DNA from: Prorocentrum cordatum
Lineage: Eukaryota > Sar > Dinophyceae > Prorocentrales > Prorocentraceae
Assembly: GCA_963575745.1 (NCBI GenBank)
Contig: CAUYUJ010019885.1
Location: 89,514 to 153,513, forward strand
Direction: 5' to 3'
DNA length: 64,000 bases
Of the stretch, positions 1 to 64,000 are shown piece by piece (positions within the stretch are counted from its first letter, which is position 1; every line of letters starts with the position of its first letter). The translations under genes and the position numbers were made by a program. The notes beneath the pieces were generated by a model. That model had not been told where the DNA came from. It worked only from the letters and a program-made list of their open reading frames with translations, and made no database searches.

Positions 1-3000
1 TTTGCAGGCTCCTGCAGCATGGCGCGCCAGCACTTCGTCCGCCTTTTATCGGACAAATGGGCGATAAGACCAAGGCGAGCGCCGAAGGTCGTGCCACACA
101 CCATGCACGTAGCCGACGCAGGTGCGAAGAAACGCTGCTCGCATCGCACACCGTGCTTGATGCGCCTATGCTGGGCCAGCTGGCGCTCCGAGGCAAACGC
201 CACCGAGCAGTCCGAGCAGGCGAAGGGTCGACAGATGGGTTCCACACGCTGGTGTAGAACTTTGTCACAAATTGAATCCTCAAAGTGGAGGAGGGCTACA
301 CATTGCTTCCATGTGAGCGGCTCGTCGCATATGAGCTTGCACCACGCCTCTGGATCCTCTGCGGGATCGGGCAGGTTAGAACACAGGGCGACGCTCTGGT
401 GGAGGCGCCTTTGGTCCGGAATCACCAGCTGGAGCCACGCGGAAAGCTGCGGCATGCCGTTGCGCTCTGGCCTCTGCCGGAGTACAGCTGACAGCGACGG
501 AGGGCGAGCGCGGACAAGGCGACCTAGGTAGGTAAGCCTGGCACGCGCCAGCACACAATCGATGGAAGGGATTCGGTGCACACTGCGGAAGCTGAGGTCG
601 CTCCCGGCGCCGGGGCCAAAACGAGGGGCCCCAAGCATCCTGCGGTAGCCTCGCATATATACGTCGTTGAGGAGAGAAAGAAATGGAGCAGTGGGTACAA
701 ATATGTGCAGGTTAAACAACAACCTGGACATCACAAGAGTCGTGAACATCCAGCACTTCAAGCTGTAATCAACCTGCTGGGACCCAAAAAGTTTCATCGC
801 AAGAGGCGCGTACGCGGCCAGGGCCTTCTTGCGGCGACTCTGCCCCAAAGGAATCAACGAGCCCGACAATGCAAGCTCGCAACCTAGATGTTTATAGAGG
901 GGGACAACGTGCAAAACGTCATCGGTGCTGGGAAGCTGGATGCGCAGAGGTCCTCCAGGCGCTCGCCGCCTGGCCCGGGTGTGCTTCACAGCCCCATGCC
1001 CCCTATACTTCAAAAATGCTTCGGTTTTTCCTAGCTGAAAATTGATTTCTAAATTCAGCACGCGGTAAAAGCGAAGAACAAAGCCCAACATACCATCGAT
1101 TGATCGGTCCAGCACCTTGGCGGACACAGCCAGCAACATTAAAACCGTGTCGTCGACAAATGCGACGTCGACCACATCCTGCATGGGCGCGCCATCTGCA
1201 GGCCTGGATTTCGCCCACACAGGCGCACTATCGCACGGGAGCTGGAGAGCGAAGCCGGCGTCCACGACGAGGTCGTGAATCATCTGGAGGGCCACACTGA
1301 AAGTCGAATTGAAAAGACAGGCGCCGTACTTACAGCCCTGCCTTCCTCCCAAACGCGCCGCGATGGCAGTATCGAGGTCGCCTACGCTAAACCAGGACTG
1401 CACGCGCATGTTTTTCAGAAGGCGGATCACTTTCGGTGAGACCCCCCACTTCTCGAGGAGCGGGCCGTGCACGGACACGAATGCTGCAATCCACTGCGCC
1501 TGGTCACGGCCTAGGCCGAGGCCCATCAGGTAGGCCTCCCCATCGGACACTCCGGCCGGCCATCCCAAGGTGATCTCACGGATGACGCGGTCAAATGCTT
1601 TCACGAGATCGAGAAACATGATGAACACGCACATGGAGGTCCGGGCAGCGTATGCCAAGATCTCGACGACCAAATGCGACGCGAAATCAGTGCTTCGGCC
1701 ACCCACGGCCCCGTGTTGAGCGTCAGGCTGGTGAGCCGCATACTGAGGAAACACATGCTGCGATAGATGTTGCTTCAACCCTTTGCCCAGATGATCTTCT
1801 AAAATAATGCCGCGGTAATCGTCGCAATTGGCACGGCTGCCCTTCTGCTTAAAGACCTCCTGGAGCCTGCCGCCAGTCCACGCCACCGGCCAGACCTCCG
1901 CCTGAAGCACCTCATTGTACAGCATCGTCGCAACCGGCGCCGTAACGGCAGCGGTCGCTTTCCAAAACTCGGCGGGCAACCCATCGCACCCGACACCCTT
2001 GTTGGCGCCGAGCCGGTGCCACGCGGCGCACGTGTCATCCACAGTCATGGACAGGTCACCCAGGAGCGGCGCGTCATGCGGAAGCGCCTGGAGGTCTGCA
2101 GCGGTGACGCGGGCTCCTTTGAAGACGTCCTGAAAGTGCTCAAGCCACCGCATCTGTCGTTCCTCCTCGCTGGAAGTGAGAACGCCCTTCTTGTTGAGGG
2201 CGGGGGAGGGCACCGCAGCCGCTGATTTGCCGCTGAAGGACCTCGCAATGCCGAACGTCCCCCTCCAGTCACGCATGTGGGCGCAGCGCTGAGCCTCGGC
2301 AGCACGCGCCTCCAAGAATGCGACCTTGTCGCTCGAAAGGTGTCGGTGGATGATGAAGCCGAGCTGCATGCCGAGCCTCTGCGTGATGGCCCACAACTTG
2401 TTCCAGCTCCAGTAGCACCTCCGAGCGTGGGGTTGGATGCCGACCGCTCCCCACCCAAGTGCTGGGGCAGGGGCGCCAGGTGTAAAACAGCGCCGGCAGA
2501 GGCCCTTCCACGCATGCCAAGCCTGAGCGAGGCGAGCGCAACTGCGACGCTGCACCGCGAGAAAGCCGAGAGAGCGGCACAACTTCAGCGCTTTGATCGT
2601 CTCCCAGGTCGGGCCACGAATCCATGTCTTCCGAGGGCAATCTCGCATGGGGCCCAAGCCTCGCCGGGCAGCCCGCTGCGCGGCCTCGACGAAATGCGTG
2701 ACCTTCTCGTCTATTGTGGCCTGCAGCGGGGGCTGGTACCAGCGAAGCTGCTCACAGACAGACGCGACGCAGCCAACGTCAGAAAGCTTCCACTTGTTCA
2801 AGCGGAAAGCTTTGGACCCAGAAGGCTGTCGCTGCAGTTTGTCCAGCGTGTAGGTGGCAACCACGCAACGATGGTCCTCACCAGTGGTGAGGGAAAGCGT
2901 CACGTCTTGGGGTATGTAGGCTCGCACTTCGCTAAGGGGTCGGGTGACATCAGCGCATACGTAATCAATGCGATGAGTCCTACCGTGGCCAGACCTCCAC

Positions 3001-3653
3001 GTGTATCCGCACGGATGGAAGCTATTGTCAGCACGGAGCCCGCAGTGATCCAGGAATGCGAGCATCGCCGCACCGTTGTCGTTCTCAACGCCAGCGTCGT
3101 GGGCGCCGATGTGCGGGAGCGACTCGGCACAACGAGCATTGGCATCGAGCAGCACGAATCGCTGCGCCTGGCGGTGCTTGGCGGTGAGCATGTCGACCTT
3201 CTGGAGCACCAGGTCCCAGAAGCCGTCGCGCTCCGCAGCAGGACGTAAACTGTGTGGAGCGTGCCCTGACACGACGAGGACGCGGCCAGCGCGAGGATGG
3301 GATGCAACCAACCAGCATAACCTCGGGGACACCACCTCGTGAGCCTGCAGCTTGAATTTGGCCCCCTTGCGGAGCCAGATCTCGCACCCATAGTCGCCAT
3401 CATCGTCAGCAGCACCAATATAGCGAGTGTAATGGGTGCCGCTGGCAATGTCACTACGGCGGGCACGGCCCTCCTGAATACCCACGATGTCGATGCCGGC
3501 GCTCTCAAACTGCTCCTCAAGAACCGACACCTTGCCTAAGAGAGAGACGCCGGCCACCTTGGCGATGGAAGCGTCGCTTTCCTGAGGCCGCAGCGTCCGG
3601 ACGTTGGCCGTGGCGACGACCAGGGTGTCGGGGCCAAGGTCGTTCAGACCCAT
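1..3653 (-). CDS. LINE-A ORF2: endonuclease + reverse transcriptase polyprotein (partial at left edge)
   Basis: Reading the minus strand from the ATG at 3653 gives an uninterrupted frame of 1217 codons that leaves the window at base 3 without a stop. N-terminal AP-like (EEP) endonuclease: IQEG with E61, LLDANA with D170/N172, RIDYVCAD with D230, EDHR with D260/H261. Reverse transcriptase: KGVGCDGLPAEFW (D557), Q-K-G-S/DDYRGI, FLDLVKAFD (first D 682), GGRQG (Q772) and FVDD (832-835), then YKHLG. The C-terminus has a C2H2 finger (C1146, C1149, H1162, H1167) and a C2HC-like one (C1183, C1186, H1199, C1208). These are the domains of a non-LTR retrotransposon that nicks target DNA and copies its RNA. 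No RNase H is seen before the edge. The same frame stays open upstream to 4382 without an ATG (a Ser/Pro-rich stretch), so translation may begin by frameshift from the upstream ORF. No frameshift or stop was found, so this copy may be recent. Confidence 0.93.
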   Translation of the reverse strand, partial: MGLNDLGPDTLVVATANVRTLRPQESDASIAKVAGVSLLGKVSVLEEQFESAGIDIVGIQEGRARRSDIASGTHYTRYIGAADDDGDYGCEIWLRKGAKFKLQAHEVVSPRLCWLVASHPRAGRVLVVSGHAPHSLRPAAERDGFWDLVLQKVDMLTAKHRQAQRFVLLDANARCAESLPHIGAHDAGVENDNGAAMLAFLDHCGLRADNSFHPCGYTWRSGHGRTHRIDYVCADVTRPLSEVRAYIPQDVTLSLTTGEDHRCVVATYTLDKLQRQPSGSKAFRLNKWKLSDVGCVASVCEQLRWYQPPLQATIDEKVTHFVEAAQRAARRGLGPMRDCPRKTWIRGPTWETIKALKLCRSLGFLAVQRRSCARLAQAWHAWKGLCRRCFTPGAPAPALGWGAVGIQPHARRCYWSWNKLWAITQRLGMQLGFIIHRHLSSDKVAFLEARAAEAQRCAHMRDWRGTFGIARSFSGKSAAAVPSPALNKKGVLTSSEEERQMRWLEHFQDVFKGARVTAADLQALPHDAPLLGDLSMTVDDTCAAWHRLGANKGVGCDGLPAEFWKATAAVTAPVATMLYNEVLQAEVWPVAWTGGRLQEVFKQKGSRANCDDYRGIILEDHLGKGLKQHLSQHVFPQYAAHQPDAQHGAVGGRSTDFASHLVVEILAYAARTSMCVFIMFLDLVKAFDRVIREITLGWPAGVSDGEAYLMGLGLGRDQAQWIAAFVSVHGPLLEKWGVSPKVIRLLKNMRVQSWFSVGDLDTAIAARLGGRQGCKYGACLFNSTFSVALQMIHDLVVDAGFALQLPCDSAPVWAKSRPADGAPMQDVVDVAFVDDTVLMLLAVSAKVLDRSIDGMLGFVLRFYRVLNLEINFQLGKTEAFLKYRGHGAVKHTRARRRAPGGPLRIQLPSTDDVLHVVPLYKHLGCELALSGSLIPLGQSRRKKALAAYAPLAMKLFGSQQVDYSLKCWMFTTLVMSRLLFNLHIFVPTAPFLSLLNDVYMRGYRRMLGAPRFGPGAGSDLSFRSVHRIPSIDCVLARARLTYLGRLVRARPPSLSAVLRQRPERNGMPQLSAWLQLVIPDQRRLHQSVALCSNLPDPAEDPEAWCKLICDEPLTWKQCVALLHFEDSICDKVLHQRVEPICRPFACSDCSVAFASERQLAQHRRIKHGVRCEQRFFAPASATCMVCGTTFGARLGLIAHLSDKRRTKCWRAMLQEPA

Positions 3654-3952
3654 TGCCGGGCTAGGGCCAGCATTCACGTCAATGCCACTGTGCTCCGCAA
3701 CTGTCCCCAGCGTCGCCGAAGACGGACTGGGAGCACTCAGCGTAGGAGAAGGAGTAGAAGAGGAAGAGGAGGATGGAGGGCTCAGCGGGCCTTCTTCCCC
3801 GTGGGCAGGTCCAGCCAAAGCAGAACCTGGGGCGCAGCTGCGCCGAGACACAGCTGCAGCATCATGGTCATGTACTCGTTCAGGTACCGATCCACACTCG
3901 GAGCTCGAGTCAGGTGCGCGTGTGGACGCACTAGACTCGTCATGTGGCCGGG

Positions 3953-4411
3953 CTACTCGCACAACCGGGAGACCCCCTTCTGGAAGGGCAGCGTGCCGGT
4001 CTTGCTGATGGACTTCTTGACCCCCACCTTGAAGAAGTCGGGGAGCGACTTCGTCTTGGCAGGCTGCTTGCCGGTGGTCCGCAAGAGCACCGTCGTAGCA
4101 GGGGGGCCGAGTGACTGCTTTCCGCACCGCCGCGTGGAGGGGGCGCCCCTCTCCTCGTCCGCCGCGAGCACGTCCATGCGCTGTCTGTGTTTGCTGGCCT
4201 CGGCCAGCGTCGTCGCGAAGCCGTCGACCAGCCTTTGGCAGTGGTCGGTCGCCGACTCGATGTGGGCAGGGTCCACGTGCGGGTCCTGCCTGAGCTCGTC
4301 GATCATGCCCGCCAGCATCTTCTGCACGTGCTGCATCGGAGCCTCGGTCACGGCACTCGGGGGCGCCGCAAGGCTGGCCTGGTTAGGCGCCGACTTGCGG
4401 CAAGCCACTTC
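3953..4411 (-). CDS. Possible 3' part of LINE-A ORF1
   Basis: An open frame of about 153 codons lies directly upstream of the LINE-A polyprotein, in a different frame, and ends at 3953. There is no ATG at its head (it opens after a TAG at 4412). The first ATG would be about 24 residues in, at MQHVQKMLAGMIDELRQDP. It has an amphipathic helical stretch with His/Gln, then a basic tail (DFFKVGVKKSISKTG). It overlaps the upstream open extension of the endonuclease frame for about 430 bp. Position and strand suggest the end of ORF1, but no zinc knuckle or other diagnostic motif is visible. It could also be a chance frame. Confidence 0.4.
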   Translation of the reverse strand, partial: EVACRKSAPNQASLAAPPSAVTEAPMQHVQKMLAGMIDELRQDPHVDPAHIESATDHCQRLVDGFATTLAEASKHRQRMDVLAADEERGAPSTRRCGKQSLGPPATTVLLRTTGKQPAKTKSLPDFFKVGVKKSISKTGTLPFQKGVSRLCE

Positions 4412-5304
4412 CTAAACGCCACTTCGGGGTAGTGGGGCGTGGTCTCGTCATGGGGGCTGGGTAGTCCTCGACGTCTCAACCTTGAGAGTTTTCCTCAACC
4501 GGCCGACGGTGTTTTTCGTCAGCTTCGTGGGTTGCCAGCGCGAACACCATTCGCATCGGCAAGACACTACACGAACGCTGCGCGTTACAATGGGATAGAG
4601 GGGGCCCGTGTAAAGGCAGATGGTTGTACAAAGGTGTGCACGCTCGCTGGGGTGGCCCAGCAGTCGACGTGCGCATGCGAAGACTTACGTGGCGGGACTG
4701 CCAACTCACACGCGCTGCTCAATGACCGCGCGCTGGAGTATCACCACAGAAGCTCGGTTGCGCGTTCCCACGCCCCGTTTTGGCACTGAGGGCCCATGCG
4801 ACGAGGCAGAATACAGTAGAAAACATCATGAACAACTACACGAGACCGCACACGAAACACATACTGACACAATCCGCGCTGCAACCTAACAGGGGAATGC
4901 AAACGATATCAACCGTCAGGCGCGCATGGGAGAGTACGGATGTGAAAACAATAGCAATCAGTGCGACGATGGCGTGATAGTAGTTGCGCCAATCATGTTT
5001 ACGCACTGCCACTCGCTTCCTCCACGTATCGGGGACACACGCATTAGGTATGATGTACATCGCGCGTGCTGTCCCGCAGGACCAGGTGGCCCCACGGCTA
5101 AGGAAATGGAGCGCGTGGCATGCCTTGTCGATGCAAGGCGATCACATACTACTCAGGGGACCAAGGATAATGCCAACCGCCAGCCTCATGTTGAGGCCCC
5201 CGTAAGCTGAGCTAGACGCCTTGCCCGGAGAATGGTTCAAAGATGTACTCGTGGGACCCCGCAAGGGGCGAGGCACATAGGGGCCGGGGCATGCTGCCTG
5301 AGCG

Positions 5305-5515
5305 GTCGGGCGGGTCACTTGAAGGCCAGAAGGCGGGAACCGTTTTCCGGTCACCTGAGGGCCGCTTGGGCGGGGGCCGCCAGTCACCTGAAGGCCGCTA
5401 AGGCGGGAACCGTTTTCCGGTCACCTGAGGGCCGCTTGGGCGGGAACCGTTTTCCATTCACCTGAAGGCCGCTTGGGCGGGAACCGTTTTCCGGTCACCT
5501 GAGAGCCGGCAAGCG
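5305..5515. repeat. 37-bp minisatellite
   Basis: The core GCGGGAACCGTTTTCCGGTC recurs at 5333, 5403, 5440 and 5477. Spacings are 70, 37 and 37 bp, the 70 spanning one divergent unit. Each unit also carries ACCTGAGGGCCGCTTGG. About five to six units; no coding sense. Confidence 0.85.
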
Positions 5516-5829
5516 TCTGAATGTCTTTACTCGGTTTCCTCCGATCCAATGACCTCGGCGGTTCCCGAAGAGCGGATGTTTTGCTCATCCTCGCCGTGTG
5601 AACCCCAGGGGGACCCCAGAGAGCATACCGAACGAACCCTGCGTTAGCCTCGCAGAATCCCGCGTGGAGCCCTCGCGGGACCCACGCTGCCCCATGCAGA
5701 CGATTTGGTTTCGCCCCTCGACCTGGTTCTCCACCTTCCTCGCCCGTTGAGCCGATGCGCATTCACGGCTAAGCCGCACCGGTGCAAGTGCCTACTTTTC
5801 CTTCGCTGGCTCCTCTTCCTCGTCCTCCT

Positions 5830-5895
5830 CGTCGCTGTCCTCCCCCTCCTCCTCGTCCTCCTCCTCCTCCTCCTCTTCCTCCTCCTCCTCCTAGA
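5830..5895. repeat. (CTC)n microsatellite, imperfect
   Basis: A CTC-rich tract interrupted by CGT and TTC triplets. It is one of more than ten CTC/GGA tracts in the window. Confidence 0.85.
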
Positions 5896-6797
5896 CTCCC
5901 TGTCCCTTCTCCTGAGACTGGCGCAATGGGGCCGATGGCATGGTTTCGAATCGATCGGTACGTTTTAACGTCACTGCTTCAGCGTTCGCCCCGAGGGCGG
6001 ATGCATCGCAAGCATTGTGGATTTAACCCTGGGAAAGGCCGGGCTCAGGATCGAGAGCAACGAGCCCGAGGTTTCGGCTGCCGAATTGCCCAAGCAGTTC
6101 CTCGACAACACTAGCAGGACGGGCCGGTGCGCCCAAGCGTGGCCCTGCCAGCGAGGCCGAAAACCCGCCAGTTGCCAGCCGAAATTGAACGTCGAATGCG
6201 AGAAGTTGGTGCCGACAAAATGTACTAACAGGAAGTCGAGCTCGGCATGGCTGCCCGCATGTCCGCCCTGCGCGCAGCGCATCCTACCTTTCCGCCGTCC
6301 TTCCCCCCCCCCCCGTGCGTGCGAAGTGCGCGTGCGCGCGTGGGTTCGTCCTTGTGCGATTTGTTTTCTTCTTGTTCGTTGCGTGCGGCGTGTCGTGCTA
6401 CGCATCCCTGCCCCCCCCGCCTTCCCCCAAAAAGTGCCCAATGCGCACCCATGCGTGCGTTGTGTTTGCTACCCGCCCCGTGCAGTGCAGAGCTTCTGTG
6501 CCCCCCCTGGCCCCGTCCCCCGTGCGATGAAGGTCACTGTATTTAAGTCGTTGGGTTTAAGGTCCTGCTTAAAGGGTTATGCCATCATCTGGCACGCCCC
6601 AGGCAAACCGCCTGGGCTCAGTCGGGGAAGTGCACGGCCGAAGGCCCTGGATGCACAGACTCGCCATCTAACACAAGGGGCTTCGCGCCATCCCCACGGC
6701 GCGGCAGCACTCGTTTGAGTGTCGCGCTGGCCAACCCACGGCCTAGCCACCTCAAGGCGCTGTGCACGCAGGCGCGCGCTTGTGCTCGCATGCCTCT

Positions 6798-8999
6798 TCA
6801 CGCAAGCATTGCCGTCACGAATTCCTTGCGGACCGTCCACATCCTGGAGCCGGCCGGCTTCTTCTCGAAGTGGTCCACGTTGAGGCTCCGCACAGACGCC
6901 TTCACACTCGGGTCCATAGTCTCATACAAGTTCCTGTCGAAGAGCGCCGCGTGCAGGAAGCAGGCTGCCTGGAGATCCTTCTTGGCCGGCTTCTCCACGT
7001 AGTAGTATGCGTGCATCATGAAGCCTGCGGGAACGTACAGAACAGCCCCTGGCTGGAGGTCCACGTGGACGCCGTCCTTCTTCACCTGCGCCACGCCGGC
7101 CTCCGACTCCAGGTACTTCTCGAAGTCCGAGAGCTGGATGCCTTGCCCGAGGGCCTGCGCCACGGGCGTCACGAAAAAACAAATCGTCTCTTCGAGGGGG
7201 GTTACCAGGCAAGGCAGACCCGGCAACGGCATGCACGAGGGGCCGTACTGCTTCTGGTTGGCCCGGCACGCCACCATCCAAGCAGCTGCGCCCGCCTCGT
7301 CGTAGTCCTCCAACTTCAGGGGAGGGAACGCCTCGCCAGGGAGCGCGCACTCACCGAGGGCGCCCATTGCTCCAGGCCAGCGTTCGTTGGACTCCAGGGC
7401 GCCCAGCAAGCTCTTCTTCTTGTCCGCGATCTTGGCCTCCCACTCCCCCATCTTCTCCGCGAAGGGGCGCGTCTGGGAAGCCCCAGGCTCCCACATGCAT
7501 ACGCTGTTGAAGTCGATGGTCTCCCCCTCGGGATTGACAGCCGTTCGGCGGTGCTGGTCACCGCCAGCTTCGCCACTGGATTCCTTGGTCGAGCCGCGGG
7601 CCTTCTCGGCGACCTGCTTCGCCAGTTTGTGGCTGAAGTTGCCGCCGACGAGCATCTGGGAATGCTTCGTGACCTTCCACCGCTGGGCCTGGTACGCAGA
7701 CCGCTGGCGCTTGCCGCCCTGAGAGATCTTGTACCCCATGGACGCTACCTGCTCGCTCACTTGGTCGTTCAAGTCCTTCAAATGCTTCTGCATCCGCGCC
7801 ACATCCTCCTGGACTTTTTCCACGTTCCTCGGGGTGCAGCCCTCTGCGCTGCGTTGGAGCTCTCCGCATTTCACGCGGGCCTCCTCCAGCATCGCGTCCA
7901 ACGCCTTCTCCTCCATGGGCAGGTCGGTGGCGTCGCCGCCCTTGGATTTCAGCGTCTGCTTCGCGCCGTCAACCCTCGCCTTCATGCCGTCCTCCCCGCA
8001 GACCAGATATGCCAAGCTCTTGCACAGGTTGATCGTGGCATCCTTGGTCTCGAGGAAACTGACCCCCTCGAACTTGGTCGACTCCGCCAGCGACGAAGCG
8101 CGCGCAGGGCTCAATTGCTCTTGCGCAGCGGCCCCGCGCTGTCCCCCATCCTCCTCTCCCTTGGCCGCGGAAGCAGGGCTGCGCGCCATCAAGGGCGCCC
8201 GCTCGCGCGGCGTTTCGGGCGCCGCGGCCACGAGATCCTGCGGGGCGCGCCCAGCGAAGGACCGCTGCCGAGGGAAATCCTGGTACGCGGGGGTAGCCGA
8301 TGCAGCCGGAGATGACCCTGCGCCAGGAGAAATTGCCAGCCTTGGCCTTTTCGGGTTCTGCTCCGTGTCGCTGCCGCCGTCCGCCTCCTCTTCCCGGCGC
8401 CCCTCCCGCGACTCCTCCCCTTGGACCGAGCGGCGACGGCTGAAATCCTTCACCCACACGGTGTCCGTCCCGCCTTGCGACTCCAGCAAAGCCTGGAAGG
8501 CCGACCTGGCCTGCTCCTCAGTCATCCGTCGCCAGAAAGTTGCCCACGCTATGTAGCCGATCTCGTCCAACTCGATTTCGTCCCCGATGTTCAGCGTCTG
8601 GTTCAAAGTCCCTGACTCCTTGTAGCCAACCTGACGGTACTGCTCCTGCGCGCGCGCCTGCTTGCGCTGGTCTTTGTCCGACGTGACGAACGGCAGCGTC
8701 TTTGCACGCCACGTTCCTGGAGACGTGACCATCGCGGCCTTGTCGTCGCTCACAGCTGTCGGCCCACTCTTGGCGATCACGCGGTGGCGAGCTCGAATGG
8801 CCGCCCTGCACGGGCAGTGAAACTTGAAGCCCATGTAGCTCTGCGGCAAGGCCCCGCCTTCCTGGCAGAGGTGGCACGTCGGCTCCACGGGCGCTGAAGT
8901 CAGGCCACGGCGCGCGGATGTAACCTTCCGTTTCTGGCCTGGCTCACTCCTGCGGGGAACTGCGAGGATGCACGCTGCGCCGTCGATCTGGTCCGCCAT
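6798..8999 (-). CDS. 733-aa uncharacterised protein, Cys-cluster N-terminus and cupin-like C-terminus
   Basis: ATG at 8999, stop at 6798, single frame. The N-terminus has a compact zinc-like cluster (C42, C45, H61, C62, C64) followed by a basic segment. The middle is low-complexity (Ser/Ala/Glu-rich, roughly 190-330) and then helical with likely coiled coil (about 360-430, containing VEKVQEDVARMQKHLKDL). The last ~95 residues contain HVDLQPGAVLYVPAGFMMHA (about 645-664), which has the turn-and-His pattern of a cupin/JmjC-like barrel, but no full metal triad could be assigned. The layout resembles dispersed multicopy proteins of dinoflagellates from memory; function unknown. A degenerate SL relict lies at 9088-9110, about 90 bp upstream, and a repeat shared with the next gene lies beyond it. 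A 517-codon antisense frame (6762-8315, plus) is judged a shadow. Confidence 0.75.
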   Translation of the reverse strand: MADQIDGAACILAVPRRSEPGQKRKVTSARRGLTSAPVEPTCHLCQEGGALPQSYMGFKFHCPCRAAIRARHRVIAKSGPTAVSDDKAAMVTSPGTWRAKTLPFVTSDKDQRKQARAQEQYRQVGYKESGTLNQTLNIGDEIELDEIGYIAWATFWRRMTEEQARSAFQALLESQGGTDTVWVKDFSRRRSVQGEESREGRREEEADGGSDTEQNPKRPRLAISPGAGSSPAASATPAYQDFPRQRSFAGRAPQDLVAAAPETPRERAPLMARSPASAAKGEEDGGQRGAAAQEQLSPARASSLAESTKFEGVSFLETKDATINLCKSLAYLVCGEDGMKARVDGAKQTLKSKGGDATDLPMEEKALDAMLEEARVKCGELQRSAEGCTPRNVEKVQEDVARMQKHLKDLNDQVSEQVASMGYKISQGGKRQRSAYQAQRWKVTKHSQMLVGGNFSHKLAKQVAEKARGSTKESSGEAGGDQHRRTAVNPEGETIDFNSVCMWEPGASQTRPFAEKMGEWEAKIADKKKSLLGALESNERWPGAMGALGECALPGEAFPPLKLEDYDEAGAAAWMVACRANQKQYGPSCMPLPGLPCLVTPLEETICFFVTPVAQALGQGIQLSDFEKYLESEAGVAQVKKDGVHVDLQPGAVLYVPAGFMMHAYYYVEKPAKKDLQAACFLHAALFDRNLYETMDPSVKASVRSLNVDHFEKKPAGSRMWTVRKEFVTAMLA

Positions 9000-9087
9000 G
9001 GCGTTACTCCAGCAGGGCCTGGCGAGAGTCCGGGGGCGTCGGCGGGGTCGTGAACACGGAGGGGGTCGTACCGGGAGCTCTAATATG

Positions 9088-9110
9088 CTCGGGCCCGCAA
9101 ATGGCTATGT
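9088..9110 (-). other. Degenerate DinoSL relict (tentative)
   Basis: The minus strand reads ACATAGCCATTTGCGGGCCC and then GAG. It shares TAGCCATTT and a GGC..C..AG tail with the dinoflagellate spliced leader, but has two extra bases and several changes. Its place, about 90 nt 5' of the 733-aa ORF, is what a retroposed trans-spliced mRNA would show. Chance similarity cannot be excluded. Confidence 0.35.
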
Positions 9111-9204
9111 TGCCATTGTTGTGAAATCGGCTCTCACATGCAGGGAGCCGTATGCTTGTCCAGGACGCGCATGTAACATGCTCTGATCAGTTAGTTCATC
9201 AGAG

Positions 9205-9507
9205 CGGGGGGGCTGAACGGTCATTCACTGTCCCTGGGTGCGTGGCTGAAGTGGGGATCCGCGGTGAGGATTCTGCCGGTTGCGTTGTCTTCCTATTCAT
9301 CGCGATCCGCACCGCGACTCACCCGCAACCCACCCGCAATCCTCTGGCGACCCACGCGCGACCAACCCACGACCTACCCAGCGACCCACTCCGTGACCCA
9401 CCCGCGACCCTCCAGCGACCAATCCGCGACCCACCACGCGCCCCACCCCGCGTCTCACGCCGCGCCCGCCACCTCACTCTTATCCCAAATGCGGGGTGCT
9501 CCGTGCA
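9205..9507. repeat. Shared upstream module, copy 1
   Basis: Left block: GAACGGT.ATT.ACTG.CCCTG then GTGCGTGGCTGAA.TGGGG and GATCCGCGGTGAGGATTCTGC. The middle is a degenerate CGACCCACC minisatellite. The right block is CACTCT.ATCC followed by GCGGGGTGCT. The same three-part structure, in the same order, is at 17389-17690. Both copies lie upstream of a minus-strand gene with an SL relict (166 and 125 bp from the relict). Confidence 0.85.
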
Positions 9508-9559
9508 AAATGTTGGGTGCATACGATCAGCGGCCACTCACATGCGTGCCCAAAAAAAA

Positions 9560-9764
9560 ACAAACTCTCTGGAAACACGATTCTCCTAAGCACTGGCGAA
9601 AATCGTGTTTCGACGTTCAGGCCTCTGGGGGCCCTGGGGGCCCTCGCCGGGCCCCGGGGACCGCCAAAAAAAGAGTCAGGATCGAAAACAAATCCCTGGG
9701 AGTGGCTCGAGAATTCTGGGGGTCGTCGGTCGTCATGAACAAAATCCTGACGTCGGGGGTCTGT
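9560..9764 (+). mobile_element. TIR element family 1, diverged copy
   Basis: The internal GGGCCCCGGGGACCG..., the ...CCTGGGAGTGG... block and the right end GACGTCGGGGGTCTG match other family-1 copies. The right-end hairpin arm GTCATGA-acaaaa-TCCTGAC is partly mismatched here. The left end is eroded; the boundary is approximate. Confidence 0.55.
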
Positions 9765-9984
9765 GCAGTGACCCCCTCGCGTCCCCCTCCAGGCAGCGCG
9801 CCAAAGGTCACTCTTGCCCAGGGCCACTCCTGCGTGCAGCCGAAGGGTATGGCATGGGTTCGCAGTAGAGGAGGGGCCCCAGAGGCCGAAAATGCTCGAG
9901 ATATACCTTCATGATTGTCACATCGCTCTGTCAATCGAGACTGGGATGCTACCATGAAAGCACCTCTGGAGAGCCTGGTCCAGA

Positions 9985-10205
9985 GAGGTATGTCGTGCCC
10001 GCGTGCGCGTGTAGCATGGCAATCATGGCACACTGGCAAGATAAGTTTCGTGACGCGTTCGTGCCCGTATGCGTGTGTAGCATAGCATTCCTAACACATT
10101 TTGGCAACATGACATACAAGACAATTTCGTTACCGTGTGCGTGAGTAGCATCGCACTCGTAACAAACTGGCAAGAGAGGTTTCGTGACAATTTCGTGCCC
10201 TTCAC
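9985..10205. repeat. ~66-bp tandem repeat, 3-4 units
   Basis: GTAGCATGGCAATC, GTAGCATAGCATTC and GTAGCATCGCACTC occur at about 10010, 10076 and 10145 (66- and 69-bp steps). Each is followed by an AA(C)TGGCAAGA..GTTTCGTGAC-type block. Confidence 0.75.
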
Positions 10206-10540
10206 TGCCCGTGGGTTTAGAACAAAATGGACGGCGCCACCTCCTCGGACCGAACCTCGTAACCTCCAGCCGGCCAGGCACCCTACTCCCATCCCCAAAG
10301 ACGGGAAGGCTGTCCCAGCCCCCCTTATCACCCTAAGCCCTCCCTGCTGGCAGGCACCCAAAGGGGCAATCTAAACGGTCACGGCCGTAGGGCCACGCAG
10401 TGCAAGCAGACGCAGCAAGGGCCATCCACCCTACGTGCGACGCGAGCAACCTGAGGATCCCGACTGCGGATCTTTCATGGGGTAGCACAGGTGAGGCTGA
10501 GGCCATGACGCAACTTCCCTTTGAAGCTCGCCTCACCTCC

Positions 10541-10763
10541 TGGTTGAGGGTTGAGGCCCGGTTGAGACCAGGTTGACACCAGGCTGAGACCAGGTTGAGA
10601 CCAGGTTGAGACCTGGTTGAGGCCCTGGTTGAGGTTGAGGCCCGGTTGAGGCCCGGTTGAGACCAGGTTGAGACCAGGTTGAGACCAGGTTGAGGCCCCG
10701 GTTGAGGGTTGAGGCCCGGTTGAGACCAGGTTGAGACCAGGTTGAGACCAGGTTGAGACCACG
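10541..10763. repeat. 11-bp minisatellite
   Basis: Tandem GGTTGAGACCA units with GGTTGAGGCCC variants, about 20 copies. Because 33 bp is 11 codons, the minus strand stays open and would encode a repeated LVSTWSQPGLN peptide in several frames. I read that as an artefact of the repeat. Confidence 0.9.
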
Positions 10764-11261
10764 CCCGAAATCTCTCAACCAAGCCTCTCAACGAAGAAGC
10801 TTTGAGCGCTCCGGCACTCTCGACAAACCCCTGGAGTAGTCTTGATGACCATCGACTGCCACAAATTTTGAAATAGATCTGAGACTGCGATGGCCTCAAC
10901 CGGGGGTCCCGTTTCTCAACTGGGACCCCGCAAGGATCACCAACATCTCAACCAGAATGCCAAAGGAGACAATCATCCTCTTCCCTTCGCTCCCCACGCC
11001 CTCCTCATCCTGCTCCGAGCCTCCGCATTTTCATTTCCTGCCCCATCCTCACATCCTCCTCATCTTCGTCATTCACCCCTGATCCTCCTCATCCTCCACA
11101 CCTTCCTCCTTCTCCGATCCTCCTGAGTATCCCTCCACTCTTTCCGCGTCCCATCCTCCGTCCAGCGTCCCCACCCTCCCCCCCGAACCTCCTGCCCGTC
11201 CTCATCCTCCCCACCATCAGTTTCATCCCTCCTCCCCGTGCTCCTCCTCCCCGTGCTCCTC
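10764..11261. other. Non-coding, pyrimidine-rich
   Basis: No gene seen. It has a stretch rich in CCTCCTCATCCTC-like words and the short inverted pair CAACCGGGGGTCCC / GGGACCCCG (about 10897-10932). Confidence 0.5.
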
Positions 11262-11608
11262 CCCCACACGAGGAAAAACGCGTAAGGACACGAGGACAAA
11301 GGACGCTTAAGGACACGAGGAACACGGACGCTTCAGGACACGAGGAGAACGGACGCTCAAGGACACGAGGAAAACGAACGTTAAGGACACGACGAAAACG
11401 GACGCTTAAGGGCACGAGGAAAACGGACGTTTAAGGACACGAGGAAAACGGACGCTTAAGGACACGACGAAAACGGACGCTTAAGGACACGACGAAAACA
11501 GACGCTTAAGGATACAAGGAACACGGGCGCTTAAGAGCTCGATGAAAACGGACGCTTAAGGGCACCAGGAGAACGGACGCTCAAGGACACGAGGAAAACG
11601 AACGCTTA
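11262..11608. repeat. 25-bp minisatellite
   Basis: AAAACGGACGCTTAAGGACA + CGAGG or CGACG repeated about 14 times. Exact 25-bp steps were checked at 11470 and 11495. G/C variation at the end of the unit gives two subtypes. Confidence 0.9.
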
Positions 11609-12206
11609 AGGGGGAGGGGGAGGAAGACCAGGAGGAGCAGGAAGGGGAGGAGGAGGAGGCGAATGAGGTCGAAGAAAACATGTGGCAGGGCTGGACTCGG
11701 GACGTGCTCGCGGATCCTCGTTTTGTTTCCTCTGCCGGCCCACCCGCTGAGTGCGTTTTGACACGGCCGCCTGCTCGGCGGCAGGTCTGGACCAAATGGG
11801 GCTCCCGTGTGGAAGAAGACGCGAGCCGGCGGAAACCGTGGCAGCCGACTTTCGGGAGCCACCTGGCCCAACCTCCTCATGTGCGGGCCCAGGGGTGAGG
11901 AAACAAAAACGTCTGAAATACAACCGCTTTTGGGTGGTCCAACCTTGCTAGATTATGAAAGAGGCCCCTCGGGTCCATGATTCGTAGAGGCAAATATTTT
12001 TGACCAAACCTCAAGCCCCCAAGGAATCGACGTACGCTCGAACATCCGCTTCCCCCACCGTGGGGAAAGTCCAGGCACAAAAGAACCCCTCTTCCACTCA
12101 CCTGGCCCTGGCCCTCCAAATACTGCAAGCTGCCCTGGGGGTGCCCAGGACGGGAGGAGAAGGGCAAGGATAGGGAGACCGAGACCATTGTGGGCACTCG
12201 CATTGG
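11609..12206. other. Non-coding stretch
   Basis: A short GGA-rich run (11609-11675) and then unique sequence. No gene or RNA recognised. Confidence 0.5.
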
Positions 12207-12680
12207 TTAAGACCAGGAGGGGGCAAGCGGCTGGCTATGGCAGGCGGCCTCAGAATCTGAAGGCCGAGGGCGCCAACTACGGTGTGTCTCGGCATCTTGC
12301 AGCGGTGCTCTACTAAGCCACGCTGCTAGGAAAAACTCCGCTGCCCGCGGGCCGTGCAAGGCCACGTCCCTCCGGAAGCTGCGGTAACACCTGCACTTCG
12401 TATGTTCGGGGCACCTCACGCGGAGGCCCTGGGTGCCTGTGCTGACGTGCTTCTCCAAGCTCGGCTGCACGCCGCAAATGTCATCAGGTACATGGAACTC
12501 CGCAAGCACTGCGTCCTCCCCGTCGGCGCTCCCCACGGAGGAAGCCCCATGGCTGGGCGAGGAGGACGACGAAGCTGAAGAAGATGAGGACGACGAAGCC
12601 GAGGAAGAAGACGACGATGTCCGGGACCCTCGCGATCCACCGCCCACTGACGCACCATCGACGTCAGGATCCACCTGGCG
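12207..12680 (-). pseudogene. C-terminal fragment of a broken dinoflagellate multicopy gene (piece 3)
   Basis: A minus-strand frame ending at 12207 reads protein-like in its last ~110 residues: DDICGVQPSLEKHV, LRVRCPEHTKCRCYRSFRRD, then GPRAAEFFLAAWLSRA and an Arg/Trp-rich tail. The Cys/His pattern (C-P-E-H-x2-C-x-C) looks zinc-like. Upstream the same frame becomes a Ser run that is the antisense of a GAC/GAG tract, so the true N-terminal limit is lost. Orientation and order fit the tail of the gene whose earlier parts lie at 13401-14008 and 14318-17293. The join is inferred from recollection of the family, not shown. Confidence 0.5.
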
Positions 12681-12869
12681 TTCTTGCGGGAGCGGCGCTG
12701 GGACTCTCAAGTCTGGCAGCGCACTACCTCGCCGCGGTGGCAGAGCAGATTTGCTTCTGATTTTTTTGGTTTTTCGGTTTTCACATTGCAAATGTGGCGC
12801 GCGCCTGGTGTCCAGAAGGTGCGCTGGGGGCGACCAAAACAACGCCAGGAAGAGCGCCTGGGAGCGCGC

Positions 12870-13200
12870 TGAGGCGAGCGCCCGGGCGAGCCAAGAAGAG
12901 TGCCGAGAACAGCGCCCAGGAAAGCGCCATCAAGAGTGCCCAGAATATGGCCCAGACGCGAATCTGGAAGAGCGCCCGAAAGAGCGCCCGGAAGTGCGCC
13001 CAGCAGCGACCGATTTTGCGACCGATTTCGCTTCCGATTTCGCGTCCGATTTATTGTGTGTCGATTCAATACTAAAACAAATCAGACGCAAATCGGATTT
13101 AAAATCGGACAAAAACCGGACGCAAATCGGACGCAAAATCGGACGCAAATCGGACGCAAAATCGGACGCAAAATCGGATGTAAAATCGGACGCTGATGGC
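12870..13200. repeat. Minisatellite block: GCGCCC-rich units, then ~12-13-bp GGACGCAAAATC units
   Basis: 12870-13010 has loose repeats of AGAGCGCCCG(G/A)AA. 13080-13195 has tandem GGACGCAAATC/GGACGCAAAATC units, about nine copies, with GGATTTAAAATC and GGATGTAAAATC variants. It separates pieces 2 and 3 of the broken gene and probably grew or inserted there. Confidence 0.8.
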
Positions 13201-13400
13201 GTCGACCATTTCTGGGCGGATGAGGCAGCGTATCGCGGTGCATCATGGCGAGGTCTGGTAGGGTGTGTATTGCGGACCCATGCGCGCAATTCAGCGTTGG
13301 AGTTTTAGCGATGTGGCGAACGACAAACTGCGATATCGCGTTGTGTCCAGGTCGGGCCAAATCGACCGAAAAATCAGATCGCCGCTTCTGCGGCCGTTTT

Positions 13401-14008
13401 TCAGGTGAGGTCCACCGAATCCCTCGCTAGAGAAGCGAGCCTCTCCGCACAATATGTCCCCTTCAGAGTGATGTCCAGCCTCCCAGGCGACCTCAGTAGA
13501 AGGCGGTAGAAAGATGCAGACAGGTTGCTCGGGAACATCACTTGGCGCCGCAGAAGGGCGTGCCCAGCGACCACGCACTGCAAGTAAGGGCGCCGCGATG
13601 CCAAACTTCGTGAGTCGTAATATTTTCCACCTCCGAGTTTGTGCTCAATAGTCGAACGCCGAGCGACAAACCCATTCTGCTCCAGATGGTCGACAAGGGA
13701 AAGCACTGGAATCTTGGGATCGCTGAGGTTACACGTCGGCCCAGGGCACTGCGGACGGAACAATTCAAATGTTCCCTCCACGTTCGACGGCCGACGCTGC
13801 CAAATCCTGAACAGCAACCGCCTGGCAGAAGACGTCCCGCAGACTCTCAAGATGTCTGCGTGCTCCGGCTCGCCAGCCTCGAAAACAGTCAATGCGGGCG
13901 CGTCGGGCCGCAGATTGGCCGCGTCCCACAGCTCCAGGGGCAGTATGAGCCACTCTCTCCCTGAATAGTCGCCCGCCGACCCATCGCTGGGCCATCGTGG
14001 TGCACGCG
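13401..14008 (-). pseudogene. Middle fragment of the broken multicopy gene (piece 2)
   Basis: The minus frame is open from after a TAG (14009-14011) to the stop at 13401, about 202 codons, without an ATG at its head. It reads EWLILPLELWDAANL, TVFEAGEPEHADILRVCG, SLVDHLEQNGF, YYDSRS, YLQCVV and SASFYRLLLRS. Hydrophobic periodicity and lack of low complexity argue for real former coding sequence. Piece 1 ends about 310 bp upstream on the same strand in another frame. Piece 3 lies downstream beyond the minisatellite. Function unknown. Confidence 0.6.
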
Positions 14009-14010
14009 CC

Positions 14011-14317
14011 TACGTGCGCGCGCCCCGAGCGCTCCGCGCGCATGCCCAAATTGCGCCCCAGTCGCCCTGACGGGACAATGCACCCACGCCACTGACGCGC
14101 AGGAGTACACTTGTGATCCCGCCCGCTATGTCACCCCAGAGTTATCCCATTCGCTGGCTCGCCAGCCGCAGTCCATGCTCCTCCCTTCAATCTATCGCCA
14201 TGTCATGTATTCCTCCTCCCCTTCCACTTCCTCTCTTCCCTCCTCCCCTTCGCCGTCCGTGGCAACTTGGGCGCAAGCTATGTTCAAGGGCGCGCAAGGG
14301 TGCCGGGCGTTGACGGC
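14011..14317. other. Spacer between pieces 1 and 2
   Basis: No frame continues piece 1 into piece 2. It contains a CCTCCCCTTCC-rich tract. It could be an intron remnant, but no convincing donor/acceptor pair was identified. Confidence 0.4.
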
Positions 14318-17293
14318 TCAAGCTGTCGCGCGGCATCGCGGGCAGCTTCGCGGCCAACCTCGTTCGAGGTTGCGGGAAGCCACCTGCACTGCGTAAAAGC
14401 AACAGCCACGAATTGGCGCCCAGGGCCCAGGGAAGGACGCGAGCGAACTGACTCTCGCGAGTGGTGCGGCTGCCGGCCTGGGATTCGGATTCCGCTGGAG
14501 GGGCCAATCTGGGGACGGAGTTGGCGATGCCTCAATATCGGTCCTAACTGTGATAATCCTCTTCGCTTTGTGAAGGACCTGGAAGCAGTGGAAGGGGCAC
14601 TGCTCGCCATCTTCAGCAGGCACTGTCACATACGAATACCGCGGCACGGAATTCTCGAGGAAATCGAACATCAATTTACCATCCTGGGTCTGAAACGCGT
14701 CGCCAAGGGCGTCGTCCCCGCCACCGCCGTCCGCGCCATCCTCTGCGGCGGCCTCTGCAGAGAAGCCGCCCGCAGCAATCATGCAGTACACGCGGCCTGC
14801 GAAGCGTCGGAATGACATCCGCACGGGACGCCCTTCCCTGCCGGGTCTTGTCTGCAAGACCGACTTGTACGTGTTCCATAAGTGCTGTGTGTCAGCCGCT
14901 CCGTGCGATCCGCTAGATTGGACCTCTGCCAAGTTCTGGTCTAGCCGCAGCGTGGACGCAATGAAGGGCCACCGAGCCGCGCGCCTGTTCTGCCCAGCGC
15001 GTTGGGCAGAGGCGTGCGGGCCCTCTGCCACAGTGTCATCAAAAGGGATATCGATAAGCGAATCCACCTCTCGTCGGAGCCGGACTGACATGTTGCTGCC
15101 GTCCGCCCCCAACTGTTCAACGTCAGCGCGCAATGGCGAAGAGTCGCCAAAAAACTCATTCGACACGTCGTGCCTTTGTGCAGGGGTCTGCTCACTGCAC
15201 TGCCGAATACATCGATCCCGTACGCCAGGTTCCCCAAGCCTAGAGATAAGATGCGGTATCTTGTCTAAGAAGGCGACCTTCCGTCTGCCTAGGCCAACGG
15301 CAGCGCCTACAGCTCCCTGAATCTGTGCCAGGAAGATCTCCGGGGCATCGTCGTAATCCGCAGCGGTCCAATTGAGGGCAGTGGCCAGCATGCCTTCGAA
15401 CACTTGGGTAGCCTTCGCGTGTGCGAATGGAAGCAATCGCCCTTTGTGAGGGCAGGCGACTTGCACTCCTGATCGGTACTCTTCTTGGTGGCAGATGCAG
15501 GAGCCACCCCAACCCATGAGATGAGACAGCTCTTTTGCGAACCACGTGACGAAAGTCAGCTGCCGAGCCCACATGGCGTCGCGCATAGCATGCGCCACAT
15601 GCTGGAGCATGTCTTTATCACGCAGATCCCTGTAAAATTTAATGTTGGGCCAAACCGACCGCAGAGTAACCAAGACGCAGCCGACTTCCTTGCAGGCGTC
15701 GTGCAAAGTCCCCCACCTCCACTTCGCGAAGTTCGGCGGCCGCGCAGCCTGCAGCAGACTGGCTGCAGCATGAAGGCCTGCATCATTCAAATCTTGAGCG
15801 ATATCGCTAGTATAATTCCGAAGGAACGTTCCGACGGCCTTCACTGATCTCAAAAACTTTGGGAACCACGGCAGAGAACAGCAACTGTACTTGATGATGC
15901 CGTCCACGATATGCTTCCACCCCGCGCTTTGCAGGGCGCGGGGGTACAGACGCGGCCGGCGATCGTAGGCAGCAGGCACCGGAATCCCCAGATACGCACA
16001 AAACTCAGGCAACACATCTGGCATGGCAACCAATTTGCGCTCTGTGCCCAAATCGGTCGTGAGAGACCGCACCCGATCAAGCACCGACCGCAATCGGAAA
16101 CAGCTCGGCCCAACTACGAGAAAAAACTGCCACAACAAACATAAGCATTTCCCGACCGCCGAGAAGAGCCTGTTGGATATCCGGATAATGGGGAACAACC
16201 GCCGATCCATCTGAAAGTCAGGCTCCCGCGTCACTATGTCAAACGACGAAGCTACCATTTCCACGCCCCGCCACTGCGGGGAACCATCCGTGTGAACATA
16301 GATATTCGCAGCCACCAAATCCATTGTCATGAACGCACTCCTCATAATCAACATCGCCATGCAATCGAGGCGCACGCGCCCAGTGCGGAGCACGTCGTAA
16401 GGAGCGTCGGGGGCCGCGGCGCAAAGTTTTTCGATTTCCTCTGGCACTCCGCGCGCAAACACAGCTGCCCATTTCCTTTTGGAAATGCCACTGCGGCGAA
16501 GAGTTTGGTTTTCCCGTGTTGCGTCCAACAATCTCAAAATATCTCCTACGGGAGCTGCCCCTCTCAGAGGGCCGCACTCGCGCGGGGAGCAGGCTGGCAG
16601 GGTCAAAGGGGCGCAACCCCTGGACGCACGGACCCAGCCTCTCAGCGCGCTCGCGGGCGGCCCCCCGCCGGGCAGAAGTCGACCAGGAGGCGCCTTTTGT
16701 GACACGCCAGCGGCATGGAAGTAATCCCACGCCCCGTCAAATATTGAGGAAACGATGTCGGTACTCAGCCTGACGCGATGCAGTCGCGCGCACTGAAGAT
16801 CCCAATCCCTCTTGAATATCGGAACACATTCCCGCAAAGACTTGGGATTGTAAACTTGGCCTGCAGGCCTGCGAACAAGAGCTGGGCGGTCCGATAACAA
16901 ACGGTACATCTTCTCCTCTCCCGCGGCACTGTCAAGCGAAACCAGGTCCTGGAAGTCCACTACCACCCTCACTCTGTAAGCGATTACTGCATGAACTGGC
17001 CTGGGGCGCATGGCGCGGATAACTGCGCAGACGAGCGAAGAAAGGGCCTCGCTGCTGTCATCGATGCTGTCGGCTAGATACTCCCAGTGCCCCAAGAGGC
17101 ACCCTCGAACAAGACAGACGTCTTTGGGGGCATCAGCCGAATCCTGCACCACGCAGAAAATCTGCGGGAATCCGAATTTCTCATCATGGTCGCTCCTCGC
17201 CTCGACTCTCGGCCCTCTCGGGCGACGAGGAGGCGACTCGCCATCGACGCTCTCAGGTCGATTGTCGGCCGAATCCCCATCGACCGAAGACAT
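14318..17293 (-). CDS. 991-aa uncharacterised protein, N-terminal part of a dinoflagellate multicopy family (piece 1)
   Basis: The frame extends to 17647, but its first ~118 codons are Gly/Arg repeats read through a minisatellite. The ATG at 17293 (MSSVDGDSADNRPES) lies 15 bp after an SL relict and is the better start. Notable parts: NIYVHTDGSPQWRGVEMVAS (near residue 330), a His/Cys cluster KELSHLMGWGGSCICHQ then ACPHKGR (zinc-like), RYSYVTVPAEDG near the end, and a final ~80 residues that look like frameshifted sequence. From memory the HTDGSPQWRG block recurs in large dinoflagellate gene families of unknown role. An RNase H-like transposase with this Asp is a speculation. Pieces 2 and 3 downstream probably belong to the same gene, so this copy is likely non-functional. 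Confidence 0.7.
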   Translation of the reverse strand: MSSVDGDSADNRPESVDGESPPRRPRGPRVEARSDHDEKFGFPQIFCVVQDSADAPKDVCLVRGCLLGHWEYLADSIDDSSEALSSLVCAVIRAMRPRPVHAVIAYRVRVVVDFQDLVSLDSAAGEEKMYRLLSDRPALVRRPAGQVYNPKSLRECVPIFKRDWDLQCARLHRVRLSTDIVSSIFDGAWDYFHAAGVSQKAPPGRLLPGGGPPASALRGWVRASRGCAPLTLPACSPRECGPLRGAAPVGDILRLLDATRENQTLRRSGISKRKWAAVFARGVPEEIEKLCAAAPDAPYDVLRTGRVRLDCMAMLIMRSAFMTMDLVAANIYVHTDGSPQWRGVEMVASSFDIVTREPDFQMDRRLFPIIRISNRLFSAVGKCLCLLWQFFLVVGPSCFRLRSVLDRVRSLTTDLGTERKLVAMPDVLPEFCAYLGIPVPAAYDRRPRLYPRALQSAGWKHIVDGIIKYSCCSLPWFPKFLRSVKAVGTFLRNYTSDIAQDLNDAGLHAAASLLQAARPPNFAKWRWGTLHDACKEVGCVLVTLRSVWPNIKFYRDLRDKDMLQHVAHAMRDAMWARQLTFVTWFAKELSHLMGWGGSCICHQEEYRSGVQVACPHKGRLLPFAHAKATQVFEGMLATALNWTAADYDDAPEIFLAQIQGAVGAAVGLGRRKVAFLDKIPHLISRLGEPGVRDRCIRQCSEQTPAQRHDVSNEFFGDSSPLRADVEQLGADGSNMSVRLRREVDSLIDIPFDDTVAEGPHASAQRAGQNRRAARWPFIASTLRLDQNLAEVQSSGSHGAADTQHLWNTYKSVLQTRPGREGRPVRMSFRRFAGRVYCMIAAGGFSAEAAAEDGADGGGGDDALGDAFQTQDGKLMFDFLENSVPRYSYVTVPAEDGEQCPFHCFQVLHKAKRIITVRTDIEASPTPSPDWPLQRNPNPRPAAAPLARVSSLASFPGPWAPIRGCCFYAVQVASRNLERGWPRSCPRCRATA

Positions 17294-17308
17294 GATAAAT
17301 GCAGATGG

Positions 17309-17330
17309 CTTGGGCCACAAATGGCAACGG
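17309..17330 (-). other. DinoSL relict 5' of the 991-aa ORF
   Basis: The minus strand reads CCGTTGCCATTTGTGG then CCCAAG. Against the 21-nt core of the dinoflagellate spliced leader this is two substitutions and one inserted base. It is followed after 15 nt by the ATG. In dinoflagellates SL relicts at genomic 5' ends mark genes recycled from trans-spliced mRNA, and this also settles the start codon. Confidence 0.65.
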
Positions 17331-17388
17331 AAAGGGAGAGGGGGCAGCGGTTCCCGAAGGCACATGGATATGTATATCAGACCGAAGG

Positions 17389-17690
17389 GGCCGAACGGTA
17401 ATTTACTGCCCCTGTGTGCGTGGCTGAACTGGGGATCCGCGGTGAGGATTCTGCTTGTGGCCTTGTCGTCGACCCCCCCGCAAACCGCCCGCGACCAGCC
17501 CGCAACCCACCCGCGACCCACCCGCGACCACCCCGCGACCCACCCGTGACCCACCCGCGACCCGCCCCGCGACCCGCCCCACGACCCACCCCGCGACCCA
17601 CCAACGACCCACCCACGACCCACCCCGCGACCCACCCCGCGACCCACCCGACGCCCGCCTCCTCACTCTAATCCACAATTGCGGGGTGCT
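17389..17690. repeat. Shared upstream module, copy 2
   Basis: Same left block, CGACCCACCC minisatellite and right block as at 9205-9507. The minisatellite here is cleaner (about 20 units of 9-12 bp). It makes the minus strand open and encodes the artefactual Gly/Arg/Val extension of the neighbouring ORF. Confidence 0.85.
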
Positions 17691-17829
17691 ACGTTTCGGC
17701 CATGGCTGTTGATGTACGCTCGCCATGGCAATGCCTCGTAATTTTGCGCCCTGCTGTTAGTTAGCTGCTGGCTACATGCTGGGGATCCGACAACGCTGCG
17801 CGCAACTTGAAACCTACGCCCGCGTGTTT

Positions 17830-18855
17830 TCAAGTGCGTGCTGTCCCGCAACCTGTAAATTTCCTACAGCACCCCTTCATCCCCCGATGCCTCCCCTCCG
17901 CCTCCCTCCCCTCGCAATCGCGAGTCGCGACGCCGTGGGCATCTTCACAAAAACAAGAATTTCTCAACCACCAAAGGGCGGAGTCGAGACCTCGCAGGAC
18001 TAGGCGGGCCGGGTGTTGAGACCACGGCGGGCTACTCCAACGGGCTGTCTGCGATGCAACCCAGCGCCTTACCAGGCTGGCCTCCAGCTCGTGCACCTCG
18101 GAGGCATGCTTCGCGACCTCCGCGTCGGCCACAGCTTTGAGTGCCACGGCGGCCTCGATAGCGGCCTGCGCGTCCCGCTGCCGGCCTTGGGCGCGCTGCA
18201 GGGCCGCCCGGGCCTGGTCGAGGCGAGCGCCGACGGGCTTCCCCGCCGCCAGCTCGTCCTTTTTGTCCTTGATGCGAGCCTCGATGGTGGCCCGGAGCTC
18301 GCCCTCGGACTCGGGGATCGACGTCAAGGTGGCCTCGAGCTGCTTGATGACCCCCTGCAGCTCCTTGACGTCTCCGGGCGCCCGCGTAGTCGTTGCAGGC
18401 GAAGGTTGGTTGGTGACCTCCTTCTGAGCCTCGGCCAGCTTGTTGGTGATGGCCGTGAGCTGATCCCGCGTGGACTGCCCAGCCGAGGGAGGAGGAGGAG
18501 GGGAAGTCGTCGTCGTAGTCACCCCTGACTGGGGACGACCTCCTCCCTGGCCCAGCGCAGCATCTGGCGGTGACGCCACCTCCGCATAGCTGCGCTTCAT
18601 GCCGCACGTGCCGCAGGCGCTCTTGGTCGTACATGAGGTCCCACACCCCTTGCACGTCCACTGCCTGGCCCGGGGCGGAGCGCTGCCCGGAGCCTGACCG
18701 ATCCAATGCCAGCGGCCATCGGGGTCCTTCCTCCACTCCGCGGAGTGCCATGAGGACCGCGAGGAGCCGGCATGTGCCCCATTGGCGGGATGGCTGGCGG
18801 GCCACACCGCGCCCTGGCCACCGCCAGCGCGCCCTGGGCCACTCCATGCCGTCAT
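17830..18855 (-). CDS. ORF1 of an SL-tagged LINE, 3'-truncated element
   Basis: The frame opens at 18900 (GTG), but the first ATG, at 18855 (MTAWSGPGRAGG), is preferred: 341 codons. A RanBP2-like finger W-T-C-x2-C...C-x2-C lies at about residues 66-84 from the ATG. A Thr/Pro-rich linker follows. A long coiled coil (about 120-255) contains LTAITNKLAEAQKEV and LEATLTSIPESEGELRATIE. The last ~80 residues look out of place, so the coding match probably ends near 18040. This is the architecture of ORF1 in LINE-B. An SL relict lies 109 nt upstream. No ORF2 follows, so the copy is truncated. The protein would bind element RNA in an RNP. Confidence 0.7.
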   Translation of the reverse strand: MTAWSGPGRAGGGQGAVWPASHPANGAHAGSSRSSWHSAEWRKDPDGRWHWIGQAPGSAPPRARQWTCKGCGTSCTTKSACGTCGMKRSYAEVASPPDAALGQGGGRPQSGVTTTTTSPPPPPSAGQSTRDQLTAITNKLAEAQKEVTNQPSPATTTRAPGDVKELQGVIKQLEATLTSIPESEGELRATIEARIKDKKDELAAGKPVGARLDQARAALQRAQGRQRDAQAAIEAAVALKAVADAEVAKHASEVHELEASLVRRWVASQTARWSSPPWSQHPARLVLRGLDSALWWLRNSCFCEDAHGVATRDCEGREAEGRHRGMKGCCRKFTGCGTART

Positions 18856-18964
18856 GGGCGCTGAGCAGGCACCGGAGGGGATGAAATCACGAAGCCACAC
18901 GCTGGTGCGGCTGGGCTGGGGTGTAGACTTACAATCAACTCAAGGGCCACTCCCTAGTGACAAC

Positions 18965-18981
18965 CTTGAGCCAAAATGGAT

Positions 18982-18985
<4 letters not shown>
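18965..18985 (-). other. DinoSL relict, one mismatch
   Basis: The minus strand reads CCGTATCCATTTTGG then CTCAAG, one substitution (G to T at the sixth base of CCGTAGCC...) from the 21-nt SL core. The leading SL base is missing or changed. It is followed after 109 nt by the ORF1 ATG and preceded directly by a (TA)n tract, so the junction is sharp. Confidence 0.85.

Positions 18986-19035
<50 letters not shown>
18986..19035. repeat. (TA)n microsatellite, 50 bp
   Basis: Perfect TA dinucleotides touching the 5' end of the SL relict. It may be the insertion target. Confidence 0.97.
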
Positions 19036-19037
<2 letters not shown>

Positions 19038-19083
19038 ACCGCCCGCTGGGGCACCAGGACGTCGGCTCTCGGGCGGTGGATAT
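19032..19083. repeat. 14-bp perfect inverted repeat beside the (TA)n tract
   Basis: ATATCCACCGCCCG (19032-19045) and CGGGCGGTGGATAT (19070-19083) with a 24-nt loop. Confidence 0.85.
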
Positions 19084-19259
19084 GGATAGATCCCCGTTTC
19101 GTCAACACGCCACGTGTTGCGTGTTGCGCGTCGTGGCGGCTGAGGCGTCGTGACCCCTGGCGTCGCGGGCTTCCTCGACCCCGCCGCGCCACCGCCGGGC
19201 GAGCGGCCGCCCGCGACCGAAGAGGCAGCGGCGGGGCTCCGCCTCGGCTGCGCGGAAGA

Positions 19260-19312
19260 CCCGAGGAGGAAGGGGTGGAGGAGGAAGAGAATAAGAAGGA
19301 GGAGGAGGAGGA
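19260..19312. repeat. (GGA)n microsatellite, imperfect
   Basis: GGAGGA triplets with AAG interruptions, directly before the next family-1 element. Confidence 0.8.
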
Positions 19313-19313
19313 G

Positions 19314-19503
19314 GAGACCCCCTTCCGAGTCGCGAAATAAACACGACGGACGGTTTTTCTGTTGCGGTCTCCGGCGCAGAATGAGGCCCTCATCGGGCCT
19401 AGGGACCGTGGGGCAATGCCTCGGGACGCAAAGCCGGTCCCAGGGAATGGGTCGAGACCTCTGGGGGTCGACGTCGTGAGAAGACATGACGTCGGGGGCC
19501 TGG
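19314..19503 (+). mobile_element. TIR element family 1
   Basis: Left end GAGACCCCCTTCCGAGTCG and right end GACGTCGGGGGCCTGG are inverted versions of each other in their CAGACCCCC cores. The right-end hairpin is CGACGTCGTG-agaaga-CATGACGTCG, with one G.T pair. The internal block GCCGGTCCCAGGGAATGG is shared with copies near 36.0 and 52.3 kb. No coding capacity. Confidence 0.75.
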
Positions 19504-19511
19504 GATTCAGG

Positions 19512-19703
19512 CAGCTCGATGGACTCAGAGGAGAAACGTGGACCACCGCCACCGAGAACGGGGTCCGACCCCTGGGTGGTGGCACGCATGAGCGTCACCA
19601 CCCAGCACAGGACGGCGCTCAGGACGAAGAAGCCGGTCCCGGGGACTGGGACGAGATCTCGGGGGGTCGACGCCGTGAACAAATCATGGCGTCGGGGGTC
19701 TGG
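19512..19703 (+). mobile_element. TIR element family 1, second copy in tandem
   Basis: Right-end hairpin CGACGCCGTGA-acaaa-TCATGGCGTCG followed by GGGGGTCTG. The left end is diverged (boundary approximate). The internal GCCGGTCCCGGGG... block is present. Compared with the 36-kb copy the stem has a T-A pair replaced by C-G. Confidence 0.65.
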
Positions 19704-19970
19704 GGAATGGCCCTTCGCTGGAGTGACCTGTGGCGGTGCGGGCCCACAGGGATCCCTACGGCACTGGCCTGCACACCCGGATCTGACCCCGCCGCGGTTC
19801 GAATGCCGCGCGCCAACGGTCAGTCCTGCCCAGGGTCGCTCCCAGGTGTAGGCGATCCGCTGTTGGGCGTACTGGGGAAGCGATAGACAGGGGGCGAAGA
19901 CAGGCGCACCTCTTGAGCCTTAAATGGGGCCCCCTGGGGTCCAAGAGGGCACGTCGGACGGGCCCCGGAC

Positions 19971-20127
19971 GAGGACAACTCCGTTCCAGAGCGTTCCCGA
20001 ACGTTCTCAGAGCGTTCTGGAGCGCTCCGAGGAGGCCGCGGCGCCCGATGCGTCCTCCAGAGCCGCCGGGTCTCAGAGGTTCTCGCTGCATCCCCACCCG
20101 ACTTTGTCCTCGTCCTCGCCTCGTCTA
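19971..20127 (+). repeat. Dispersed repeat E, copy 1
   Basis: TCCGTTCCAGAGCGTTC...GAACGTTCTCAGAGCGTTC opens the repeat, giving nested GAGCGTTC/GAACGCTC palindromes. CCAGAGCCGCCGG.TCTCAGAG follows, then a TCGTCCT..CTTCGTC-like end. The second copy is at 49870-50023. Both lie beside (CTC)n. Confidence 0.8.
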
Positions 20128-20147
20128 AGCACGATCGGTGAACGCTT

Positions 20148-20253
20148 CTCCCTCCTCCTCCCTCCTCCTCCTCCTCCTCCTCCTCCTCCTCCTCCTCCTC
20201 CTCCTCCTCCTCCTCCTCCTCCTCCTCCTCCTCCTCCTCCTCCTCCTCCTCCT
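20148..20253. repeat. (CTC)n microsatellite, ~105 bp
   Basis: Nearly pure CTC/CCT. It creates long Leu, Pro or Ser runs in three frames that are not genes. Confidence 0.97.
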
Positions 20254-20995
20254 ATCCTTATTCCTTATTCGAATATACTCCTACTCCCCCCTCAGGCCGG
20301 CCGATAGGGGCCGCATCCGGGTGGTCCCATCCTAACCTGTAAAAAACAATACAAAATCAACATTTTTTTATTTTTTCCTCTCGACATGGACGTCCTGTCG
20401 TCCACGGCGATAATCCATTGCAAAAAATACCACAAAGAGCACACGCGCGCGTTCATGTCAGAATCCTACCGAACACCGTGTGTTTGCAAGCATTTCAACA
20501 TAAAAACATCAAAAACCCAATGCTTTTTTTCACAAAAAAATCTACAAATTTCCCGCCCGGGCTCTCTTGCTGAAATCATAGGAAAACCATAGGAATCTTA
20601 AGAATTCTGTCAAATCCAGCGATTTCACGTCATCGCGCGGTGCACTCGCGATGCTCTGTCATGCACCCAGGCCGCGAATCCTGTGCAAAAAATACCACGC
20701 GGGCGACATGCGCGCGCGTCGCCGCGAGCGCATGCTCAAATCCTTCTAGAGTCGTCGCCGTCATTGGCACCGTCGCATGGACGTCCTGTCGTCCACGTCG
20801 CAAAATGCATGGCAGGAATGGGACGCGGCGCACACCCCGCGCCCGCCCATCCAATCCGTCCCATTCTAATCTGCAAAAGACAATACACAGTTTTTGTTTT
20901 TCTTGTCAACATGGTCGTGCTGTCGTCACGTCGCAAAATGCGTGGCAGGAATGGGACGCGGCGCACACCCCGCGCGAAGGGGTGACATGGTACTA
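20254..20995. repeat. Related non-coding blocks repeated at 20.33-20.42, 20.76-20.88 and 20.86-20.98 kb
   Basis: GACGTCCTGTCGTCCACG and CCCAT.CTAA.CTGCAAAA.ACAATAC recur. The block CGCAAAATGC.TGGCAGGAAT + GGGACGCGGCGCACACC occurs at about 20803 and 20933 (about 130-bp step). The region is AT-richer than its surroundings. No coding frame convinces. Confidence 0.65.
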
Positions 20996-21400
20996 CTACT
21001 ACCACTACCACTACCAACACCACTACCACTGGTACTACTACTCCTGCCTCTTGGGGCCTCCTGGGCCCCCTTGGGGTGTCCTGTCAGACCGTCGGGCTTC
21101 CTCCGGCCACCTCTGGCTTCCTGCGGTGTACCGGGCCATTCTCGACTCGTCTGGCAATGCGTGCGCGGCATTCAACACGCGCTCGCCAGTTCCCGTCGGC
21201 AACCGCCATCGCGGCCGCATCAGCTGTACCAAACCGGCTGGCCGGTGTGACTTCGGCCCCCAGTTGTGCCAGCTTTGCTTCTTATGTTGTGGGAGGGCGG
21301 GTGGGACTGGGCATGCCATGCTTGACTCGCTCGAGCTGGCTAGCTTGACTCCTACTCCTACACCTACTCCTACTCCTACTCCTACTCTTACTCCTACTCC
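20996..21400. repeat. Compound microsatellites (CTA/CCA) and (CCTACT)n up to the gap
   Basis: TACTAC/CACTAC runs (20996-21046), ordinary sequence (21047-21348), then a CCTACT hexamer array from 21349 that runs into the assembly gap, so the array length is unknown. Confidence 0.85.
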
Positions 21401-21500
21401 NNNNNNNNNNNNNNNNNNNNNNNNNNNNNNNNNNNNNNNNNNNNNNNNNNNNNNNNNNNNNNNNNNNNNNNNNNNNNNNNNNNNNNNNNNNNNNNNNNNN
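21401..21500. other. Assembly gap (100 N)
   Basis: Exactly 100 N, the usual placeholder for a gap of unknown size, in a hexamer array. Confidence 0.99.
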
Positions 21501-22178
21501 AAGGGGCTCTGAGGATGGGCTTGCACTGCTTGGGGCACCTCGCCCTCGGGGCCCCGTCTCTCAGGGCCCCGTCCTTGCGCCACCGCCCTCGGAGCGAGGC
21601 TTCGCGCGCCGCTCGCCGTGGCCCTCGTCGGGGGCCCTCGCCGGGCCCCCGGGGGGGCCCGGAGGAGGAGGGGCTCGGTTGTTCAATGTGGGGTCCTGCA
21701 GGGTGGGGTCCTCAGGGCGAGGGGCCTCAAGCAATGTGAATCCGCCATTGGATCCAGCTGCCTGTCCTTAGGACCTCATCCTGAGCTCGGTGGTTCCAAG
21801 GTGGGGTCCTGAAGGATGGGGTCCTCAGACGACGTGCCTCAAACAATGTAAACCCACCCTTAGATCTCTGCCCATCCTCAGGACCCCATCTTTGAACCAC
21901 AGAGAAGCGACGTCGGGGGGGAAGACGCGGCCGAAAGGTCAACTTTCGGGGCTTGGCGCGGAGTTCTTGGATCGGCGCTGGGCCCCCAAGTGGAGCCCGA
22001 TTTTCTCCACGCCGACGTCGCAGAGGGATCGCCGACGTCGCCGATGCACCGCCGATGCATCGACGATTCGGCGGGATCCTCCGATCCCCACAGAAGACTG
22101 CCCGGGGTGCGGAGCCGGTTCCGGGGCCACGGGGGCGCGGGGCGGGACTCCCGGGCGGGGGCCCGCAGCGGTTCGGCC
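21501..22178. other. GC-rich non-coding stretch
   Basis: No gene. Two related blocks, GGGTCCT(C/G)A.G..G.GGCCTCAA.CAATGT (about 21710-21740 and 21805-21850), suggest a ~110-bp duplication. The rest is GGCC-rich. Confidence 0.5.
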
Positions 22179-22374
22179 CCAGACACCTGGCGCCCCATCG
22201 TTTTCGAGGCACGGGCTCCCGACCTCTGGACCACCGCTCCCTGGGACCACTCCGTCTTCATCCTCCCGGGCCACTTTTTGGCCGCCCCGGGGCCCGGCGA
22301 GGGCCCCCACATGAGGCCGAGAAGGATGGAAAGCAAGCCTCCGTCCCGATTTTTTCGAGGCGCCGGGTGTCTGG
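22179..22374 (-). mobile_element. TIR element family 1, best-preserved termini
   Basis: Ends CCAGACACCTGGCGCCC and (reverse complement of the right end) CCAGACACCCGGCGCCT, 15 of 17 identical, 196 bp in total. The interior matches other copies in reverse orientation: CCTCTGGACC, GGCCGCCCCGGGGCCCGGCG, CATGAGGCCGA. Non-coding, so non-autonomous (MITE-like). The adjoining copy starts 3 bp further on. Confidence 0.8.
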
Positions 22375-22377
22375 AGC

Positions 22378-22530
22378 CCAGAGATCCGATGTCGTGATTT
22401 TTTCAGTGCGCGGTCCCCGGCAGTCTCGACCCCTTATTCAGGACCGGCTTGTCATCCCGAGTCGTTTTTTGACGGGCTCGAAGTGCGAACAACTTCCGTA
22501 TTGATTTTTTCAATGCGTTGGATCCCTGTG
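22378..22530 (-). mobile_element. TIR element family 1, adjacent shorter copy
   Basis: Starts CCAGAGATCCGATGTCGTGA and ends with CAATGCGTTGGATCCCTG. The inner CAGTCTCGACCCCTTATTC + AGGACCGGCTTGTCATCC is the reverse complement of the GGTCCTGGGGAATGGGTCGA region of other copies. Confidence 0.65.
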
Positions 22531-22712
22531 AGTGGTCCCAGCGAGACGGTGGGCGCCTTGGAGGAGGCCGCCGCCGCGGCGGGCGCGGGCTTGGGCGCGC
22601 TCGCTCCGTGGTTCCTCGGCGCGCGCGGGCACACCTCGGCGCGTTCGGGCGCCTTTGGGCTCCGGTTTTGGGCACCCTGGATCAGAGTTTGGGGCACAGT
22701 TTCCCAGGGAGG

Positions 22713-22871
22713 AGGAAAAGGTACCCATACCGCTACCGCTACCCTCCCGCGTTTTCGCCTTGGTGGCGCTCCTGGGAGGCCTTCGTCGCCACCGCTGGAT
22801 TCGCTCCGAAATCCTGGTCAGAACGCATCCTGGGAGAAGTCTGGGGAGTAGTAGTATCGCTACCTTTTGGT
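22713..22871 (+). mobile_element. TIR element family 2 (MITE-like), copy 1
   Basis: Left end AAAAGGTACCCATACCGCTAC, right end GTAGTAGTATCGCTACCTTTT, inverted with 4-5 mismatches. The interior TGGATTCGCTCCGAAATCCT + GGTCAGAACGC is shared with 52650-52811 and 60192-60357. No ORF. Confidence 0.8.
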
Positions 22872-23860
22872 CTCCCCAGCTTCGGTCATTCACTACACCC
22901 CCCTGATAGAGTCGAGACTGCCTGACGTTTCGGGCACCCGGACCATCACAGATCGGTCCGTCTCGAAGCATGCCGCAGCGGGATGGGTTCTTCTACGGTC
23001 AACCCGCACAGTGAGGATGAGCAACCCTTGCATCCTTCTCGTTCGGCCCGTCCTTGGCCGCTTTCGCTGGCCGTGCCCCGCTCGAAAAGTGTCGCCATGG
23101 CCTTCACGGCCCTTGCATCCTTTTCGTGCGTCCGTCTTATATGGGTTGACTGGGCTCCAGTCGTGTTTCTTCGTGGTGTTGTATACGTGCGCCACGTCGG
23201 ATCTCTTGTCGTGCGGCGGTGTCGTCGTGTCTGGAGCGGTTTCTCGCCGCCACGACTGGGCGCAGCTCGGCCAACTGGCGAGGACGGGCGAGGGGCCCCG
23301 GGGCTGGTTTTGAGCAGGTGGTCGGCGGCGGCCGGTGTTGACGGTGCGGGGGCCCTCGCAGAAGGCAGTAGGGGATCGACTGCAGAATTGATTCACCCCA
23401 AAATCGTTTTCCCGTCGAATTTACGAACAACGGATATAAAGCTCCTCGGATCTACGGAGGTTTCTGTGCATGTTTGCACAGATTCGGCGGAGAAATCAAG
23501 CCTGGGGGACATCAATTCTGCAGTCGCTCCCCTGCTCGAAGAAGGCCGGGTGCCTCTTCGAAGGGGCCCCAGGCTCAATTTACACCTGCCAGGAAGGCTC
23601 CTCTGCTTGGCAGCTGGGGCCTGGGAGATCCGGCGCCGCGGAGAAGGTGCAGCACCGCGGGAGGCCACGGCCGGAGCCCCCCGACGGCCTTACATATGCA
23701 TCGCCGGGCGGCGCCTCTCGCGGCTCGGGCGATCCGTGAGGGCCCCGGGGCCCGGGGACGGGCGAGAGCGCCCAGCGGTGAAGCCGCAGGGCGCCCGGGT
23801 CGCCGGGATCCCAGAGGAGGGCCACCCTCCAGAGGCGCGCCTGCGTCGAGGATCCAAGTG
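22872..23860. other. GC-rich stretch without a recognisable gene
   Basis: Several overlapping open frames exist on both strands (up to 292 codons), but they lack motifs, differ in every frame, and are as expected for ~65% GC. 23380-23480 is locally AT-richer. Confidence 0.5.
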
Positions 23861-24087
23861 ACGACGACGACGACGACGACGACGAGGACGACGAGGACGA
23901 CGAGGACGACGAGGACGACGACGACGACAACGAGGACGAGGACGAGGACGAGGACGAGCACGACGGAAACGACGACGACGACGATCAGGACGACGACGAG
24001 GACGACGACGATGATCAGGACGACGACGAGGACGAGGACGAGGACGACGACGACGACGACGACGACGAGGACGAGGACGAGGACGAG
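23861..24087. repeat. (GAC)n/(GAG GAC)n microsatellite, ~225 bp
   Basis: GAC triplets with regular GAG substitutions. It reads as Asp/Glu, Thr/Arg or Arg runs on one strand and Ser/Val runs on the other. Confidence 0.95.
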
Positions 24088-24199
24088 AAGGGAAAGGGGG
24101 CGGCGCAGGTGCGCTGCGAAGTCTTATAGCAGACGCTCGGTTCCTGCGCACTGTGGGGAGACGCGCGCGATGGCTGAACTGTATGTTCGGGTCGCACTT

Positions 24200-24272
24200 C
24201 GTGTGTGTGTGTGTGTGTTTGTGTGGCTGTGTGGCTGTGTGTGTGTGGGTGTGTGAGTGTGTGTTTGTTTTT
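24200..24272. repeat. (GT)n microsatellite, imperfect
   Basis: GTGTGT with GGCTGT interruptions, then TTTGTTTTTT. The short 26-27-bp repeat (GT)CTGGCGCTTTGC.(C/T)GGCAT follows at 24371 and 24398. Confidence 0.85.
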
Positions 24273-24506
24273 TATACAAATTTCGGGGGCATGCGCGGCA
24301 CTGCTGGCCCCTGGCATTGTCCATGACTGTTGCCCTGCGCGTCCAGCCTTCCGTGCGCGCTTCCCGCCAGTGTCTGGCGCTTTGCCCGGCATATTGTCTG
24401 GCGCTTTGCCTGGCATGGTCCAGCGCTTCTCCCGGCATTGTCCCGGCGTATCTCCCGCCCTTCACGCACCCTCCATGTCCCCATTCCCAGGAGAGAAAAA
24501 TAACAG

Positions 24507-24688
24507 TGCTTAGCGGGCGAAGAGCGGTATAAAATAAACTGTTCCGTCGCGGGGGGCGCTGCCCCTAAGGCGGCTGGAAAGTTTATATTTTGACGTGCCA
24601 CCTAAGGGTCTAAACTTTCCGGCCGCCCTGGGACAGGCGCCCCCGACAGCGAGGAAATTGATGTTATACCGTTCTTCGCCGGTTGAAG
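24507..24688. mobile_element. Foldback element, ~75-bp inverted arms
   Basis: The left arm (24507-24582) begins GCGAAGAGCGGTATAAAATA and ends GGCGGCTGGAAAGTTTATA. The right arm (24606-24688), reverse complemented, begins GCGAAGAACGGTATAACATC and ends GGCGGCCGGAAAGTTTAGA. The short centre includes TTTTGACGTGCCACC. Arms are ~80% identical by eye. No ORF. Confidence 0.8.
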
Positions 24689-24689
24689 T

Positions 24690-26674
24690 ACTGATATGTC
24701 TTTGTGCACGTCCCGATGGACCACCCCCCTCGCCCCACCACGCCTGGCGCGCGACGCCGAGAGGTTCCCCTGGCCGCCCGCCCAGACGGACGCGGCCGCC
24801 GCCGCCGCCAGGCAGCCGAGCATGCTCCCGGCCGCAGGCTGGAGGGTCCTAGAGGGTGCTCGGGCAGTCAGGGCCCCGATTCATCGGGAGGTCGGGGGTG
24901 CCCGCAGATCCGGGCGTTGCAATGGTTTCACAGCCAGCGTCTCCGCCCGGTTTCGGCCCCGGGACCATCACGGATCGATCCCGCTCGAAAAGAGAAGCAG
25001 AAAGATGGGGTGCAGGGTTCCAGTCGTGATTTTTTGCGATGTTGCATTTCTTTTGTAACGTCGGTTCTCAGGGTCATCAGGGCTGGGGGTGGTCAGAGGT
25101 GGCTCCTGATCCGTGCTTCGGGGACCCAAACCGGAGATGTCCTGGATCCGAGTAATCTCGGGTCATTCGGGCGTCCAGCCACTCCCGAACGCTGGGTGAG
25201 GTCAGGGGTAACGCTTGGTTCATGCGTCGAGGGCCCAATCGTTACCCCGGACCGAAGTTATCCCCGATAACTCTGGCGTCCAAGGCAGCCGATTTTCTGC
25301 ATGGGGACCCTTGCGCCGAGTGCCCTGCGGCCTGTTCAAGAGTGGTGCGCTCCGCCCAGGGGAAGCGGCTGCCGAGTGATGCGATGCGACGCGGAAGGCC
25401 TGCAGTGAGCATGCAGAGGCCAGGCCTGGGGAAGCAGGCGGGCAGAAGCAAAGAGAAGCACACGGTGGGGGCCCTCGTCAAGGAATGTGCCCAGGAGGCT
25501 CCAGACCCTGGAGGACTCCTTGCCCAGCGAAGGCGGCGGACCCACGGCCAAGCCCCAGTTCGTGCTCCACCGCCTTTCAGAATCTGGATTCCTTCCCCAT
25601 CGGTTTCTTGTCCAATGCCCTCACCGAATGGGGCTCGCGAAGCCCCCGCCCCAAAGCGGCCCTCGCCGCGGCGAAGCCGTGCCCTGCCGCCTCGCTGGGG
25701 TGTCCGCCGCGCGGCTGGACCAGCCGAGCTCTGCTGTGCAAGAAAGCCTGCGTCCGGAGACCAGCGGCGACACAACAAGAACAAACGCCGCCACCGTGCA
25801 GCACAGTTCGTGGCTGGCCGAGCCCTGTCGGTCTCAGCCCCCCCTCCCCGCCGCCTGGCCTCTCCGCGGGAGGGCCGGGGCGGCAGGCGCCGCTTCACCC
25901 CGGCGCGGCGGCGGCGTCAGCGCGGGCGCGGGGGGGCCCGGGGGGCCCCTGCTTCGAGCCCGGGGGCCCACAGAGAGAGCTTCTGGGGACGACGACAGGG
26001 GCGAGTTGCCCAGGTCGACTCGCTCCTCGGGCTGTCGGCACTGTCGGCGGCGAGCGACGGGGGGAAGTGAGAAGGAGAAGGCCTTTTTCGGAAGGCGGGG
26101 GGACCTCTCAGCAGCCCTCGCGCCTTCCGAGGAGTCGTCTGCGTCTTCGGGCAAGGGCTTAGAAGACTTCTCAGAGGGCCGGGGGACAGCCTTTTGAGAA
26201 GGCCCGCCCCGCCCCTCCTCGCTGCTTCCCCCCAGGCTCGCCGCCGAATTTAGCCCAAGCGCACGTGTGTTTACCACGTGACCGGCTCAGCCGGTGGCTC
26301 GCAGCCTGGGCGGGCCTTCGTTGGCGCTGGCCTTATACGTTCTGGGGACCGTCGAACGGGGGGCGGGCATTATATGTATCCCTCCCGGAGCCTCGCCGAA
26401 AACATGGACCATCGCTGCTCCCCACATGTGTTACTCGCCCCTGTCGTCGCCTCCGAATGGCAGGCCACGGCGCAGAATTGGAAAGTTGGTGCCGAGAGCT
26501 CCTGGAGCTCTTTCAAGATTGAGCGGGCGACGTCAGGAAGACCAGGGCCCCAGTGGTCACGGCAGGGGGGCCTGCCGCAGACGCGGGGCGGCTGGGCTGA
26601 CCCCCTCTGCCCGAGCCCCCTTATTGGTATCCTCCGGAGCGTGAGCCGGCGGCGTCCATGCGGCGTCTCGTACA
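24690..26674. other. GC-rich stretch, no supported gene
   Basis: Long overlapping frames on both strands (for example plus 25222-26070 and 25487-26197; minus 25242-25898) have biased Arg/Pro/Ala composition and no motif. None is preferred. A real spliced gene cannot be excluded. Confidence 0.45.
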
Positions 26675-26860
26675 GTCGGACCGAGGTATGAGATCGAGGT
26701 CGCTTCGGGGAGGGTACCCTCGTGTTCTTCGTGTTTGTTGGATGCTCCTGCGCATGCATCCTGGGGAGGGTACCCCGGGCTATTCTGTGTGCTTTGGCCG
26801 GGGGGGGGGGGCCTCACGTCTTTGAGGGATGTTCTTCCCGGCCCAGGTCCGACCGTACTG
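26675..26860 (+). repeat. Dispersed repeat F, copy 1
   Basis: CGGACCGAGGTATGAGATCG then GGTCG.TTCGGGGAGGGTACC, GTGTTCTTC.TGTT, TTCTGTGTG.TTTGGCCGG, and CCAGGTCCGA at the end. The second copy is at 39487-39656. Confidence 0.8.
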
Positions 26861-27008
26861 GGGTGGGCGGCGACACACGGGGGCGGGGCCGTGGACTGCC
26901 CGAGAGCGGCCCCGCAGGGAGCCCCCCGGGGGGGCCCCGAAGGTGCGCGAAAGGTCCACCGTTCTTCCCCCCCGGGAGGGTTTCTCCGAAGGGCTTTAGG
27001 CGACCCGT

Positions 27009-27160
27009 CCTCCTCCTCCTCCTCCTCCTCCTCCTCCTCCTCCTCCTCCTCCCTCCTCCTCCTCCTCCTCCTCCTCCTCCTCCTCCTCCTCCTCCTCCTC
27101 CTCCTCCTCCTCCTCTCCTCCTCTCCCCTCCTCCCCCCTCCTCCTCCCTCCTCCTCGGTC
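27009..27160. repeat. (CTC)n microsatellite, ~150 bp
   Basis: CTC triplets with short CCTC/CCCTCC phase changes. Confidence 0.97.
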
Positions 27161-27339
27161 GCCTACCCCCTGGGGGAAAACGGTGCCCCCCCCCCGTTGA
27201 TTGCCGCCCCCCCCCTCCATGAAGCAGCGCGCCCGTTCTCAGCCTCCCAGCCTTCTCCGCCTCCGAGGATATCTTCCCTCCTCTTCCTCCTCATCCTCCT
27301 TCTCCTCCTCTCCTCTTCCTCCCAGGCAACCGCAATGAC

Positions 27340-28310
27340 CCGTTACACGTCGTCACCGGAGCAGGACACAGGCTGAGGTACCATCGGATGGAGAGCCTCA
27401 CCCGCCACGAGATCTACCGCAACATCGTGTGAGTGATAATCATGACGCTTACAGCCCGAAACATGACGTTTTCGCGTTTGAACCGTGGGAGATGTATCAC
27501 CACACGTCGGACGAGGAGGATACGGAGAAGGGTGGAAAGGGTAACGCGAAGAGCAAGAGCACGAAGCGCAAGAAATCCGACAGAGGAAGGACGGCAGGCA
27601 GAGGACGATCGCAAATAAATTTGGCAAGAGCATGCTACCAGCGCTTCGGGTCAGCACAGAAGATAGACACGACCACGATTGGTTTATGGACTCTGACAGG
27701 ATAGGAATGAGGAACTTCGAGGGCCAGGATCCGGCGGGCCAAACCGAACATAAGCGGCAGCGTCGTCGATTGGCTCAACGACAGGATCCAGCGTTCCCCG
27801 ACATCTTTAACAAAGCAGATAGAGCAGCTCAACGAGCAGAAGAAGTCGCAGAAGGAGGACACCAGCCGTCGGAGAACAAGACCGAGACGGAGGAGGACGC
27901 CAAGAACCCAGTGTAGGTATCCGGAGAAAACACAACAGCGAAAAAACTCGGATACAATAGTGGAGGGTCGGCGGGACCAGCGAGAAAAGCATGATGTGCA
28001 CCGACGAGTGGGAGAAGATGCAGGGACATATCAGCTCGGCAAGACAATGGCACCAGCAGTTTTTCCTCAACCTGGCCAGAACGAAAGTGGGAAAGTTGCC
28101 CAAGAGCGGGGGCAAGATGGCCAGGGCAGGAAGCATCCTGATACTCATGGACTAGCTCAGAACGGCGGAGGAGATGTAGCGGAAGCGTCCAAGCTCAAGG
28201 GGTTCCTCTATGACGAGGTCGGAGAGAACAGGGAGAAGCAGATGCCGAACAAGAAGAACTACCTTATCAACCAGGGCGACGAGAACGTAGAGGAATTCTA
28301 AACTGTCGAG
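27340..28310 (+). pseudogene. Decayed coding-like stretch, identity unknown
   Basis: Protein-like segments appear in changing frames: DAYSPKHDVFAFEPWEMYHH, then a Lys-rich run; PNISGSVVDWLNDRIQR with a helical SLTKQIEQLNEQKK; MQGHISSARQWHQQFF and LNLARTKVGKLP; KLKGFLYDEVGENREKQMPN then LINQGDENVEEF. Composition (Asp, Glu, Lys, Gln, Trp) differs from the Arg/Pro/Ala chance frames around it, and GC is lower. I read this as a gene broken by many small indels. I do not recognise it. Confidence 0.35.
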
Positions 28311-29818
28311 GAGATGCCAGAGTGTAGGGTGGACGACCCTTCGACGTGGTGGCACTGCGGATGGGAGCCGCAGCGCGAGATCAAGTGGACAGGCGACAGC
28401 AGTACAAAGACGAGGAGGAGCTCACCATGAAAGCTGACCAGCGCCTGCCAGGATGCTGACGACCCAACCGCGATTGGTGTATTACGGATGGGTTGAGCTT
28501 GATGCGACGAGTTTGATCCATGTGGGAATCTCATTATCAGTGGAAGAGCAGAACAAGAATGGAGCCATGCCAACCAGTTTGGAGGACGTCTCCCCGCCGA
28601 AGGACAAGAGTGCGAGAACGACTCCTTGAGGGCGGATGGAAGGAGCGGGCGGGGAACCTCCATCTTGGAGGGAAGTGGCGCGAAGGCAAGGAGTTCGGCG
28701 CGCAATGCCTGAGTGTCTTGCCCCAGGGAGAGGCTTGCACTTTGCTCAGGGTCAGGCGGAATCGACTTGAGAATAAGCGGGGCAGCGGCAGTTTGATCCG
28801 ACTGTGGCGATTACGTCAAAGAACAACTCAGGGCCCTTGCATGGGAAATGGCAGGGACAAACAAACATACGATACGAGTGTGAAGACCAGAGGAAGTCAT
28901 TGGGAACATGGGGAACTGCTTAACAAAGGATGCCATGGGAAATGGGACAATCATTGACGACGGAAAGCACAGGACCTGGAAATGTTGACAGGATACGACA
29001 ACCCCCTCGCTTCGCCGACACTCACAACCAGAAGCGTGCCAGGCCAAGGCTAAGTGAAATCTAAGCAGCAGAAGTCGTGCCCTTTCAGTACTAGTGGATA
29101 CAGCCGGTGTTTCGCGGAAGCCAGGAGCGAGAATCTTTCTATCTCCCCTCAGGCGCTTCGCTTCTCCCTCTCCCCGCCGTGTCCCGTGGCGTCCTGCGTT
29201 GCTGTGTTTTTCCGCCCTGTCGTGTCCTGTCTGCTGTCGGTGCCCGTCCTCCTCTCTTCCTCCCGCGCCCCGTTCGCCCGACGTGGCCTCTCCCTCGTCC
29301 CCCTTCTTTTCCTGGCTCGCCTCGTCATTCCTTCTCCTTTCGCTCCTCTGCCTGCTGTCCTTTCGCCCCGTGGCCTCGGGGAAGAGCCGGGCTCGGGCTC
29401 GGGGACGAGAGCGGCGGGGCAAGGCAGTGCAGGGGGGCGCACGTGCGCCGCCCCGCCGCCCCCGCGGCCGCCCACCCGCCCACGTTCTCGTGAAGTTCGA
29501 GGCAGCAGTTTGCTCTCCCCCCCCATCCTTGCGTCGTCGAGAGCGGTTATGTCGTCGTTCTCTCTCTCCCCCCCCTGCTAGGAGGCCCGGGGCCTCTTCG
29601 CTTGAATCGAGAGCACGAGGGCTCGAAGGGAGTTTCTTGCAGCAGGGCCCCCGCGTTTTTTTGTGCTTTCACGCGCCGAAAGGGCGCCCCAGGCAGGCCT
29701 CTGCGAGGGCAGGGCCCGCGTCGATACTTTCGCAGGGGCGCTCGACAGTCGCGCGGTTTGCTGTGCAGCAGCCACCGTTCGGGCTCGCTTCTAACGCGCT
29801 GAGCCGTACCCGTAGCTT
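28311..29818. other. Stretch with no supported gene
   Basis: 28330-28400 still looks weakly protein-like (PECRVDDPSTWWHCGWEPQ, plus). The rest is CT-rich with no repeat of note. Confidence 0.4.
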
Positions 29819-30090
29819 CCTCCTCCTCCTCCTCCTCCTCCTCCTCCTCCTCCTCCTCCTCTTCCTCCTCCTCCTCCTCCTCCTCCTCCTCCCTCCTCCT
29901 CCTCCTCCTCCTCCTCCTCCTCCTCCTCCTCCTCCTCCTCCCCTCCTCCTCCTCCTCCTCCTCCTCCTCCTCCTCCTCCTCCTCCTCCTCCTCCTCCTCC
30001 TCCTCTCTCCTCCTCCGCCTCTTCCTCCTCCTCCCCCTCCTCCTCCTCCTCCTCCTCCTCCTCCTCCTCCTCCTCCTCCTCCTCCTCCTC
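29819..30090. repeat. (CTC)n microsatellite, ~270 bp, 5' of LINE-C
   Basis: Long CTC tract with few interruptions, ending abruptly at GTCTCTGAG, where LINE-C sequence starts. Confidence 0.97.
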
Positions 30091-30287
30091 GTCTCTGAGT
30101 TCGTTTATCTTGAGGTGTGGCTTGGTCCCTCGGTGGACCTAATGAGGCCTTGGGTGGACCCGCCTGCCAAGGCTCGTCTCCGGGCTCGAGCTGTTGGGCG
30201 TGGCGTCACCCCTGCCAGCCTCTCGTCCACCATCTATAGTACACGTATTATTACCACACACTCTCGTATGTCAGTCAGTTCTTTTGG

Positions 30288-32471
30288 ATGCCGAGAGCAG
30301 CGCTTGCGTGCGAGTTGGGTGTGGTGGCGCAGATCTACCGTGTGGCCCTGGGCACCTTCCCGCTGAATGCATGGGTGCAGTTGGACCTATGGCAGGGACC
30401 TCGTGTGCAGCGCTGGGCCTACGTCAACCTTGCCACTCTGATGCGCTCCGCTGCCCACACCCATCCCGAGCACCGACCGCTGCTGGACGGCATGCGAGCA
30501 CACGTTGAGGCGCTGGCCGACTCCAGGACGCTGGACATGGTCGGCACGGGTGCACTCGACCTTGGTTTCTGGAGGAGCCCATCCATTGTCGAGAGCCTAG
30601 CGCAGGCACTGTGTGGCCCCGCCTCTGCGGGGCCATGGGCTGAGCTCTTGCCCTGCGCCCGCAGCGCTCTGGCGGCCGCGGCGGAGGTGCCGCCTGGCTC
30701 TCGGGCGCGGCCCCAGCGGGCCGTCCATCGTGCTCTTCGTGATCTCGCTGCGCGAGCTGCTCCACTTCGTGATTTCCTGCACATGAGGCTCCAGATGTTT
30801 TTCGTGCGACGACATGGTGATCTGCTTGACCGACTCGATTGGCCTCGGATTTCAGCCACGCTCAGCCAATGCCCCTGCTCGTGGGCCTGGGCGACGCTGA
30901 GGACGTGGTGCGATGGCTGGCTTACCTCTCCGCGCATCCTCCATCCCGCGGGGAAACGTAGGTGCGCTTTCGGCTTCCACAAATGTGCCGACTCTCTCAT
31001 CCACTAGTCGCGGTGCGTGCGCATGCATGCTGCTCTACGCCGCGCCGTGGGACATGGATTCCCGATGGAGATTGCGGAGGGGCGGGGTCTCGTGTCGCCA
31101 TCGACTTCGGCTTATGGCTTCCTCGCTGCCGCTGTGAGCATGTACAACACAGTACGCCTGATCCCTGATTGGCCGATCTCGGAGCAGGACGCGTTTAGTG
31201 CTGCTCTTGCTGGGGTCAGGAGCATGCGCATGGCAGCCACTTCTGTGCTCGCCGATGACGCGCCGCCGCTGTGGCACACTCGCTTTCGGACGCGACGGAG
31301 GCGTGCTGGTTCGTCTTCCTCAGCCCCCTCTACGTCGACCCCGACGTCTTCGACCTCAGACTCGCCTGGCGGTGGCGAACGCCTGATTGGCCTCGCTGAC
31401 CCTGGACATGGCGATGAAGAGCGTGGGATTATTCTTGTGGAGGATGACAGCCCAGGTCTTACGCCGTGTCTGGTCCCCGAACCATGTGAGATTGCAACCG
31501 AAGATGATGATCTGGTGTCGTTTGACCTTTGCCCGTGTACTCCGTTGGTGTCTCCTGGCACTCCCTCTACAGCGGTGGCTACCCCCGAGCGCGTTTGCCC
31601 CTTGCAGGCCCTGTACGACGGCGACTGGTCGCAGCCGTTGGCAGTGGGTGTTAGAACGCAAAGTCCTGGCGGCGGGTGCTCCTCGAGCCCGTCCGATCAG
31701 GCAACTGGAGTAGGTTGCGAGGATTGGTTCCGATTGGCGCGAGGTGTCAGAACGCAAAATCCTGACGGCGGGTGCTCCTCGAGCCCGTCGGATCAGGCGT
31801 CTGGAGTATGTTGCGAGGACCTGTCTCGACGGGCGCCTGCTACTTCGCATCTTGGTCGAACTGGATTTGGTGGCGTTAGAACGCAACGTCCTGAACATGG
31901 GTGCGCCTCGAGCCCAGCTCCTCAGGCTCGAGTAAATTGCGAGGGGATGGTCTCTGGGCCCGTACCGTCCTGGGTGGCTGTGCGGTCGAGACGGGGATGG
32001 ATCTTGTCGACGACCCCGCGAATTGCGGCGCCGAGCTCACAGATGCGATCTACGCCTTCCCAGGTTACGGCCACATTTTCACGGGCCCCAGCGTCTACGC
32101 CGGCCACGACCACTCCGTGCTCGCCGTCGGTCCATCATCGGATTCAGGCTATGGCCGTGGATAGAGCGCATGGCGCTCCGCTTGAGGCCCCTGTTGATGC
32201 GTGCATGGACCCCGATCTTAGCCCTCTGAGTGCCCCTGAGACTGTCGCCACTTTTGCTTTGCTTGAACCTGGGTCGTGGCCTGTCGGGCCCGTGGGGTGT
32301 CTGGCTGTCTCGCCTCTCCCCAGCAGTGTTTGTACGCCCCTCGCCTCTGCTCCACTTGTCTCGGCCTCGTCGACCTCCGCTGCCTCCACCCTGCCTGTTT
32401 GGGGTCCGCAGCGTGTGTGGCTCGGAGGACTCTGGAGTCGGGAGCAGCCTCCTGCCCGTAACAGGGGCTAG
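30288..32471 (+). pseudogene. LINE-C: 3' part of a non-LTR element, one in-frame amber
   Basis: One frame from the ATG at 30288 to 32471 is broken only by TAG at 31003-31005. Upstream part: NAWVQLDLWQGPRVQRWAYV, then TLRTWCDGWLTSPRIL and CAFGFHKCADSLIH. The stop falls exactly where the C-x2-G-x4-D-S-x2-H-Y-x2-C finger of LINE C-termini expects Tyr, and SRCVRMHAALRRAVGHGFP continues it. After that come AYGFLAAAVSMYNTVR and a Ser/Pro-rich tail with peptide repeats. The RT catalytic core is absent, so the copy is 5'-truncated. (CTC)n lies on both sides (ends 30090, starts 32681). The three GVRTQ.P..GCSSSPSDQA-type repeats are described separately. Confidence 0.75.
31647..31935 (+). repeat. In-frame coding repeats within LINE-C
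   Basis: Three units start at 31647, 31743 and 31872 (steps of 96 and 129 bp, both multiples of 3): GVRTQSPGGGCSSSPSDQAT, GVRTQNPDGGCSSSPSDQAS and GVRTQRPEHGCASSPAPQAR, each followed by (V).CE(D/G). Period and frame are kept, so they expanded while coding. Confidence 0.85.
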
Positions 32472-32680
32472 CGGGCGGTGTCACCTCGCCGAAAATAGTC
32501 TCGTCTCCCAGCCACCCTGTTCGTCCCTCTCTCCCCACCTCACTGCGGTCGAGCCTCCTGCTGCTGCCCCCTCCTCCTCGTTTGCGCGCGTCCGCCCGCC
32601 GCCACCTGCCGACGCCGCTGGGCGTCGTGGCGAGGAGGCGTTCATCTAGGCGGGGACCCGCGCCGCCTCCCTACGGTCTG
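32472..32680 (+). other. Probable LINE-C 3' end
   Basis: From the stop at 32469-32471 to the start of (CTC)n at 32681. No poly(A) tail; the last unique bases are CTCCCTACGGTCTG. Confidence 0.5.
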
Positions 32681-32952
32681 CTCCTCCTCCTCCTCCTCCT
32701 CCTCCTCCTCCTCCTCCTCCTCCTCCACCTCCTCCTCCTCTTCCTCCTCATCCTCCTCCTCCTCCTCCTCCTCTCCTCCTCCTCCTCCTCCTCCTCCTCC
32801 TCCTCCTCCTCCTCCTCCCTCCTCCTCCTCTTCCTCCTCCTCCACCTCCTCCTCCTCCTCCTCCTCCTCCTCCTCCTCCTCCTCCTCCTCCTCCTCTTCC
32901 TCCTCATCCTCCTCGTCCTCCTCCTCCTCCTGCTCCTCCTCCTCCTCCTCTT
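32681..32952. repeat. (CTC)n microsatellite, ~270 bp, 3' of LINE-C
   Basis: CTC with CAC, TTC and CAT variants. Confidence 0.97.
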
Positions 32953-34389
32953 CAACAGACCTCTGGACCCCAGAGGGCGACAATGGCGAACAACATGTCG
33001 CCTTGATTGTTCGATGGCGTCGGAGGTCCTAAATGGCAGGTTCGCTTCGCGTCGACTGGTGGCGATCCCGCCGCGGGCGTTCAACGTTGAGCGCCGGCGG
33101 CGGCCCAGAATCCGTTGACGTTGAACGATCGGACGTTTCGCAAACGGTTGAGCGATCCCTGCAGCGTCATGAACCAACGCCAGGGTCGCCGCGACACGAA
33201 CTTGCAGTAGGCCCCTTCCTCGCAGGAACTCCAGGACGGAGTCAATGCAAGACGTTCGGCGCTTGGCGTGCCAGTAGGTCCCGCCAGCTGAGCTCGGCGG
33301 CCCTTCGCTGCGCCGAAAAAGCGCGCGGCTCTCAAGTTCGCTTCCCCTCGCTTTTCTCCTCTGCCATCCCTGGCCCTCCGTGGGTCTTGAGTAGGTCACG
33401 ACAGGTGCTTTTGTTGCTACCTTCGGCCTCCAAAGGGCCCTTGCTGGGCCGCAGGATCGTCAAAGCGAACGGTTCAGGATGAAATGCTGGCCCCGCAAAG
33501 TGGGTCTAGACTTTTGCCCTCTGTCTGCCCAGGCATCCAGCGTCTCGGAAAAAAGGGACGAAACTCCCCCGCCGTGTTCGGCCTTTGGGCGTCCTCGGTT
33601 TCCGGGGCCGTCCAGCAAACTGCTCAGGATGCAAAGCGGTCATCAGGGCAAGGGGTCGGGCATTTGGACCCTTGCGTTGCAAACAAACAAGGCATCGGAT
33701 GTCCGGCTCTGCTTGTTTGATTCCCCTCTTCTCCCCTCGCCGCTTTCTCCTTTTTGTGTCCCGTTTGTTCCGACGCGCGGCCTTCTTCGAGAGGACGCCG
33801 CGGACACCACAGCTCCGCCTTCAATGCAGGGTTTGCCGCAGGGGTGTGCCGCGGCTCCGTGTTGTTAACTACCAGGGGGGCGGGGCGCAAGGCTTCCACT
33901 GGGTTTGCCGTGGTGTCGGCGGCCTCCATTTGGGCGCGTCGAAAAGAAACGGCGCGGCGACATATCTCTCTGCTTCTGCGGCTCATTGCAAACCCTACCC
34001 TCACGTTGCCCCTTTTGTGCCGAGGTATCGGAGGCCCCCGCTGGGTTCACTTGGCTGCAGACATCCCTCGAGTTCTAGACGCTCTGCGTATATCCCCACC
34101 AGCCTTCGACTCTGCTTCAGTCTCCCCTGCCACCCGCCCGCCGCTAGGCCGCCGCGTGAGGCCTCGGCTTGCTGCGTTAGTCCTAGCCTGTTCGCGCTGC
34201 CTTTTCTTAATTAGTCTCTGCGTAGCCCGCTTTGGCCTGACTCGCCGCCTGCGCGCTCGCCCGCGGCCGCTGACAAAAAAAGTATTCCCACCAGCCCATC
34301 CAGAAACGATGTCCAGGCGAGTTGGGGTGATCAGGGAAGTGCGGGAGCAAAGAGGGGGACGGCCGAACCGTGCGAAGGAGGGATGAGGA
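32953..34389. other. Stretch with no supported gene
   Basis: A short inverted pair GTTCAACGTTGAGCG / CGTTGACGTTGAACG lies at 33077-33128. Otherwise CT-rich unique sequence with overlapping chance frames. Confidence 0.5.
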
Positions 34390-34560
34390 AAAGGAGGAGG
34401 CTGGATGGATGGATGAGGGAGTGGGGAGAAGGAGGATACATAGGATGAGGAAGAGGAGGAGGAGGAGGAGGAGGAGGAGGAGGAGGAGGAGGAAGAGAAG
34501 GAGTAGGAGGAGGAAGGAGGAGCAGGAGGAGGGCAAGCAATAGGGCCAAAGGCAAAGGTC
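34390..34560. repeat. (GGA)n microsatellite
   Basis: GGATGGAT, then GGAGGA runs, interrupted by AAGAG and TAG. Confidence 0.9.
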
Positions 34561-34564
34561 TCTT

Positions 34565-34825
34565 GGAAGCCTCTCGGAGCCTCTTGGGATATCTCTTGGG
34601 CGCTTCTTGGTGGCCTCTTGGGACCTCTTGGGGGTCTCTTGGCGGTCCTGGGAGGATCTTGGGCGTCTTGGATGCCTGGGGGCGCCTCTTAGGGCCGCTT
34701 GGGGTCCTGTTGGCAAGTTGGGGGCCTCCTGGGGCCCTCTTGGGGACCTCTCGGGGCCATCTTGTGGCCATCTTGGGGCCTCTTGGGGCCTCCTGTGCGC
34801 TTCTTGGGGCCATCTTGGAGGACAT
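34565..34825. repeat. ~12-bp CTCTTGGGGCC minisatellite
   Basis: Irregular tandem copies of CCTCTTGGG(G/A)(C/T)CT, about 20 units, many diverged. Confidence 0.8.
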
Positions 34826-35672
34826 CGATCAAAGAAGAGGGGAGCTTCTTTTACCCCTGTCCCTCACGTGGCCAAGATGGAGCCAAAACCTTAGTAAAAC
34901 TAATGATTTGGGCTTCCTCGCCGAGGCCGTTTTGGACGCCCTGACCGCTCACGACCCGCCCCGTCCAGGTCCAGGAGAGGAGGCAGGGGGGAGGGGTAAA
35001 CCCCTCCCCGAAGGGGAAGAAGAGGGGTGGAAGAGGAAACTCCTTAAACCACCTACGCCCAGAGGGCTGGTGGGATTCTGAACCCCAACCGTTTTTTCCA
35101 GACATCTGGCCTGCAAGGGTCGTGTTCGCATGTGGTTGCTTCCTGCATTCCTTCGAAGTCCTGGCGACCAGCCTGTGCCGCGATACCTGGACAAAGACGG
35201 ATGCCAAGTTCATCTTTCTGTTCGGCTCGTCCCGGGGTCGATCGGGGCATGGGGACATGCTCGTCGTCGTGGCTCCGGGGGCCAGTGTTCAAGGATCAGC
35301 GCTCGAGGATCTGACCTGCAAGAGTAGGCTCCTCATGAGCGGCGCAACAAACACGGGGTCGTCTGCGCCGACATTCGCGCGCAAGCTGCCCGCATGAGGT
35401 CTCGCCTAAGCGCCCTCGCTTCCAGCGCAGCGTGCCGCGCCGGCGGCCCGCGTAAGCCGCCGCGTAAGGTCGTCTCGCGTAAGACCCGTTTTGATCGTCG
35501 CTCACATGTGACACGGGTGCCCGCTGCTGCTTCTCCGCTGCCGGCCCCTCCGGGCGACCCCCCCCCGCCCGCAGGAGCTCCCCGAGGCGGGCGGTGCGCG
35601 CTGCCGCCGGTGGGGGGCGCGCGGGCGCGCGAGCCCTTCCCGTCACCGATGGCGAAAGGAAATCGCTGTACG
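34826..35672. other. Stretch with no supported gene
   Basis: GC-rich. A frame from 35394 runs into the 66-bp repeat but has no motif before it. Confidence 0.45.
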
Positions 35673-36002
35673 CAGAGAACCAAGACCCCCTCGAGTCAGG
35701 AGAAGATCACGACGGATGATTTTTCGCCGCTTCCTACGCAGAGAACCCAGACCCCCTCGAGTCAGGAGAAGATCACGACGGATGATTTTTCGCCGCTTCC
35801 TGCGCAGAGAACCCAGACCCCCTCGAGTCACGAGAAGATCACGACGGAAGATTTTTCGCCGCTTCATACGCAGAAAACCCAGACCCCCTCGAGTCAGGAG
35901 AGAATCACGACGGAAAGTTTCTCGCTGCTTCGTACGCAGAGAACCCAGACCCCCTCGAGTCATGAGAAAATCATGACGCCAGGTTTCTCGCCATTTTCGC
36001 CC
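35673..36002 (+). repeat. 66-bp tandem repeat, 5 units, derived from a family-1 element end
   Basis: Units start at 35673, 35739 and every 66 bp after. Each contains CAGACCCCCTCGAGTCA (AAGACCCCC in the first) then GAGAAGATCACGACGGA..., the left terminus of TIR family 1. The frame is open through all five (repeated TQRTQTPSSQEKITTDDFSP). A complete element starts within the last unit. I regard the open frame as a consequence of a 66-bp (22-codon) period. Confidence 0.9.
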
Positions 36003-36127
36003 TCCGAGGGACCTGACCAGGCCCCGGGACCGTCAAAAAATGATTCAGAGTGAAAAGCCGGTCCGGGGGAATGGGTCGAGACCTCTCGGGGTCGACGTCA
36101 TGACAAAATCATGACGTCGGGGGTCTG
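35946..36127 (+). mobile_element. TIR element family 1, intact 182-bp copy
   Basis: Left end CAGACCCCCTCGAGTCATGA, then GAAAATCATGACG. The right end is the hairpin CGACGTCATGA-caaaa-TCATGACGTCG followed by GGGGGTCTG. The interior has GGCCCCGGGACCGTCA.AAA and GCCGGTCCGGGGGAATGGGT. No ORF. Confidence 0.8.
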
Positions 36128-36226
36128 GGAAGGGAGGTCTGAGTTGAGACTAGGGTTCTTGTTGTGGCAGCCGCTGGGCAACTAGAAGGAATCGAAGATA
36201 GCTTGGCGCTTTGTGAGGTTGTCGGC

Positions 36227-36228
36227 TC

Positions 36229-36282
<54 letters not shown>
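36227..36282. repeat. (GTC)n microsatellite
   Basis: About 18 GTC triplets, nearly pure. Confidence 0.95.
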
Positions 36283-36283
<1 letters not shown>

Positions 36284-36414
36284 GGCCGTCGCTTTCGCGG
36301 GTTTGGGGGTCGTCATCTGGCGGTTCTCGTCCCCGCGGCGGGGCGCGGCTCGGCAAAAGGGTCGCGAGGGGCATGGGGAGAGGGGTTCCTTTCCTGTCAA
36401 GAGATGCGTAGAAC

Positions 36415-36600
36415 ACCCCCTCCATCGAGCCGCCATGGGGGAAGCGGGTCCTGAGGGCACCGGGTCCTGAGGTCTTTCGCCGCTCTTGGGGCTGTCGGGG
36501 CCCTCCGCGGGCCCCAGGAGTGTCAGGAAACGGCCCAGGACGGAAAGCTCGTCCTGGGGAACGGCACCAGGGTCCAGGGACCCCCCACATCGAGGCCAGA
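36415..36600 (+). mobile_element. TIR element family 1, diverged copy
   Basis: CACCCCCTCCATCGAGCCGCC, then CGGGTCCTGAGG twice, GGGGCCCTCCGCGGGCCCCA + GGAGTGTCAGGAAACGG and CCTGGGGAACGGCACCAGG. The same variant (with CGGGTCCTGAGG) occurs at about 38635-38760 and 52360-52500. Confidence 0.55.
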
Positions 36601-39486
36601 CTCGACACCCCCCAGCGCGCATGGTTGTTCATATCGTTTTGATTATCTCCGATCGACCGTTTCGAACAATTAGCAGTTAAGGGCCATCCCCAAATCTGGG
36701 GGGGGGAGCTTTGGTAATACTCCCCAGGAATCATGGCTTGCACTTAGTCTGGTCAGTAGCTGGATGGGCGTACGCAGCCAGGTTTCGCCCCACGGGCTGC
36801 CGTGGGCGCTGGCGGCTGGTGCGGCGAGTTTTCGCCTTGGGGGCGGCCGTGGGCGCCACGTAGCTGACGCCACATAGCGTTGAGTCGGGCGTGTCCCTCT
36901 ACAGGGGGGGATATTCAAAAAGAGTCAAACAATAGTCTGGGGACGACGTTTTGTTTTTTTGTTTTGCATGTTGGTGGTATGTTGGTGGTATGTTTGGTTT
37001 TTCGTCCAATCTCCGCCTGCGGGAGGGCATGCGCGACCTAAACATAGCGCAACCCCGTGCCCCCGATAATCAGCATACCCCGTCCTTTAACCCTTGAGTG
37101 TTGATTCTCCGGGGCCAGACCTCATTATCGCCAGGGAAAATACGAGTCGAAGTTGCGATCTCTTTATGATGAGTAGCAACAGTACCACGAACGCGTGGCA
37201 GCGCTACAGGAGTCTCACCAGCTGAGCTTTCCCAAGTCACGAACATGCGAGCTGCCGGGGCGAACAAAAATATTCCCCCCCAGGGCCACCGAATTTCATT
37301 ACCCCCAGGGGATTGTTACCAGGGACGTCGGGTTATTCTTTATAGCTTGCACCACGTAGCTCACGCGGGATATATTCTCCTTGCAAAATGAGGGATCGGC
37401 TCTACCAACCTCTCGCCCCCGGATTTCTCGATGCCCCCCTGGACATTGCAAATTACATAAGATTTTGCCCCATCGCTCACTTTCCATACGAAGTCAAACC
37501 ATCCCAGCCAGGCCGACATCGATCCTCCGCCATCCCTGACAGATAATACCATGCGCGCACACTCGCGCATCTCAACACAACTTGTTGCACGCATCCCTCG
37601 CAACAAACACCAAAGTCCACACGCGCGCGCACGTATCGAAATCAGGGCAACACACACTCGCTCTGCAAACTCAAAACAGCACCATCAACACACTTGGGTT
37701 GTGTGTACAAGATCTCTCACAATTGCTGCTCGCGCGCCCTTGATGAAGCCACAGGAAGATCATCTGATTTTAGTAATCTCGCATTCGCACCTCACCACGC
37801 GGTGAATATGTGTTGATCTAGCATGCGCCTAGTGCCACGCGCGCGTGTCGAAATCCGTCCAACACCGTTGGTGTTCGAAGAAATTCAAGGTAGAGTTCTT
37901 CAAACACATAGTTTAAGACAAATAACAGTTTTCCAACACAAGTCTTTGTCAGAAGTCTTGAAATTTTGTGTGCGGACTTCCTCACCACCACCCTCATCAG
38001 CGACATCGCATCACCGCCGTCACGGGCATCGTCAATCGCCGCCATTGCCGCCATCATCGGCCACCTCACCTGTGTCACCCACACATGGACATTCTCATCG
38101 TCATCGTCGTCACCAACACTGACGCCGTCATTGGCCTTGCTATGGTCATCGTCATCGTCGCCACCTCCGTCCCTCTATCATGGGCTTTGTCGTCGTTGCT
38201 GATGCCATCATGATATCGCGCCCGCCCGAGCCACCTGCCCGCACTGAAGTGCCCGCGCGCCAGAGCTACCTCTGAGACACGCTGAGGATTTCTCATCGGC
38301 AAGCGCCATCACGACCGCGTCAGAAGCCAAACCAGTTGGCCACTCTGCGCGCGAGATTGCGCGCGCGCGACGCAGGCAGCGCCATCGCGGCCGCATGGGT
38401 TTTGCAAAACAAGGGGGGGGAGGGTTGGATGCTTCCGCGAGCAATGGAATTGACAAGTCATGGGTGGCAGTAGTTAGCTGCACCACGTAGCATACAATAC
38501 ATTGCGTACAGCACCTGGATTGTTCCACATGGCTTGCAACACACATTTCGCAACACATAGCTTACACATCCGCAGTACACTATTTACTGTTTGGGGCCCG
38601 CGCTGGCGAACATGCTGAAGGCTGCCGGAAGCAAAGGGCTCCTGAGGGAAACGGGTCCTGAGGTGTTTCGCCGTTTTCGTGTTCCCTGGGGCCTTTCCCG
38701 CGCATGGGGCCGTCAGAAATTGCTGCAGGACGAGACGCCAGTCGTGGGGAATGCATTTTTTGCATTTGAATGTGATTTCCATGATGCCAGAAACGAGAGA
38801 AGGAATACTGAATTGGGGATCGTGCTCCTTCGTGTGCTAAGCTTTTTTGTTTTGTTTTGGAAAACGGCAACTCAAATTCAAATAATATTGGGAGGTCTCC
38901 CGACGCCTCGATGAGCGGACCTCGAGGGATCATCTGGGGGACCTTACGCCGTCGAGTTTGGCCATGCCGGCATTTTTCTTTGTGTTTCGGCTTCGGAGGA
39001 GGCGTGCGTGATTTGGGCAACCGCGATCCCCATTCCTTCGTTTCCGTTCCTCTTCCTCCTCTACACCCTTCTCCGACTGCTCGATTTCGTGCGTACCTGG
39101 CTGCACGTTACATGGAGCATGCTTGACTTGCGTTGGCGTTCGCGGGGTGACAAAGAGATCAGCCTTGGCGGAAGCCCGTGTAGACCTAGGACAAGTAACA
39201 AGATCCCAAACGCAGAATTAGCCCACAAGAAGGGGGTCGAGAGGTCTAGCTGCCACCGTTGGAAGTTGTCATGTCCTCAGAGGTCTGGGGATCAGAGACG
39301 CTGGGCTCTTCGGACGATCGTTTGATGTTCCTGGTGCTCCTCTTGCCCAGAGAGGTTTGCACCAGCTGCGCCCCGTCGGGCGTGCAGAAGGGGCCTGGAT
39401 GCGTCCCGCACGGCCGCGTGGGGCCCGAGCTGTGGCTCGAAAGCAGTTCTGGGAGAGGAGGAGCATTCAGACTTGCCTGTTGCGAT
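36601..39486. other. Mostly unique, AT-richer stretch without a gene
   Basis: No convincing ORF. 38030-38170 is rich in ATC/GTC/CAC triplets. A family-1 relative is at about 38635-38760. CGCGCGCG-type short runs at 38345-38370. An intron or untranslated part of a gene cannot be excluded. Confidence 0.5.
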
Positions 39487-39656
39487 ACAGCCGGACCGAG
39501 GTATGAGATCGGGGTCGGTTCGGGGAGGGTACCTTAGTGTTCTTCATGTTGGCGGAATGTTCTTGGGGAGGGGTTCCTTGGATGTTCTGTGTGTTTTGGC
39601 CGGCGGGGGGTCTCGTGCTCTTGGTGGGTGTTCTTCTGGCCTAGGTCCGAATGTAT
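39487..39656 (+). repeat. Dispersed repeat F, copy 2
   Basis: Matches 26675-26860 along its whole length, including GACCGAGGTATGAGATCG, GGGGAGGGTACCTTAGTG and the TCCGA end. Confidence 0.8.
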
Positions 39657-40327
39657 ACTCACGACCACATGCTTGGGGTTCGCAAGACCCTCGCGAGTCG
39701 ATCTTGCTTCAGAAATGCCGCAGACATATTAAGTGTCCACCTCGATCTTCGCGACACTGTGATTTTTGTCCACGTCTCGTCGTCGGATCTCTGGGTCCGC
39801 CGCTGCATTATCAAGCTGGACGATGAGCACGACGATCCAGCTTTGCAGTATCGGGCTGATGTTCCGTCCTTCGAATTACTCTGCTGAGGCAAATCGTCCA
39901 CTGAACAGCGCAGACAAAAAGGCCCCTCGCATTCCTCTTCTCCCCTCCCCCTCAATCTCTCCCATCACCCTGCTCCCTTTTCCCTCCTCCATCCGATCTC
40001 CTTCCCTGCCCCTACTCTTCCGCCTCGCCCTCCCTCACCGTCCTTCCCTCCTCCTGCCTCGCGCTCCTCCTCCCCGCCCGTCCCTCTTCTTCCTCCGTCG
40101 GATACGTGCCCCCGAAGTCTTCTCCCTCCACAGCGTGGACCCCGGAGGCCCCCACTCGGAGTTCCATCCCGAGCCGTATCTTGACGGCCCGGGGGGCCTT
40201 GGCGAGGGCCCCCCGCGGGGCCGAGAGCGGCGAGACATCGATGCGAAGTGGGCCGGGGAGGTCTGGGAGCCCCGATCTCCCTCCAGTCTTCCAGACACCC
40301 GATGGCTTGATCTTCACCCGGGAAGCG
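39657..40327. other. Stretch with no supported gene
   Basis: CT-rich plus strand at 39930-40100. A short GGCCTTGGCGAGGGCCCCCC block at 40195 recalls family-1 interiors. Confidence 0.45.
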
Positions 40328-40388
40328 GAGGAGGAGGAGTAGAAGGGAGGAGGAGGAGGAGGAGGAGGAGGAGGAGGAGGAGGAGGAC
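40328..40388. repeat. (GGA)n microsatellite
   Basis: GGA triplets touching the left end of the 83-bp-unit element. Confidence 0.95.
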
Positions 40389-41330
40389 CAGTGTAAACCC
40401 AAGAGTCATCAACGATGCTGGGATTCCCCCTCCCTCCAAGCTCCCTCTGCACAGGCCCTACAACGGTTCATTTCCATTGAGAGAACTGCCTCGTTGGAAG
40501 ACAACCGCTCGAAGATCCTGAAGCATGCCAAAACATTGCTTTCGGGATTTCAACGCCACGTAGCAACCTGACTGCTGCGTTTTGGCAATCCGGAATCGTG
40601 CCATAACGCTATGTTTTCGATTTCAACGTTGCGAATCAACATACTTGTTACGCCCGCACTGTCCAGAATCCTCCCAAAGCAATATATTTGGTACGCTGTT
40701 CATGGGAATCCGTGAAACTCTTACAATGTTTTAAAACGAATGTGCGCGGCGCTAAGGCGAGAGCCACATTTTGAAAACCACCCGCCCTCAATCCGTGCAA
40801 CTCTTGCAACTTGTTGCAAATAATGTGCGCGGCGCTGAGGCGAGAGCCACATTTTGAAAAGGAACCGCCCTCAATCCGTGAAATTCGTGCAAATGTTTAC
40901 AACCAATGTGCGCGGCGCAAAGGCGAGAGCCACATTTTGAAAACTACCCGCCCTCCATCCGTGAAGCTCTTGCAAGTGTTTACAATGAATGTGCGCGGCG
41001 CTAAGTCGAGAGCCACATGTTGAAAACCACCCGCCCTTCATCTGTCAAACTCTTGCAAATTTTTGGAACCACTGTGTGCGGCGCTAAGTCGAGAGCCACA
41101 TGTTGAAAACCACCCGCCCTCAACCCGTGCAAATCTTGCAAATGTTGAAAACAAATGTGCGCGGCGCTAAGGCGAGAGCCACATGTTGAAAACCACCCGC
41201 ACTCCATCTGTGAAACAGTTGGCACTTTTGAAGATTCAGGGTCATAGTGGTGAGGAGGTCTGAGGCGAAACGTCCGGCCCGCCCTAAAAACTGGCCTCGG
41301 GATGCGACAGGGAGGAGTTATTTATTATAA
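40389..41330 (+). mobile_element. GGA-bounded element G, copy 1, with six 83-bp units
   Basis: Begins GTGTAAACCCAAGAGTCA and GAACTGCCTCGTTG; ends AGGGTCATAGTGGTGAGGA, GGGAGGAGTTATTTATTATA, and then (GGA)n. The reverse complement of 48946-49571 shows the same start, the same end and the same internal unit, with two rather than six units. Non-coding; superfamily not recognised. Both sides are (GGA)n. Confidence 0.8.
40740..41237 (+). repeat. 83-bp tandem repeat, 6 units
   Basis: ATGTGCGCGGCGCTAAGGCG + AGAGCCACATTTTGAAAA + CCACCCGCCCTC starts at 40740, 40823, 40906, 40989, 41072 and 41155, an exact 83-bp step each time. Single-base differences between units show it is not a recent perfect expansion. 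Confidence 0.95.
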
Positions 41331-41445
41331 TGAGAAGGAATGGAGGAGGAGACGGAGGAGAAGGAGGAGGATGAGGAGTAGAAGGGAGGAGGAGGAGGAG
41401 GAGGAGGAAGAGGAGGAGGAGGAGGAGGAGGAGGAGGAGGAGGAG
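41331..41445. repeat. (GGA)n microsatellite
   Basis: Right boundary of element G copy 1. Confidence 0.95.
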
Positions 41446-42003
41446 TGCTAACGCAAGGCTCCTCACCGATATTGAAATTGAACCATCTTTCCTCCACTCT
41501 CCAGCGGCCGCCCCAGAAGTCTCGAGACCCCCCTCCCCGGGGGGCCGCTTTTTGCCCCGAGTCGTGATATCTTCTGACGGCCCCTTGGCACACAAAAGCG
41601 CTGCCCCCCCCCGAGGCTGGAAGAGGCGAAGCGAAGCTCCGCCCTGGCCGTTCCAGCACGTTGGATGCATGGACCCCCTCTCAACGCAGCGCGCGGGCGG
41701 CCGCCCCCCCCCTCCGCCCAGCGCCGCCGCCAGGCCGCTCTGAGGGCCCACGTGCAGACGTCCTGTCCGGTCCGCCCCGCGACGACACGCCCCGGCGGCG
41801 CCGGGCCGGGGGTTGCCAGCAGGCGTCCTTGGCCCGAGGTGCCCTTCGGCTTTTGCGCCCCATGCCAGAGAGCCGCCCGATCGGGGGGTGGCCTCCGGAG
41901 GTTAGGGGGGGCGGGGGCTCCTCGGCAGGGGTGGCTCTGGAGGCCCTGGGGCCCGCACGGGGACACCTCTGGCAACACCCGGCCAGAGGGTGGTGGCGGG
42001 GAC
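41446..42003. other. GC-rich stretch with no supported gene
   Basis: Lies between (GGA)n and (CTC)n. Frames are open on several strands owing to GC content only. The ORF1 frame runs back through here but has no motif. Confidence 0.5.
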
Positions 42004-42133
42004 GGCGGCGTGGACATTTCCTTCCCTCCTACTCCCTCCTCCCTCCTCCCTCCTCCTCCCTCCTCCCTTCTCCTCGTCCTCTTTCTCCTCCTCCCACCTC
42101 CTCCTCCTCCTCCTCGTCCTCCTCCTCCTCCTT
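42004..42133. repeat. (CTC)n microsatellite, 5' of LINE-B
   Basis: CTCCTCC with CCCTC variants, ending at the exact first base of the SL relict. Confidence 0.95.
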
Positions 42134-42154
42134 CCGTAGTCATTTTGGCTCAAG
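42134..42154 (+). other. DinoSL relict at the 5' end of LINE-B
   Basis: CCGTAGTCATTTTGGCTCAA + G: one C-to-T change from the dinoflagellate spliced leader core. The preceding T at 42133 fits the variable first SL position. It directly follows (CTC)n and lies 110 nt before the ORF1 ATG. It shows that the inserted copy came from a trans-spliced RNA and defines the full 5' end. Confidence 0.92.
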
Positions 42155-42208
42155 CCGTTCTGGCACAATTCATTTTTGTGCATGCGATCACCGATCTTCA
42201 GAACGGCT
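42153..42208 (+). repeat. 10-bp inverted repeat in the LINE-B leader
   Basis: AGCCGTTCTG (42153-42162, starting in the last two SL bases) and CAGAACGGCT (42199-42208) are perfect complements around a 36-nt loop. Confidence 0.7.
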
Positions 42209-42264
42209 GGGTGTTCGCGGGCCAGAGCGGCTCGGACACCCTTTCCTCTCACGGCGGCGCTGCG

Positions 42265-43404
42265 ATGGCTCTTGGTGGCAAGCCTCGTAGCGGCTACGAC
42301 GCCACCAAGAAGTGGACTTGCGGGCATTGCGGATGCCGCAAGAACTTGGGGAACTACACGTGGTGCAAACATTGCGGCAAGAAGTGGACTGAGCCCGTTC
42401 CAGGTGACGGTCAGGCCAGAGGTGGAGGCGTCCCCCGAGGAGCGGCTGCTGCTGAAGTTCGTCGTGCTGCAGCAAACGCAGTGTCGGGAAGGCCTCCACC
42501 CGCGCGGCCTGCTTCCGCCCCGACTGCGACCAAGTCTGAGTTGCAGCAGCTGGTGGAGCTCAGCGCCAAGGTGGGGGACGCGTCTCTGCTATCCTTGGCG
42601 CAAGAGAAGGTGGCCCAGTTGGCGCAAACCCCTCCGCCCCCGCAGCAACGGGCGGACGCGGCCTTCAAAGAGATCCAGCGGCTCGAGAAGAAGTTGGATC
42701 GCGATCTGGACCACGTCCACGGCCTTGAACGAAAGTTGGCTCAGCAGCGCGCGGACTTGGAGGTCACGCTGCAGGAGCTTGAGCGATGCGATCAGGAGTA
42801 CAAGTCTGCCATCTCAGAGCTGCACCTGTCTGTCACGGTCCAGCCGTCTCAGCCACAGCAGGAGGCCCCAGCCGCCCCAGTGCTGCGCCTGCAGGACATC
42901 CTTGATGGCAAGCTGTCCTCGTTCGTGCTCGACGACGGCGACATGTTTGGGTTGGCGGAGTTTCAGGACGTTGCCCCAAAAGACCTACGTGAAACCCAGT
43001 CTCCCAAGGAGCAGTTGTCAGAGCGCATCACTACCCTCACGACGGCCCTGTTCGACAAGGTTCAGGCTAAGTGCGTCGAGCTTAAGAAGAACCACCAGGA
43101 GCAGGCCAAGCGGCTCGCGAAGAAGCGGAAGACGGACGCCGAACCTGCTGCTGCTGGTGCACCTGCAGGAGACGCCGCTGCCGCCTCTGAGGCATCGGGA
43201 GCGTCGGCCTCGGCTGCTGGAAGCAAGGCCGCCCCTGCGCCGCCTGTTGCCCCAGGCGCCCCGCCTTCCAAGCCTGGCGCCTCTGTCCGTGCCCAGGCTC
43301 GTGAGGCGATCAGTAGGGGACCGGACAAGGCGCCCCCCGCGGTCCCAGACGGGAAGGCGCCGCCACCAGCGGGCCCCCCAGCCAGGGGGGCGGCTTGCTC
43401 CTAG
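42265..43404 (+). CDS. LINE-B ORF1: RanBP2-like zinc finger and coiled-coil protein
   Basis: The ATG at 42265 (MALGGKPRSGYDATKK) was chosen because it is the first after the SL relict; the frame runs on upstream only through (CTC)n. 379 aa. RanBP2-like finger at residues ~17-41, W-T-C-x2-C...W-C-x2-C. Coiled coil at ~90-195 (LQQLVELSAKVGDASLLSLA; LEKKLDRDLDHVHGLERKLA). A second helical region around 250-290 is followed by a basic KRLAKKRKTD and an Ala/Pro-rich end. Known LINE ORF1 proteins bind element RNA and form multimers; a zinc finger plus coiled coil fits that. The stop is 8 bp before the ORF2 ATG. The frame is intact. Confidence 0.85.
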   Translation: MALGGKPRSGYDATKKWTCGHCGCRKNLGNYTWCKHCGKKWTEPVPGDGQARGGGVPRGAAAAEVRRAAANAVSGRPPPARPASAPTATKSELQQLVELSAKVGDASLLSLAQEKVAQLAQTPPPPQQRADAAFKEIQRLEKKLDRDLDHVHGLERKLAQQRADLEVTLQELERCDQEYKSAISELHLSVTVQPSQPQQEAPAAPVLRLQDILDGKLSSFVLDDGDMFGLAEFQDVAPKDLRETQSPKEQLSERITTLTTALFDKVQAKCVELKKNHQEQAKRLAKKRKTDAEPAAAGAPAGDAAAASEASGASASAAGSKAAPAPPVAPGAPPSKPGASVRAQAREAISRGPDKAPPAVPDGKAPPPAGPPARGAACS

Positions 43405-43412
43405 CCAGACCT

Positions 43413-44399
43413 ATGCCGAGCCATCACCTTCCTCCTACCCTAGACTCCCATACCTCCTGCCCAGTTTTGGATGCCCCACGGAATACGTGTCAGCATCGCC
43501 CTTGGGACCATGGAGATTTTGTTGCTGCTAATGAGTCTATTGAACTGGAGATAGTGACGGCTAACGGCACGACTTGGAGCTCGCTCCAACAATTGTTGGG
43601 AATTACCTCGGCCCACATCGTGCTCGTCCAGGAGCACAAGCTCATAAGCGCTGAGGACATCAGGAAGGCTTCGGCCTGGTGTGTGCGAATCGGGTGGAAA
43701 GCCAGCTTCGAACCTGGAACCCTGGGGCCTGGGGGGGGCCCTTCGGCTGGGGTCGGGGTCCTGGTTAGGTCCTTCCTCGGGTTGCACCGCCCCGATTGTG
43801 GTCCCACGATTCGGCCCCACAGGGCCCTCGGTGCTCTCGTCCACCTCCCAGGTCAGGCCTCTTTCTACGTTGTTAGTGTCTACCTGCAGGATTGTGTTGG
43901 ACTTAGCGATTTCAATCAGGATATTCTTGCTGGCGTAGCGGCGCTAGCAAAGAGTACGTCTGTGCCGTTCCTTGTCGGTGCCGACTTCAACTTGGAGCCC
44001 ACCGTGCTAGCAGGCTCGGCGATTCACCGAAGGATGGGGGCTGACATTGTGTACCCCCCTGGTGTCGAGGGCACCTGTCGCAGCACTGGGGGCGTGAAGA
44101 TGTTCGATGTCTTCCTTTGTTGTTCCCGCCTGGCGCAGGGGATTAAAGGCGTGAAGATAGTGAGCGATTCGGAGTTAGCGACGCATGACCCTGTCTCCCT
44201 CACCTTCCACCCCTCCCTTGCGTCTCTCAAAGCTTTGACCTTTCGACGTCCCCCACCCTTGCCCACTAGTCGGCCCGCGGGACCTTGCCCTGAGCCCCCC
44301 TTTGAATGGGGAGTTTTGGATCGGTTGGCCTCCCGAGCCCTGGCTGCGGCCGAGAGTGGGGAGACTGATGCTACCCAGTATCATCTTGACACCATCTAA
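43413..44399 (+). CDS. LINE-B ORF2, endonuclease domain
   Basis: ATG at 43413 (MPSHHLPPTL). AP-like (EEP) endonuclease with the expected residues present: N51 (TANG), E74 (VQEHK), Y157, D191/N193 (GADFN), D232 (FDVFL), H258-D259 (THDPV). This domain cuts target DNA to prime reverse transcription. The frame ends at a TAA (44397) that is only in this frame because of a one-base shift. One frame over, SKHWTNTAEKELEGV continues the polyprotein. Confidence 0.88.
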   Translation: MPSHHLPPTLDSHTSCPVLDAPRNTCQHRPWDHGDFVAANESIELEIVTANGTTWSSLQQLLGITSAHIVLVQEHKLISAEDIRKASAWCVRIGWKASFEPGTLGPGGGPSAGVGVLVRSFLGLHRPDCGPTIRPHRALGALVHLPGQASFYVVSVYLQDCVGLSDFNQDILAGVAALAKSTSVPFLVGADFNLEPTVLAGSAIHRRMGADIVYPPGVEGTCRSTGGVKMFDVFLCCSRLAQGIKGVKIVSDSELATHDPVSLTFHPSLASLKALTFRRPPPLPTSRPAGPCPEPPFEWGVLDRLASRALAAAESGETDATQYHLDTI

Positions 44400-46845
44400 A
44401 CATTGGACCAACACGGCTGAAAAGGAGCTCGAAGGAGTGTTTCAGTGCCGCCTTTCGCACCACGGCAGTCGTGGGCGCCAGGCGGGGTTGCACTGGGTCA
44501 GCCTGCTGCAGCCGAGTTCGGCCTCGATGGAAGGTGTTTCGTCGACGTCGCAGTTGGCTTCGCAGCTGCGCTGGCTCAGCAATCGGTATCGGATTTGGCT
44601 GCAGCTGTACGCCTTAGGAGCGTCGACGGCTGAGCCCGAGCACCCCTCCCCCCCGCGTTTTGCTCATGGCAGTATAACCGAAAGGACAGTGTCAGGGCGC
44701 GCCGAGCACAGCTCGGCACGCAGCAGCCATCTCTGTGCCACGGCTGCTGAGCTTTTCAATCCCCCTGCCAGGCTGGGAGAGTGGAGCGGCCACGCGGCCG
44801 CGCTACTTCTGCGCTGCAGGGACGTCGTCACCCATAGCCCTCCTAGTCAGTCCGTCGTCTCTGGGGAACCTGAATATGCCCTGGATGCGGTCTCCCAGGC
44901 CCAAGCTGTGGCCCAGAACGAACATCGTAATGCTGAGAATCGTAATTGGGTTTCATGGCTCAAGACCAACATTGAGTCTGGGGCTCGGCATGCCCATGGG
45001 GTGGTTCGGGGGGCCCCTGGTTGGACCCCCACCACTGCCCTCAGCGTCAAAGGCGAAGTTGTTTCGGACCCACAGGCCCTCCTTGAGTCCGAATGTGCTA
45101 AGTTTTTTGGTTTTTGGCATGCCGAAGACCAGCAGGCCCCCCCCGGCGACAGGTGCCCGCTTTGAGGTGCTCGAGCCCTTGCCCGAGTTGGCCCCAGCCG
45201 ACCTTCGTCGTGTCTCTAGGTCTTTCCCGAAGCACACGGCCACCTCGGTCGACGGCTTCCATGTTAGCCACTTCCAGCACCTCTCGGATCAGGCGCTTGT
45301 CGTCCTCTCTCGTCTCATCGCCACGTTCGAGAAGTCAGGGCACTTGCCAATGCAGATGCGCGCGCTGCTGCTCATCATGCTTGCCAAGCCCGATAGTGGT
45401 CACAGACCGATAGGATTATTCGTGTCTGTGTATCGTCTCTGGGCCCGCGCTCGTCGTGAGTATGCTCGCAGGTGGGAAGCGGCTAACAGCAGGGACCTCT
45501 TCGCCGCGGGCTCCTTCGCCTCGAGCGTGGACACTGTCTGGCGGCAATGCGTACGTAGTGAGAAGGCTGTTTCTTCCGATGTATGCTCCAGTTCGGTTCT
45601 TTGGGACCTTCTCAAGTTTTATGAATCGGTCGACCTGGATCTTCTCTTGCAGCGTTGCCGCCGGCACGGTTTCCCCATGCAGATTGCGAGAGTATGCGAT
45701 GTTGTTTACCGCGCCTGCCGCTACATCGCCATGATCCGCAGGGCCATCGGGCCCAAGTTCGCATGGCGAGGTCTTGTGGCAGGCTGCGGCTTCGCGACCA
45801 CTTTAATCCGTGTCTTCAGCTTAGCTGCCTTGGATGGGCTTAGCTTGCCAAGATCGGTTTCGTTGAAGGCATATATCGATGATTACACCTTGTCGTGCCA
45901 AGGGGCCGCTCCGACGGTCGTTAATGACCTCCTGGATGGGGGCCATTAAGTTGCAAGTGGTCATCGAGGGCGATCTTGGCTGCGCGATCGCTGTCAAGAA
46001 GGCGGCAGTTCTCGCCTCGCATCTTTCTGTTGCTAAGGCCGTGCGCCAAGGTCTTGGCACGGTGGGCGGAGCGCCGTGTGACTCCGCTGTCAACCTCGGC
46101 ATCGACGATGCTGCTGGCAGGCCCCGTCGCGTCGCTCGTCGAGGAGGCAGGTTTAAGGTTCGTAAGACCCTGTTTTCGGCCAAGGTTGCTCGTCTGACTC
46201 GTCATAAGAGAACCCTCGGTCGACGCTCGCGCCGAGTTTTCACGACTGGGCCCCTTGCCAGCCGAACCTACGGTTGCGAGGTGCACGGCACCTCGGACCA
46301 TGAGCTTTTCACCCTTCGGAGAGCCATGGGTCGTTTCTTGCAGCCCTCCGCTGGAGGGAGATCTCTCACGGCAACTTTGCTGTTTGCCGCTGACCCCACC
46401 TGGTACGCGTCCGTCGCGCCCATTGTGAGGTGGTCTAAAGAGATCTGGGCCTGCCTGGTGGGGGCCTACCAGTTCGGCCTCAGCTTGGCCGAGCTCCGCG
46501 GTGCCTGGGCTGTGGGTTTTTCGGGGCCTCTCCAGCCGTGGCGTCGCGTGCGCGGCCCTGCGGGGGCCCTTCGTCTCTCGGTGGGGCGTCTTGGGTGGGA
46601 GATGCCGAGCTTCAGCATGCTCGTCGATGACCTGGGGGTGGAAGTTTCCTTTGCCTTGGTTTCGCCTTGCCTCCTGAAGCGTCTCCTCCGTGCTGCTGTT
46701 TTGAGGAATCTGGAACGTGATTATGGGCGGTCCCTGGGCCTGGACCGCAGAGTCTGTTTCGACGCGGCCCTTGCGGCCATGAGTTCTTTAAAATTCACCC
46801 CCTTCGAGAAAGAGGTCTTGTCTGCCGGGCGCCCTGGGCCAAGGG
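44395..46845 (+). pseudogene. LINE-B ORF2, reverse transcriptase region, frameshifted
   Basis: Three successive frames make one protein: 44395 to ~45140, ~45140 to ~45936, ~45940 to ~46840. The second break is at a C8 run (45136-45143) and the third at a G5 run (45936-45940). RT signs: TATSVDGFHVSHF; MLAKPDSGHRPIGLFVSVYR; VLWDLLKFYESVDLDLLLQR (motif A); GLVAGCGFATTLIRVF (motif B); KAYIDDYTLSC (YIDD, 45872-45883). A connecting region follows (LTRHKRTLGRRSRRV; TYGCEVHGTSDHELFTLRRA). No in-frame nonsense codon apart from those created by shifts. This may be decay or homopolymer errors in the assembly. Confidence 0.85.
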
Positions 46846-48142
46846 TCGAGCCGAGGGCCACGGCTACATCATGCATGACGCGTTGTGCCCGCTGTGCGGC
46901 GTGGCAAGGGGCACCATTTTCCACAGGCCGCGGTGCTGCCAGCGCGAGTCCGTCGCCCAGGCCCGAGAGGACATCTTCGGAGAAAGGTTTCAGTTTCGGC
47001 CGCTGGAGTACGACTCGTTGTCGGATGCTGACAAGATAATGTACACGATGGGGCTGTTTACCCACCCTGGTGATAGGTTCCCACCCCCATCGATGTGCGA
47101 GCCCAGCTATGAGCATTTTGACGATCTTGATAAAGACGATTCTAGAGTTTCGTGGAATATCTTCATGGACGGTTCTTGTGTTCGCTCGGTCATAAGAGAA
47201 TTATCGAGGACGGGGTGGAGTTATGTCTCGGTGTCCGACTCTGGGCAGGAGCTGGGTCATGTCTATGCCCCCCTCCCCTACCCCATTCCCCAAACGGCTC
47301 AGGCTGGTGATTTTGCTGCCTGCACTGCTGCTTGCCAGGATGCTGTCTCTCCAGCTGTGGGGTATAGCGATTGCCAGAATGTAGTAGCTCTGTGGGCCCT
47401 CCCTCGTAGTGAACACTTGTCGTATAAGCGAGTGCACTCGGGTATGTTTGTTTGGACCGCAGACTGTCAAATGGGGGCCATCCATAAGGTGAAAGGCCAC
47501 ATGTCGGACGAGCAGGTGGGTAATGATGCCTATCTGAAGTTCTGTAAGACGGGGAACGACCTCGCCGACCACTATGCTAAGCTTGGGGCCCTAGCTCACG
47601 AGAAGCCGAGCCCTGAGCAGCAAGAGTGGCTCGATAAATGCCTGTCGGTCGTTCGCAAGGTTTTTGTTTTGGCTGCCCGTGCGCTGCCTCTCTGGCCTCC
47701 GCTCGACTTGTCGGAAGCCACTCGTGCGCCCGTCGACCCGAAACCAGTGCCAGTCAAAGTGCCCCATCTTTGGAAGAAGGTGGGTAGCTTCTGGCAGTGC
47801 AATCACTGCCTCACTGTGTGCCGTGGGGTTTTCCCGCGGGATAATTCGAGTTGCACTAGGAAGCATAAGCTCCAGGTTGACGTCCTGCAGCATCTGGAGC
47901 ACAACTGTCTTGGATTAGCGTGTTCGGACGGCGGCATAGTCTGCGTCGGTGTCCGTTGTAAGGCGTTTTCCACTGGCAATTACGTGCGCTACCTGGCTAA
48001 ACCGTGCCCAGGTAGGCCTCATACTATTAGGTGTTCTAAGTATTACTGGGACAGACTTTCGGCTGGCAAGCACCCCAAGCTTTCGGACGTCTGGCTTGAC
48101 GCGGATGCTAACAGTGTTGCTCGTCTCTTTAATACCTCCTAG
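46846..48142 (+). CDS. LINE-B ORF2, zinc knuckle, RNase H and C-terminal domain
   Basis: Frame from about 46841 (GRAEGHGYIMHDALCPLCG), ATG at 46871, to the stop at 48142. Cys/His knuckle C6, C9, H18, C22 (from that ATG). RNase H-like domain: FMDGS (D100), GDFAACTAACQDA where Glu is expected but Asp (D147) is found, SDCQN (D167), KVKGH (H210) and GNDLADHYA (D230). It would remove the RNA strand after copying. Downstream there is another Cys/His region (QCNHCLTVCRG; LEHNCLG). It is one frameshift away from the RT region (near 46830). Ends LFNTS. Confidence 0.85.
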
Positions 48143-48317
48143 GCCTGTATCTGGCCCAGCCTCTCGGTCTCGTGTCGCGGGGGCGTGGCCCTGATATATG
48201 GTTTCCTGGCATGTATGACCCGTCTGTGCCATTTAAGTGCCGTGCTCGACGGCCGCCTGGCTCCCAGTGCCAGGCCGACTGCGGGACGCCGTGGAGAGCA
48301 GCGTAGCGGTAACAATC
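48143..48317 (+). other. LINE-B 3' UTR and 3' junction
   Basis: 174 bp from the stop to GCGTAGCGGTAACAAT, then (CTC)n begins. No poly(A). This fixes the 3' end of the element at about 48317; total length is about 6.18 kb from the SL relict. Confidence 0.7.
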
Positions 48318-48945
48318 CTCCTCCTCCTCCTCCTCCTCCTCCTCCTCCTCCTCCCTCCCTCCTCCCTCCTTCCTCCTCCCTCCGCCCTCCTTCCTCCTAC
48401 CTCCTCCCTTACCTCCTCCCGCCCCCCTCCTCCTCCTCCCCCTCCTCCTCCTCCGCCTCCTCCTCCTCCTCCTCCTCCTCCCTCCTCCTCCTCCTCCTCC
48501 TGCTCCTCCTTCCCCTCTCCTCCTCCTCCTCCTCATCCTCCTCCTCCTCCTCCTCCTCCTCCTCCTCCTCCTCCTCCTGCTCGTGCTCCTCCTCATCCTC
48601 TCCTCCTCCTCCTCCTCCTCCTCCTCCTCCTCCTCCTCCTCCTCTTCTTCCTCTTTCTCCTCCTCCTCCTCCTCCTCCTCCCCTCTCCTCCTCCTCCTCC
48701 TTTCCTCCTCCTCCTCCTCTCCTCCTCCTCCTCCTCCCTCCCCTCCTCCCTCCTCCTCCTCCTCCTCCTCCTCCTCCTCCTCCCTCCCCTCCTCCTCCCT
48801 CCTCCCTCCTCCCTCCCCCCCCCCCTCCCTCCCTCCTCCCTCCTGCCTCTGCCTCCTCCTTCCTCCCTCTCCTCCCTCCTCCTCCCTCCTCCTCTGCCTC
48901 CTCCTCCTCCTAGTCCCTCTCCTCCTCCATCCCTTCTCCTTATAG
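48318..48945. repeat. (CTC)n microsatellite, ~630 bp, 3' of LINE-B
   Basis: CTC with CCCTCC phase slips, the longest CTC tract in the window. Confidence 0.97.
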
Positions 48946-49571
48946 ATAACTCCTCCCCCTCGCACACCAGAGTTGTCTGTAGGGCGGGCTGGGCGTTTCG
49001 CTGGGACTTCCTCACCATTTATGACCCTGAAGCTTAAACAGTGGCAACAGTTCCACATATTGAGGGCGGGTGGTTTTCAACATGTGGGTCTCGCCTTAGC
49101 GCCGCGCACACTCGTTCTAGCAACTTGCAAGCACTCAACGAATTCGGGGCGGTTCCTCCCCAAAATGTGGCTCTCGCCTGAGCGCCGCGCACATTCCTCT
49201 TTTTTTTTTTCAAAATTTGGAAGACGTTCATTGATTCCCATGGTCAACGTGCCAGAAATGGTATTCTGGAAAGGTTCAGGATTATGAGGGTGCAACAGTT
49301 ACGTTTATTCGCGGTGTTGAAATCCCAGGAATGGCGTTTTGGCGCGATTCAGGGTCGTCAAGACGCAACAGTCAGGTTCATCTGTGGCGTCGGAGTCCAG
49401 CGAATAATGTTTTGGCATGCTCCAGGGTTCAGGGTCTTCAAACGGCTGCCTTTCAACGAGGCAGTTCCCTCAGCGGACATGAGCCCTTTTAGGGGCCCAT
49501 GAAGAGAGATCTTGGAAGGAGTGTTTATTCCAACACCGTAGGTGACTCCTGGATTTACACTTGTCCTCCAT
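48946..49571 (-). mobile_element. GGA-bounded element G, copy 2, inverted, two 83-bp units
   Basis: The reverse complement begins at 49571 with AAGTGTAAATCCAGGAGTCA, carries GGGAACTGCCTCGTTGAAAG and two 83-bp units (AGCGCCGCGC at 49098 and 49181), and ends ATAAATGGTGAGGAAGTCCC, GGAGGAGTTATCTATAAGGA. It matches copy 1 (40389-41330) end to end and also has CTC/GGA tracts on both sides. Confidence 0.8.
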
Positions 49572-49697
49572 TCTCCTCCTCCTCCTCCTCCTCCTCCTCC
49601 TCCTCCTCCTCCTCCTCCTCTCCTCCTCCTCCTCCTCCTCCTCCTCCTCCTCCTCCTCCTCCTCCTCCTCCTCCTCCTCCTCCTCCTCCTCCTCCTA
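49572..49697. repeat. (CTC)n microsatellite, ~125 bp
   Basis: Almost pure CTC. Confidence 0.97.
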
Positions 49698-49869
49698 GCG
49701 GTCGTGCCCACCTAAGCTCGCACCAGCTCGCCCCCTTCACCTCCAAGGACCGTTCCAAGTGCAAGTCGGGACTCCTTTGGCCGTGCTATGCTTGTGAATT
49801 GGCCACGCCATGGGAGGGAGGGAGGGAGGGAGAGAATGAGGGAGGGAGGGAGTTGGACGGGGCTAGGGC

Positions 49870-50023
49870 GAGGATAAATCCGTTCCAGAGCGTTCGGGAA
49901 CGCTCTCAGCGTTCCGGAACGCTCTGAGAAGGCTGCGGCGCGCGAGGCATCATCCAGAGCCGCCGGATCTCAGAGATGCCCGATTTATTCTCAACCGATT
50001 TTATCATCGTCCTGGCTTCGTCG
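49870..50023 (+). repeat. Dispersed repeat E, copy 2
   Basis: Matches 19971-20127. The palindromes are cleaner here: CCAGAGCGTTCGGGAACGCT + CTCAGCGTTCCGGAACGCTCTG, a pair of nested hairpins. Confidence 0.8.
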
Positions 50024-50571
50024 TGGGTAGGGAGGACGCAGTCGACTCTGATTGGCATCCCTGCTAAATCGTTGGGCCCTGGTCAAATCGAGGAGGCCCG
50101 CGGTCACGGCCTCGGCAGAGCAGACGCCGCTTGTGTCCTCCGGCTTTGGAGGGGGGGCGCATTGCCCTCGGAGCAGTCCTGCGTCCCCTCGCGTGTCCTC
50201 TCGATGGCCCTGCTCACGGCCGCTGCCGGGGAGTCAGAAGCTTCTGCGGGGCACCTGCCGGCAGCTCTGCTTCTTGCTCGGCGTGCCCACGGTACTCCCT
50301 CCCTCTGGCCCCCCGACGCGCTTCCCCATGACGGCGGGGCCCTGATGCCCTCGACCCCAGTGTTTTTTTCCCTGGAGCCCGTTCTCCGCGGACGGCTTGT
50401 ATGCACCGTGCCGGGTTGGCGTCTCCAGAATGCTCGTCGAGGCTCGACCCAGGAATGGTACTGTGCACAGTTCGCTCTTCGGCCCGTAGAGAGCCGAACA
50501 GCTCTGCACCCTACCGCGTTGCAGCGGTGCCTGACCGGAGTCCAGACATGGTGCGGTGAATGGGCGCCGTT
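50024..50571. other. Stretch with no supported gene
   Basis: Open on both strands through GC content. A frame from 49976 reads well for ~190 codons (for example SLEPVLRGRLVCTVPGWRLQ) but runs into (GGA)n and has no motif I recognise. Confidence 0.4.
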
Positions 50572-50868
50572 CTCGGAGGAGGAGGAGGAGGAGGAGGAGG
50601 AGGAGGACGCCGAGAAGGAGGAGGAGGAGGAGGAGGAGGAGCAGAGGTAGGAGGATGAGAGGAGGAGGGGGGGAGAGGAGCAAGGGGGGGAGGAGGGGGA
50701 GGAGGGGAGGAGGGGAGGAGGGAGGAGGAGGAGGGAGGAGGAGGAGGAGGAGGAGGGAGAGGAGGAGGAGGAGGAGGAGGACGAGGACGAGGACGAAGAC
50801 GAGGAGGAGGAGGAGGAGGGGGGGGAGGAAGAGGACGAGGAAAGAAGAAGGAGGAGGAGAAGAAGGTT
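50572..50868. repeat. (GGA)n microsatellite, ~300 bp
   Basis: GGA with GGGGAGG and GAC interruptions. Confidence 0.95.
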
Positions 50869-50897
50869 AATCAGAGAAACAAGAAGGAGGAGAAGGG

Positions 50898-50996
50898 GGA
50901 GGAGGACGGCGACGACGACGGCGACGATGGCGTCGACGACGACGGCGTCGGCGGCCACGGTGACCACGGCGACGGCGACGGCGACGACGACGACGG

Positions 50997-51028
<32 letters not shown>

Positions 51029-51150
51029 ACGGCGAGACGGCGACGACAGCGGCGACGGTGACGGCGGCGGCGGCGACGGCGACGACGGCGGCGGCGGCGA
51101 CGGCGGCGGCGGCGGCGACGACGGCGGCGGCGGCGGCGACGACGACGCCG
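50898..51150. repeat. (GAC GGC)n microsatellite, ~250 bp
   Basis: GAC, GGC and GAT triplets in shifting proportion, changing to GGC-rich at 51060-51140. Confidence 0.95.
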
Positions 51151-51300
51151 AGGACGACGACCCGGAGGCACGCGGGAGAAGACCCAAAATGCGTCCGAGA
51201 GCTTCGACCCTCGAGCCTCGACCTGCGCCGCCGACGACGGCGGCCCACACCTCCGCTGGATCTCTCGCCCCCCTGTTTGGGGCGAGGACGAGGACGAGGA

Positions 51301-51590
<290 letters not shown>

Positions 51591-52188
51591 ACATGCGCTG
51601 GGTCTCTCGACCCCCTTCTTGGGGACCCAGCTTTTCACCCTGGGCCATTTTTCGCCGGCCCAAGGGGCTCCAAACGAGCCTCCGGAGGCCGCAATATGCC
51701 GGGCATGAAACTTCCGATAAAAACGACGACGACGACGACGTCGATGACGAGCACCACGACGACGCACACGACAACGACGAACACGAACACGACAACTACA
51801 GTCAAGACGCTGAAACAAGGACCGCTTCGGGCTCGCTGTTCCTCAGGTCCTCTCGTGGCTGTTCCTTTGGCCCTCGTCGTGCACCCAGGCGCCTCTGGGC
51901 CAAGAAGGGCCTTCATTCCTTAGTTGGCGTTCCTTCGTGCAGCAACTAGGCTGCATGTCGGCGACGGCGTCTACAACGAGAACGCGACGTCGACGACGAG
52001 CACGACGAAGTCGTCGGCGACGACGACCCGCCGCCCCAGCGCCGCGTCGTGGCCTGCCCGAACGGCTGCGGCCTCGAGGGGGAGGCCGCGCGTCTCCTGC
52101 GCATGTGGGCCATCTGAGCGCGGCCGCCGCGGCCGCCGCGGCCGCTGATCTCCACGTGCTGCACGTCTGGCACTGTTCTCTGCAGGTT
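51591..52188. other. Non-coding stretch with minor GAC and GGCCGC runs
   Basis: GAC-rich at 51726-51800. (GGCCGC)n at 52120-52143. No gene. Confidence 0.55.
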
Positions 52189-52345
52189 CCCAGACCCCCC
52201 TCGAGTCGTGAACAAAATATCGCGACGGGAGGCTTCTCAATACTTTCGGCCTCATGGGGCCGTCGCCGGGCCTCGGGGCCGTTAGAAAGCAGCTCGGGAT
52301 GAAAAGCTGGTCCTGGGGAATGGGTCGAGACCACTGGGGGTCTGC
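52189..52345 (+). mobile_element. TIR element family 1, copy with eroded right end
   Basis: Starts CCCAGACCCCCCTCGAGTCG then TGAACAAAATATCGCGACGG. The interior GGGCCGTCGCCGGGCCTCGG and GGTCCTGGGGAATGGGTCGA is clear. The right hairpin is diverged. A second, CGGGTCCTGAGG-type relative follows at 52360-52500. Confidence 0.7.
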
Positions 52346-52649
52346 CGCCATGAGGGAAATGTGTCCTGAGGGAAACGGGTCCTGAGGTTTTTCCTCGTTT
52401 CTGGGCCCTTCATGGGCCCCTCTGGACCGTCAGGAAACCACTCGGGAGGAAGACCCCGTCCCAGGAGAAGGCCCCGGGGTCCGGGATCCGTTTTTCTCTC
52501 AGGACCACTTTCCCCCCACGCCACTTCTACGGGCGGGGTCGTGGTCGGCGCAGCGGCGACCCCAGCGCCGCCGTGCGAGGCTGGACGCGGTCGGCCGACA
52601 TCGAATGAAGGGCGCTGTCAGCGGCCGTTCGAGGTTGAATTCAGATGAG

Positions 52650-52811
52650 GAAGAGGCACCCATACCGCTACCCTTCCCTCGGTTTCGCCTTTTGGGCCTC
52701 CTCAGAGGCCCTCTCGTCGCCACCGCTGGGTTCGCCTCCAAACTCTTGTCAGAACGCACCCCAGGAGAGGTCCATGGAGCAGCGGTATCGGTACCTCTTG
52801 GTTTCCCCATG
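52650..52811 (+). mobile_element. TIR element family 2 (MITE-like), copy 2
   Basis: Left end GAAGAGGCACCCATACCGCT + AC, right end GCAGCGGTATCGGTACCTCT + TGG. The inverted termini agree at most positions. Interior TCGTCGCCACCGCTGGGTTC and TCAGAACGCACCCCAGGAGA. Confidence 0.8.
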
Positions 52812-53084
52812 GACCATCCACCCGATGTCAGAAACAAACGTCCAGGCAGGTCGTCACGACACAAATCTACCATACAACACTGATTTCCAGTGTTTTGCGC
52901 AGTGCTTTTATGATAGCATCATGCAATTCCACTATGATAATCTTGCCGTTTCCAGTGTTTTTCAAATATTTCACCATGCGTTTTCACATGCCTCCTCAAG
53001 GTTTTAAATGTGTTCGGAGGTTCTCAGAACATCTAGGAGGTTCTCGTAGGTCGTCGTCGTCGCCAGACGGGACCTCGCGCTTCA
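52812..53084. other. AT-richer non-coding spacer
   Basis: Nothing recognised. Confidence 0.5.
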
Positions 53085-54410
53085 ATGAGGAGTTGTAACC
53101 TGCGCAGCTGTCAGTATTTCTGTGGGCTCCTGCGAGGTCCAGCGGAGCTGCGCCTCGGGTCCGTACACACGAGACTTTGTGTGCCACTGTGGGGCCGCCA
53201 GCTGCGCAAGTCTCGTCGCTTCTGTGGGCTCCTGGGAGGTCCAGCGGAGCGACGTCTTACGCGCATCCAGTGGGGACCTATCGCTACCCTTGGGTGGGGG
53301 AGGGCATCCGCGCGACTGTCAGCATTCTGCTCCGCCGGTTCTGGCCCACATCTGCTCGGTGCGACACGCGATCCACGTCCCTGATCCCAGAGGTCAAAGT
53401 CCCGAGCTTTCCCGAGGCAGGGCATAGCTTGTCGCCAGGGCCGCCGTGGCGACACGCGCCATCCAGAAGTTCCAGACCGTACGCGCGCCGCGCATTCAGA
53501 CGGTACTTGTGTCTCCCCTGGGGGCCTGCGAATTGCGCAACAGCCACCGCTGTGTGAGCTCCTGAGAGGTCCACGACAGCAGCGTTCTACTTGCCAGACG
53601 AGACCTTGCGCCCCCGTGAGGGGGGGGGGCAAGTGCGGAAGAAGTCTCACCACGTCGTGGGCTCATGTGCGGTTCAGCGGGGCGACATTTTGCGCGCATC
53701 CAGATGGGACCTTGCGCTCATCTGCGGGGCTGTCACCCGCACAACTGTCGGCATTGTCGTTGGTTTCTGCAGATTCAGCGGGGCTGCGTCTTCGGCGCAT
53801 CTAGACGTGACCTCGCGCTTTCTGTAAAGGCTGCTGCACGCGCAATTGTCAGCACTGGTACGGGATCCAGGGATGCCCAGGAGAGCGATGTCCCACGCGC
53901 CTCCAGACGGTACCTCTCATTCCTCTGGGGGGCTGCCAACTACTCTGTGTTCGTGGGAGTTCAAGCCGAGCGACGCCTTACGCGCATCCAGCTGGGACCT
54001 CGCGCTCCCATGGGGGGGGGCCGACGGCGCAATGGTCGGCGATTTCTTTGACTCCTGGGAGGTCCCGCGGAGCTACGTTCCAGGTTCATAGTTACGAGAC
54101 CTCACCCTCCCCTGGGCGGCTGCCACCTGCGCAACGGTGTTTTATCGTGGGCTCCTGGGAGGTCCAGCGGGTCTTCGTCTTACGCGCTCATGGACCAAAC
54201 GTCGCGTTCCGTTGGGGTGCTGCCAACTGCGCAAGTCTCGTCTCTTCCTTGGGTTCCTGGGAGGTCCAGGGGAGCGACGTCTCACGCGCCTCCAGGCGGG
54301 AACTCGCGCTCCACGTGGGGAGTTGTCAACGGCGCAATTGTCGTCACTTCCTGGGGCTCCTGGGAGGTCCAGCGGAGCTTCGCCCTACGGACCCAGGTCG
54401 CATGGTCGTG
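53085..54410. repeat. ~103-bp satellite array, about 12 units
   Basis: The core CTCCTGGGAGGTCCAGCGGA (with variants) is found near 53123, 53229, 53560, 53665, 53763, 53866, 53955, 54050, 54150, 54253 and 54357, in steps mostly of 95-107 bp. Each unit also has ACGCGCATCCAG..GGGACCT.GCGCT and a CTGCCA.CTGCGCAA.TGTC block. 53330-53540 interrupts the array. Units are diverged (~75-85% by eye). Confidence 0.85.
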
Positions 54411-55569
54411 CAACAAATCGTCGACTTGTGGAGCTCTCAAGAAGACAGCATCCTTCGTCGAGTGCTCATTCGTTATGTATGCGCCCCCTGACAGTGCCAG
54501 TTGTTGCTGGTGGGCTTGCTGCGCTCCTGGGTAATTCGGGTTTGTGCTTCTCATGTCTCCTGGTGGGGGGTCATCGCCACTGCTGGATCCGCTTCGCAAG
54601 CTACGGGAGATGGCAGGGGTGTGAGACTTGGGGGGGGGGAAGGAGGGAGGGGGGGCGTGGGGACAATGAGCGAGGTACTAATGCAAGTTCGCCAGGTCGA
54701 GCGAGTCAGCGGGCCCACCCATTCCCACCCTCCCTCCCACAGCATCATAATCAATAGTGGCACAACTTGATATTGGAGCAGGAACGCTGTTCCACCTGGC
54801 GAGCGGAAGGCGACTTGGGGAGGGGACGAGAGCGCGTTGCGCACGGGTGGGAGCGGAACTGCAGAAATTGGTTGCGCGGCGTTACGGCGAGGTCACTTGT
54901 CAGCGTTCTTTCGGGTTGTTCATGTTCGAAGAGCGCGGCGAAGACGGATCACGCGCTCGGCGACTTGGGTCCATCACGTGATGCCAATCGGAGGAGGGTA
55001 GGAGGAGGAGGAGGATGAGGAGGAGGAAGAGATTAAAGAGGAGGAAGAGGAGGGGGAGGATCCAGTGGGGAGGGGGGAACTTCGCACCACGTGGCGAAAT
55101 CCCTCTGCCTGCGCGCCACGCCGATGCACCACGCCGAAACCTCGACTGTGGAGCGAGAGGGGATCAAAGCGAGTAGTTCATGATCTGGACCGCGCCCACA
55201 TGGCGCCTCAGAGTCACAATCGTGCAACCCCAATTTGCCACTCTGACGCGCAAGCCGCGCGGCGGCGTGGGCCAGCACGGCACCTCCCGCCCGGCCCCGC
55301 GCGGCCCCGCCGCCGCCGCCTCTCTGCCGCCTCGGCGGGGCGAGACGCTGGCGAGGGCCACGGGTCGCCCGCCCTCGCGGCGGCCCGTGGCCGCCACGCT
55401 CCGGCGCGCGAGAGAAGCGCACGCCGCGCTCGAGCGGGGACGTCTCCACTCGCGGGGGCACGAGCGCGGCACCGAGGCGAGAGCGACGGGCCGCCCTCTG
55501 CGCGCGGCGTGCGCCCCCGTCCCCCTGCGGCACCGTTGGCAGGGTCGAGGCCGATGCTGCCGCGTGGAC
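54411..55569. other. Stretch with no supported gene
   Basis: 54630-54655 G-rich. 54995-55070 GGA-rich. 55070-55560 very GC-rich with open frames on both strands but no motif. Confidence 0.45.
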
Positions 55570-55595
55570 GTTCTGGTTGGTGTTGTTGCTGTTGC

Positions 55596-55684
<89 letters not shown>

Positions 55685-56100
55685 TGTTGTTGTTGTTGTT
55701 TTTGTTGTTATTGTTGCTGCTGCTGTTGTTGTTGTTGCTGTTGTTGGAGCTGTTGGAGCTGTTGGTGTTGCTGTTGTTGTTGCTGATGTTGTTGGTGCTG
55801 GTGCTGGTGCTGGTGTTGTTGGTGTTGTTGTTGCTGCTGCTGTTGCTGTTGTTGGAGCTGTTGGAGCTGTTGGTGTTGCTGTTGTTGTTGTTGCTGATGT
55901 TGTTGTTGGTGCTGGTGCTGGTGCTGGTGTTGTTGGTGTTGTTGTTGCTGCTGCTGCTGTTGCTGTTGTTGTTGGTGGTGGTGTTGCAGTTGGTGCTGCT
56001 TTTTGTTGGTTTATGTCGTTGCTGTGGTTGATGGTGTTGTTGCCGTGGCTGTTGCTGTTGCTGTTGCTGTGTTTGTCGTTGTTGCTTTTGTTGGTTACAA
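55570..56100. repeat. (TTG)n compound microsatellite, ~530 bp
   Basis: Pure TTG to about 55683, then TTG mixed with CTG, GAG and GTG in repeated blocks. GTTGGAGCTG-rich segments at 55740-55800 and 55850-55890 form a ~110-bp higher-order duplication. The minus strand encodes Gln or Thr runs. Confidence 0.95.
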
Positions 56101-56299
56101 GTTGGACGGAATGAACTGCTATCGGCCAGCTATGAATAAACACAGGGATGATATGGGGGGAACAGGGGATCAAGTTCGAGGTGGAGGGGGATGAGATGGG
56201 CGAGATGAGCATGATGAGGAGGAGGGGAGGAAGGATGCAGGGGAAGGAGTGGAGGAGGGGAAAGTGATTGTGGGGGCGATAAGGGGGCGGAAAGGGGGT

Positions 56300-57010
56300 G
56301 TGGCAAGCTAGGTGCGGTCGCGTTTCATCTCACATCCTATCCCTTTTTCCCTTCCTATGGCGTTGTTTCTTTCTCTATCTGAGGGCGCGTGTCAAAGCTG
56401 ATCTGCGACTCCCACAGAAAGACCGCTTCGTGGCATGCGCAATCGGAAACAGGGCAGTTGCGTGCACAGAAGGAGGAGGAGGAGGTGGTGGTGGTGGTGG
56501 TGGTTGAGCAGGCGGATGAGCGGGAGGAAAAGGATGAGGACGAACAACAGCAGCATGATTATAGCCAGGGGAAGGCGGAGGGGATTTGTTGAGGGAGCGA
56601 GAGCGATGAAGAAAATTCGGAGTAAGAGAAGTTGCTCGCGCTGGGGCGAGACGAGCAGCAGCAACAGGAACTGGAGTGGAAGGAGCGGGAGGAACACGAG
56701 GACCAGGGGAAGGCGGAGGAGGGGAAATGAGGGAAGAGACAGCAATGAAGCAAGACTCGGATCCAGAAAAGTGGCCCGCGCTGGGGCGAGAGCGCCAGTC
56801 TGAACTACGGGAGCAAACCGCCGATTCGACAATGAGGCCCACGCTGCCGCGGGAGCTCCATTCTGAAACACCGAAGATATTCGGATGGTACAAACAGTAC
56901 AAAGATATGCTCTGAAACCTGGTGTGTAAAGAACAGAGCGCGGAGGGGGCGGGAGATCTTCCGGACAACTTCAGGGGAGGAGGTAGAGTAGTATTCATGG
57001 TTTAATTGTG
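56300..57010 (+). repeat. Long direct repeat H, copy 1
   Basis: Shares with 60595-61545: AAGCTA.GTGCG.TCGCG, ACATCCTATCCCT, GATGAGCGGGAGGAA, AGTGGCCCGCGCTGGGGCGA, ACTGGAGTGGAAGGA, GCAATGAAGCAAGACTCGGA and GGGAGATCTTCCGGACA...TTCAGGGGAGGAGG. Internally the AGTGGCCCGCG(C/T)GGGGCGAGA block is itself repeated. One frame gives a Gln/Glu/Arg-rich peptide with MKQDSDPEKWPALGRERQSE; coding status unclear. Confidence 0.85.
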
Positions 57011-58370
57011 GAGGGTGGGAAAGAGGAGGTGGTTGGGGGCGAATGGGGAGGTGGATGGGGAGATGGTTATCTCGATGTTTGACCGTCGTATGCCACAGGT
57101 TGACGTGTAATGGCGCCAGGTGCGCTCAGGCGGGCCTAGTGCCCATTCTGCCAAAACGTGCGAGCGTCTTCCGCTCCCGATGCGGCCGAAAACCACTCCA
57201 GGAGGTACTGGTGATGAAGGGGGGGGGAAGGGGGAGTACGAAACAACCAAACCAATAAAGGTCACAGGGAAGAGAGAACATTACCCTGCAAAGCTGCGTG
57301 GGCACGGGGTTGGGCTGGTTGCCCACTGGAGTGAGCAGAAAGAAGGCGCCAGGCTGTGTTGGAAGGTGCGTGCGAGGGGAGGACGAGAAAGAATAGATGG
57401 AGGAGAAATACATGCGGGCACCTCCCGTACTTACAGTGCCTCCCCCAGCCTGTACAAGCGCAAGCGATACCACGCGCCTAGGAGTACCTTGCAGTAATAT
57501 TCCCACGACTTCAGGTAGAGCTGTCGTGTCTCTGCCTTCACAAGAGGCTGAGAGGGCAGAAGCAAGTGTTAGTCGTCACTACAACGTGTTTGAGAAATCG
57601 AGTGAAGGAGGAATCATCGAAGGGGATGGATCACTCACGCTTGGCGGTCTCAACGACAGCAGTCTGACCATAGATGAATCATGGTCTGTCGCAACACTTG
57701 GAACGCCGGTTGCCTTGGAACTGATCAGCGATGCTTGCCTTGAATGGTATGAATTCTTACCATGGGACTCCAGCCCCACGAGCTTACAGGGACGAGCCTC
57801 GCAAGCTTCAGCAGGATGGTCGAGGCTCGATCGGCAATCGAAAGCTGTGAGAAGGAGGAGGAATCACAAGATGGGAATGGGAGGTACAGGATATGATCAT
57901 TTGCCGAGTGTTTGGCGCTTCTCGCATGGGGGGCCAGGAAATAGAAACTGACTTGGCCTGGCCGTTACCGCCTGGGCAAGCATGGAAGGGAGCAAGACCA
58001 GACAAAGAGAGGAGGCATGACATGACATGAGGGAGCAAATGATGTGGGCACATCCTGGAGGAACGGTGCCTCCCACACCTGGTACAACCAAGCAATGCCC
58101 ACAACTGTGAGCGTACCCTGCCTTGACGCTTCCACGCGGGACAAGGCGAGGGAGAAAACTAAACGAACAAGAAGGGTCATGATAGAGGCTCTGCGAGAAA
58201 AGAACACCAGGTGATGCGCGCTGGCTCGTGCCCCGCCTCGAATCTGGGCTGTCGTAGTACGCTGCAGGCACGGTGCTGAGACTTGGCGGGGCAAAGAGTG
58301 AGCGGTCCTTCGAGCATGGGTGGAACCTGGACCTAAATCTCAGGAGCCTGGCCTCTACGCTCTGCCTGGT
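57011..58370. other. Mostly unique sequence, possibly intronic
   Basis: A 184-codon plus frame (57397-57951) has balanced composition but no motif. Short similarity between 57430-57475 and 58055-58095. No gene supported. Confidence 0.4.
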
Positions 58371-58763
58371 TCACGGAGGGAGGCCGTGACGCAGTCTGAG
58401 CTGGCGTGTGCGCGAGGTCACTTCTGGTTGGTGCCGATCTTCACCGCGCGAGCCTCCTTCAGCATGGCCTCTGCCTCTGGGGCCGTGGGCGAGCCTGACG
58501 TCTCGACCCTCTTCGTGAGCTCGGTTGTCCCCGATCGTGGCCCCGACGAACTTCCATACGAACGGGTGGCGCACGCCGTCGGGCCACCTCCACTCACCTG
58601 GAGCGATGGTGGGCCACCACTTGCGGGAGCGGCGCTGCGCTGCGTTGTAGGCGGCACCTTTCCTCTGGTTGCCTTGGTGAGTGTCCTCCGTGGGCGCTCC
58701 CGCGTCCTGTGCGTCTGTCATTGCCGCAGGCCACGCGCCAGGAGACATGGGGGCAGCCGCCAT
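58371..58763 (-). CDS. Short hypothetical ORF, 130 codons
   Basis: The minus frame MAAAPMSPGAWPAAMTDAQD... contains SRKWWPTIAPGEWRWPDGVR + HPFVWKFVGATIGDN, a Trp/aromatic-rich segment unlike neighbouring chance frames. After GDN the adjacent frame reads more naturally (GTTELTKRVETSGSPTAPEA + EAMLKEARAVKIG), hinting at a one-base shift. It may be an exon or relic. Not recognised. Confidence 0.3.
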   Translation of the reverse strand: MAAAPMSPGAWPAAMTDAQDAGAPTEDTHQGNQRKGAAYNAAQRRSRKWWPTIAPGEWRWPDGVRHPFVWKFVGATIGDNRAHEEGRDVRLAHGPRGRGHAEGGSRGEDRHQPEVTSRTRQLRLRHGLPP

Positions 58764-58917
58764 GCCGCCGAGTGTACAGGAAATGGATATGTGCCGTGCT
58801 GGAGGTCGTCGGCTAGGACAAGCAAAACAATGGCTGTGCGGGAGGAGGAGGAGGAAGACTGAACAAAATAGGAGAACGTGCTATGTGAGGGGAGACTGTC
58901 AAAACGAGTGAGACGTG

Positions 58918-59250
58918 AACTTGCTGTCCCACCAAGATGGTTGATCCATTGAACGCATATGTGTTGGACCAACATGCTGCTCAACATGCACTTGAGGATG
59001 TGCTTGAGCCTGGGCTGTTGGTCCATCAGCTAAGGCAGCAAGGATCCGAAAGCATGAGGGAGGACAGGGGTCGCTCAAGATACGAGTAGTTGTAATTGCT
59101 AGCTCATCAGCAAGGTTGACCGATGGGGCACGTATGTGAAGAGCGAGCCTTCCTCTCCAAATGTGCCTCAGGACGGGTTTGAGTTAGGGCTGTTGGTCCA
59201 TCAGCAAAGGCAGCAACGACCCCGAAGCAAGAGGGAGGAACGGGAGCACT
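58918..59250. repeat. ~150-bp direct repeat
   Basis: GGGCTGTTGGTCCATCAGC then (T/A)AAGGCAGCAA..A.CC and GAAAGCATGAGGGAGGA / GAAGCAAGAGGGAGGA end the two copies (about 59020-59068 and 59188-59243). The parts before (AAG.TTGA.C.AT) also align. Confidence 0.65.
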
Positions 59251-60191
59251 TAGCATACCGAGGCACGTCAAGAACCGCGCGCACAGGACAGAGGACGTGC
59301 GGCGGCCATCGCTTGTGGCGGCCAAATGAAAGAATGGAAGGAGGAGTGGGGAGCGACGAGGGCGAAAGCAGGAGGGACCAGCCTACTTGGTAACTCTACG
59401 CTCAGGTCCTGCTTAAATCGGGGAACCAATGGGCAACTCGGCACAAGGTGAATCGTTTTGCCGGGGGAAAGGAGGAAGGAACACGTGCTGCTGAGAAGGT
59501 GGGGGAAGAGAGGCACAATCGAGGTCTGCTGACCAGGCAGCAGATGAAACACTAAGGCTTTTGCCTTTTGCGTGGTGGCCGGCCTTCTGACCTGCTCTGC
59601 CTGCGCTCCCATTCAATGAAGCCTGGGGGCGGTACTGGCTGCACGTAAACCGGCTCTTGAGGCTGCTTTGGAGGGAAGGGGCCCGCCGGCGGCTGGTGGC
59701 TTGGGCGCCGCGGGAACCGATGGTGAGGCTGATCGCCGCAGCCTGCGGAAGCGTGCCCCCGCCACTGGAAGCGGGGCGCCAGGTTGGTGCGGAGGCGGGG
59801 GATTTTGAGCGGGGCGAGGCGGGGGCTGGACCAGTCAAGGGAGGAAACACCACCCAGACCCGCTACTTGGCGTTCATTAGCCAGCCTTGGGCGTTTACTG
59901 GACAGCCCTGCCCTGTTCGATTCCTTCTGTGGGTGCGTTTACTGAACGGCTTCGCGTGTCGGGGTGATTATCATAGGGGTGGATTTTCTGCCCTCTGATC
60001 GTCGGTAGACGATGCTTCCGAGGATGATTCCGTGCGATCCTCTCGGAGACCGCACGGAGAGCCTGCCATCTGTGTGTGCTTGCGAGTCCTGTCACAAAGG
60101 GCCCGATACGGGCGGCCGCTGCAGCTCATTAGTGTCTCAGACTGGCTTGATGGTCTCGATGCGCCTGGCATTCTTCCGGAAAGATGTTAGA
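59251..60191. other. Stretch with no supported gene
   Basis: No repeat or motif recognised. Confidence 0.45.
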
Positions 60192-60357
60192 GAAGGAAAA
60201 AGGACACACATATTTCTACCCCCTCGCCCGTTTTCCCCTGTTTGGGCCTCCTGTGGGGCCCTCGTCGTCACTGCTGGATTCGGTTCGAAATTCTGGTCAG
60301 AACGCAACCCAGGAGAGGTCCGGGGAGTAGCGGTATGGGTACCGCTTGGTTCCCCCA
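60192..60357 (+). mobile_element. TIR element family 2 (MITE-like), copy 3
   Basis: Right end GTAGCGGTATGGGTACCGCT + TGG, left end AAAAAGGACACACATATTTC + TACC (eroded). Interior GGGGCCCTCGTCGTCACTGC and TTCTGGTCAGAACGCAACCC match copies 1 and 2. Confidence 0.75.
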
Positions 60358-60594
60358 AGATGGAGGAGGGAGGTGAGGGGGTGCGCGGAGCAGAACGAGT
60401 AGTAGCAGAGGAGGTTGGCAAAGGCGGAGGGGTGGGGCGGAAGCGGAGGGGAGGCGGACGGGATTGGGCACGTCTGCAGCGCAAGCCGAAGCAACGGACA
60501 AAACATCTGGTAGACCTCAGGCTGGCGACAGGGAGATCGGGATAATCTTCTCATGGACAAGATGAAGGGAAGGACGGGGTGGATGGGAGGAGGT

Positions 60595-61545
<951 letters not shown>

Positions 61546-61842
61546 TTTTTAATAAATGTGTAGCGGGATTAGGGATGAGTCGGTGGGGACGGTGGCTGTA
61601 AAGTCGGGGACGGAGGAATGAGGGAGGCGGCATGGCGTAAGCGCCGAGGGGAGCTGAATGCAAGCTGAGGTGACCGCATAGAGGCAGCGGGAAGAGCAGT
61701 CAGACGCAGTTTCCAGTTGAGGGCCGCCGCCGAAGTCTTGAACGCACTGTTAGGCCAAAAGGCATTGGGATTCCACGCTGCAGTGTCCCGGCGGAGATCC
61801 GCGGGCAGCGCCCGACGGCAGCGAGCAGAACCTCAACCTCCA
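61546..61842. other. Spacer
   Basis: Nothing recognised. Confidence 0.5.
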
Positions 61843-61911
61843 CGCCCACCTCCTCCTCCTCCTCCTCCTCCTCCTCCTCCTCCTCCTCCTCCTCCTCCTC
61901 CTCCTCCTCCC
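61843..61911. repeat. (CTC)n microsatellite
   Basis: Pure CTC, about 22 triplets, at the head of the next array. Confidence 0.97.
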
Positions 61912-61929
61912 TCTCGTCCTCTTGCAGTT

Positions 61930-63580
61930 ACGGTCGCGCGCGCCCGCGGGAGCGTTGAAATGTGTCGCCCGGTTGCGGTTTCGGTGGCGCGCGCCCGCGG
62001 GAGGGTTGAAATGTGTTGTTTCGTTGCGGTTGTGACTGCGGTTGCAGTTGCGCCCGCGGGCTGGCTGAAATGTGTCGCCTGGTTGCGGTTGCAGTTGTGC
62101 GCCCACGGGCGGATTGAAATGCGTCGCCCTGTTAATTACGGTCGCGGTTGCGGTTGCAGTGGCGACCGCGGGCGAGTTGAAAGTTGGTGACCGGTTGCGG
62201 TTGCGGATTGCGGTTGCCGTTGCTCGCTGGCGGATTGAAATGTGTCGATTGGTTACGGTTTGCGGTTGCGGTTGCGCGCGTTCGCGGGCGGATTGAAATG
62301 TGTCGCCTGGTTGTGGTTGCGGTTGTGGTTGCGGTTACTCCCGCGGTTGGGACGGGCAAGCGGGCGGGTTGAAATGTGTAGTTTGTGTGCGGTTGCGGTG
62401 GCGGTTGCGCGCGTTTGCGGGCGGGTTGAAATTTGTCGCCTAGTTGCGGTTGCGGTTTTGGTTGCGGTTGCGCCCGCGGGCTGGCTGAAATGTGTTGCTT
62501 GCTTCCGGGTTGCGCCCGCGGGCGGGATGAAATGTGTCGCCCGGTTGCGGTTGCGGTTGCGGTTGCACCCGCGGGCGGGTTGAAACGTGTTGTTTCGTTG
62601 CGGTTACGGTTGCGAATGCGCCCGTGGGCGGATTGAAATGTGTCGTTTGGTTGCTGTTGCGGTTGCGGTTGCGCCATTGGCCGTGTTGAAATGTGTCGCG
62701 TGGTTGCGGTTTCGGTTGCGGTTCCGTCCGCGGACGGGTTGAAACGTGTCGTTGCGGTTGCGGATGCGGTTGCGGCTGCGGTTGTTCGTGCCCGCGGGCG
62801 GGTTGAAAGGTGTCGCTTGGTTGCGGTTGCGGTTGCGGCCGCGCCCGTGGGCGGGTTGAAAGGTGTCGTTTGGTTGCGGTTGGGGTTGCGGCCGCGCCCG
62901 CGGGCGGGTTGAAACGTGTCGTTTGGTTGCGCTTGCGGTTGCGGTTGCGAGCGCCCGCGGGCGGGTTGAAACGTATCGTTTGGTTGCGTTTGCGGTCGCG
63001 GTTGTGCCCGTGGGCGGGTTGAAACGTGTTGTTTGGTTGCGGTTGCGGTTGCGGTTGCGCCCGCGGGCGGGTTGAAATGTGTCGTTTTGTTGCGGTTGCG
63101 GTTGCGGCACCGCCTGGTCCGCGGGTTGGTTGAAATGTGTCCAACGGTTGCGGTTGCGGTTGCGGATGCGGTTGCGCCCGAGTTTGGGTTGAAATGTGTC
63201 GCCTGGTTGCGGTTGTGGTTACGGTTGGGTTGGGTCATGGCCGGGTTGAAATGTGTCGTTTAGTTGCGGTTACGGTTGCGGTTGCGAATGCACCCGCGGG
63301 TGGGTTGAATTGTTTCGTTTGGTTGCGGTTGCGGTTGCGCCCGCTGGTTGCTTGAAATGTGTCGCTTGCGGTTGTGATTGTGGTTGCGGTTGCGCTTGCC
63401 TGCCGGCGGATTGAGATTTGTCGCCCAGTTAGGGTTGCGGTTGCTCCCGCGGGCGGGACGAAACGTGTCGTTGCGGTTGTGGTTGCGGTCGCGCCCGCGG
63501 GCGAATTGAAATGTGTTTCGGTTGGGGTTGCGGTTGCGGTTGCGCCCGCGGGCGGTTTGAAATGTGTTGTCAGAAGTGCC
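61930..63580. repeat. GGTTGC-based minisatellite, ~28 units of 49-63 bp
   Basis: Each unit: several GGTTGC hexamers, GCCCGCGGGCGGG (partly palindromic), then TTGAAATGTGTCG(C/T). Unit starts measured at 61954, 62005, 62064, 62113, 62176 and 62802, 62855, 62908, 62965, 63018, 63071. Length differences come mostly from gain or loss of hexamers. Both strands stay open in places (Asn/Arg/Pro- or Val/Ala-rich) without being genes. Confidence 0.93.
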
Positions 63581-63595
63581 CTTCCAGATCAGTCC

Positions 63596-63633
63596 GTTCA
63601 GTTCAGTTCAGTTCAGTTCAGTCCAGTTCAGTC
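63596..63633. repeat. (AGTTC)n microsatellite
   Basis: About seven AGTTC pentamers with one AGTCC. Confidence 0.9.
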
Positions 63634-64000
63634 TTGTTCAATCAGCGGATGGCACGGCATTTCACCGCGTCCGCCGGGAATGAAGCTGGATCAAACAAGG
63701 CACAGGACGGACGCATGTTCTGAGTCTGGTTGCATCCAGATAAAGCCTGAGTTCAGTGGAACCTTCACTTACTCGAAGTAGCGACATCATAGTAACAATA
63801 ATGACAAGATGAAGGCAATATATGCGGCAAGCCATGCTCAGGCAAGCGACAAGCATGCTAACCGATCTAAATGCGCGCCAAATCTAAACGTCCCACAGGC
63901 AAGCCGCGTGCAGGCTTGACCAGACTGAACGCAAGCTGGCACACAGTCAAGGCGAGTTGAATGTGCTATCTTGTGACTGCTATGCTCTTCATAATCGTAC
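63634..64000. other. Right-edge stretch, nothing recognised
   Basis: AT-richer unique sequence; no ORF or repeat of note. Confidence 0.5.

Follow-up and report, generated by a model that had tools for sequence, protein, structure and literature searches.

A LINE in CTC repeats of Prorocentrum cordatum with spliced-leader and AG 5′ ends

Layout of the LINE-B copy

The window (the whole stretch of DNA analysed, 64 000 nucleotides of contig CAUYUJ010019885.1) contains on its plus strand a LINE of approximately 6.2 kb, LINE-B, with ORF1, an APE-type endonuclease (EN), a reverse transcriptase (RT) and an RNase H. A (CTC)n microsatellite identified by TRF (42025..42132) ends directly 5′ of a DinoSL relict (42133..42154), detected with a leader scan that allowed up to 3 mismatches (0.00 matches expected from 100 shuffles of the window). 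With this relict the element begins: the 22-nt leader opens with its T at 42133, the remaining 21 nt (42134–42154) match at 20 positions, and the final AG also initiates the conserved 5′ stem. Two more decayed 15-nt SL units follow in exact register as the element's own 5′ end (42155..42184; 11/15 and 10/15), and no pair matching equally well was found elsewhere in the window. A second SL relict lies at 18985–18965 on the minus strand, directly after (AT)25. At the other end of the element, 6.2 kb downstream, the 3′ UTR (48143..48315) closes with GTAACAA, which includes a degraded short A tail, and passes at the joint A|TCC into a (TCC)n microsatellite (48316 to approx. 48928; TRF). A preliminary description of this locus, as a LINE that begins with a one-mismatch DinoSL directly after (CTC)n and runs at its 3′ end into a CTC-type repeat, is borne out on both counts.

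A conserved structured block of approximately 84 nt (42153..42236), with a 7-bp stem from the AG, precedes ORF1 (42265..43404), in which a zinc-finger-like cysteine motif was recognized by eye close to the N-terminus and which yielded zero families above cut-off in a Pfam search. ORF2 falls into three parts: an APE-type endonuclease (43395..44399; PF03372, E 1e-5), a reverse transcriptase in another frame (44735..45949; PF00078, E 1.5e-7) and an RNase H followed by a C-terminal cysteine-rich stretch seen by eye (46871..48142; PF00075, E 9e-5). The first two matches, in separate frames, exceed their cut-offs; the third, at 23.1 bits, is slightly below the curated cut-off of 25.8 bits. As EN, RT and RNase H lie in different frames, the window copy is frameshifted or contains assembly errors. 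LINE-B is an APE-type non-LTR retrotransposon, with an APE endonuclease and RT in ORF2, and its copies bear the marks of target-primed reverse transcription, namely variable target-site duplication, 5′ truncation and a 3′ tail. An RT database search yielded a single relative among 7997 scored candidates. The structure of the 3′ UTR was no better than that of shuffles (z −0.68), and a search for a tRNA-like 5′ end with ARAGORN returned zero tRNA in the window.

CTC repeats as the target

Copies of LINE-B were drawn from the 4.13 Gb source genome, with 3′ ends available for 39 of the 40 places found. CTC repeats, on the sense strand of the element, follow 31 of these 39 ends, and GGA follows none. 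The 5′ flanks agree: CTC in the same orientation precedes 32 of 38 copies (31 of the 37 others plus the window), again with no GGA. For comparison, CTC accounts for 2.9% of 40-mers in the window, the single window used for this estimate, and 6.1% of local flanks near the copies. The eight 3′ ends that fail the CTC threshold are mixed. Three (L015, L030 and L035) are C-rich and near the threshold, C16185 and C581 are of ATC type, C3247 is GGT-rich, and C14087 and C17574 depart from TCC/GTCCTC within a few bases.

The element itself ends in ..GCGGTAA or a near-variant across the 39 copies and continues into an A-rich run with a median length of 4 nt (range 0–19; at least 3 nt in 35 of 39), with the second A after GGT taken as its first base. 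The view of LINE-B as an element without poly(A) therefore does not hold, since its relatives carry a short A-run of which the CAA of the window copy is a degraded version. The joint A|TCC, with TCC as the first triplet, is present at 23 of the 39 ends. Target-site duplications, which cannot be distinguished within pure repeats, were found in C18154 (16 nt), C13766 (17 nt), C13936 (14 nt), C14087 (17 nt with one mismatch), C11110 (16 nt, nearly pure repeat), C17579 (14–15 nt plus three extra bases) and the SL-bearing C14842 (15–17 nt with extra T's); C16304 yielded none and C14305 only 9 nt. Integration primed by the endonuclease is indicated by the 14–17 nt duplications of several copies and by the predominance of the A|TCC joint.

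Since CTC repeats are common in this genome, the flanks might reflect coincidence or assembly joins at repeats. We regard this as extremely improbable: CTC is present at 31/39 and 32/38 ends in a single orientation with no GGA, and inspection by eye of six truncated copies with a visible break showed CTC-rich sequence at the joint in four and ATC-rich sequence in one. An assembly artefact is further disfavoured because identical joints recur in dozens of copies, several of them with target-site duplications. We also considered that (CTC)n might be carried on the RNA rather than belong to the target, and rejected this: in C16185 (ATC)n stands both directly before the AG and in the 3′ flank, and the target-site duplications stop directly before the AG. 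Other copies were thus not found mainly in unrelated sequence, and the suggestion that the target was a CTC tract holds for the family: LINE-B is microsatellite-specific, with most copies in one repeat and in a fixed orientation.

Two kinds of 5′ end

SL is present on six of the 38 LINE-B 5′ ends, while 27 of the remaining 32 start with the AG to which SL is joined. Exact SL suffixes at 37 ends measure 21 nt in four cases, 5 nt in one (L083), 2 nt in 27, 1 nt in four and 0 nt in one. This distribution has two peaks (21 nt in 4/37, 2 nt in 27/37), which makes it unlikely that the AG ends arose by progressive truncation of SL. Both kinds of end join the element at the same point, ||CCGTTCTGG. 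That 27 of the 32 ends without SL are complete and AG-started implies a second, commoner full-length template. The proposal in the preliminary description that the template was a trans-spliced RNA is accordingly supported for the SL-bearing copies and does not extend to most of the family; its corollary, that capping with SL restores a full 5′ end at every round, is not supported for this family, nor is SL as an obligatory 5′ repair of LINE-B.

The six SL-bearing copies could conceivably descend from a single tagged sublineage and have inherited the leader by copying, without repeated trans-splicing. In keeping with this, five of the six retain 20–21 of the 21 SL nucleotides. However, on a tree of 18 LINE-B copies the four SL copies need four changes, at least three of them forced by strongly supported branches, although gain and loss of SL are not separable on this tree and shuffled labels yield as many changes. 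A history with one change occurs in 0% of 200 bootstrap trees, and C16800 (L083), which carries a double relict, shares just 67% identity with the window copy. A single sublineage is therefore improbable; as the SL copies fall in several branches, repeated gain of the leader is the simplest account.

LINE-C, a second LINE of the same genome, has SL on all 20 of the 5′ ends sampled; the leader half of the preliminary description, which the prevalence of SL-less copies refutes for LINE-B, holds for this second LINE. CTC/GGA repeats make up the 5′ flanks of LINE-C in 20/20 cases, with GGA in front in 15/20, which indicates that a CTC tract is not required for leader acquisition generally. Across 88 exact SL sites, simple repeats adjoin 61, and CTC or GGA repeats directly precede 53, compared to approximately 4% of window positions. 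The sequence CTCCTCCTN stands directly before an exact SL in 467 places, and its reversed control in 0. It is well supported that LINEs of this genome copy trans-spliced RNA into trinucleotide repeats.

The AG end coincides with the base of a conserved structure. Folding from the AG leaves 97.7% of cells paired with five double-change pairs, a result reached by 0/500 shuffles and counted on the alignment from which the stem was derived (slid versions of the stem have 0–3 double-change pairs). In 16 divergent copies the first 84 nt are 88% identical to the window, compared to 78% in the next 56 nt. The usual LINE arrangement is an internal promoter, and the AG end may simply be the transcription start of such a promoter, with SL copies arising from occasional read-through transcripts; we give this about an even chance. 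The two-peaked 5′ ends and the conserved 5′ block are consistent with it, but a promoter alone leaves the coincidence of the start with both a splice-acceptor AG and the base of a covarying stem unexplained.

HDV-like ribozymes at the 5′ end are known from R2, and elements of this kind are expected to have a paired stem that opens with their first base; LINE-B has one of 7 bp, from the AG. The 84-nt block could be a 5′ ribozyme that cuts read-through transcripts before the AG, in competition with trans-splicing, a reading that we consider rather unlikely. The fold z-score of −4.0 (42134–42300) favours it, as do five LINE-C-like sequences in which a similar 7-bp stem begins at the AG (94% paired, two double-change pairs), although these sequences were chosen after the stem had been seen and 43/500 shuffles equal their double changes. 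Against it, Rfam searches yielded zero ribozyme matches (E up to 1 for 41900–49000, E up to 10 for 42130–42290), and neither an HDV double pseudoknot nor a P2 pseudoknot could be placed by eye in the block. Nor are SL sites as a whole enriched in stems at this position: 7-bp stems were present at 11/88 compared to 4–12 at seven other offsets, and the first two bases were paired in 26/88 folds at the AG offset compared to 28, 18 and 14 at three others. A precedent is provided by Pr77 of L1Tc, described in the accessible text of PMC4035085 as a 77-nt sequence at the 5′ end that serves both as promoter and as an HDV-like ribozyme, cleaving immediately upstream of itself.

A model for LINE-B and its relation to known systems

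We consider it quite likely that LINE-B uses target-primed reverse transcription to integrate into CTC repeats from two full-length RNA templates, an AG-started majority and an SL-spliced minority. The endonuclease probably cuts the GGA-bearing strand (GGA^GGA); this would orient the element with CTC on its sense strand, place TCC after its short A tail and yield duplications of 14–17 nt. One template would be unspliced RNA whose first bases are the AG that opens the element, the source of most copies; the other would be RNA with DinoSL trans-spliced onto the same AG, giving a minority that may have arisen repeatedly. The leader, too, closes with AG, so that the conserved 5′ stem opens with identical bases whether or not splicing has occurred. 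The CTC tract before a new copy offers a natural polypyrimidine tract and, with the AG, may act as a trans-splice acceptor for read-through transcripts.

Several known elements resemble LINE-B in part. APE-type microsatellite LINEs exist, and Dong is a further microsatellite-specific non-LTR element. The L1Tc/ingi elements encode an APE-type endonuclease, RT and RNase H, as does LINE-B, while SLACS/CZAR of the CRE clade insert into SL RNA genes and are thus linked to the spliced leader through their target, whereas LINE-B carries SL on the copied RNA. Togen, in (TG)n, and some HERO families insert into simple repeats as LINE-B does, but according to the accessible part of PMC4640811 these groups have restriction-like endonucleases; LINE-B is APE-type, uses CTC with a fixed strand and has SL or AG ends. 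In trypanosomatids, L1Tc/ingi elements with Pr77 share with LINE-B an SL-splicing host and a short conserved 5′ block, which in the accessible text of PMC4035085 is a promoter and ribozyme; the LINE-B block has no recognized ribozyme, and its target is different.

A further parallel is with DinoSL-relict retrogenes (Slamovits and Keeling 2008, via the accessible parts of PMC6050394 and PMC3229502), which likewise stem from trans-spliced, reverse-transcribed and re-inserted RNA marked by SL and share the tandem decayed SL units cut at AG. Those retrogenes are host genes for which the retroelement was left open, whereas in the present case it is a LINE that bears the tag, at a defined insertion site. 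Song 2018, as far as its accessible text goes, favoured LTR elements as the retroelement behind dinoflagellate retrogenes. In the literature searched, which included the accessible parts of PMC6050394, PMC10666404, PMC12014239, PMC10235124, PMC11453091, PMC8045281, PMC3229502, PMC4640811 and PMC4035085, with most subscription papers outside reach, we found no account of SL-tagged LINEs in simple repeats.

More tentatively, each insertion might build its own trans-splice acceptor, with the CTC target as the pyrimidine tract and the element supplying only its terminal AG, the first base pair of a promoter or ribozyme structure. As the leader also ends in AG, a 5′ end would be complete and re-copyable whether spliced or not, and the same LINE machinery may insert leader-tagged host messages into CTC/GGA repeats and so be the engine of dinoflagellate gene recycling. 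In these organisms many genes are recycled by way of RNA, and the responsible retroelement is stated to be unknown in the accessible part of PMC6050394. Leader-carrying LINEs with a defined target (CTC/GGA repeats, A|TCC, 14–17 nt duplications) make this question testable: retrogenes from the same machinery should bear the same joints, and SL sites in general partly show the CTC/GGA joint already (53/88 against approx. 4%). How LINEs retain complete 5′ ends is a second question for which these elements provide a marked system.

The LINE-B family and its CTC target

The LINE-B copy in the window (42134-48315) opens with the dinoflagellate spliced leader (SL; DinoSL, 20/21), followed by two decayed SL units in register and a structured, conserved 5' block. 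The coding order is ORF1, endonuclease (EN), reverse transcriptase (RT) and RNase H, ahead of a 3' UTR with a terminal GTAACAA; because the coding parts are spread over several frames, this copy is broken or mis-assembled. As the preliminary description had it, a one-mismatch DinoSL stands right after (CTC)n and the 3' end passes into (CTC)n: the repeat adjoins the element directly on both sides.

The genome (4.13 Gb in 21,875 contigs, the window lying in contig C19036) was searched with both ends of this copy. The 3' query (window 47700-48316) gave 41 rows, corresponding to at least 40 places (40 of 72 candidates scored), and the joint was read at 39 of the 40, leaving out C14930. With a flank called CTC when half of the triplets over 40 nt were CTC-type, the repeat followed LINE-B in 31/39 cases, every one in the CTC direction, and GGA in 0/39; beyond 600 nt downstream of LINE-B copies the same measure gave 6.1% for CTC and 4.1% for GGA, and in the window 2.9% and 1.0%. 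The eight ends below threshold are C-rich and near it (L015, L030 and L035), ATC-type (C16185 and C581), GGT-rich (C3247) or depart from TCC or GTCCTC a few bases in (C14087 and C17574). The 5' query (window 42155-42700) likewise found at least 40 places (40 of 74 candidates scored), of which C14930 and C8667, both starting well inside the query, were left out. Among the 38 5' ends read, window included, CTC lies directly upstream in 32 (31/37 loci plus the window) and GGA in none. The proposal that a CTC tract is the target is thus borne out, and there is a strong case for a CTC repeat with fixed strand.

If counting begins at the second A behind GGT, an A-rich tail of at least 3 nt is present at 35/39 3' ends, so the reported absence of poly(A) fails for the family; TCC is the exact first triplet after the A run in 23/39 joints. 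For the 40 places found by the 3' end, the 5' end was read in 26, while 10 had none within the stretch examined (L041 being all N and L048 partly N), and C2997, C21641, C19254 and C14930 lay at a contig end or lacked either the stretch or a 5' end. The break was seen in six 5'-truncated copies, joining, by eye, CTC-rich sequence in four, ATC-rich sequence in one and unrelated sequence in one (L022).

Two kinds of LINE-B 5' end

Six of the 38 5' ends carry the SL: the window copy, four loci matching at 21/21 (C17833, C14842, C8558 and C1926) and C16800 (L083), a diverged copy with two SL units, the nearer at 16/21. In the remaining 32 the dinucleotide before the common start CCGTTCTGG is AG (27), CG (2), GG (2) or GA (1). 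Measured as exact SL suffix, the 37 loci have 21 nt (four loci), 5 nt (the double relict L083), 2 nt (27 loci), 1 nt (four) and 0 nt (one). The idea of a trans-spliced RNA template is supported for the 6/38 ends with SL; we regard the SL-bearing copies, on strong grounds, as retro-copies of trans-spliced LINE RNA.

Target-site duplications were sought in 26 copies, window included. Clear duplications stop directly before AG and measure 16 nt (C18154), 17 nt (C13766), 14 nt (C13936), 17 nt with one mismatch (C14087) and 16 nt in a nearly pure repeat (C11110), which makes the AG part of the element. C17579 has 14-15 nt plus three extra bases, the SL copy C14842 15-17 nt plus extra T's, and C14305 only 9 nt. 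In C17574 a hexanucleotide repeat holds 21 nt, one of them mismatched; C16304 had none, and in the rest the repeats are too pure to judge.

On a tree of the final 2.1 kb of 18 copies (4 SL, 14 AG), the SL label needs four changes, at least three forced by starred branches, in a count that is blind to direction and does not distinguish gain from loss; 0/200 bootstrap trees require a single change. Shuffled labels give similar counts (mean 3.7-3.8), as repeated independent SL acquisition predicts.

RNAalifold, applied to an alignment of 38 copies (35 distinct) starting at AG, predicted a 7-bp stem from AG onward, two inner hairpins and more stems. In this structure 97.7% of cells are paired and five pairs are changed on both sides, which 0/500 shuffles reach, compared with 35-48% and 0-3 pairs in slid controls, although scoring on the alignment from which it was derived favours the structure. 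Sixteen diverged copies share 88% identity with the window in the 5' block, versus 78% in the next 56 nt. Since the SL itself ends in AG, the stem stays intact in SL copies. The AG end may be a transcription start, or it may be a self-cleavage site; an Rfam search gave no ribozyme match at the block.

LINE-C and the proposed leader capping

A second SL-bearing element, LINE-C, was traced with a query of the 80 nt that follow the SL in L104. Of 98 candidates, 40 were scored, and 20 further 5' ends were hand-picked from the matches. All 20 carry the SL, two as a tandem pair, with GGA upstream in 15 and CTC in five. The 13 matches over all 80 nt invariably follow GGA; the seven over 59-73 nt only, which may belong to another body, follow CTC (5) or GGA (2). 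In the two copies whose body was examined, L199 has EN (E 4.8e-6) and RT (E 4.7e-15) matches, L198 aligns with it at 87-89%, and both 3' ends seem to pass straight into a GGA repeat with no A tail. In LINE-C (L178-L199) a hairpin 5' module separates a fresh SL from an older relict that resembles SL.

Leader capping at each round, originally proposed for LINE-B, is a better fit for LINE-C (SL at 20/20 ends versus 6/38), and because the LINE-C SL lies mostly behind GGA, such capping needs no CTC tract upstream. Each LINE-B insertion would plausibly make a trans-splice acceptor from the CTC tract and AG; the LINE-C evidence indicates that such an acceptor is not general. In the portions of the literature available, repeated recycling is already known to leave tandem SL relicts on genes (PMC3229502, PMC6050394), microsatellite-specific LINEs are known as well (PMC4640811), and LINEs have been linked, as a suggestion, to SL-flanked viral insertions in Symbiodiniaceae (PMC10235124). 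The same searches, which mostly did not cover subscription papers, returned no report of SL-tagged LINEs in simple repeats.

Spliced-leader sites across the genome

The 21-nt DinoSL occurs, with up to two mismatches, at 33,832 places (16,858 + 16,974), and the reversed pattern at nine; CTCCTCCTN joined to an exact SL, in this register only, occurs at 467 (232 + 235; reversed control 0). In a non-random sample of 88 exact sites, read from 100 listed, the preceding sequence is CTC in 36, GGA in 17, other simple repeats in eight and none of these in 27; for window positions the same classes amount to 2.9%, 1.0%, 1.9% and 94%. Common 12-mers leave 46 sites as singletons and place 42 in 12 groups, the largest (13) united solely by a second SL unit, and such a unit matches at least 10/15 in register at 17/88. 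By eye, some sites encode proteins with ORF1-like cysteine motifs. T precedes CCGTAG at 79/88 (L001-L008, L098-L177), so most leaders there begin TCCG and have TCC in common with the repeat; microhomology through TCC at the SL 5' joint is possible.

On the minus strand of the window (18985-18080), a second SL relict (20/21) lies right behind (AT)25 and precedes a frame that resembles ORF1, shows a cysteine motif by eye and soon breaks off; here too an element bears the SL, in a simple repeat of another kind. Also on the minus strand, just downstream of the broken LINE-A, 17647-14318 is an open frame of 1109 codons with no Pfam match. On contig C39, outside simple repeats, three SL-bearing sequences (L145, L146 and L147) are nearly identical, fall within 9 kb and are perhaps tandem copies. 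One SL-tagged group (L100, L120, L129 and L150; GCCATG..CCCGACGAC) has CTC or GGA at 0/4 sites and an AT repeat at one, and targets are perhaps specific to the family. The repeat flanks of the SL sites, with host retrogenes and LINEs pooled, suggest that such LINEs run dinoflagellate retroposition.
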